From Bacilli bacterium (lineage in GTDB: Bacteria > Bacillota_I > Bacilli_A > RFN20 > CAG-826): a stretch of DNA of 33,374 nt. Shown here piece by piece: positions 1-33,374 of this stretch. The position numbers and the translations under genes were made by a program. The notes beneath the pieces were generated by a model, which was not told the DNA's origin, searched no databases, and worked only from the letters and a program-made list of their open reading frames with translations. The stretch covers positions 81,658 to 115,031 of the forward strand of contig JAGCDH010000010.1 of the NCBI GenBank assembly GCA_017651165.1. The letters run 5' to 3'. Positions within the stretch are counted from its first letter, which is position 1; each line of letters starts with the position of its first letter.

Positions 1-1049
1 AATGTAAAGATGTTATCTTCAGTTTTCTTTGGAATGATATATGTGACCGAACTCATATCGCAGTAATAATCTTTGAAAGAGATATATGAATCATAATCAT
101 AGTATTGGTTAGTAAAATATGAATGTTTCATATATTTAGTGGTTACTTTACCGCCATCATTTAAGAAGAAGTCATCATTAACGTTATCGCTTGAAAGGAA
201 CTTGTTGCTCCAAGCACTCTTAAAGTAAAGGGTCGAGAAGAGATATAAGACAGTATCAGGTCTTAATCCTAAAAACCCTTTATCGATGAAGTGATCGTCA
301 TTAACCGCTTTATTGACCCACTCCACCATCTTATTAGCGTTAGTTTTGAAATCGAGTTGATACGCTTCGCAGTATAAACTTGTTAGATAGTCCACATAAC
401 TAGGAGAATAATCAAGACTATTCGTAAAGAAAGCCGCGTTTTTGATTTGTGTCGTCGCATTCTCATCCACGAAAGAGTTGGCCTTCATAATCTTTTCATA
501 GAATGTCACTCTATTAGTTTCATCTAGGCCTAATAGATTATTTAATCTATCCTTTAAATCATCTCTTGATACAGAGGCTGTCATTTCGTTTAAAACTGAA
601 TATAAACCGACAGCACAATAAGACATATTGTCTTCTTTGGAAGTATCTACTAAGGAGTGGTATGTGAGATTAGTGAAATTGCTATAAGCATCATTCTCTT
701 CTTCGCTTATATCACTTAGAAGTGGATGGTTTAGGTTAGGATATTGCACATCGTTTAATCTTTCAAAAGTGTTTGATTTAGCAATTTCAATTTCATTGAC
801 GCTATATCTTCTTCTAGCGAGTTTAACGCTGTCAGACTTTGGCGCAAGCATCATCACAGAAAGCGGAATTGCGGCCACCACTAAAACCAAAGCCAAACCA
901 GCAGAAGCAAAGATCAATCCTTTGTGTAAAGGTCTCATTCTATGTCTGATATGTGGTTGATTGCTTTCTAATTGAGTGACATCAAAAGAAAGCTCAACGT
1001 TATTAGCCTGTTCAAAATCCTTTTTGAATTGTTCTTTAAGTTTTTTCAT
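1..1049 (-). CDS. Membrane-anchored serpin, candidate anti-sigma partner (3' end off window)
   Basis: 349 codons are visible; the C-terminus, including the reactive-centre loop, lies beyond the window edge. Residues 1-44 are a charged cytoplasmic segment, about 45-68 form one membrane helix, and from about 120 the protein resembles the serpin fold. Serpin-like blocks are IKNAAFFTNSLDYSPSY near 202-218, LDF at 232, WVN at 244, LYLFSTLYFKSAW near 268-280 and SSVTYIIPKK near 333. Serpins are suicide inhibitors of serine or cysteine proteases. The start is fixed by GGAGG and an ATGA overlap with the sigma-factor stop, so the two are translationally coupled. One-helix topology directly downstream of an ECF sigma gene is what anti-sigma factors show; that role is inference. 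The serpin fold is fairly sure, inhibitory activity cannot be judged without the loop. Confidence 0.82.
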   Translation of the reverse strand, partial: MKKLKEQFKKDFEQANNVELSFDVTQLESNQPHIRHRMRPLHKGLIFASAGLALVLVVAAIPLSVMMLAPKSDSVKLARRRYSVNEIEIAKSNTFERLNDVQYPNLNHPLLSDISEEENDAYSNFTNLTYHSLVDTSKEDNMSYCAVGLYSVLNEMTASVSRDDLKDRLNNLLGLDETNRVTFYEKIMKANSFVDENATTQIKNAAFFTNSLDYSPSYVDYLTSLYCEAYQLDFKTNANKMVEWVNKAVNDDHFIDKGFLGLRPDTVLYLFSTLYFKSAWSNKFLSSDNVNDDFFLNDGGKVTTKYMKHSYFTNQYYDYDSYISFKDYYCDMSSVTYIIPKKTEDNIFT

Positions 1050-1579
1050 AAGACACTTCCTCCATAATAGTCACGAAGTTTCTTAATTCCGCGTTGATAT
1101 TTAGATGAGACTTGGGATGTGGTTAAGCGGTTAGATTCTGCGATTTCTCTAAAAGAGAAGTCATAGAGGAGATGTAATACTAGATAATGATATTCTTCTT
1201 CATCTAGAATGTCTTTGAACTTCTCGAGATAGACGGAGACACCGGCTTGATCATCCTTTCCCACCATATCATCAGAATAAGGGAGATTTCTTTTTTCTTG
1301 GTAATAACGGTTTATCGCTAGATTCTTCGCGGTCACAAGCAAGAAGTATTTAAGCTTGCTTTCGTTCATGAAATTCCTGCGATTTTCATACATTCTAAGA
1401 AATGTTTCGTTAACGATGTCTTTAGCCTCTTCTTCGCTTTTGATGATGTCAAAAGAAACGTAATAGACAAGGTAACGATATTTCTCGAAGATGATATTAA
1501 AAGAAGCGTTCATCTCATCGTCATAAGGTGAACAGAGGTTTTTAATAACCGAATAACCAATCTTTTTTTCCATCTCCAT
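1046..1579 (-). CDS. ECF-family RNA polymerase sigma factor
   Basis: 177 residues, the normal size for an ECF (group 4) sigma factor. Region 2 is about residues 28-95 (YRYLVYYVSFDIIKSEEEAK, then NETFLRMYENRR and AKNLAINRYYQEKR). Region 4 is about 125-172, with the helix-turn-helix around FSFREIAESNRLTTSQVSSK and the closing GIKKLRDYY. It would direct RNA polymerase to a small regulon in response to an envelope signal. The start has no clear ribosome site; a second ATG two codons in is possible. It begins a two-gene unit with the serpin downstream and follows the tRNA-Leu terminator after an AT-rich gap. ECF factors often activate their own promoter, but I could not pick a convincing -35/-10 pair in that gap. 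Confidence 0.88.
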   Translation of the reverse strand: MEMEKKIGYSVIKNLCSPYDDEMNASFNIIFEKYRYLVYYVSFDIIKSEEEAKDIVNETFLRMYENRRNFMNESKLKYFLLVTAKNLAINRYYQEKRNLPYSDDMVGKDDQAGVSVYLEKFKDILDEEEYHYLVLHLLYDFSFREIAESNRLTTSQVSSKYQRGIKKLRDYYGGSVL

Positions 1580-1665
1580 TTAATAAAACAATTAAATCAG
1601 GACTTTTTGTCGTTTTGTCTTCAAATAGTTTATATTATTTCATTTAATATTGTTACTTTTATTTA

Positions 1666-1698
1666 AAAATAAAAAGACACTTTGTTACCAAAATGTCT
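1666..1698 (-). terminator. Intrinsic terminator after tRNA-Leu
   Basis: Read on the minus strand, a 10-bp stem (AGACATTTTG with CAAAGTGTCT, one T-G wobble) with a 4-base loop is followed by TTTTT and a further T-rich stretch. It ends the acyltransferase/ligase/tRNA-Leu transcript and separates it from the sigma factor. Confidence 0.82.
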
Positions 1699-1711
1699 AT
1701 TGCATATAAAA

Positions 1712-1796
1712 TGGTGTGGCCAAGAAGACTTGAACTTCCATGAGTTTCCTCACTGGCTTCTGAGACCAGCGCGTCTACCAATTCCGCCATGACCAC
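1712..1796 (-). tRNA. tRNA-Leu, anticodon CAG
   Basis: Complete class II cloverleaf. The acceptor pairs GTGGTCA with TGGCCAC, discriminator A, and CCA is encoded. The D arm contains TGGCGGAATTGGTAGACGC, the leucine-type signature. The anticodon loop is CTCAGAA (CAG at 1760-1762, reading CUG codons), a long variable arm follows with stem TGAG/CTCA, and the T loop is TTCAAGT. It begins 17 bases after the acyl ligase stop with no room for a separate promoter, so it is probably cut out of that mRNA. Confidence 0.95.
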
Positions 1797-1813
1797 AACT
1801 AAAAGTGATTATA

Positions 1814-3469
1814 TCACAGCAGTCCGCGTTTCTTATCTTCTTCTTCTTGGAGTTTACGGAAATCAACTTTTCCGAGCATCGTTAAAGGTAATTCTTTTCT
1901 GAATTCGATTTCAGTTGGAACAGACCATCTAATGAGATATTTACGACACGTCTCAAGTATTTTGTCTTTCATCGCGGTTTCATCAAAGTATTTAGCAACG
2001 ACGAAAACCTTAAGAGCGTTAATGAGTTTTTTATCTGGAATATGGATAGCCGCACAAGCGCTGACTTCTGGCATTGATTCAATCAATTGTTCAACTTCGC
2101 TTGGGAAGACGGCTACGCCGGAGACTTTGACCACTCTTTTCTTACGTTGTTTAAAGAAGATGAATCCATCAGCGTCGATATAGCCTAAATCACCAGTATG
2201 GAGATAACCATCAACGATACAATCGTTAGTGCCTTCTTCATCTTGGTAGTAGCCAAGCATAATCGCCCCGCTCTTAAAGATGATTTCACCGATTTCTCCA
2301 GGCTTCACTTCTTGGTTATTTTCATCCACCACTTTGAATGTGGATTCTGGCATCGCTTTGCCTAAGGAACCAGAGCGATGTGCGTCGAAAGTGTTAACGC
2401 AGTTAACAGCGATCGCTTCTGTTAAGCCATAGCCTTGGAATAAGCGACATTTAGAACCGGCTTTTTCCATGGCTTTATTGAAGTCTTCTTCAAGGGTTGC
2501 AGGCATGGAGTCACCACCACAGAAACAGCAATGTAAATGCTTTAAGTTTTTGTTATTAACAAATGTTGGTTCTTTCAACAATTTTTCATAAATGGTTGGG
2601 ACGCCACAAACACAAGTGAACTTGGTTTGATTCATCACCTTCACCACTTTATCAGGCTTGAACTTTGGAATAAGGATGGATGAGAAAGCATTCACTAACG
2701 GAGCGTGCATGGTCATGCATAAACCAAAGCCATGGAAGCTTGGTAAAATACTGAGCATCTTATGACCTCTTAATTGTTCTCTTGGTAAGGCCATAAATGA
2801 ATCAGAATGATAGGCAATAAAGTTAAAAGCGTTATCACTTAAACAAATGGTTTTTGGTTTGCCAGTTGTGGAACCACTATGTAATAAGACAGAGCAACGC
2901 TTACTATCAAAAGAGGCTTCTGGAACAGGTTGATTCTTGGATTTTAGTTGATACGTGTATTTAAATCCATCGAATTTAAATCTCGCTGGAAGCTTACCTA
3001 ATTTCTTACGAATTCTAAAGTTCATGAAGGTGTGATAAATCATCTTCTTGAACGCTGGTAAGTCGTCTTCAATTCTTGTGACAAAGACTTGATCAGCAAT
3101 CTCACGATACCTTTCGACTTCCTTAGCGATTCTTTGTTCAAATAAGAAAGCATACTTAGTATGAGTCTTATCCATGATGGATTTCACTTGGTTAAATGGA
3201 GTGAAAGGATGGATTAAGTTTGAACAGGCTCCAATCTTATTGATCGCATAGAATAAAACAATTGTTTCAGGGATATTTGGTTGAGCGATAACGATGACAT
3301 CGTTTTCTCTAACCCCTAATTGGTTATATAAAATATCCGCGGTTTGATCGATTCTCTTTAAAAGCGTTTTAAAAGAGATTCTAGTACCTTCATAGAAGAT
3401 GGCTAGATCATGTGGACATCTATTAGCGGCTTCTTTTAAAGCGGCATACATCGTCATTTCTGTCATCAT
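1814..3469 (-). CDS. AMP-forming acyl-CoA synthetase / acyl ligase family protein
   Basis: 551 residues of the ANL adenylating superfamily. The phosphate-binding loop is LLHSGSTTGKPK near residue 195. YGLTEA lies near 345, LHTGDLGYIDADGF near 423, the hinge KQRKKRVVKVSG follows, and the C-terminal catalytic lysine is in LTMLGKVDFRK. The family activates a carboxylic acid as acyl-adenylate and passes it to CoA or a carrier thiol; the substrate cannot be told from sequence. The start overlaps the stop of the upstream membrane acyltransferase (ATGA), so the two are likely made together. I infer that the ligase supplies the acyl donor for that enzyme. A fatty-acid-CoA ligase of general metabolism is the main alternative. 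Confidence 0.88.
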   Translation of the reverse strand: MMTEMTMYAALKEAANRCPHDLAIFYEGTRISFKTLLKRIDQTADILYNQLGVRENDVIVIAQPNIPETIVLFYAINKIGACSNLIHPFTPFNQVKSIMDKTHTKYAFLFEQRIAKEVERYREIADQVFVTRIEDDLPAFKKMIYHTFMNFRIRKKLGKLPARFKFDGFKYTYQLKSKNQPVPEASFDSKRCSVLLHSGSTTGKPKTICLSDNAFNFIAYHSDSFMALPREQLRGHKMLSILPSFHGFGLCMTMHAPLVNAFSSILIPKFKPDKVVKVMNQTKFTCVCGVPTIYEKLLKEPTFVNNKNLKHLHCCFCGGDSMPATLEEDFNKAMEKAGSKCRLFQGYGLTEAIAVNCVNTFDAHRSGSLGKAMPESTFKVVDENNQEVKPGEIGEIIFKSGAIMLGYYQDEEGTNDCIVDGYLHTGDLGYIDADGFIFFKQRKKRVVKVSGVAVFPSEVEQLIESMPEVSACAAIHIPDKKLINALKVFVVAKYFDETAMKDKILETCRKYLIRWSVPTEIEFRKELPLTMLGKVDFRKLQEEEDKKRGLL

Positions 3470-4311
3470 TTAATAAATAACCCCACTAAATTAAAGATGC
3501 CAATTAAGAGCAAGAAGTGTACGAGATAAATAATAAGGGAATGTCTACCGATAAAGCAGATTGGTCTTTCCCATTCATGCTGTTTGAAATAGGATTTACG
3601 TTCCACACTATAAGTGAATTTAGATAATAATGCACCACCAAGGAAGAACGCTAAATATGGGAACAAGGACATAAAGTCAGCTTGTTGATATAAGCCACCT
3701 TTAACTGGCGAAAATAACGGAATAGCATAAGTAGTTGGAGCTTTACCCCAGTCAGTCCATGAAAGAACGACACATAATGGGTGAATTGCTAAAGCAATAG
3801 CGCCTAAAATAATCATCCATTTCCAGTGTTTATCTTGAATAAAGCAATAGATTAATGTGGACCAGGCAAGAACACCGATGATATTGAAATCCACACGGAA
3901 TGAAGTAATGCCTAAATGCCAATCGTTATAGGTCACAATACTTTGAGCGATATTAGAGACTACAAGAATAAAGAACCATAAGCCAATCATTTGTCCAGCG
4001 CGTTTCCAGTTGTTTTTAGAGAAAGCACAAGAAATACCACTGACAAAGCAGAATGAGCCTAAACAGAGCCATCTAACTACCATTCTGACTGGATTATCCC
4101 AGTAGAAGGCAAAGACATGATAGATGGTTAAGAAAGGTTCTTTTGCGGTACCGTTAGCGATCGCATCCGCTCCACCACACCAGGTCTTATTAAAAGACAT
4201 GAATAAATTAAAGAGGTGGTCCATGATCACTAAACACATTAAAAGACCTCTTAAAAAGTCTATTTCATGGATTCTAGATTTGAATGGATCGCGTCTGACT
4301 GTCTCGCTCAT
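3466..4311 (-). CDS. Polytopic membrane acyltransferase, DUF1624 / HGSNAT-like
   Basis: 281 residues with about seven or eight hydrophobic helices. The N-terminal HEIDFLRGLLMCLVIMDHLF is the hallmark first block of DUF1624 and heparan-alpha-glucosaminide N-acetyltransferase-like proteins. FCFVSGISCAFSKNNWKR near 90-107 and IGRHSLIIYLVHF near 253 are further family blocks. Members move acyl groups from cytoplasmic donors across the membrane onto sugars. It lies 42 bases after the GNAT gene and overlaps the acyl ligase by ATGA. A role in acylating a surface glycan is inferred from the pairing. The start has only a weak ribosome site. Confidence 0.77.
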   Translation of the reverse strand: MSETVRRDPFKSRIHEIDFLRGLLMCLVIMDHLFNLFMSFNKTWCGGADAIANGTAKEPFLTIYHVFAFYWDNPVRMVVRWLCLGSFCFVSGISCAFSKNNWKRAGQMIGLWFFILVVSNIAQSIVTYNDWHLGITSFRVDFNIIGVLAWSTLIYCFIQDKHWKWMIILGAIALAIHPLCVVLSWTDWGKAPTTYAIPLFSPVKGGLYQQADFMSLFPYLAFFLGGALLSKFTYSVERKSYFKQHEWERPICFIGRHSLIIYLVHFLLLIGIFNLVGLFIK

Positions 4312-4353
4312 ATCGTTTAATATATTAAAGGAAGGTTTACTTTCTCACAACTA

Positions 4354-4899
4354 TTATTTGTCCTCATTTAGCAAATAATAGTAATCAACATCGTGATATT
4401 GTTCATGATAATAAAGGTCTTCTTTTCTTCTGCCTTCATAAATCATGCCACACTTTTCAATGACTCTTTTTGAGGCATTATTACCAACAATATGTGAGGC
4501 AATAACTTTGTTAACTCCTAAGGAGAAGACAAATTTAATCATCGCTTTCATGGCTTCGGTAACGTAGCCCTTATTCCAATGTTTTCTTCCAATAGCGTAG
4601 CCAATCTCAGAGTTATTGAAATATTGGTCAGGAACAGAACATTGAAGAATCATCCCAATAACTTCATGAGTGTCTTTTAATTCGATAGAAAATAAGTATC
4701 TTTTGTTTTCGATACAGAAGTTAATTCTTTTATCTAAAAGTAATTCTGATTCATCTTCTAAATACTTATCTAAGAAGTATTTCAATACTTCCTTATCATT
4801 ATTGATGTTAATAAAAATATCGTGTCGATCACTACTTCTCATGTAGCGGAGCACTAGTCTATCGGTTTCAATAACGATGTTAGGATCAAACTTCATCAT
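4354..4899 (-). CDS. GNAT N-acetyltransferase, RimJ/RimL type
   Basis: 181 residues. The opening TDRLVLRYMRSSD, the acetyl-CoA site IGRKHWNKGYVTEAM near residue 101-115 and NNASKRVIEKCGMIYEGRR near 140-158 are typical of the Acetyltransf_3 family, which acetylates protein N-termini or small amines. The target is unknown. Two adjacent ATGs open the frame (4899 or 4896). The U tract of a terminator ends only a few bases upstream, leaving almost no leader and no obvious ribosome site, so expression may depend on read-through. It is the first gene of the acyltransferase group. Confidence 0.85.
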   Translation of the reverse strand: MMKFDPNIVIETDRLVLRYMRSSDRHDIFININNDKEVLKYFLDKYLEDESELLLDKRINFCIENKRYLFSIELKDTHEVIGMILQCSVPDQYFNNSEIGYAIGRKHWNKGYVTEAMKAMIKFVFSLGVNKVIASHIVGNNASKRVIEKCGMIYEGRRKEDLYYHEQYHDVDYYYLLNEDK

Positions 4900-4902
4900 A
4901 AA

Positions 4903-4936
4903 TAAAAATGTGGTCTTCCTTATGAGAATACCACAT
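4903..4936 (-). terminator. Intrinsic terminator ending the fibre/amylase operon
   Basis: On the minus strand ATGTGGT pairs with ACCACAT, with an inner TTC/GAA pair after one mismatch, followed by TTTTTATTT. It starts 24 bases after the lipoprotein stop and its U tract runs almost to the GNAT start codon. Confidence 0.78.
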
Positions 4937-4959
4937 TCTTTGATTTAATTCAGTAATGA

Positions 4960-5844
4960 TTAGTTATATGAAACCCAATCAGTACAAGCGTAGGAATAGA
5001 CACCCGATGTGCAGTCAATGTTGTTTGTTTGGTTATAAACTCTACCAACACTATGGTCGTCACCATGTTTGTTCCAATCTGGTTGAGTTGTGCCTTCTTT
5101 ACATCTAGCAAGTAAGAAGCCGTCTAAAGCATTATCAACAGTGAAGGAAGCATCATTGTTGCTGCCGAATGTCAGCGACTTCCAAGAACCTCCATCTTGA
5201 GCGCCCCAGACCCAGGCAAAGATGACACAGCCATCATCTCTAATCCAAGTTGGTAAACCAGTCACGGTGTAAGTGAGAGTTATCGGTGTTTGACTGGTGC
5301 TACCACCACTTGGTTGAGAACTACTGCCTCCACCTTGTGAGGAACCACCACCACCTTGGCTACTGCCTCCACCATTACCACTTGAGAAGGAGGCATAGAG
5401 AATCTTGTTCTCATAGCCTGGAACCTTGGTGTATTCGGTTAATTTGCCATCATTATTGTAGGAAATCCAAGCCACAAATGTGGAACCATTAACAGAAGAA
5501 GTCACATCATCTCTAGTTGGTAAACGGTCACCCACTTTCGCGGTTAATTCCATCGTGTGTTCTAAGAACAACGCTTCGACATTTGTGTTAACTGGATTAT
5601 TTTTATATAATCCATATTCACCAAAGACTAAATAGACTTTGACTTCAGTTCCCGCTGGAAGCTCGTCGCTTTGTGGCTGTGAAGTTTTGCCTTGTTTGCT
5701 TGAACTGGCTTCAGGAGCAATAGATGTCGTTTCAGCAGGAGCGCTTGTTTTAGTTTTGCTCTTACCACGACCGTTATATTTAACACAGCCGACCATTCCA
5801 CAAACAAGGAATGGAACTAATAAGAAGAATAGTTTCTTTTTCAT
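4960..5844 (-). CDS. Lipoprotein with Gly/Ser-rich linker and C-terminal carbohydrate-binding-like module
   Basis: 294 residues from the chosen start. A lipid signal peptide ends at LVCGMVGC near residue 20. A Ser/Thr/Lys spacer follows, then a domain near 65-160 (EVKVYLVFGEYGLYKNNP, VAWISYNNDGKL). Next come a linker of repeated GGGSSQ-like units and a C-terminal beta-rich domain (IFAWVWGAQDGGSW, FLLARCKEGTTQPDWN, GRVYNQTNNIDCTSGVYSY). The last domain looks like the aromatic-rich modules of surface amylases, so starch binding is inferred. It is the last gene of the amylase operon. The ATG at 5844 is preferred because AGGAGG lies 8 bases upstream, while the ATG at 5850 has only 2 bases. Confidence 0.72.
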   Translation of the reverse strand: MKKKLFFLLVPFLVCGMVGCVKYNGRGKSKTKTSAPAETTSIAPEASSSKQGKTSQPQSDELPAGTEVKVYLVFGEYGLYKNNPVNTNVEALFLEHTMELTAKVGDRLPTRDDVTSSVNGSTFVAWISYNNDGKLTEYTKVPGYENKILYASFSSGNGGGSSQGGGGSSQGGGSSSQPSGGSTSQTPITLTYTVTGLPTWIRDDGCVIFAWVWGAQDGGSWKSLTFGSNNDASFTVDNALDGFLLARCKEGTTQPDWNKHGDDHSVGRVYNQTNNIDCTSGVYSYACTDWVSYN

Positions 5845-5862
5845 GACCATTACCTCCTATTT
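5838..5862 (-). promoter_or_regulatory. Stop/Shine-Dalgarno junction box, copy 1
   Basis: On the minus strand the amylase stop TAG is the first part of TAGGAGG. The box reads AAATAGGAGGTAATG, three variable bases (GTC), then ATGAAAA. The same box occurs at 17441-17465 and 17960-17984. It couples translation of the lipoprotein to the amylase. Confidence 0.7.
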
Positions 5863-8373
5863 CTTGAAGACCGAGATGGCCCATTTTGTGGCGCCGATAT
5901 CTCCGAATTTATTGCTTGGTGCGCCACCAATAGTCTTGACGTTAGTGGTACTACCACCAGCGACTTCATCTGGGTTCATCATATAGTTATTAGTGCCAGT
6001 ACCAACATTGATATAAATAACCAATACTTGGTTACCACCAGTCACTTTTAAGACTAAAACGTTATTGCTAGAATTGACAAATTCTAATCTCGCATCATCT
6101 GGATACATCTTCTTAACTTCGATAACGTTCTTGTACCAGTTATACATTGAGTTAGCGTCCGCTTTTTGGGTATCAACATCCGCTAAGGTCTTGTTATAAC
6201 TATCAAGTTCAAATGTATATTGACCAGACTTATAGTTGGCTCTATCTTTAGTATCTTTCCAAAGGAATGGTTGACGATACCAAATATCTTCACAGTTTTC
6301 ACTGCCGTATGTTTCTTTATGGGTATTGGTATTAGAAGACATACCTAATTCATCACCATAATAGATCCAAGAAATGCCACGATTTAATAATGTCACAGCG
6401 GCGTGGATCTTAGCTTTGTTAACTTGATCGCCTTCACCAGTGACCTTATCTAAGGCAGTCGTGCCATCTTTATTACCACTACCATTGACTTGGTTAATGG
6501 CCCTCATGACGTCATGGTTAGAAGTGAATGCACCATCGATGAAGTCACTACGACTACCACCCGGGATTTCATATGGATTCTTACCATCATCGACCAAGAC
6601 ATTACCGGTTGCGCTATATGGAACGAATGTTTCACCGGCTTGACCGCCGAAGTTAGACGCACCCCCATCGTTATTATATAAATAAGCAGGAATATGATAA
6701 TAAGTGGAGAAGGAGAACTGACTATCTAAAGCTTGGTAGTAAGAAGCAGTTCTTGTGCCCCAACCATCAAAGTTTTCACCAACTAAGAAGCAGTTTGGAT
6801 AATCGGCTTTTACACCATGAGCGAATTCTTTCCACCACATGATGTTCTTCGTTAAGTTAGAAGAATAGTCAAATCCTTTAGTGACATATTGACCTCTTTC
6901 ATCGTCGAAAGCTTCTTTACTACCAACGTCTTTGACGATGATATCGCCACTTTGATAGCATTCATCTCTCATGAAGATATGCTTGACTGCGTCAAGGCGG
7001 AATCCGTCAAGGCCAAAGCTCATCCAGTATTTAGCCATATCAATAACTAATTTTCTAGTGGAGGCATTGAGGTAGTTAATTTCAGGCATACCACTACCGA
7101 ATTTGCCGTAATAGTAATAATGAGATTCACCATCTCGATACCATGATGGATTGGTGCTTTCCGCATCTTCTTTAACGGTGATCTTGTCATAATTACCAGA
7201 GGTAGGATTATATTTTTCAATAATATCTGTTTCGTATTTCCAGTTATAAACGTCACGCCAGTTGATGCCAGCTACTTCATCTTCTTTGCCCCATTGGGAA
7301 TTGGTGAACCAAATATTGCTCTTAGAAGTATGGTTAAGGACTAAGTCCATCAAGACTTTCATGCCTTTTTGATGGGCTTTATAAAGTAATTCACGATAAT
7401 CATCAGTCGTACCAAAACGCTTATCAACAGCGTAGTAATCGCTGATGTCATATCCATGATATGAATCACTCTTTTGAATTGGTGTTAACCATAACACTTC
7501 AGCGCCTAAATCTGATAAGTAATCTAAGGAATTAATGATACCTCTAATATCACCAATACCATCATCATTACTATCTCTAAATGAAGCGACGAAGATTTGA
7601 TAACCAACACCATATTTCTTGAATTCTTCTGATGTGGAGCTAACGCCTAAAGCGTTCTTATATGCTGCATCAAAATCACTTCTATATTTACCTGTTGTAT
7701 CTTCATCAATAGGATTGGTTTTTGCTTCCGCAGTACCACTGCCGACATAATAGGAATAATCACTTAATGCACCTGTGCTAACAAAGATGTGAATGGCTTT
7801 ACCGCCTTCCACAGTTCTCCAGTTCTTGGCTTCACTAATATCATCTAAATATGTTTCTTTACCACCATCACTGGTCCAGTTAGTAAGCCCACCCATGGAA
7901 TCTTGTTGTGGTAACAAGAAACCAATTTCTTCCATATCTTCGAAGGTGGTTGCTTTACCTGATTTACCGCCGACTAAATTAGCGTTTTTTAAATCAATAT
8001 CAGCGATGACACCATAGTCATCGACATACATCTTATTACCTTCTTTGCCAACTTCCGCACCGGTCATCCAGTGATCAGTCATTGGAGAAAGAGTTAATTT
8101 ATCACTAACTTTTGGATTCTTAGAGAATGCATAAAGAGCACCTTCTAAATCTTGAGGTGCGTGTTGCCATAACCAAAGGCAGTAATTGTCATATCCACCT
8201 TTATCGCCTCTGTTGTAGTGGAAGTATAAGTGGTCTGGTTGACTCCAAGTATTTAACCAAGCGTCATATTCATCGACATCATCAATCGGTGCAACAGAGG
8301 AACGTTTGCCACCACCACAGGCAGTTAAAAGAAGTGGAAATAAAAGAAAAACGATTTTTTTAAGTTTAGTCAT
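5857..8373 (-). CDS. Surface GH13 alpha-amylase lipoprotein with N-terminal CBM41-like domain
   Basis: 838 residues. A lipid signal peptide ends at LLLTAC (Cys19). Residues about 45-200 resemble the CBM41/pullulanase-associated glucan-binding domain (HLYFHYNRGDKGGYDNYCLW). The GH13 barrel covers about 255-700. Region I is DLVLNH (343-348), the nucleophile is Asp461 in GFRLDAVKH, the acid/base is Glu533 in LVGENF, and the third acid is Asp621 in TSNHD. A beta-sandwich domain closes the protein. It should cut alpha-1,4 bonds of starch at the cell surface. The start has AAGGAAG about 8 bases upstream. It lies 81 bases after the signal peptidase gene, a gap with a possible extra promoter. Neopullulanase-type specificity cannot be excluded. 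Confidence 0.92.
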   Translation of the reverse strand: MTKLKKIVFLLFPLLLTACGGGKRSSVAPIDDVDEYDAWLNTWSQPDHLYFHYNRGDKGGYDNYCLWLWQHAPQDLEGALYAFSKNPKVSDKLTLSPMTDHWMTGAEVGKEGNKMYVDDYGVIADIDLKNANLVGGKSGKATTFEDMEEIGFLLPQQDSMGGLTNWTSDGGKETYLDDISEAKNWRTVEGGKAIHIFVSTGALSDYSYYVGSGTAEAKTNPIDEDTTGKYRSDFDAAYKNALGVSSTSEEFKKYGVGYQIFVASFRDSNDDGIGDIRGIINSLDYLSDLGAEVLWLTPIQKSDSYHGYDISDYYAVDKRFGTTDDYRELLYKAHQKGMKVLMDLVLNHTSKSNIWFTNSQWGKEDEVAGINWRDVYNWKYETDIIEKYNPTSGNYDKITVKEDAESTNPSWYRDGESHYYYYGKFGSGMPEINYLNASTRKLVIDMAKYWMSFGLDGFRLDAVKHIFMRDECYQSGDIIVKDVGSKEAFDDERGQYVTKGFDYSSNLTKNIMWWKEFAHGVKADYPNCFLVGENFDGWGTRTASYYQALDSQFSFSTYYHIPAYLYNNDGGASNFGGQAGETFVPYSATGNVLVDDGKNPYEIPGGSRSDFIDGAFTSNHDVMRAINQVNGSGNKDGTTALDKVTGEGDQVNKAKIHAAVTLLNRGISWIYYGDELGMSSNTNTHKETYGSENCEDIWYRQPFLWKDTKDRANYKSGQYTFELDSYNKTLADVDTQKADANSMYNWYKNVIEVKKMYPDDARLEFVNSSNNVLVLKVTGGNQVLVIYINVGTGTNNYMMNPDEVAGGSTTNVKTIGGAPSNKFGDIGATKWAISVFKK

Positions 8374-8401
8374 ACAAAAATCTTCCTTTATGTCACTTAC
8401 T

Positions 8402-8407
8402 ATTATA
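8402..8407 (-). promoter_or_regulatory. Possible internal -10 box before the amylase gene
   Basis: A perfect TATAAT on the minus strand lies about 30 bases before the amylase start in an AT-rich gap. No good -35 hexamer is seen 16-18 bases further up, so this is weak. It would let amylase be made apart from the fibre genes. Confidence 0.3.
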
Positions 8408-8454
8408 TAACGGAATTATTTATTTTTAGTAATAAATTTATTTATTAATAAAAG

Positions 8455-9264
8455 TTAATCTTCTTTTTTAACTTCTTTAGGAGTGGCTTTAGCCTTTGAA
8501 GAGGTTCTCTTTCTTGGAGCTTTTTTCTCTTCTTTTGGCTCCTCTACGACTGGTTCTTCGACAGGGGTTTCTTCGGCGGGTTCTTCGGCGGGTTCTTCGG
8601 CCTTTTCCTCTTCCACTGGTTGAGGTTCTTCCTCGACTTTTGGTTCTTCTTGAGGCTTTGTTTCCTCTGGCTCTGGTTCACCATCAGCAGCCTCTAAAGC
8701 TTTTTGTTGTTTATTATGATCAATAATGAACATGCCTAATGCCACCGAGAAAACCACACCAAAGATAGCGATAAAGAAATATGGTGATTGAATAAACGCG
8801 ACAAAGTGACCAGTACCACGAGAAATACTGACTACCTTTCCCCTAATTAAAGAATAGGAAACAGGAGCGTCGTTTGTGTTATTAGCATCACCACGGAACA
8901 CTACGTATTTGTGACCGCTTTCATCGATATACTTATCAATAACACGGTGGCAAATAAGTGTATTCGACCCGGCAAAATAAGTCGCTATATCATATTGTTT
9001 GATAGAATCAAAACTCTTATATTGCTTAGTGGTAACCACATCATACTTTTTGATTTGCTTCATCTCGGGCGTGATGTAGGTATTAGCATCGTTAACTGTC
9101 GCCATTGAAGGAGAAACAATCACGGACTTTCTTAAACCAAAGATTGGATATTTGTAGCCTGACTTAATGTCAATATAATTCCAGACGAAAAAGAAGACCA
9201 TTAATGTAATGATGGAGAAAAATATTGAATTACCTATGATTTTAACTTTCTTAGATTTTTCCAT
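8455..9264 (-). CDS. sipW: SipW-like (ER-type) signal peptidase I with charged cytoplasmic tail
   Basis: 269 residues. Membrane helix 1 is about 11-30 and helix 2 about 162-182. The catalytic Ser53 is in VSPSM and the base is His106 in LICHRVID, not Lys, which marks the archaeal/ER/SipW class. FRGDANNTNDAPV (about 123-135) supplies the conserved Asp. The enzyme should cut the signal peptides of the three proteins encoded just upstream. Residues about 188-269 form an unusual tail: Glu/Pro-rich repeats, then a Lys/Arg-rich end. A TTG at 9279 extends the frame, but the ATG at 9264 is chosen because GGAG lies 8-9 bases upstream and it overlaps the preceding TAA (TAATG). SipW assignment is firm, substrate choice is inferred. 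Confidence 0.9.
   Translation of the reverse strand: MEKSKKVKIIGNSIFFSIITLMVFFFVWNYIDIKSGYKYPIFGLRKSVIVSPSMATVNDANTYITPEMKQIKKYDVVTTKQYKSFDSIKQYDIATYFAGSNTLICHRVIDKYIDESGHKYVVFRGDANNTNDAPVSYSLIRGKVVSISRGTGHFVAFIQSPYFFIAIFGVVFSVALGMFIIDHNKQQKALEAADGEPEPEETKPQEEPKVEEEPQPVEEEKAEEPAEEPAEETPVEEPVVEEPKEEKKAPRKRTSSKAKATPKEVKKED
8569..8600. repeat. Short 12-base tandem repeat in the signal peptidase tail
   Basis: The unit ttcttcggcggg occurs twice in full plus 8 bases of a third copy. It encodes the repeated Glu-Glu-Pro-Ala of the tail. Such repeats can gain or lose units in frame. Confidence 0.6.
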
Positions 9265-10097
9265 TATTTCGCACTCCAAACACCATTACTAAACGAAGGT
9301 GTACTTCCACCATTTGGATCCCAATCGCTCCAAACTTCACCACCACCCCAATACTCGTTCCATAATTCAAAACAGTTATTGGTGTCGGAATTACCGACTG
9401 TGAGAATGTTTGACCAGTTCCAGTCACCACTGTTAGTGGTATTACGTCTCACGTATTGATATCTCGTATAAGTTGAACCTATATCAAATTTGAATGTTCC
9501 AGCTGGGTTTTCAACACTTTCAGTGATTGTGCTGGCTAGATTATCTTCACCATCGTATAACTTGATAGCAAAAGTTGCATCTGCACTTGTCCAGTTTGAT
9601 GATGGTATGAAATAAAGGATGTCTTTATTCGCAGTAATATAGAGTTTTGAAGAACCATCATTATAGAACTTCAAGTAGAAAGAATAAGTTTTTGATGTCA
9701 TTGGAACAATGTAGTTATGTCCTTCGCCTGAATAAGTAATAGCGTCAGACCACCTATGTTCATAAGTACAGTTACTTGCACTATCTTGATACCAAACATC
9801 ATTGTTAGCCCAGACTTTTAGTTCTGCGGCTTTATTGAGTGGAATATTCTCTAATTTATATTCCTTGATTTTATTTTCTTCTGCAGTCATACCTGCAGTA
9901 TTATTGACAAATTTATAAGTATTATTTTGTTCCCAACTATTAAATGAGCCCTTCAAATAATAGTCGATATCTTGTGAAATGCCAAAATTGGCATTATTTG
10001 CGTTTTGAGTAAAAAGAGCATAGGCGCTACTAAAGGACCCAATGGTTAAAAGACCACCAAGGATTAATGTTGATATTAAAAAGCCCTTTTTATTCAT
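9264..10097 (-). CDS. SipW-type exported protein with two putative carbohydrate-binding domains
   Basis: 277 residues. The N-terminus is a SipW-dependent-type signal: basic start, hydrophobic core, then FSSAYALFTQ with a likely cut near Ala27. The mature start carries NANFGISQ, shared with the neighbouring fibre-like protein. Two beta-rich, Trp-rich segments follow. Residues about 45-150 begin YYLKGSFNSWEQNNTYKF, like starch-binding folds. Residues about 155-270 contain YFIPSSNWTSADATFAIKLY and end LWNEYWGGGEVW. No TasA-like core is evident, so it may be a binding tip or a bound cargo. No ribosome site is clear before the ATG; a strong hairpin lies 22 bases upstream. The stop overlaps the signal peptidase start. 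Confidence 0.78.
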   Translation of the reverse strand: MNKKGFLISTLILGGLLTIGSFSSAYALFTQNANNANFGISQDIDYYLKGSFNSWEQNNTYKFVNNTAGMTAEENKIKEYKLENIPLNKAAELKVWANNDVWYQDSASNCTYEHRWSDAITYSGEGHNYIVPMTSKTYSFYLKFYNDGSSKLYITANKDILYFIPSSNWTSADATFAIKLYDGEDNLASTITESVENPAGTFKFDIGSTYTRYQYVRRNTTNSGDWNWSNILTVGNSDTNNCFELWNEYWGGGEVWSDWDPNGGSTPSFSNGVWSAK

Positions 10098-10119
10098 GAT
10101 TAAAGATTTTTGTTATATT

Positions 10120-10161
10120 GGTGTCCCCTACCCCTCATTTGAGGGGCAGGGATAAGACACC
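10120..10161 (-). promoter_or_regulatory. Very stable intercistronic hairpin
   Basis: On the minus strand GGTGTC pairs with GACACC. After a 4-base bulge (TTAT), CCCTGCCCCTC pairs with GAGGGGTAGGG around the loop AAAT, giving about 17 bp, mostly GC in an AT-rich gap. No U tract follows (AATATAACAAA). It more likely protects the 3' end of the upstream fibre mRNA or sets relative expression than ends transcription. Confidence 0.8.
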
Positions 10162-10177
10162 ATTTAATAGTGTTTAA

Positions 10178-11092
10178 TTAAGCGATTTCAGCGTAATTTG
10201 CCGCAGCATTTGCTGTGCCAGACCATGTGACATTGTATGATTTAGCAGGATCACATGCATAATTGGCATTTGACCATTTATCTTCACCGTCATTAATGAA
10301 GCACTTTGTTTCGCCAATTGTGCCTGGGAGGTTGTTATAAATCCATTCCCAACCTTCACCATAAGCTTTGTTGATGTTTGGAGCCATAGAATAGCCATCA
10401 TCAACTGTCCATTGGTTAGCATCACCTTTAACGTAAGCTGGATTAAACGAGACCGGTTGACCCCAAGTGACATTTAATGTATAGCCCAAAGATGCTTCGT
10501 TTTGAGTTAATGTATCAATGCCTGCTAAGTTGTATTTCAAATAAATATGAAGAACTTGCGTCCCTGCCGATGAAACAGCAATATCGTGATTGCCACTAAA
10601 TGATTGATGGCCTTCCTCTGCTGTAATAGCAAAGTCTTCAGCCATAAAAACGTTCTTGTAATAATGTTCGCCTAAGGAAGAAGCAACATAGTTATCGATA
10701 ACAGCCCAAACAGCTAATTTACCTCGATAAGCTTCTGGAATTCCAGTTAAAGAAATACCAAGATTACCAACAACAAAGTTTTGAGCATTAGCACCTGCTG
10801 CATATGTCGCTGATAAAGCCATTGAGTATTCAACTTGTGTGTAAGTAGTGCTTAAACCAGTACCACCATTATCTCCACCAGTTGTTAAGTATTGAGGATC
10901 GACATTCGACGCACCACCAACATCATTGATTTTATAGGTAACTGTACCACCGGAGCCAGCGTATGCACCAGCACTAATACCGAAACCAGTATTTTCTGCG
11001 GCTTGTTGATAAAGAGCAAAAGCTCCACCAATGCTAGCTAATGCACCAAAAGAGGCGACACCAATGCCAATTAATTTCTTACTAATTTTCAT
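10178..11092 (-). CDS. TasA-like SipW-dependent fibre protein with C-terminal starch-binding-like domain
   Basis: 304 residues from the ATG at 11092, which has GGAGG 8 bases upstream; the longer open frame to 11245 has no such support and overlaps the previous gene. The signal ends at SIGGAFALYQQ, the SipW-substrate style. The mature part begins AENTGFGISAG and continues to about 220 as a Gly/Ala/Thr-rich beta domain (AVWAVIDNYVASSLGEHYYK, HIYLKYNLAG), compatible with the TasA/camelysin fold. Residues about 225-304 (AYVKGDANQWTVDDGYSMAP, KCFINDGEDKWSNANY) look like a starch-binding module. It lies 13 bases after the first fibre gene. Fibre assembly and glucan binding are inferred. Confidence 0.77.
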   Translation of the reverse strand: MKISKKLIGIGVASFGALASIGGAFALYQQAAENTGFGISAGAYAGSGGTVTYKINDVGGASNVDPQYLTTGGDNGGTGLSTTYTQVEYSMALSATYAAGANAQNFVVGNLGISLTGIPEAYRGKLAVWAVIDNYVASSLGEHYYKNVFMAEDFAITAEEGHQSFSGNHDIAVSSAGTQVLHIYLKYNLAGIDTLTQNEASLGYTLNVTWGQPVSFNPAYVKGDANQWTVDDGYSMAPNINKAYGEGWEWIYNNLPGTIGETKCFINDGEDKWSNANYACDPAKSYNVTWSGTANAAANYAEIA

Positions 11093-11105
11093 TGTTCTAT
11101 CCTCC

Positions 11106-11690
11106 TTATGCCGCGATGAATGATTGGCTAATTGTGATGCTTCCGTCCAAAGTATAGGATGGATGTTCACCATCATTAGCGCCAGTCCAAACCACTTCAA
11201 TGGCATAGTGGCCAGGAGTTTCGTGAACGTTTTCTGAAGCTGCAACCGCTAAATCAGTTGTACCTGTCAAATTGCTTTCATTTAAAACAGGAGCAGCAAC
11301 TTTACCTTCAATTTGATCGGCCACATGTTCTGCATCAAAAGCGGCGTTGATTTTGTAAACGCTAACTGTGAGACCCTTAATATGGTGATCCCCAGCAGTC
11401 GCGGCTAATGTGAATGTTAAACGCACGTTGCCAGCAACTGATTTAGATGATTTTGGAGTAACTTCTAAACCACGGTATTGAGCAACACCAGCGCTCAAAT
11501 TCTCAACGTTGTTGATTGTGGCGGTTGTTGATTCGCTACCCCAATAGAGATAGATAGCACCATCAAAAGCGCCTGGTCTACCTGCACCAGAGGCACCGGT
11601 TCTTGTTAAAGCAAACGCACTACCGACACCACCAACTAAGCTGGCCGCCATCACACCAATTAAGATTTTTCCTTTTAAACCTAATTTCAT
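11106..11690 (-). CDS. TasA/CalY-like SipW-dependent exported protein
   Basis: 194 residues, the size of TasA/camelysin-type proteins. The signal peptide is KGKILIGVMAASLVGGVGSA, with FALTRTGASG after it. The mature protein is a single beta-sandwich-like domain (AIYLYWGSES, YRGLEVTPKSSKSVAGNVRL, LTFTLAATAGDHHIKGLTVS, HYAIEVVWTG) with no cysteine. In Bacillus such proteins polymerise into biofilm fibres after SipW removes the signal. It is the first gene of the operon, behind a good promoter and a folded leader of about 125 bases; AAAGGAAA is the ribosome site. Exact family membership rests on signal style, size and neighbourhood rather than a diagnostic motif. Confidence 0.75.
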   Translation of the reverse strand: MKLGLKGKILIGVMAASLVGGVGSAFALTRTGASGAGRPGAFDGAIYLYWGSESTTATINNVENLSAGVAQYRGLEVTPKSSKSVAGNVRLTFTLAATAGDHHIKGLTVSVYKINAAFDAEHVADQIEGKVAAPVLNESNLTGTTDLAVAASENVHETPGHYAIEVVWTGANDGEHPSYTLDGSITISQSFIAA

Positions 11691-11777
11691 AGTGTTTAAT
11701 TTCCTTTCATGATTATGTTTTCTTTAGAACACAAAAGATTGTGAGTTCTACTAATCTATGATGTTCTATGGGACACC

Positions 11778-11798
11778 AAAAAATTTGTTTTCACAAAT
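11778..11798 (-). promoter_or_regulatory. Terminator-like hairpin in the fibre operon leader
   Basis: On the minus strand ATTTGT, loop GAAA, ACAAAT is followed by TTTTTT, about 20 bases into the predicted leader. A second hairpin nearer the start codon (TAGAA, bulge, CACAA with TTGTG, TTCTA) lies at about 11725-11752. The first stem is short and AT-only, so attenuation is only a possibility. Confidence 0.4.
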
Positions 11799-11823
11799 AT
11801 AAATAGTATCCGTTTGCAATATT

Positions 11824-11851
11824 ATTATATATTGGTTTAATGATTGGGCAA
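11824..11851 (-). promoter_or_regulatory. SigA-type promoter of the fibre/amylase operon
   Basis: TTGCCC (minus strand, 11846-11851), a 16-base spacer and a perfect TATAAT (11824-11829). Transcription would start near 11816, giving a leader of about 125 bases. Just downstream GCAAACG matches one half of a MalR/LacI-type operator, but the second half is poor. Confidence 0.65.
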
Positions 11852-11868
11852 TAACATTTTTTATATTA

Positions 11869-11896
11869 AATAAAAAAGGCTACCGATTTGGTAGCC
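11869..11896 (-). terminator. Intrinsic terminator of the maltodextrin operon
   Basis: On the minus strand GGCTACC, a 5-base loop, GGTAGCC, then TTTTTT. It lies 19 bases after the stop of the small membrane protein gene. Confidence 0.9.
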
Positions 11897-11914
11897 ATAA
11901 AAATTGATGTTTTT

Positions 11915-12364
11915 TTATCTTTGAATGACCGCTTCTTCGTCTTCTTTTTCTTTGGCTTTTTCCGCGTGTTTTAAGATTAAGCCAAAGGCCACGAGTGTGG
12001 ACATCGATAAGAGATAGGCTGGGATTGCAGTACCTTTATAAAGAGCAGCGTTTTTCGCGGTTTCTTGTTTGAAGTATTGGACATTATAGTACCAATATTC
12101 ACCCGCTTTGCTGTAAGCGCTGCTTTCATCAGCGATAAAAGCCGCCATATCTACTTCATCGGTTTGTGCAATAGATTTTTCAGTGCGATAAGCATCGGTT
12201 AAATCTCTCAGTCTTTTCTGACAAGTATTCAACGTTCTTTTAGAAGCTTGGTGCTTTGCACTTTCAAATTGTGAAACAGTGAATAAGGACAAAGACAAAA
12301 CCGCTAAACCGCCGAGAATAGCGACATAAGATAGTAATCTTTTTTTACCTTTTGCTAGTGCCAT
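11915..12364 (-). CDS. Small two-helix membrane protein of unknown function
   Basis: 149 residues, not recognised. Membrane helices lie at about 11-29 (LLSYVAILGGLAVLSLSLF) and about 112-131 (AIPAYLLSMSTLVAFGLIL). Both ends are highly charged (KGKKR; HAEKAKEKEDEEA). The central 80 residues between the helices are hydrophilic and probably form a helical extracytoplasmic loop (SAKHQASKRTLNTCQKRLRD, EYWYYNVQYFKQE). It starts 8 bases after the transport ATPase stop, with TAGGAGGAG as combined stop and ribosome site, and is the last gene before the terminator. Its place suggests an accessory role in maltodextrin uptake or surface anchoring, but nothing in the protein proves it. Confidence 0.7.
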   Translation of the reverse strand: MALAKGKKRLLSYVAILGGLAVLSLSLFTVSQFESAKHQASKRTLNTCQKRLRDLTDAYRTEKSIAQTDEVDMAAFIADESSAYSKAGEYWYYNVQYFKQETAKNAALYKGTAIPAYLLSMSTLVAFGLILKHAEKAKEKEDEEAVIQR

Positions 12365-12372
12365 GTCTCCTC

Positions 12373-13719
12373 CTATTCTTCTTTCTCTGCTTTTGGAAGT
12401 TCTTCTTGTTGTTCGTGCTTAATAATGTCCGCGTCTAATTCGTAGGCGTCAGCGTTAGTGATGTCAACAAGTAAGTTCTTCTCGCTTTCTGGATCAAAGA
12501 AGTGCATTGCTTTGCCAGAGAAAGTGATGTTAATTTGAGTGCCATTCACCATGCTATTTCTTTCTTCATCAGTTAAGGAAATAGTTGGAATACGAACGAT
12601 GAGTTTATTGCCTTGTTCAGTGGTGACGTGTAAGTGATATTCACTACCCATCATTTCATTGACTTGGATGGTGACTGGAATGCCTTCTTTGCCTCTGGCA
12701 AGTTGGATGTGCTCTGGTCTCATACCAAGAATGATTGGGCGAGATTGAACACCTCTTTCTAATAAGGCTTTGCCTTTTTCGCCATCCACTGGGAGTTTGT
12801 ATCCATAAGGATTGACGAAATATTTATCGCCCTCTCTAGACAAATCACAGTTCACGGTGTTCATCATTGGGGCACCAACAAATTGCGCGACGAATAAATT
12901 CGCTGGCATATCAAAGAGTTCTGCAGGGGTACCGACTTGCATGATGAAACCATCTTTCATACAGACGATTCTATCGCCTAAGGTCATCGCTTCGGTTTGG
13001 TCGTGGGTCACGTAAATGAAGGTCGTATTGATTCTCTTTCTTAAGAGAATGATTTCCGCTCTCATTTGGTTACGGAGTTTCGCGTCCAAGTTAGATAATG
13101 GTTCGTCCATTAAGAAGACTTTACAATCTTTAACCATCGCTCTACCAATGGCGACACGTTGTCTTTGACCACCGGATAAGGCTTTTGGTTTTCTTGTTAA
13201 GTATTGGGTAATACCCAAGACTTGAGCAGCGCTTGTGACGCGGTCGTAGATTTGGTCATTGGTGTAACCTTTTTGTTGACGACCGTTCTGTAGTTCGTCT
13301 TCAAGTTTAGCGACTTTAGCAGCATTACCTGCTGCTCTAGCAGCTTCTAATTCTTTTTGTGCTCTTTCAACTTCAGTTGGAGATAATGGTTCCACTCTTT
13401 GCTTCTTATCAAGACGGAGTGGGAAGGCCATATTTTCATAAACAGTTAAGTGTGGATAAAGAGCGTAGTTTTGGAAGACCATGGAGATGTGACGGTCTTT
13501 AGGTTGCATATCGTTGACGACTTCACCATCGATACTCACCGTACCTTCAGAAATATCTTCTAAGCCGGCGACCATTCTTAAAGTTGTGGATTTACCACAT
13601 CCAGATGGACCGACGAAGACGATGAATTCTTTGTCTTTAATGTGAAGATTGAAATCGTGCACCGCAGTGACGTTTCCTGAATAAATCTTCTTAACGTTTT
13701 TAATAATTACTTCTGCCAT
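12373..13719 (-). CDS. malK: Maltodextrin ABC transporter ATPase (MalK/MsmK/UgpC type) with helical insertion
   Basis: 448 residues, longer than the usual 365-380. Walker A is GPSGCGKST (37-45), the Q loop NYALYPHLTV, the signature LSGGQRQR (181-188), Walker B VFLMDEP (201-207) and the H loop YVTHDQTEAM. C-terminal TOBE-type domains run from about 290 (GMRPEHIQLARG). An extra charged, coiled-coil-like segment of about 45 residues lies at 106-153 (SPTEVERAQKELEAARAAGN, KLEDELQNGRQQK) in the helical subdomain, between the Q loop and the signature. It powers the two permeases encoded upstream and may also serve other sugar porters, as MsmK does in streptococci. Confidence 0.93.
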   Translation of the reverse strand: MAEVIIKNVKKIYSGNVTAVHDFNLHIKDKEFIVFVGPSGCGKSTTLRMVAGLEDISEGTVSIDGEVVNDMQPKDRHISMVFQNYALYPHLTVYENMAFPLRLDKKQRVEPLSPTEVERAQKELEAARAAGNAAKVAKLEDELQNGRQQKGYTNDQIYDRVTSAAQVLGITQYLTRKPKALSGGQRQRVAIGRAMVKDCKVFLMDEPLSNLDAKLRNQMRAEIILLRKRINTTFIYVTHDQTEAMTLGDRIVCMKDGFIMQVGTPAELFDMPANLFVAQFVGAPMMNTVNCDLSREGDKYFVNPYGYKLPVDGEKGKALLERGVQSRPIILGMRPEHIQLARGKEGIPVTIQVNEMMGSEYHLHVTTEQGNKLIVRIPTISLTDEERNSMVNGTQINITFSGKAMHFFDPESEKNLLVDITNADAYELDADIIKHEQQEELPKAEKEE

Positions 13720-13730
13720 AAAAATATCTC

Positions 13731-14597
13731 CTATCCTTTAACTGCACCACCAGTCACACCTTCAACATAGTACTTTTGCAAGAAGAGGAAGAGGACCATG
13801 ACTGGAATAGCGACGACAACACCACCAGCACAGAACGGGGCAAAGTGATCGTTAATCATATTTGGCGCGAGCCATGAATTAAGACCAGCGGCGACGTTCA
13901 TACCAGCTTCGTTGCCTAATGAGACTGTATAGGCGAAGACGTAATCGCCCCAAGGTCCCATAAATGAAGTTAAAACTGTATAAATTAAGATTGGTTTACA
14001 AAGTGGTAAGATGACTCGTACGAAGATTTGGGCTCTGGTAGCGCCATCCACTAAAGCGGCTTCGTCGAGTGATTTTGGTAACGTATCTAAAAAACCTTTA
14101 GAAACGTAATAGCCCATACCACTACTTGCGACATAGACAAGGATTAAGCCTGGAACAGCATTGGCGCCAGTTAATCCAATTGTCTTTAAGACTTGATAGA
14201 GAACGATCATTGTTAGGAAGCCTGGGAACATACCAAGCACCAACATGAAGTTCATCATGAATTTACGGAGTTTAAATCTATATCTTGATAAGACGTAGCT
14301 CATAGAGAACTGCATTGCAGTTTGGACTACGCACACCACAAGAGCGATGATGAAGGTATTAAAATACCATTTCAAGAAATCAGCACCAGCGGTGAAAAGG
14401 TAGATATAATTTCCGAAACCAAATTTCTCTGGGAAAATTGCCGATGATGGACCGGTATTGCCCACATCGAACGATCTCAATAAGAGGAAGACGAATGGTA
14501 AGATCCAAATAATTGAGATCAAAGCCAAGGTGACGTAAGAGGCAACATTACCAATACGGCGCTTGGTCGACATACTCATATGTTTTCTTTCAGCCAT
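13731..14597 (-). CDS. malG: Maltodextrin ABC transporter permease, MalG type
   Basis: 288 residues with six membrane helices. The EAA coupling loop is DEAALVDGATRAQIFVRVIL near 190-210, and the C-terminus EGVTGGAVKG is typical of MalG from Gram-positive bacteria. It forms the membrane channel with the MalF-like partner, whose stop lies one base upstream (TAATATG); AGGAGG sits inside the malF 3' end. The order binding protein, MalF, MalG, ATPase is a complete importer. Confidence 0.94.
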   Translation of the reverse strand: MAERKHMSMSTKRRIGNVASYVTLALISIIWILPFVFLLLRSFDVGNTGPSSAIFPEKFGFGNYIYLFTAGADFLKWYFNTFIIALVVCVVQTAMQFSMSYVLSRYRFKLRKFMMNFMLVLGMFPGFLTMIVLYQVLKTIGLTGANAVPGLILVYVASSGMGYYVSKGFLDTLPKSLDEAALVDGATRAQIFVRVILPLCKPILIYTVLTSFMGPWGDYVFAYTVSLGNEAGMNVAAGLNSWLAPNMINDHFAPFCAGGVVVAIPVMVLFLFLQKYYVEGVTGGAVKG

Positions 14598-14598
14598 A

Positions 14599-16071
14599 TT
14601 ATTGGAATTCCTCCTCGTTCTTAGTTGATGGAATGATGTTATAGATGATTAAGGATAAACCAGCGACAACGATGAAGACTAAGATACCGACAACGGCAGC
14701 GAAGTCATATTCTCCTTTATTGACCGCTAATTTGAATAACCAAGTAATAAGCAAGTCAGTACGACCAGCGTTCTGGTAATACGCTTGTGTTTCTGGTCCA
14801 CCACCAGTTAATAAGTAAATAACGTTAAAGTTATTCATATTGCCCGTGAAACTGGTGAGTAAGTACGGACCAGTTATAAAGAGCATATATGGTAAGGTAA
14901 TTTTGGTGTATTGTTGGAAGCCGTTGGCACCATCGATATTCGCGGACTCATATAAGTCTTTTGGAATATTCATTAAGATACCAGTGACAACTAGCATCAA
15001 ATATGGAACACCGATCCAAAGATTGATAATGATGACACATATTCTCGCGGACCATTGATTATTCCAGAAATCGATGTGCGTGTGGAAGAGGCTATTGATA
15101 ATACCATCAGTGGTAAACATCTTACTCACAAACAAGAGGGAGATGAACTGTGGAATCGCAATAGAGAAGACTAATACCGTTCTCCATAATTTCTTTAACT
15201 TGATGCCTTTCTTATTGATGAGCATTGCGATTAACATACCAATGAAGTAGTTAGTGAATGTCGCAAAGAAGGCCCAAATCAAAGTCCACAAGAGGATCTG
15301 ACCAAAGGTCATTGAGAATTTTGATCCACCTGAGTTGGACCAATTAAATAGTTGACCAAAGTTATCGAAACCCACCCAGCCAAAGAACGTTGAATGGGAA
15401 GCCTCATAATCAGTAAAGGCCACCAAAATCATGAAGAAGATTGGTAAGACCGTGAAGATGATGATACCAATGGTTGGTAAGGCTAATAATGTCTTATGAA
15501 AGTTCTTATCGATTAACGCTCTTAAATCATCTTTACCTGTGTCTAATTGTTTTTGGTCTTTGAGAATTTGTTCGTTAATACGATTTTGTTTGATATTGAG
15601 GTTCCACGTGTAGATGAAAGCGACAATAAAGAACAAGGTAAGAACACCATAGAGCAAGATGTTGAAGGAGTTATCACCTGGAAGTTCCACACCATCAACA
15701 ATCGTTTTTTCATTAGTGCCTAAAATATAGAGTTTGGAGAGGTAACGACCACCAAACAAAGCCATATAGAGGATGAATATAACTTCAAAGAAGAAGAATA
15801 AGATGCCTCTAAAGATTTGCTTACGAGAAACGTTACCAAAGCCCATGACAAAGTAGGAAACTTTTGTTTTCCAATCGCCACGGACAAATGTTAAAGCGAT
15901 ATCTCTAAACCAATGGCCAATGCCAAAGACGAGATTCTTAAAGAAGAGACCAATCTTAATACCTAAGCGTTTGAATTTGCCAGGAATTGATCTAAATGTC
16001 ACGCCAATCTTATGGCCTGTTCTCTTCGCTTTACTGAGGCGTAAAAGTTCTAAATCAGTATAATTTTTCAT
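14599..16071 (-). CDS. malF: Maltodextrin ABC transporter permease, MalF type
   Basis: 490 residues. Residues 1-80 are cytoplasmic and basic, ending in FVRGDWKTKVSYFVMGFGN, a block common in MalF of Bacilli. Two helices (about 90-110 and 142-160) flank an extracellular loop. After a charged segment the core transport helices run from about 197. The EAA loop is YESANIDGANGFQQYTKITL near 378-397. It partners MalG and docks the lipid-anchored binding protein encoded just upstream. GGAGGTG precedes the start. Confidence 0.94.
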   Translation of the reverse strand: MKNYTDLELLRLSKAKRTGHKIGVTFRSIPGKFKRLGIKIGLFFKNLVFGIGHWFRDIALTFVRGDWKTKVSYFVMGFGNVSRKQIFRGILFFFFEVIFILYMALFGGRYLSKLYILGTNEKTIVDGVELPGDNSFNILLYGVLTLFFIVAFIYTWNLNIKQNRINEQILKDQKQLDTGKDDLRALIDKNFHKTLLALPTIGIIIFTVLPIFFMILVAFTDYEASHSTFFGWVGFDNFGQLFNWSNSGGSKFSMTFGQILLWTLIWAFFATFTNYFIGMLIAMLINKKGIKLKKLWRTVLVFSIAIPQFISLLFVSKMFTTDGIINSLFHTHIDFWNNQWSARICVIIINLWIGVPYLMLVVTGILMNIPKDLYESANIDGANGFQQYTKITLPYMLFITGPYLLTSFTGNMNNFNVIYLLTGGGPETQAYYQNAGRTDLLITWLFKLAVNKGEYDFAAVVGILVFIVVAGLSLIIYNIIPSTKNEEEFQ

Positions 16072-16082
16072 CTTTTCACCTC

Positions 16083-17447
16083 CTAATCAGCATCACTCAA
16101 CAAATCTTTCAAACCATCTTTATAGTTCTTTAAGATTTGGGTGAGTTGGGCATCTGTGCTATTAGCAGAAATGGAACCAGCGGCGGTTTTTAATGATAAG
16201 AACCAGTCACCAGGACATTGCCCTTGTTGTGTGGCATATTCATGCTGTTTGGCCAAAGCGGCTAAACCAGGATGGCTAAGAACACTTGGGTTTTTGCTTG
16301 AATTAATATTGGTTGGACCCCAAGACACTTCATGGAATCTTTCTGTTTGACATGATTCACTAGTCAAGTATCTGGCTAGTTTACGGCACACAGAAGTTCT
16401 CTTTTTGGTTGTTTGTGGTTTGACACCCATGAGTTTATAACCGTCATAGGAGCCAAGATGATATTCTTTGTCACCAACTTTGTAGCACGGCATTTCCGCA
16501 CAGCCAAGGTAACTATCAACGATATTACCCTTATCGTCTTTAATGCCTAATCTATTGTAGGCTGCTTCGTAGTCCCAAATACCAGTAACAACCGCGGCGG
16601 CAGTTGTGCCAGAGGCGCTACCTGTACCCGGAGCGAATTTGGAAACGCTGTTGTCAGAAGCCACGAGAGCTTTATCAGCGATTTCTTTAATGCCTTTTGC
16701 AGCAATTAAGCCATTATCGTCACCAAAAGTATCGCTATATTTAGTAAATTGACCAGTGATTTCGTCTAAATCCCAATCACATTTGCAAAGCGAATCTTGT
16801 TCTGGATGATCTTTTTCTTTAGCCAAGAAATAACTCGCGGTATAGAAGCCGTCGCTTTGCGCTTTGAAATATAATTTGCTATTGGTGCCTTTAATCTTGT
16901 TGAGCATTGTGGAAATATTACCAACCTCATTTTCGTTATAAATGCGCTTATCGTACATGAGGAAGTAACCATTATCAGAAGTTAATGGGTAAGCATATAT
17001 ACCATCTGATAAGGAAGCGGCTTTGACCGAGTCTGCACTATTATTTTCAACGATAAAATCAGCAAACTTATCAGTGATTTTACCAAGAGCACCAGCGACT
17101 TTTAATCTCGCTAATTGGTCTTGCGCGAAGACGAAGATATCCGCACCATCGCTCACGTCTAAGAGCATATTAGATGTCGCATTTCCTTCTGAAACCGCTT
17201 GCACGTCTGCCGTAATTTTATATTTTGGGTTATCAGTGACAAATGCTTCGATCTGTGATTCGGTTAAAGTTTTTATTTTCTGGTCGACCCAGACTTTAAT
17301 CTTGTAAGAACCAGAATCATCAAAGTCATCTTCATCTTCATCTGCTTCTCCCATTTCCACGCCATCAATGACGTAAGTGTAAGAGAAGTTACAGCTCGCT
17401 AATAAGAAGGCTGGAAGAAGACATAAAATGTATTTATATTTTTTCAT
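16083..17447 (-). CDS. malE: Maltodextrin-binding lipoprotein, family 1 solute-binding protein
   Basis: 454 residues from the ATG at 17447, which has the ribosome site 8 bases upstream; the ATG at 17453 is only 2 bases from it. A lipid signal peptide ends at LLASC near residue 18, then an acidic spacer (GEADEDEDDFDDSG). The solute-binding fold shows KIKVWVDQ, MLLDVSDGADIFVFAQDQLA, YAYPLTSDNGYFLMYDKRIY and GIWDYEAAYNRLG. It captures maltodextrins outside and delivers them to the permeases. It carries an insertion or extension relative to plain MalE of about 400-420 residues, probably the acidic spacer and the C-terminal helices. Confidence 0.92.
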   Translation of the reverse strand: MKKYKYILCLLPAFLLASCNFSYTYVIDGVEMGEADEDEDDFDDSGSYKIKVWVDQKIKTLTESQIEAFVTDNPKYKITADVQAVSEGNATSNMLLDVSDGADIFVFAQDQLARLKVAGALGKITDKFADFIVENNSADSVKAASLSDGIYAYPLTSDNGYFLMYDKRIYNENEVGNISTMLNKIKGTNSKLYFKAQSDGFYTASYFLAKEKDHPEQDSLCKCDWDLDEITGQFTKYSDTFGDDNGLIAAKGIKEIADKALVASDNSVSKFAPGTGSASGTTAAAVVTGIWDYEAAYNRLGIKDDKGNIVDSYLGCAEMPCYKVGDKEYHLGSYDGYKLMGVKPQTTKKRTSVCRKLARYLTSESCQTERFHEVSWGPTNINSSKNPSVLSHPGLAALAKQHEYATQQGQCPGDWFLSLKTAAGSISANSTDAQLTQILKNYKDGLKDLLSDAD

Positions 17448-17465
17448 TCTCATTACCTCCTATTT
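17441..17465 (-). promoter_or_regulatory. Stop/Shine-Dalgarno junction box, copy 2
   Basis: AAATAGGAGGTAATG, variable bases AGA, ATGAAAA on the minus strand; the TAG ends the preceding lipoprotein gene. Outside the three variable bases it is identical to the copies at 5838 and 17960. Confidence 0.7.
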
Positions 17466-17966
17466 AGCGGCCCAAATGCCATAAAGTTTTAAGACATTTG
17501 ATTGTTTGTAATCTGTAGCAAAATTCCATAAGAGTGATTCGTCCATACAAGAAGGATATTCGGAGTAGCCTAAGAACTTCCAATAAATTGGATCAGCGGC
17601 ATCTTCGTTATCCTTAAGTTGGGCTTTTTCTGGAATCGCTCCTAATGGAGTGAGCATATACCATCTCATAACGAATACTGGTTGATACTCGTTTTCGCGG
17701 ACATATGCATCATCTGTTTTAACGTGACCGTTTTCATCTTTAGCGGCTTCTTCAGTATGTGAATAGTCCAAATAGAAATAAACAGTCATATTGAATTCAC
17801 TTCTATCAACACCATCGTCATCCCCACCATTGTAACCACTTGGTTTGGATGTTCTAAGTGGATCACCTGGATAAGGTAATTTTGGATGGTAGACAGATTG
17901 TGAACAAGCGGCAATTAATGGTAAGGTAACTAACGCTGTAATAAATAAGGATTTACTCTTTTTCAT
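17460..17966 (-). CDS. Small lipoprotein of unknown function in the maltodextrin operon
   Basis: 168 residues from the third of three successive ATGs, chosen for its 8-base spacing to AGGAGG; 17969 and 17972 are also possible. A lipid signal peptide ends at LPLIAAC near residue 20. The mature part has an acidic stretch (GGDDDGVDRSE), then a probable beta domain (FNMTVYFYLDYSH, PVFVMRWYMLTPLG, YWKFLGYSEYPS, LKLYGIWAAK). I do not recognise the family. Its ending resembles the short beta domains (such as InlB B-repeats) that close with an aromatic-rich strand. Placed between pullulanase and the binding protein, it may help hold starch at the surface. Confidence 0.75.
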   Translation of the reverse strand: MKKSKSLFITALVTLPLIAACSQSVYHPKLPYPGDPLRTSKPSGYNGGDDDGVDRSEFNMTVYFYLDYSHTEEAAKDENGHVKTDDAYVRENEYQPVFVMRWYMLTPLGAIPEKAQLKDNEDAADPIYWKFLGYSEYPSCMDESLLWNFATDYKQSNVLKLYGIWAAK

Positions 17967-17984
17967 CATCATTACCTCCTATTT
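17960..17984 (-). promoter_or_regulatory. Stop/Shine-Dalgarno junction box, copy 3
   Basis: AAATAGGAGGTAATG, variable bases ATG, ATGAAAA on the minus strand, with the pullulanase stop TAG forming part of TAGGAGG. Three in-frame ATGs result. Confidence 0.7.
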
Positions 17985-20900
17985 GCCATGGCGGTCATAA
18001 TATAAGACCGCATTTCTTGTATTAAAGTAGACTTTATTGTCTGAAATATCGTGTTCCCTTGAGATACCATATTCAAACTTGAAATCCCAATTGGCCATGG
18101 CGGCTTGATCGCATTGGATATAATCACCAGCGCCAATAGCACCAGCGCATGTGTAAACAAATGCTTCATTTGCTTGGAAAGCAATACAGTTAGAGAAGTT
18201 ACCAGCTTGTGACCAGTATCTATTCTGAACACCAGTACCTTTACTTGTGGCACCAATAAAATAGTAATAATACTCTCCAACCTCGCCTTTTCTTTCAAGT
18301 TCAGAACGCTCGTTAAAATCAGAATGTTTCTTTAATAAACCTTTATGAGATTTGATTAAGGTTTGGAAAGCTTCGATGTAATGATATACATCATTCGTGA
18401 TTTCATCATCGCCACAGGTGACTTTCACTTTATTGCCCCATTTAAAGGAGTTAACCGCTAACGGAGCGTTATAAGAGTTATGAGAAATCTTATGGTCCCA
18501 CATCTCTGTCCAGCTATCCGCGGTGACACCAGCATGACTGCTTGGATCATCTGTATATTCTTTAGTTCTTAAGAGTTCTTCGCCACCAAGCATGAAAGCG
18601 GCGCTATTGCCGGCCATCACTAAAGTGTGAGCTTGTAAAGAACCTCTTAAAATCGATTCTAATGATGCTGGATGACTGTCATCACGTTTTGGTAAGGTGT
18701 TAAACAATTGGTCTCTCACCGTCCAGTTATCGTGGCAAGAAACGTAGTTAACTGTTTGTTCTGGGAATACGCCAGATTTACCATAGTCACTATAAACACC
18801 ACCATTGATACCCCAAAGGCCATCAGCGATGATGTCTAACGCACCATTATCAACGTACCAATTATTATTTCCACCATCTCTCCAGTTACCTAATTGGACA
18901 AAGCCGGCACCTGGATAGGTCTTGCCATCAGTGGCCCAGCCATTTTCGCCTCTCACAGCATTTCTAAAGCGGTCATTGAAGCCACCGAGGAAAACGGCTT
19001 CATCGCCAGTTTTAGCTCTATTACATTCGTTATAGACTTGCCATGTTTCGGTGCCATAGTTTGTGTCACTTGGTCCGTTATAGCCCAAGGACCAACCTTC
19101 ACCGTAGATATAGATATCTGGATCGATTTGATATAAGGCTTTTTGCACAGCGTTCATGGTTTGGAAATCAATCAAACCCATTAAGTCAAATCTAAAGCCT
19201 TTAATCTTGTATTCAGAGGCCCACATACAAAGTGAATCAACAATGAATTTTCTCATCATTGGTCTTTCTGAGGCCACTTCGTTATGACAGCCTGAACCAT
19301 CAAATAATTCACCATCTGGTGTATATCTAAAGTAATAACGTGGCATTAACTTATGGAAGTTAGAACCAGTCGCACTACTAACGTGGTTATAGACAACGTC
19401 CATAATGACACGGGTATGAGCGTCTGTCTTGCTCATTTGTAAGACTAAGTTCTTGAATTCTTTAACTCTGGCTAATCCATCATGAGGATTTGAGGAATAG
19501 CCACCTTCCACGACATTATAGTTAAGAGGATTGTAACCCCAGTTATACTTTAATTCTGATGTTGATTCGTCATTATCGTGGTCAAAGACAGGAACGAGTT
19601 GGACCGCGCCAATGCCTAAGTCGTTTAAATGGTCATAACCAGTGGTCACGTCAGCATGACCCGCTAATCTGGTACCACTTTCTACGAAAGCGTTATATGT
19701 ACCGCGTTTATTGGCGTGGTGAGAAACCCAAGAGCTATCACCAGTTAAGTCTTGGACATGGACTTCATAGATTGTTAAGTCTTGTGGGCTTTCTAAATCG
19801 TATTTATGGTATGGGTCGCTTTCATCTGGATGATCCCAAACAAGTGGTAATTCATCCCAACCTTCTGGATTGGAATCGGCTTTATCATAAATATAGCCTC
19901 TGACACCATTACAACCCGCACTAGTGGCGTATGGATCCATCACCACATTAGTGCCTAATGTGTTGTCAACTTGATAATTGTAGTATTTACCTTTTAAATC
20001 ACCTTCGATGGTGAGTTCCCAAATACCACCTGATATGTAGTGCATATGATAGCCTTTATATTTGTTATAGGAGGCAGTATCTTCTGCACCTTCAGGAGCG
20101 AATTCAGAAGAAGTATCCTTATCATAGATAAGAACTGTCATATTAGCACTGACAGGGGACCACACTCTAAAGGTGGTTGCTGTAGATGTATACTTCATAC
20201 CTAATTCTAAATTCTTTGAAGTACCATCTGGATTCTTATCTTCATAATATGTTTGGAATTTAGAGGTGTCATAGAGTTTTTCAAAACTGACTGTGACAGT
20301 CTTATCTAATTCCTTCATATCAGGATCTTTATCCGTACTTGGATCATGGCTAATCAAAGAATAGACGAGGTTGATATGAGCATCATATGGTAAGTTGATG
20401 TTAAAGGAAGAACCACTATTGGTGCCTTCTTTAACGAGATACCATTTTTGAATATCTCCTCTCTTCTTAGGTTTAGTTTTGTAATAAGTTTCATCAAAAG
20501 CATAGAGCTTCCAATTCACACTTGGTGTTTCATTAGTGACTTCACATTTGATTGTTTTCCAATCAGTGAACTGCGCTAGTTTAACACCATGGACTTTTGT
20601 TTTTGCTTCGCTATCTAAAAGAGCGATACCTCCACCTGCCGCAGGCATTGCCCAAACTTCACACGTCTTTTCGATCGGTGGGAATTCGACAAAGCGTAGA
20701 TGTACGTCATCGGATTGACCGCCCCAGTTTAATTGGGTTTCGCTGATCATCTTGAATTTGACGATGAAGAATAGACCACTCTTTTCTTGGAATTCGGTGA
20801 ATCTAGCATCATTGATAAAATCAATGGTGATGGTCATCATTTTTCCTTCATCAGTGATTTTAATGATGTCAGAGGCATTGTCTAAGTTGTACTCATAGCC

Positions 20901-21209
20901 AGTTTCAGAACCAGTGACCCACAAATAGAAAGCACGTCCTGCACATCCGCCTGCTTCATTATAGTAATGGAGGATTACTTTATCGACTTCGACTACCACT
21001 TCATCGTCATCGTCATCATCACCGTCTGCACGACTGGTAATGTCAGGAAGATCATAACGAGCATGTGACAAATCATCACTGTAAATAGCGGTATCTTCTC
21101 CTGGTTCATCTTTAGGAGAATTACTCATATTTAGCAGTGCTGGTAGGCACATTCCCATAACGAAAAAAGAAGGTAACAAAGTCATCAAAAACTTTTTGAC
21201 TTTTTTCAT
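17979..21209 (-). CDS. pulA: Extracellular type I pullulanase, GH13
   Basis: 1076 residues. A signal peptide or anchor covers about 1-28, followed by an acidic stretch (DGDDDDDDE). A CBM41-like glucan-binding domain is at about 73-190 (VILHYYNEAGGCAGRAFYLW). A middle beta domain reaches about 310, and CBM48 lies at about 335-425 (TTFRVWSPVSANMTVLIYD). The barrel contains YNWGYNP (555-561, the type I pullulanase mark) and MDVVYNH (603-609). The nucleophile is Asp675 in GFRFDLMG, the acid/base Glu704 in YGEGW, and the third acid Asp827 in VSCHDNW. It cuts alpha-1,6 branches of pullulan, amylopectin and glycogen fragments, feeding linear maltodextrins to the transporter encoded downstream. GAGG precedes the start. 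Confidence 0.95.
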   Translation of the reverse strand: MKKVKKFLMTLLPSFFVMGMCLPALLNMSNSPKDEPGEDTAIYSDDLSHARYDLPDITSRADGDDDDDDEVVVEVDKVILHYYNEAGGCAGRAFYLWVTGSETGYEYNLDNASDIIKITDEGKMMTITIDFINDARFTEFQEKSGLFFIVKFKMISETQLNWGGQSDDVHLRFVEFPPIEKTCEVWAMPAAGGGIALLDSEAKTKVHGVKLAQFTDWKTIKCEVTNETPSVNWKLYAFDETYYKTKPKKRGDIQKWYLVKEGTNSGSSFNINLPYDAHINLVYSLISHDPSTDKDPDMKELDKTVTVSFEKLYDTSKFQTYYEDKNPDGTSKNLELGMKYTSTATTFRVWSPVSANMTVLIYDKDTSSEFAPEGAEDTASYNKYKGYHMHYISGGIWELTIEGDLKGKYYNYQVDNTLGTNVVMDPYATSAGCNGVRGYIYDKADSNPEGWDELPLVWDHPDESDPYHKYDLESPQDLTIYEVHVQDLTGDSSWVSHHANKRGTYNAFVESGTRLAGHADVTTGYDHLNDLGIGAVQLVPVFDHDNDESTSELKYNWGYNPLNYNVVEGGYSSNPHDGLARVKEFKNLVLQMSKTDAHTRVIMDVVYNHVSSATGSNFHKLMPRYYFRYTPDGELFDGSGCHNEVASERPMMRKFIVDSLCMWASEYKIKGFRFDLMGLIDFQTMNAVQKALYQIDPDIYIYGEGWSLGYNGPSDTNYGTETWQVYNECNRAKTGDEAVFLGGFNDRFRNAVRGENGWATDGKTYPGAGFVQLGNWRDGGNNNWYVDNGALDIIADGLWGINGGVYSDYGKSGVFPEQTVNYVSCHDNWTVRDQLFNTLPKRDDSHPASLESILRGSLQAHTLVMAGNSAAFMLGGEELLRTKEYTDDPSSHAGVTADSWTEMWDHKISHNSYNAPLAVNSFKWGNKVKVTCGDDEITNDVYHYIEAFQTLIKSHKGLLKKHSDFNERSELERKGEVGEYYYYFIGATSKGTGVQNRYWSQAGNFSNCIAFQANEAFVYTCAGAIGAGDYIQCDQAAMANWDFKFEYGISREHDISDNKVYFNTRNAVLYYDRHGK

Positions 21210-21242
21210 AATTAATCCTCTTTTAATTATTAAAGTACTTTT

Positions 21243-21271
21243 ATTATAGCACGCCTTTATGTGCGTGTAAG
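21243..21271 (-). promoter_or_regulatory. Promoter of the pullulanase/maltodextrin operon with inverted repeat
   Basis: On the minus strand CTTACA (21266-21271), a 17-base spacer and TGC-TATAAT, an extended -10 (TATAAT at 21243-21248). Within it CACGC (21263-21267) and GCGTG (21250-21254) form an inverted repeat with an 8-base centre. The repeat covers the spacer, a place where a repressor could block RNA polymerase. Confidence 0.7.
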
Positions 21272-21311
21272 AAAAATGATAATATTTTTATTATAAAAAT
21301 AGTATTCACAT

Positions 21312-21338
21312 AAAAAAAGAGCCCCGTGAAGAGGCTCT
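21312..21338 (-). terminator. Intrinsic terminator after the starch-binding lipoprotein operon
   Basis: On the minus strand AGAGCCTC, loop TTCAC, GGGGCTCT (one T-G wobble), then TTTTTT. It starts 19 bases after the stop of the upstream gene. Confidence 0.88.
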
Positions 21339-21356
21339 ATTTATAAAACGTTGAAA

Positions 21357-22682
21357 TTATTCTGCTGGACCAGCTTCCCAATGGCCGCCGCCTTGGCTCC
21401 ACGCTTCGTCCCAAACAACGTATTTTCTTAATGACATATTAGATGGACCGCTTTCTCCATTTATCACTAAATCGTTTGTTTTGTTGTAGAAAATACCTTC
21501 GGCCCAGCTATTTGTTGCATTGGCGCCATTCATTCTGCAGAAAATCACTTTTGGGTAGGTGGCGATGTTAACGCTTACTTGGTAGACATTCTCTGTAGCA
21601 GTAGCTGTCATGCTGACCCAAAGATCGCCTGCGTCTCCACCGAAGAAATATGCAGCATATCTAGGATCATTGCCAGAGCCATCCTTTGTTCTCCAGTTTG
21701 ATCCAGGACGAACATATAGCTTCGTTTCTACACTAACTGGAGATGTATAAACTAGATTGTCTTTGTTTAAAAACAAAGAATATGTACCAGGCAAATATAA
21801 TTCATTATACTCATCGATGTTGGTCGATTTAATGAATCTAGCAGATGTATCTTTCAAGAAAGCATTGTATCCGAAGAATTGGAAGATAGTAGGTGTGAAT
21901 CTAAATAATCCAAATTTGTTGCCTGCAGCAAAAACAATATCTGTGAATTGTGCATTGTCCTTACCGTCATCGTTTGGATCGGTACCAGCATCTAAATCTT
22001 GTTGAATAAGACCATCAACACTATTGCTTTGGATAAAATAGCCATCTTTTTTAATCTCTTCTTCAATGTCAAAGGAGAAATAATGTGATCCATCAATTTG
22101 CGTGGCAACCGCTCTTGTTGAGAAAGTAGTTTCTCCGGCCTTAGAGAGAGTTAAATAGGCAACAATATATGATCCGCTTTGAGAAGCTGGAATATCATAC
22201 ATCGAGTAAACAATATAATTGTTATATCCTGTACCCTCTGATGTGGCAGCTTTTGGAGTGCCGCCATTGTTTAAAGAAGCATATAATTCAGTAGAATTAT
22301 GGCCTCCGCTCATAGCCCTGACTTGGGTACTGTCTTTTTGAGAAACACCTCTTGTCCATGATGCTGTAACGCCATCTAAACTAGTAAAACCAACTGCAGC
22401 AACATATCTAACGGCATAAAATGTGTTGGCGTCTTTTTCATAAGACTGGAATTGAACACCAACCTTTGGCATTAATGTCCAATCAGGGTTGCCTACTGGT
22501 TCCTCGTCAGGGACACCGAGCTTTTGTGGAGCTAATTCAGCACCGCCAAAATACTCTTCGTGAGCCACCGTGTCTTCTTTAAAATAATCGTAATTATCCT
22601 GTTTTTCATTAACTCGTGCATTACCACAAGCAGATAAAGCCATTAATGCTGGCAAAGCAATTAATAATAAACCCTTTTTCAT
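21357..22682 (-). CDS. Lipoprotein with C-terminal starch-binding-like module
   Basis: 441 residues. A lipid signal peptide ends at LMALSAC (Cys19). Residues about 70-310 form one or two beta-rich domains without a motif I recognise (VGVQFQSYEKDANTFYAVRY, FGLFRFTPTIFQFFGYNAF). Residues about 318-440 match a module found in amylases and glucan-binding surface proteins of Bacillota: KLYVRPGSNW, PRYAAYFFGG, LWVSMTAT and YPKVIFCRMNGANATNSW. The tail is rich in Trp and Gly (WDEAWSQGGGHW). It probably tethers starch or glycogen fragments at the surface. The start is 2 bases after the stop of the 42-residue peptide gene, whose 3' end contains the ribosome site (GGGGGAG). Confidence 0.82.
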   Translation of the reverse strand: MKKGLLLIALPALMALSACGNARVNEKQDNYDYFKEDTVAHEEYFGGAELAPQKLGVPDEEPVGNPDWTLMPKVGVQFQSYEKDANTFYAVRYVAAVGFTSLDGVTASWTRGVSQKDSTQVRAMSGGHNSTELYASLNNGGTPKAATSEGTGYNNYIVYSMYDIPASQSGSYIVAYLTLSKAGETTFSTRAVATQIDGSHYFSFDIEEEIKKDGYFIQSNSVDGLIQQDLDAGTDPNDDGKDNAQFTDIVFAAGNKFGLFRFTPTIFQFFGYNAFLKDTSARFIKSTNIDEYNELYLPGTYSLFLNKDNLVYTSPVSVETKLYVRPGSNWRTKDGSGNDPRYAAYFFGGDAGDLWVSMTATATENVYQVSVNIATYPKVIFCRMNGANATNSWAEGIFYNKTNDLVINGESGPSNMSLRKYVVWDEAWSQGGGHWEAGPAE

Positions 22683-22684
22683 AA

Positions 22685-22813
22685 TTAGCTCCCCCAGTAT
22701 TCATTATTGTTGTTTCCACCATCACCCCAAATACTGGTGGTAATGATGTCTTCGTCTTTAAATTCGACGATCTCGGCTTCTGGTTTTACAAATATATTTT
22801 TCTTATCATCCAT
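22685..22813 (-). CDS. 42-residue small peptide with KPEAEIVEF...EDIITTS core
   Basis: A short gene between two lipoprotein genes. The ATG at 22813 is preceded by AGGAGG with an 11-base gap, and the stop lies 2 bases before the next start, so it is cotranslated. It has no signal peptide. An N-terminal half with IFVKPEAEIVEF and EDIITTS leads into a Gly/Asn/Trp tail (IWGDGGNNNNEYWGS). It resembles small Bacillota peptides with a lysine-proline-glutamate start and an acidic D-I-x-T-T-S block that are usually left unannotated. Possible roles are a peptide precursor, a small secreted partner of the lipoprotein, or a regulator. No modification enzyme is nearby. Confidence 0.75.
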   Translation of the reverse strand: MDDKKNIFVKPEAEIVEFKDEDIITTSIWGDGGNNNNEYWGS

Positions 22814-22848
22814 ATAGCAGATTACCTCCTAAAAAATATGTTTGATTA

Positions 22849-23361
22849 TTATGGATAAATCATTTCACCCCACCCCTCTTTTGGTGTCCCTTTGAACAGA
22901 GCATAAGTGATTACATCAGAGGAGACCGTTGTGAGATCTTGATCCCATTTGTCGAACTCATAAGAGCTGAATTCATCATCTCCCTCTTTTGTGGGGGTTT
23001 CGCCAACATAAGTTGCGGGATTACCTTCAATTACAATAGTCTCATATAATAGCGTTTCACCGTTGTAAAACGATACACGGTACTTATGTAATGCGGTAAA
23101 GACGGCAACAAATGTGGTGTCTTTTTTTACCTTAGTTAATTCCGGTGACCAACCAGCAAAGACGTAATGATAATCGTCATCATCTTCTCTTTGAGGCTCT
23201 TCTCCATCGTATTGAGGGATCTCACCTTTCTTAACTTCTTCATCAGTTTCTAAAACAGTTTCATCATAGTTTTGCCATATCACTGTGCATGTTCTTTTAC
23301 CGCAGGAGATTAGAGAGAGTAAAGCGAATGAACTTAATAATAATCCAAAAGATTTCTTCAC
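22849..23361 (-). CDS. Lipoprotein with two InlB B-type (Listeria-Bacteroides) repeats
   Basis: 170 residues from a GTG start at 23361, chosen because AAGGGGG lies just upstream and the signal peptide then begins VKKSFG; a longer frame from 23397 adds 12 residues of poor signal. A lipid signal peptide ends at LLSLISC near residue 20. Two repeats of about 65 residues follow: CTVIWQNYDETVLETDEEVK to YVFAGWSPELTKVKKDTTFV, and YRVSFYNGETLLYETIVIEG to YEFDKWDQDLTTVSSDV. These beta-grasp-like units are common in adhesive or spacer regions of surface proteins. It opens the operon carrying the small peptide and the starch-binding lipoprotein. Confidence 0.83.
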   Translation of the reverse strand: MKKSFGLLLSSFALLSLISCGKRTCTVIWQNYDETVLETDEEVKKGEIPQYDGEEPQREDDDDYHYVFAGWSPELTKVKKDTTFVAVFTALHKYRVSFYNGETLLYETIVIEGNPATYVGETPTKEGDDEFSSYEFDKWDQDLTTVSSDVITYALFKGTPKEGWGEMIYP

Positions 23362-23422
23362 TGCTTCCCCCTTAAATCTCAAGATAGAAAAAAACACTAT
23401 TGATATGGAATGATAATCTGTC

Positions 23423-23447
23423 TATCACTGATACATAAGTTATAGCA
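23423..23447 (-). promoter_or_regulatory. Extended -10 promoter with tetO-like palindrome
   Basis: On the minus strand TGC-TATAAC (23439-23447) is an extended -10; the -35 (TTAAAA) is weak. Five bases later TATCA-G-TGATA (23423-23433) is a perfect 11-base palindrome covering the likely transcription start. With two following bases it equals the 13-base core of the tet operator, TATCAGTGATAGA. A TetR-family site is plausible but no such regulator is in the window. Confidence 0.5.
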
Positions 23448-23488
23448 CACAATAATTATTTTTTTAACAAAAGAATTATAGATAACAA

Positions 23489-23514
23489 TAAAAAGCCCTC
23501 TAAAATTAGAGAGC
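23489..23514 (-). terminator. Intrinsic terminator after tRNA-Pro
   Basis: On the minus strand GCTCTCTA, loop ATTT, TAGAGGGC, then TTTTTATTG. It closes the cdsA-dxr-rseP-polC-tRNA transcript. Confidence 0.87.
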
Positions 23515-23528
23515 ATTTTCTATGAAAA

Positions 23529-23605
23529 TGGTCGGAAAGATGGGATTCGAACCCACGGCCTCTTGGTCCCGAACCAAGCGCACTACCAAGCTGTGCTACT
23601 TCCCG
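23529..23605 (-). tRNA. tRNA-Pro, anticodon CGG
   Basis: 77 bases. The acceptor pairs CGGGAAG with CTTTCCG, with encoded ACCA. The D arm is TAGCACAGCTTGGTAGTGC, the anticodon stem CTTGG/CCAAG with loop TTCGGGA (CGG at 23569-23571, reading CCG), and the T loop TTCGAAT. It begins 6 bases after the polC stop, so its 5' end must be cut from the polC mRNA. Confidence 0.95.
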
Positions 23606-23611
23606 ATATAT

Positions 23612-26600
23612 TTAGAAATCAAATAAGGATAATTGATCACTTTCGTTTAAGCCATCCAAAACACCCATGTCCGCGAGATCTTGGACATTCGTGGATGTGA
23701 GTTTTGTTCTTCTTAATAAGTCTTCTTTAGAGAAGAATTCGCCTTCTTTACGGGCTTCTACGACAGAAACACCCGCACTTTCACCAAGGTTATCTAAAGT
23801 GATAAATGGAGGAATTAAGGCTTTGTTTTCATAGTCCACGACGAAGTCTGAGGCTTGACTACGATATAAGTCGATATTGGAGAACTTATAGCCTCTTTGC
23901 ACCATTTCTAAAGCGTTAATTAAAGTCTTTAATTGTTCTTGTTCTTTTGGTGAGAGTTTTTCATTAGAGACTCTTTGACGAGTTCTTAACTCTTCAATCT
24001 TAGAAATAATGGCGTCCTTACCTTTAATCATCGTTTGGATATCATATTGTTTACTACGCACAGTAAAGAATGTCGCATAGAACTCTAATGGGTAATAAAT
24101 CTTGAAATAGCCGACACGTACCGCCATTGTGACATATGCCACGGCGTGGCCCTTTGGGAATAAGTATTGGATTTTATTACATGATTCGATGTAGAATTCA
24201 GGCACTTTCTTTGCTCTCAGCATTTGCACATATTCTTCCTTTAAGCCTTTGCCTTTACGGACATTTTCCATAATGGTGAAGGCGATGTTACTTGGAATCT
24301 CTTTGCTAATGAGGTAAGTCATAATATCGTCACGACATCCAATCACTTGTTGTAATGTTGCGGTTTTGGCTTTAATAAGTTCATCAGCGTTACCGTTCCA
24401 CACACCAGTACCGTGTGTTAAACCAGAAATAATAACTAAATCAGAGAAGGTCTTTGGATTTGTTTCCTCTAAAACGCCTCTAACGAATTCAGTGTTGAAT
24501 TCTGGTAATAATAACGCACCTGTCTTAGCGTTGGTATAATCGTGTTCCATACCCAAAGCTTTCGCAGAAGAGAACAAGGAAAGAACCTTCTTATCATTCA
24601 TTGGAATATCTTGAATGTTGATGCCGGTTAAGTCGCACATCATTTTTAAGGCCATTGGGTCAACGTGACCTAAAAGGTCAAGTTTCAAAATCGTATCGTG
24701 AATGGAGTGGAAGTCGAAATGGGTGGTTTTCCAGTTCGCATCCATATCATCTGCAGGATATTGAATCGGAGTAAAATCATAAACTTCATGGTCATTAGGA
24801 ATAACAACAATACCACCAGGGTGTTGACCAGTTGTGCGTTTGACATCTACACAACCAGAGGCTAAGAAGTGAATCTTGGCTTTTGGATAAGCATTCAATG
24901 CTTTGACAGCATCTTCATCGCTCATACCTTCGCTCTTGAATTTTCTTTCTAAGAAGCCACGCGCAAAACCAAAAGCGGTCTTTTCCGCAACCGTTTCAAT
25001 CGTGCCGGCTCTAAAGACGTTATTTTCGCCCAACAACACTTTAGTGTAATCGTGGGCTCTGGCTTGATAATCACCAGGGAAGTTAAGGTCAATATCAGGA
25101 ACTTTATCAGCGTTAAAGCCTAAGAATGTTTCAAATGGAATATCTTGGCCATCATGCACCATTTCTTCACCACAGACTGGACATTTTTTATTTGGTAAAT
25201 CATAACCCGAACGATATTCAGGCATTGTTTCGCTTGTCCACTCAAGATGTTTACACTTTGGACAACGATAATGCGGTGGTAATGGATTGACTTCCGTGAC
25301 GCCTGACATAGTGGCCACAAATGAGGAACCAACAGATCCACGGCTACCGACGATATAACCATCTTCATTGGCTTTTTTAATAATTTTGTGCGCAATGTAA
25401 TAAATGACGGAATAACCGTTAGAGATAATACCATTAAGTTCTCTTTCTAAACGGTTTTGAATAAACTCTGGTAATGGATCTCCATATAACTCGTGTGCTT
25501 TATTAAAGCACATATCTCTTAACATATTGTCACAGTTTTCAATTGTTGGAGTATATAAGTGATCGTTAGGGACTGGCTTCATTTGCTCAATCATGTCCGC
25601 GATCATATTGGTATTTGTGACGGTGACTTCGTAAGCCTTTTCTTCCCCTAAGAATGACATGCACTTGAGCATTTCATCAGTGGAACGATAATGTTGATCT
25701 GGATTTTCAAAAGCTGGCATTCTGCTTCTCGCGTAAGGATTAAGTGGATGTGGCACACCACCGATACCTTTCGCGGAAATATAGACATCTCTAAAGACCT
25801 TTTGTTTTTTAGTGACATAATGGACATCACCTGTGGCACAGACTGGTTTACCGATTTCTTCTGCACATCTCACAATATCTAATAGATATGTTTTTAATTG
25901 TTCATCAGACATTTCGCCCATATTGACGAGATATGAATAGTTTTCTAAAGGTTGAATTTCGATGTAGTCATAGAACTCCATGACTTTCTTTAAAACATCG
26001 TTATTGTAGTTACAAGCTGTTCTAAAAACTTCCCCATTGAAACAAGCAGAACCGATGATAAGGTTTTCTCTTAGTTTTTCCACTTCTCGACGTGGAACTT
26101 TTGGAACATCAAAGTAGTAATCAATATGTGAATATGAAACGAGTTTATATAAGGCTTTAAGACCTTCTTTATTTTTCGCTAAAGCGACAATATGTGTTGG
26201 TCTAACGTGTTTAACATTAGCAAAAGTAGTTTCTAAATTAGCTAAATCAGCATGAGTAAGATTGTGGTTTTGTTTAGTTAATAACGCGATCATTGGTTGC
26301 CACACATCGTTTAAGACCTTAGCGTCGTAATTAGCACGGTGGGCTTCATCTTCTTTGTAAACCACTTCCATATTACGGCATAAGCTGCCCAGAGAATGGT
26401 ATCTAGAATCTGGGAAGAGGTAACGAGACAACGCTAAAGTATCAATGACTGGATTGGTCAACTGTGGCATACCATTATTCTTAAGAGCTTCTTGTAAGAA
26501 TGAGATATCGAATTCTGCGTTATGAGTAACGAGAATGGAATCACCAATAAAGTTAACAATCTTTGGTAAAGCTTCTTGAATAGTAGGTTGATTTTCTAAC

Positions 26601-28072
26601 ATCTTATCTGTGATATCAGTAATTTCCACAATCTTTTTTGGAAGTGGACAACCAGGATTGATTAAGATGTCGTATTCTTCAGTCACTAAGCCATGTTCAA
26701 CTTTTACAGCGCCAAATTCGATAATCTTATCATAGGCACTGCTTAAACCAGTTGTTTCTAAGTCGAGAACAACATAGCTGGCACGAGTTAATGGGGTACG
26801 TACTGGATTCTTTATATATTTCAATTGGTCATCGACCATATAAAATTCCACACCATAAAGCATCTTGATATTGGTTTTTTCTTCCGCTGCTTGGGCATCT
26901 GGATATCCTTGAACAACAGCGTGGTCAGTAATGGCCATAGCGGTATGACCCATGGCTTTTGCGTATCTCGCATAGTCGATCATATGCGTAATACCATCTT
27001 GCGTGGACATATTCGAATGTAGGTGAAGTTCAACACGCTTCTTTTCGCTGGTATCTTTTTCGACTTCATCTGGTGGAAGTAAATCGATAAAGTGGGCTTT
27101 AACCGCCATTGATTTATTGAATTCATCCCAATATGCAGCGCCTCTAACTCTGACATTAGTGCCCCACTTTTGCATCTCTGCGACAAGGGCGTCATTGATT
27201 TGGGAGTTTTGATAGCAGTTGGTGTAAATCGCCCCACCATCATCGTCAAATAAACCGATGTTTAATTTCTTACGATCACCGTATTCATTTATTTCCACAG
27301 AAAAGACTTTCGCGGAGAAGTCAACATGGTCACTATTGCGCGTAATATTATCGATGATATCGACTGGTTCATAATTACCACGTTTATTTAAACGTGCTCT
27401 TTCGCGGTCACGCGCCATTTCTCGAGCGTTTTGGCGCATCATCTTCATCATTTCATCTTCGGTTTCTTCATTGAGCTGTTGCTTTTCTTTAGCAATCATT
27501 TCCTCAACTTCACTACGGTCATTGATTTGACGAGCGGCGCTTTCTTCTTCAATTTCTTGTTCGACGACTTTTTCGACTTCTTTAACAATCTTACGCATTT
27601 CCGCTTTGGAGATTTCTGGGCCTTCATCAGGTTTGACTTCTTCAACAATGGAGAACTCATAGTTTAAGAAATCTAAGAAGTCTCTAAAGTCCTTCATGAT
27701 TTGTTCATATTGGGCTTTTTCTGCATCGTTAGCGTAAATCACTTTCAAGTAATTTTCATCACTTGTATCTAACTCTAAGTTATGGGGAATTCGATATAGC
27801 GTTTGATACCAATCCTCAAAGAGCTTGACTAGATCATTCATATTTGGTCTTACTAAGTAAGAGAATCTGATTAAGTATGGATATGTAACGTTATTTAAAG
27901 CATCTTGGAACTGTCTTAATAAGTGATATTTCCAAGGAGTCTTTTTGACAATCATCATATCGATTTGTTGTGGCTTGAAACGGTTTCTTCCGACCATTTC
28001 AAAATCAATATCAAAATCATCGATATTTTCGATATTTAAATGCTTTAAGAAGGATACCATTTTATCTGTCAT
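23612..28072 (-). CDS. polC: DNA polymerase III alpha subunit, PolC type
   Basis: 1486 residues, normal for PolC, the leading-strand replicase of low-GC Gram-positive bacteria. An N-terminal domain and charged linker (about 1-235) precede the OB fold (about 245-330). PHP follows (VELHLHSNMSTQDG near 347-360). The 3'-5' exonuclease is inserted in PHP, with DLETTG (Asp437, Glu439). The polymerase core has GSRGSVGSSFVATMSG, a four-cysteine zinc site (YRCPKCKHLEW, KKCPVCGEE), PDIDLNFPG and KLDLLGH. The tail shows the helix-hairpin-helix region (DLADMGVLDGL). The start overlaps the rseP stop by ATGA, with GAGG upstream. Confidence 0.98.
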   Translation of the reverse strand: MTDKMVSFLKHLNIENIDDFDIDFEMVGRNRFKPQQIDMMIVKKTPWKYHLLRQFQDALNNVTYPYLIRFSYLVRPNMNDLVKLFEDWYQTLYRIPHNLELDTSDENYLKVIYANDAEKAQYEQIMKDFRDFLDFLNYEFSIVEEVKPDEGPEISKAEMRKIVKEVEKVVEQEIEEESAARQINDRSEVEEMIAKEKQQLNEETEDEMMKMMRQNAREMARDRERARLNKRGNYEPVDIIDNITRNSDHVDFSAKVFSVEINEYGDRKKLNIGLFDDDGGAIYTNCYQNSQINDALVAEMQKWGTNVRVRGAAYWDEFNKSMAVKAHFIDLLPPDEVEKDTSEKKRVELHLHSNMSTQDGITHMIDYARYAKAMGHTAMAITDHAVVQGYPDAQAAEEKTNIKMLYGVEFYMVDDQLKYIKNPVRTPLTRASYVVLDLETTGLSSAYDKIIEFGAVKVEHGLVTEEYDILINPGCPLPKKIVEITDITDKMLENQPTIQEALPKIVNFIGDSILVTHNAEFDISFLQEALKNNGMPQLTNPVIDTLALSRYLFPDSRYHSLGSLCRNMEVVYKEDEAHRANYDAKVLNDVWQPMIALLTKQNHNLTHADLANLETTFANVKHVRPTHIVALAKNKEGLKALYKLVSYSHIDYYFDVPKVPRREVEKLRENLIIGSACFNGEVFRTACNYNNDVLKKVMEFYDYIEIQPLENYSYLVNMGEMSDEQLKTYLLDIVRCAEEIGKPVCATGDVHYVTKKQKVFRDVYISAKGIGGVPHPLNPYARSRMPAFENPDQHYRSTDEMLKCMSFLGEEKAYEVTVTNTNMIADMIEQMKPVPNDHLYTPTIENCDNMLRDMCFNKAHELYGDPLPEFIQNRLERELNGIISNGYSVIYYIAHKIIKKANEDGYIVGSRGSVGSSFVATMSGVTEVNPLPPHYRCPKCKHLEWTSETMPEYRSGYDLPNKKCPVCGEEMVHDGQDIPFETFLGFNADKVPDIDLNFPGDYQARAHDYTKVLLGENNVFRAGTIETVAEKTAFGFARGFLERKFKSEGMSDEDAVKALNAYPKAKIHFLASGCVDVKRTTGQHPGGIVVIPNDHEVYDFTPIQYPADDMDANWKTTHFDFHSIHDTILKLDLLGHVDPMALKMMCDLTGINIQDIPMNDKKVLSLFSSAKALGMEHDYTNAKTGALLLPEFNTEFVRGVLEETNPKTFSDLVIISGLTHGTGVWNGNADELIKAKTATLQQVIGCRDDIMTYLISKEIPSNIAFTIMENVRKGKGLKEEYVQMLRAKKVPEFYIESCNKIQYLFPKGHAVAYVTMAVRVGYFKIYYPLEFYATFFTVRSKQYDIQTMIKGKDAIISKIEELRTRQRVSNEKLSPKEQEQLKTLINALEMVQRGYKFSNIDLYRSQASDFVVDYENKALIPPFITLDNLGESAGVSVVEARKEGEFFSKEDLLRRTKLTSTNVQDLADMGVLDGLNESDQLSLFDF

Positions 28073-29643
28073 AAGAGCATCCTCACAAAGACATATCTAA
28101 AGAGATCTTTAAAGACCACCACCATCATTAACGATAATAATAAAGCGATACCGATAAGTGAAACGATGTTTTTGACTCTCTCTGGTATTTTCTTTCTGGT
28201 ACCGGTTTCTACGCCTAAGACGAGTAACTGCCAACCATCTAATCCTGGGAATGGGAAGAGATTAAAGATTGCTAAGTTAATGGAGATGAAACCCCAGTAA
28301 TATAAGAATTTACCAAAACCAAAGTTCTTTAAAACGTTCGTGGTTTCAAATCCCACGGCGACAATACCACCGATATTTTCCCAAGCGGAAGCACTGGTGA
28401 ATAAGCCACCCACCGCTTTAAAAAGCATTACTGAGCTTTCACCAAAGTCGGTGAAGGTGTGTTTAACGATTTGGCCAAAGTTATAATGGAATCTTCGATA
28501 ATAGATAGAGCAACCAAATGGTTGAACTTGGCCTTCTTCTTGGTTGATTGTAATAGGAACAACTACATCATCAACTAGGCCACCTTTTGCCCCTTCCACT
28601 TTTCTTGTTAAATGGATGGTCGCAGTGTTAAATGTTGGTGAAACAAACTTTGAAAAATCAGGCACGTCATACTTATTTTCGTATTGACAGTAATTAACAT
28701 GACCACCTGTTTCCCATTCAACTGGGACATTACTATGTAACACAACACCTGGTTTTCCTTCGTTAACTTTTTCAATGACTTTTTCTAATTCAAGACTTTC
28801 AATTTTTAATCCCGCGTAAGTGGACTTATAATCAAGCTTTTCAGGATCAAACATCTCAATGGAATAAGAGGTGATAACGTTGTTATCTTTTAATAATTTA
28901 AAAGCCCTATCGGCGTTATAAGAATCGTTAGGAATATAAATCGTTACATTGGTGTATCCATCAATTGGGGTGATTTTATATAAACCAATGGATTCTTCTT
29001 TGAGTTCATAGAAGCAGATGAATTCTTCTAAACCGAGGTGCTTGAAACTATTTAATGTAGCAAAGCTAAAACATGTCGCGTATTTCACAGAATCATCATT
29101 ATTAAATGTGGTTTGATTATCTGCGAAATAGAAGAGCGATTCTTTTTTACTAAGAGGATCTTTGTAAGATAATGGTTCAAATTTGACATAGTCACCATCG
29201 GATAAGCCTGTTACTGATTCCGCGACGTTAAGGTGATTAATGTAGTCCATTCTTTCTTGGACAAAGCAATTACTCGCAAAGAAGAACACTAAGGCAAGCA
29301 CTGCGTTCATAATGACGCCTGCGGAAAGGATGATTGCTCTCTTCCATGGCTTAATGTTATTTAATGAACGGGATTCATCAACGGTGACGCCTTCTGGTAA
29401 AGGCACTCCTTCTCCATACATGGAGACATAACCACCGAATGGAATACCTCTAATGGTGAACTGAGTCTCACCGTTTTTTCTTTTATGCTTAAATAAAGCA
29501 GGACCCATACCAATGGAGTATTCTAAGCAGTACACATTAAAGGCTTTCGCCGCTGCTAAATGACCGAGTTCATGGATGATAATCAAAATTGAAAGGAAGA
29601 CTAAAAAGAGAATAATGTATAAGATAGTTGTTAACACTTGCAT
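28069..29643 (-). CDS. rseP: RIP site-2 metalloprotease, RseP/RasP family
   Basis: 524 residues, about 75-100 more than E. coli RseP or B. subtilis RasP. The zinc motif HELGH is at 24-28 in the first membrane helix, and the second active-site block FPFPGLDGWQ is near 460. Between them lies an extracytoplasmic region of about 300 residues that should include a PDZ-like domain. The enzyme cuts membrane proteins such as anti-sigma factors and leftover signal peptides inside the bilayer. It starts 1 base after the dxr stop, with AAGGAGAA in the dxr 3' end, and overlaps polC. It is a candidate for activating the ECF sigma factor at the other end of the window, but no link is shown. Confidence 0.94.
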   Translation of the reverse strand: MQVLTTILYIILFLVFLSILIIIHELGHLAAAKAFNVYCLEYSIGMGPALFKHKRKNGETQFTIRGIPFGGYVSMYGEGVPLPEGVTVDESRSLNNIKPWKRAIILSAGVIMNAVLALVFFFASNCFVQERMDYINHLNVAESVTGLSDGDYVKFEPLSYKDPLSKKESLFYFADNQTTFNNDDSVKYATCFSFATLNSFKHLGLEEFICFYELKEESIGLYKITPIDGYTNVTIYIPNDSYNADRAFKLLKDNNVITSYSIEMFDPEKLDYKSTYAGLKIESLELEKVIEKVNEGKPGVVLHSNVPVEWETGGHVNYCQYENKYDVPDFSKFVSPTFNTATIHLTRKVEGAKGGLVDDVVVPITINQEEGQVQPFGCSIYYRRFHYNFGQIVKHTFTDFGESSVMLFKAVGGLFTSASAWENIGGIVAVGFETTNVLKNFGFGKFLYYWGFISINLAIFNLFPFPGLDGWQLLVLGVETGTRKKIPERVKNIVSLIGIALLLSLMMVVVFKDLFRYVFVRMLL

Positions 29644-29644
29644 A

Positions 29645-30799
29645 CTAATATTCTCCTTTCAATATCATTTGTTTGACTAATAAGCGGGTCGATAAATCGC
29701 ATTTCTTTAAATCATCATAGGAAGGATTTTTAATGTTTTTCTGCTTTTTCAAGCAGGCATTAATAATTCTTTCAATGCCTAAGAATGGGATTTGATGATT
29801 GAGGAACGCTTTTACTGCTTCTTCATTAGAGGCATTAAAGATTGCCCCCATCGTGCCTTTTTCTTTCATCACTTTGTTAGCAACGTTAACAATTGGGAAT
29901 CTTTCTAAATCAAATTCCCCAAAAGCGGTGTTCTTAATAGAATTAAGATCATCTGTCACTACGGTTTGATAATCGGTTAAGCCTTGATAGATCGCGTATT
30001 TAATAGGCACACGCATATCAGGCTTACCTACGTCAGCGCGATAAGTGCCATTATTATAGCGCACAATTGAATGAACGTAGGAGTTATAATTGATTTTAAT
30101 TTCAATATCTTTAAAATCGTAGCCAAAAAGGTAATAAGCCTCTATGACTTCGAATGTCTTATTGACCATAGTGGCACTATCGATGGTAATCTTTTTACCC
30201 ATCTTCCAGTTAGGATGAGCCAAAGCTTGTTCTGGAGTAATATTCTCCAATTGGTCTCTTCTTAAGTTTCTAAAAGGACCACCACTGGCGGTGATGATAA
30301 TTTTATCAACGTTTTGATTGTCGACCGCTAAGCACTTAGCGATGGCGACATGTTCACTATCGATTGGATAGAGCTTGCCATGTCCTTCTTTGAGCAACTT
30401 ATTAATGATTTCACCACCCACCACTAAGGATTCCTTATTAGCAAGGCATAAAATCTTATCATTCTCTAAAGCGGTAATACTTGGTTTTAATCCCACAAAA
30501 CCAACGAGAGCGTTGACCACCATTTCAGCGTTACTGGCTTTAATGAGATTATCTAAACCATCATCGCCATAAAAAAATGTGATATCCGTGTATTGGTTTT
30601 GATAGTATTTATAGCTCTTTTTATCTTGGACACAGACGGCTTTAACGTTTGGGAATTTCTTAAGAATACCTTTGATATATCTTGTTCTTCTTCCAATCGA
30701 AAAAGCACGTAAATCAAAATCATTAGGATTCTTGAGCATCACATCAATAGTTTGTTGGCCAATTGAACCGGATGCCCCTAAAAGGCACACGGAAATCAT
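29645..30799 (-). CDS. dxr: 1-deoxy-D-xylulose 5-phosphate reductoisomerase
   Basis: 384 residues, normal length. The NADPH site LGASGSIGQQT is at 8-18. ANKESLVVGGE near 125-135, PIDSEHVAI near 149 (metal-binding Asp and Glu) and KITIDSATMVNKTFEVIEA near 206 are catalytic blocks. It makes 2-C-methyl-D-erythritol 4-phosphate, the first committed step of isoprenoid synthesis. It overlaps the cdsA stop by ATGA and leads into rseP, the common Bacillota order. Confidence 0.97.
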   Translation of the reverse strand: MISVCLLGASGSIGQQTIDVMLKNPNDFDLRAFSIGRRTRYIKGILKKFPNVKAVCVQDKKSYKYYQNQYTDITFFYGDDGLDNLIKASNAEMVVNALVGFVGLKPSITALENDKILCLANKESLVVGGEIINKLLKEGHGKLYPIDSEHVAIAKCLAVDNQNVDKIIITASGGPFRNLRRDQLENITPEQALAHPNWKMGKKITIDSATMVNKTFEVIEAYYLFGYDFKDIEIKINYNSYVHSIVRYNNGTYRADVGKPDMRVPIKYAIYQGLTDYQTVVTDDLNSIKNTAFGEFDLERFPIVNVANKVMKEKGTMGAIFNASNEEAVKAFLNHQIPFLGIERIINACLKKQKNIKNPSYDDLKKCDLSTRLLVKQMILKGEY

Positions 30800-31821
30800 G
30801 GTAAGTGAATGCCTCCTGCTGCTTGATCAGCAAAGATACAAACGTAGATTGCCACGGTAATGACAGCAAATAAGATGGAATCACAACGATCCAAGATACC
30901 ACCATGACCTGGCATGATATTAGAGAAGTCTTTAATACTGTAATGACGTTTAATTGCAGAGAAGAATAAATCACCACCAGTGGACACTAATGGGATGATG
31001 AAGGAAAGTATCACAACGTGATACCAGCGTTCTAAATCAATAACACCTTTTAAGACTGGATGCCCACCTGCGGATAAGCCTAAAGCCATACCAGTTAAGG
31101 CAATCGCGGTTAAAAATACACCACCGAAGAATCCTTCCCAGGTCTTCTTAGGAGATAATCTTTCATTCATCTTGTTCTTACCAAAGAAGACACCAACGAA
31201 GTAAGCAAAGGCATCGTTTAAGCAAGCACCAACAGCAACGAATAAAAGCAATAAGCAAGATTCAGCATTAATGAATCCACTGAAATAGGTATCTGGTCTA
31301 ATATTCTGCGCAAATGGGTAAGCGTGAGCAATTGGATAGTAGCGTAAGAACAATGCGCATTGGAAACCGAATGATATTAAGAATATCGTAGTAAAGATAA
31401 AGCACGCATCGATGATGGTGAAATTCTTATCTGTGATAACTGTAATCGCGCTTAAGCCAATACCGGCAAATAAAATAGTCGCGCTAACATATAGTTGGTC
31501 GTAGCAGTCAAATATGCGCCAATCCTTATTCATGTTTGGTATCGCTCTGAAAGCAGGCCATAACAAGATCAGAATCGCTAAAATAAAGCCTAAAATATAA
31601 AGCGCTTTAGAATATTTCATCTTTGCGCATCTAATAATTTCTATAACGCCCATACCACAAGCAATACAAATGACAGCGAAAATGAGCCAGTCACCAATAA
31701 TGACCGCTGGTAAAACAATCGCGATAGCCACTAATGCGGTAATGATTCTAGTGCGCATTGAAACTTTCGTCGCGTTGCTTAATTCGTTAGGTTGAAAGAT
31801 AGGACGTCTTTTATCACTCAT
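30796..31821 (-). CDS. cdsA: Phosphatidate cytidylyltransferase
   Basis: 341 residues, longer than the usual 260-290, with about eight membrane helices. The family signature is split as NERLSPKKTWEGFFGG and IMPGHGGILDRCDSILFA, the second holding the catalytic acids. It makes CDP-diacylglycerol from phosphatidic acid and CTP. No ribosome site is visible before the ATG, and the predicted leader is only about 10 bases, so it may be translated as a near-leaderless message. uppS, often found just upstream, is absent. Confidence 0.95.
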   Translation of the reverse strand: MSDKRRPIFQPNELSNATKVSMRTRIITALVAIAIVLPAVIIGDWLIFAVICIACGMGVIEIIRCAKMKYSKALYILGFILAILILLWPAFRAIPNMNKDWRIFDCYDQLYVSATILFAGIGLSAITVITDKNFTIIDACFIFTTIFLISFGFQCALFLRYYPIAHAYPFAQNIRPDTYFSGFINAESCLLLLFVAVGACLNDAFAYFVGVFFGKNKMNERLSPKKTWEGFFGGVFLTAIALTGMALGLSAGGHPVLKGVIDLERWYHVVILSFIIPLVSTGGDLFFSAIKRHYSIKDFSNIMPGHGGILDRCDSILFAVITVAIYVCIFADQAAGGIHLP

Positions 31822-31838
31822 AATTAAAAGTCAAAAAT

Positions 31839-31844
31839 AGTATA
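31839..31844 (-). promoter_or_regulatory. Possible -10 box of the cdsA operon
   Basis: TATACT on the minus strand, directly after the frr terminator U tract. A weak -35 (TGTTAA) lies 17 bases up inside the terminator stem region. The transcript would start about 11 bases before the cdsA ATG. Confidence 0.4.
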
Positions 31845-31846
31845 CA

Positions 31847-31878
31847 CAAAAAAAGCGGTAATTAACATAGTTACCGCT
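31847..31878 (-). terminator. Intrinsic terminator after frr
   Basis: On the minus strand AGCGGTAA, a 9-base loop, TTACCGCT, then TTTTTTT. It lies 26 bases after the frr stop and ends shortly before the cdsA start. Confidence 0.9.
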
Positions 31879-31904
31879 ATTTTTATAATTTTTATTATCG
31901 GAGA

Positions 31905-32450
31905 TTAAAGAGACATTAATTCTTTTTCTTTGTCTGCGACAACGTTATCGACTTCTTTGATGGAGTCAGAAGCAACTTTTTCAAGGTCTTCTAACATCTT
32001 CTTTTGATAGTCTTCGGTATAAGCTTCATCATCCTTAGCGAGTTCGACATAATCACGACGGATGTTACGAATGGCAACCTTGATATCTTCACCATATTTC
32101 TTGGCTTGTTTAACGACTTCTCTTCTTCTTTCTTCGGTGAGTAAAGGAATGAGTAATCTAATTTGTGTGCCTTCGTTAATTGGGTTAATACCTAAATCGC
32201 TCTTATTGATCGCGGCGATGATGTTTTTAATATCGTTTTTATCGTAAGGTTTGATTAAAAGTTGTCTTGGTTCTGGAACAGAAACAGAACTCATTTGGTT
32301 AATTGGAGTCATACTGCCATAGTAATCCACTTCGATGCCATTAAGCATACTTGGTGTGGCTTTTCCTGTTCTTAAAGAGGTTAATTGTTGTTTTAAAGAT
32401 TCGATGGATTTATTCATCTTATCTTGCATATCTAATACGAGTTCATCCAT
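31905..32450 (-). CDS. frr: Ribosome recycling factor
   Basis: 181 residues, close to the usual 185. LRTGKATPSMLNGIEVDYYG and IPLLTEERRREVVKQAKKYG are the family blocks. With EF-G it splits ribosomes from mRNA after termination. It starts 5 bases after the pyrH stop, and its ribosome site GGAGAA lies at the pyrH 3' end. Confidence 0.97.
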   Translation of the reverse strand: MDELVLDMQDKMNKSIESLKQQLTSLRTGKATPSMLNGIEVDYYGSMTPINQMSSVSVPEPRQLLIKPYDKNDIKNIIAAINKSDLGINPINEGTQIRLLIPLLTEERRREVVKQAKKYGEDIKVAIRNIRRDYVELAKDDEAYTEDYQKKMLEDLEKVASDSIKEVDNVVADKEKELMSL

Positions 32451-32455
32451 GATGA

Positions 32456-33172
32456 TTATTCTCCTTTTTTACATACAGAACCGACGTTCTCACCTTTGGC
32501 AGCGCGAACGAAGTTATCAGCGTCCATTCTGAACACTCTAACCTGTATGTCTTTGTCTTTAATTAATTCTAACGCAGTTTGGTCCATGATTTGAAGATTT
32601 TGTTTAATCATTTCTTGATAGGAGATGACTGGATAAAACTTCGCATCTTTTTCTTGACGTGGGTCTTTATCATAAACACCTTCAACACCATTCTTACCCA
32701 TTAAGATGGCATCACAGTTGAGTTCGATAGCGCGCATTGTGGCTGCGGTATCGGTGGTGAAATATGGCTTACCTGTTCCACCACTTAAGAAGACGACCTT
32801 GCCTTCATTCATCGCTTTATCAGCGGTTTCCACACTATATGGAACGTTGACTTCTTTAACTGGTCCAATAGCGGATGTCACAAGTGATGGGACGCCTAAG
32901 GTCTTAAGTTTAGCGCCTAAAGCGACCGCATTAATGACTGTACCCATCATGCCCATGAAATCGGCTTCATATTGATCCATGCCAGCGTCTTTAGCGATCT
33001 TACCACGCCAGATATTGCCCGCACCGATAACGATACAGACTTGCACCCCAGCGTCATGAATCTTTTTGACCATATTAGCCATGCTATCTAAAGCATCAGC
33101 GGAAAGAATCGCATCGCTATTTTCTTTTAAGGCTTCGCCTGATAATTTCAGTAAAACTCTTTTGTATGCCAT
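32456..33172 (-). CDS. pyrH: UMP kinase
   Basis: 238 residues from the ATG at 33172, chosen because AGGAGG lies 7 bases upstream; the frame is open to 33199 but that start has no support. YKRVLLKLSGEAL opens the amino acid kinase fold, with GAGNIWRGK near 50 and GGTGKPYFTTDTAA near 130. It phosphorylates UMP to UDP and is allosteric in bacteria. Its ribosome site touches the U tract of the terminator that follows tsf. Confidence 0.97.
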   Translation of the reverse strand: MAYKRVLLKLSGEALKENSDAILSADALDSMANMVKKIHDAGVQVCIVIGAGNIWRGKIAKDAGMDQYEADFMGMMGTVINAVALGAKLKTLGVPSLVTSAIGPVKEVNVPYSVETADKAMNEGKVVFLSGGTGKPYFTTDTAATMRAIELNCDAILMGKNGVEGVYDKDPRQEKDAKFYPVISYQEMIKQNLQIMDQTALELIKDKDIQVRVFRMDADNFVRAAKGENVGSVCKKGE

Positions 33173-33185
33173 GGGTTTACCTCCT

Positions 33186-33213
33186 AAAAAAAGAAGCACA
33201 ATAAGTGCCTCTT
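33186..33213 (-). terminator. Intrinsic terminator between tsf and pyrH
   Basis: On the minus strand AAGAGGCAC, a 5-base loop, GTGCTTCTT (one G-T wobble), then TTTTT running straight into the pyrH AGGAGG. Since no promoter fits between, it probably works as a partial terminator. Confidence 0.85.
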
Positions 33214-33224
33214 TTGATTTTTAA

Positions 33225-33374
33225 TTATTTAACTTGGCTCATGACTTCGCTAGCGAAATCATCTTTACGTTTTTCAATGCCTTCACCAACTTGGTAACGG
33301 ACATATTTAACAACCTTGGTGCCCTTTTCTTGAAGGACTTGGCCAACTTTCTTACCGGATTCAGTATCCATTAA
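33225..33374 (-). CDS. tsf: Elongation factor Ts, C-terminal part
   Basis: Only the last 49 residues are in the window; the 5' part is cut by the edge. [20 protein letters not shown] followed by ASEVMSQ is the characteristic EF-Ts ending. EF-Ts recharges EF-Tu with GTP. Its place before pyrH-frr matches the rpsB-tsf-pyrH-frr order of Bacillota. Confidence 0.93.

What the first reader, a model, noticed from the sequence alone, without database searches (positions are those of the whole stretch)
1..1579. ECF sigma factor coupled to a membrane-anchored serpin in the anti-sigma position
The sequence shows an ECF sigma gene overlapping by ATGA a gene for a protein with a 44-residue cytoplasmic start, one membrane helix and a serpin-like outer domain. 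Established: ECF factors are commonly followed by a one-helix anti-sigma factor whose outer domain senses the signal, and serpins change shape irreversibly when a protease cuts their loop. Inference: the serpin may be the sensor, turning attack by a host or competitor protease into sigma release, possibly via the window's own RseP. I know of no described anti-sigma factor with a serpin sensor.
Basis: partly seen in the sequence, partly recalled or inferred. Interest (0 to 1): 0.82.

Follow-up and report, generated by a model that had tools for sequence, protein, structure and literature searches.

The report
Serpin sensors wired to sigma factors
In a group of uncultured gut and rumen bacteria, a membrane protein whose outer part is a serpin (a protease trap best known from animal blood) occupies the place of the switch that holds a gene-regulating sigma factor inactive, which suggests that these bacteria use serpins to feel proteases and not only to block them.

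Summary
The serpin gene is only cut by the window edge: in the genome it is complete (495 aa), starts inside the stop of an ECF sigma gene, and is followed by a NUDIX gene, not another anti-sigma gene. Over 50 distinct sigma-serpin pairs occur across several families and two orders of one class of gut and rumen Bacilli. All have a 35-60 residue cytosolic start, one membrane helix and a serpin. Other ECF genes there are followed by proteins of the same layout with other outer domains. The pairing is polyphyletic (AU p = 8e-52), hence repeated or repeatedly lost. Three main-clade serpins without sigma also lack the cytosolic segment. A fixed-spacing promoter precedes the sigma genes; in one relative a perfect copy also precedes a secreted serpin with an inhibitor-type hinge. 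So a serpin-type anti-sigma factor is well supported. That it senses proteases through its loop, and that intramembrane proteolysis releases sigma, is inference; the main clade's hinge is non-canonical (VKSV, not AAAA) and AlphaFold did not place the cytosolic segment. I found no published precedent in the open-access library searched.

The parts
1046..1579 (-). ECF sigma factor, 177 aa (sigma2 and sigma4; a start at the second ATG, 1573, is possible because the first lies 3 bases after the promoter motif)
   Evidence: the only ECF found in this 79%-complete genome, next to a SigA-like protein
1..1049 (-). membrane-anchored serpin in the anti-sigma position, 5' part (349 of 495 aa; the rest, with the reactive loop, lies beyond the window: L003:9220-10707)
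918..1049 (-). cytosolic segment, residues 1-44, motif LKxxFKxDFE...LSFDxxxLExN; proposed sigma-binding region
   Evidence: sequence; conservation; lost in the sigma-less relatives L109, L059/L111 and L268
849..917 (-). transmembrane helix, residues 45-67
   Evidence: hydropathy; helix 40-67 in the ortholog model
738..779 (-). conserved juxtamembrane segment, residues 91-104 (SNTFxxLNxVxYP)
   Evidence: 2.83 bits per column against 2.35 for the serpin body and 1.5-1.9 for the flanking linkers
3..689 (-). serpin domain from residue 121 (window part)
   Evidence: PF00079; fold
1582..1612 (-). conserved ECF-type promoter CGACAAAA-N13-TTGTTTTATT, proposed autoregulatory promoter
   Evidence: about 4e-4 perfect copies expected by chance in the genome
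28069..29643 (-). RseP-like M50 site-2 protease, candidate for the intramembrane step (inference; housekeeping cluster)
   Evidence: PF02163 E 1.3e-51

Best explanation
The two genes form a one-way protease-sensing switch. At rest the cytosolic start of the serpin protein (residues 1-44) holds the ECF sigma factor at the membrane, as other one-helix anti-sigma factors do. Outside, the serpin presents its reactive loop to proteases. When a protease cuts or engages the loop, the loop inserts into sheet A, the stressed-to-relaxed change of serpins, and the movement (and possibly a trapped protease) alters the conserved segment between serpin and membrane so that a site-1 protease can cut there. 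The M50 site-2 protease then cuts the helix, sigma is freed, and it transcribes its own operon and a few surface proteins; in one relative these include a secreted serpin with an inhibitor-type hinge. Shown here: gene pair, layout, serpin fold, recurrence, conserved promoter and its second targets. Inferred: sigma binding, loop-driven signal, proteolytic release, protease inhibition by the induced serpin.
For: Overlapping or near-abutting pairs in dozens of genomes, including families f2, f3 and f4 of the order and a family outside it (f27). In the same family more than 30 further ECF genes without a serpin next door are followed by proteins of the same layout with other ectodomains, and one cytosolic motif (...NPYxKK...FPLWxKI) is shared by serpin and non-serpin versions (L091, L167, L173 against L170, L175). 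Serpins with sigma are not one clade (AU p 8e-52; at least 4 changes forced), and their sigmas fall in at least 3 sigma lineages. Main-clade serpins without sigma (L109, L059/L111, L268) have lost the cytosolic segment. Promoter upstream of sigma in 15 of 16 relatives, with perfect second copies before a lipoprotein in this genome and before a lipoprotein serpin with hinge GVEAAAYT in G010. The hinge is among the most conserved parts (2.9 bits) while the rest of the loop varies. The model pairs residues 441-448 with the preceding strand and matches cleaved serpins best, compatible with loop insertion.
Against: No known anti-sigma domain matches the 44 residues. The fused sigma-serpin model gave pLDDT under 65 for the cytosolic segment. 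The main-clade hinge reads G-[ST]-I-V-K-S-V where the inhibitory consensus is GTEAAAA (consensus in PMC8233489), so trapping may be slow or absent. The second serpin of this genome, a lipoprotein, carries no copy of the promoter. No expression or protease data exist.
Confidence: 0.66

Rival explanations
1. The serpin is an output, not a sensor: a membrane-anchored protease inhibitor that the sigma factor switches on together with itself, while sigma is controlled in another way.
For: Serpins of this group are mostly surface lipoproteins with an inhibitory-type hinge, and one appears to be in the sigma regulon of G010. Co-transcription alone would explain the shared promoter.
Against: The sigma-linked serpins carry a conserved cytosolic segment that lipoprotein serpins lack and that is lost when sigma is lost. 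The position is that of one-helix proteins after nearly every ECF gene of the family. No other anti-sigma gene is adjacent. The linked main clade has the less inhibitor-like hinge.
Confidence: 0.14
2. It is an anti-sigma factor, but the serpin-like domain senses a ligand (peptide, bile or wall compound) rather than a protease, as the hormone-binding serpins use the same shape change to bind steroids.
For: Non-canonical hinge in the main clade; strongly diverged serpin-like domains in the same position (L167, L173, L180, L189, L193). Non-inhibitory serpins usually exploit the S-to-R change (PMC8233489).
Against: Other sigma-linked lineages keep a canonical hinge (L012, L056, L098, L040). The inward-facing loop positions of the main clade (T, V, S, T, A) stay small or beta-branched, and the scissile region is Ala/Gly/Ser/Thr-rich, as elastase-type sites are.
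Confidence: 0.18
3. The adjacency is chance or an assembly artefact.
For: Most genomes are MAGs; the serpin is cut by the window edge.
Against: The same overlapping pair occurs in independent assemblies from many hosts and genera.
Confidence: 0.01

Closest known systems
Bacillus subtilis SigV-RsiV (lysozyme receptor anti-sigma factor)
   Same: ECF gene followed by a one-helix anti-sigma factor whose outer domain itself binds a hydrolase used in host defence; signal passed by regulated intramembrane proteolysis (PMC4183432, PMC6066255)
   Different: Outer domain is a serpin, not the RsiV domains; no Pfam match to them; a serpin change would be irreversible and the ligand would be a protease
Clostridium thermocellum SigI-RsgI (polysaccharide sensors)
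   Same: Sigma followed by a one-helix anti-sigma factor with exchangeable outer sensor domains; RseP cleaves RsgI in the helix (PMC12203970)
   Different: Here an ECF sigma; no RsgI N-terminal domain found; sensor is a serpin
Bacterial group T serpins (siropins, miropin, tengpin, Bifidobacterium serpin)
   Same: Serpin fold; several are from gut or oral bacteria; tengpin has an N-terminal tail that holds the native state (PMC8233489)
   Different: Those are described as free inhibitors, not tied to a sigma factor or to a cytosolic segment
Signal-peptidase-dependent RsiP of Bacillus thuringiensis
   Same: ECF anti-sigma degraded in two steps (PMC8844934)
   Different: Beta-lactam response, not a protease sensor; no serpin

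Membership tests
ECF sigma factors | sigma region 2 plus region 4, below about 200 aa | tested here: met
   TIGR02937 57.7 bits against cut-off 42.9; Sigma70_r2 4e-10; Sigma70_r4 21.7 bits, just under its cut-off of 24.1
Serpin superfamily | PF00079 over the whole domain and serpin fold | tested here: met
   145 bits over profile positions 2-370; Z about 39 to PDB serpins for the ortholog model
Inhibitory serpins | hinge P17-P9 ExGTEAAAA | tested here: not met
   EDGTIVKSV in this protein; P17 E, P15 G and P14 T kept, P12-P9 V-K-S-V
Inhibitory serpins | covalent protease trapping | not testable with these tools
   needs biochemistry
One-helix ECF anti-sigma factors | gene directly downstream of sigma; cytosolic N-terminus, one membrane helix, outer domain | tested here: met
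One-helix ECF anti-sigma factors | known anti-sigma domain in the cytosolic part | tested here: not met
   no Pfam anti-sigma domain in any of 32 members
One-helix ECF anti-sigma factors | binds and inhibits its sigma factor | tested here: inconclusive
   AlphaFold2 of a read-through fusion: cytosolic segment pLDDT under 65, no confident contact
RsiV family | RsiV outer domains (DUF4179/DUF3298) | tested here: not met
   no such Pfam match among 32 members

The most novel reading that the evidence does not exclude
Serpins have been recruited more than once as transmembrane protease receptors: the irreversible stressed-to-relaxed change, known as a trap, is used to send a one-way signal to a sigma factor, which in some species then makes a secreted inhibitory serpin, a sense-and-respond pair built from one fold.
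Probability: 0.5. Interest if true: 0.9.

Novelty: new variant of a known kind. Interest (0 to 1): 0.78.

Why it matters
Serpins are known as inhibitors, carriers and storage proteins; a serpin as the outer half of a transmembrane gene switch would be a new use of its shape change. It would give gut and rumen bacteria a direct way to sense host, protozoal or rival proteases and would suggest why serpins are so common in these small genomes. It makes concrete tests possible: one loop mutation should uncouple sensing from sigma release.

Tried and rejected
Chance adjacency and assembly artefact: rejected by recurrence. Another anti-sigma gene beyond position 1: none, a NUDIX gene follows. Known anti-sigma domain in the first 44 residues: no Pfam match. 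Aligning sigma and serpin rows together misplaced the cytosolic segments until few sigma rows were used. Promoter before this genome's lipoprotein serpin: not found. The 190-aa lipoprotein with the second promoter: no Pfam match, almost confined to the genus. A hinge count by regular expression was noisy and is not used; the aligned list and the columns are. The total of 89 linked rows still holds near-duplicates and is not used either. Open-access literature searches for a serpin anti-sigma factor found none; subscription papers are not covered.

Full report
What is in the window. On the minus strand, a tRNA-Leu (1712-1796) precedes an ECF sigma gene (1046-1579) and a second ORF that starts at 1049 inside the sigma stop (ATGA). 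The second ORF runs off the window. The window lies at G000:C5:81658-115031, and in the genome the gene is complete: 495 residues, L003:9220-10707. The next gene on that side is a NUDIX hydrolase.

The sigma factor. It matches the general ECF model above its cut-off (57.7 against 42.9 bits) and has regions 2 and 4. Besides a SigA-like protein it is the only sigma-70 protein found in this 79%-complete genome.

The serpin protein. Residues 1-44 are cytosolic by layout, 45-67 are the membrane helix, and PF00079 covers profile positions 2-370 (145 bits). AlphaFold2 of the ortholog L104 gives pLDDT of about 90 over the serpin body. Foldseek and VIA-align find only serpins at the top, Z about 39, with cleaved (relaxed) forms first. 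In the model the start of the reactive loop (441-448) pairs with the strand before it, which is the inserted form; this is compatible with loop insertion but a static model cannot show it.

Recurrence. Of 196 genomes sampled in the family, 81 have serpins. Fetching the loci showed two kinds: lipoprotein serpins of about 420-450 aa without a sigma gene, and serpins of about 450-520 aa directly downstream of an ECF gene with a cytosolic start and one helix. After removal of duplicates there are 53 pairs; two more (L076, L077) were missed there because of start-codon choice. Further pairs lie in other families of the order (f2: L262-L264; f3: L255-L258; f4: L097) and in family f27 outside the order (L294, L295). 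Named relatives are rumen, omasum, faecal and gut MAGs of ruminants, horse and rabbit among others, filed as Erysipelotrichaceae, Bacillales or Bacilli.

Why the serpin protein is probably the anti-sigma factor. First, a search for ECF genes in 106 genomes of the family found many without a serpin next to them. Of the 40 loci then fetched from places not already known to be serpin-linked, nearly all have a downstream, usually overlapping gene for a protein with a 35-60 residue start, one helix and another outer domain; five of those partners proved to be diverged serpins (L173, L179, L180, L189, L193), and a sixth, L174, looks like one by eye. The place and layout are therefore general for this group, and the serpin is one of several sensor domains. 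One cytosolic motif (NPYxKK...FPLWxKI) is shared by serpin and non-serpin versions. Second, the serpin tree rejects one clade of sigma-linked serpins (AU p = 8e-52); starred branches force at least four changes (an earlier FastTree run gave eight, but with two rows mislabelled). The tree cannot tell repeated gain from repeated loss. The partner sigmas also lie in at least three sigma lineages. Third, within the large sigma-linked clade, the members without a sigma gene have lost the cytosolic segment: L109 is a lipoprotein, L059/L111 has a different short start, L268 has about seven residues before its helix.

Regulation. Upstream of the sigma genes of the window's clade a motif with constant spacing stands out: CGACAAAA-N13-TTGTTTTATT; from CGACA to TTGT there are 16 bases, like ECF promoters (established knowledge). 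It was found upstream of sigma in 15 of 16 relatives. In this genome there are two perfect copies where about 0.0004 are expected: the sigma promoter and one 20 bases before a 190-aa lipoprotein gene (L216:4151-4181 and 4201-4773). In G010 the second perfect copy stands 28 bases before a lipoprotein serpin gene (L234:1501-1531 and 1560). That gene is cut by a contig end; its start matches L008, whose loop has the hinge GVEAAAYT. So in that species the switch appears to turn on a serpin of inhibitor type. The lipoprotein serpin of the window's own genome carries no such motif, so this link is not general.

How it may work. Serpins change shape irreversibly when their loop is cut, and non-inhibitory serpins usually exploit that change (PMC8233489). 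The segment just outside the membrane, SNTFxxLNxVxYP (residues 91-104), is more conserved than the serpin body (2.83 against 2.35 bits) although the linkers on both sides vary. In tengpin an N-terminal tail binds the serpin body and holds the native state (PMC8233489). I propose, as inference, that this segment docks in a similar way and is released when the loop inserts, exposing a site-1 cut. The sigma-less relatives keep this segment, so it may serve the serpin itself as much as the signal. [quoted passage not shown] An M50 protease is encoded in the window (28069-29643), but in an ordinary housekeeping cluster.

What speaks against. The hinge of the main clade is EDG[ST]IVKSV, not ExGTEAAAA. 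P17, P15 and P14 are kept, and the inward-facing positions stay small or beta-branched, so insertion is not excluded, but inhibition may be weak. Counting 14 residues from P15, P1 is Lys in the window's protein and mostly Ala, Gly, Ser or Thr in relatives (inference). No anti-sigma domain was recognised. The fusion model left the cytosolic segment unresolved; its sigma and serpin alignments were unpaired and the linker was only two residues, so this is no evidence either way.

Verdict. A serpin-type ECF anti-sigma factor is well supported by comparative evidence; protease sensing by the loop and release by intramembrane proteolysis remain to be tested. I found no report of a serpin sensor on an anti-sigma factor in the open-access library.

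Noticed in passing
L216:4151-4773 (G000:C22): Second perfect copy of the sigma promoter in this genome, 20 bases before a 190-aa lipoprotein of unknown family that is almost confined to the genus.
   Followed up: yes
L234:1501-1838 (G010:C79): Perfect sigma promoter before a lipoprotein serpin gene cut by the contig end.
   Followed up: yes
L181, L182, L183, L194, L196, L198: ECF genes followed by one-helix proteins with outer domains of up to about 750 aa; of these L183 and L194 were scanned with Pfam, which found nothing but a Big_3 domain in L194: possibly further sensor types.
   Followed up: partly
L167, L173, L180, L189, L193: Strongly diverged serpin-like domains in the anti-sigma position, several of which the Pfam genome search did not list.
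   Followed up: partly
L003:3-3731 (G000:C5:72000-75730): Two secreted proteins with HExxH motifs, one matching peptidase M6, about 5.5 kb beyond the serpin gene; possible own proteases that a serpin could face.
   Followed up: no
L307:1-1580 (G503:C38): An ORF that begins like a serpin and ends with an HExxH peptidase-like stretch (HECGH): possible serpin-protease fusion.
   Followed up: no
L301-L305, L308-L310: Membrane-anchored serpins of 520-640 aa with 15-70 residues before the helix and no ECF gene found upstream, in family f17.
   Followed up: no
L069, L070: Tandem arrays of three lipoprotein serpins.
   Followed up: no
window 1571-1590: The annotated sigma start lies only 3 bases after the promoter motif, so the message may be nearly leaderless or start at the second ATG.
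   Followed up: no
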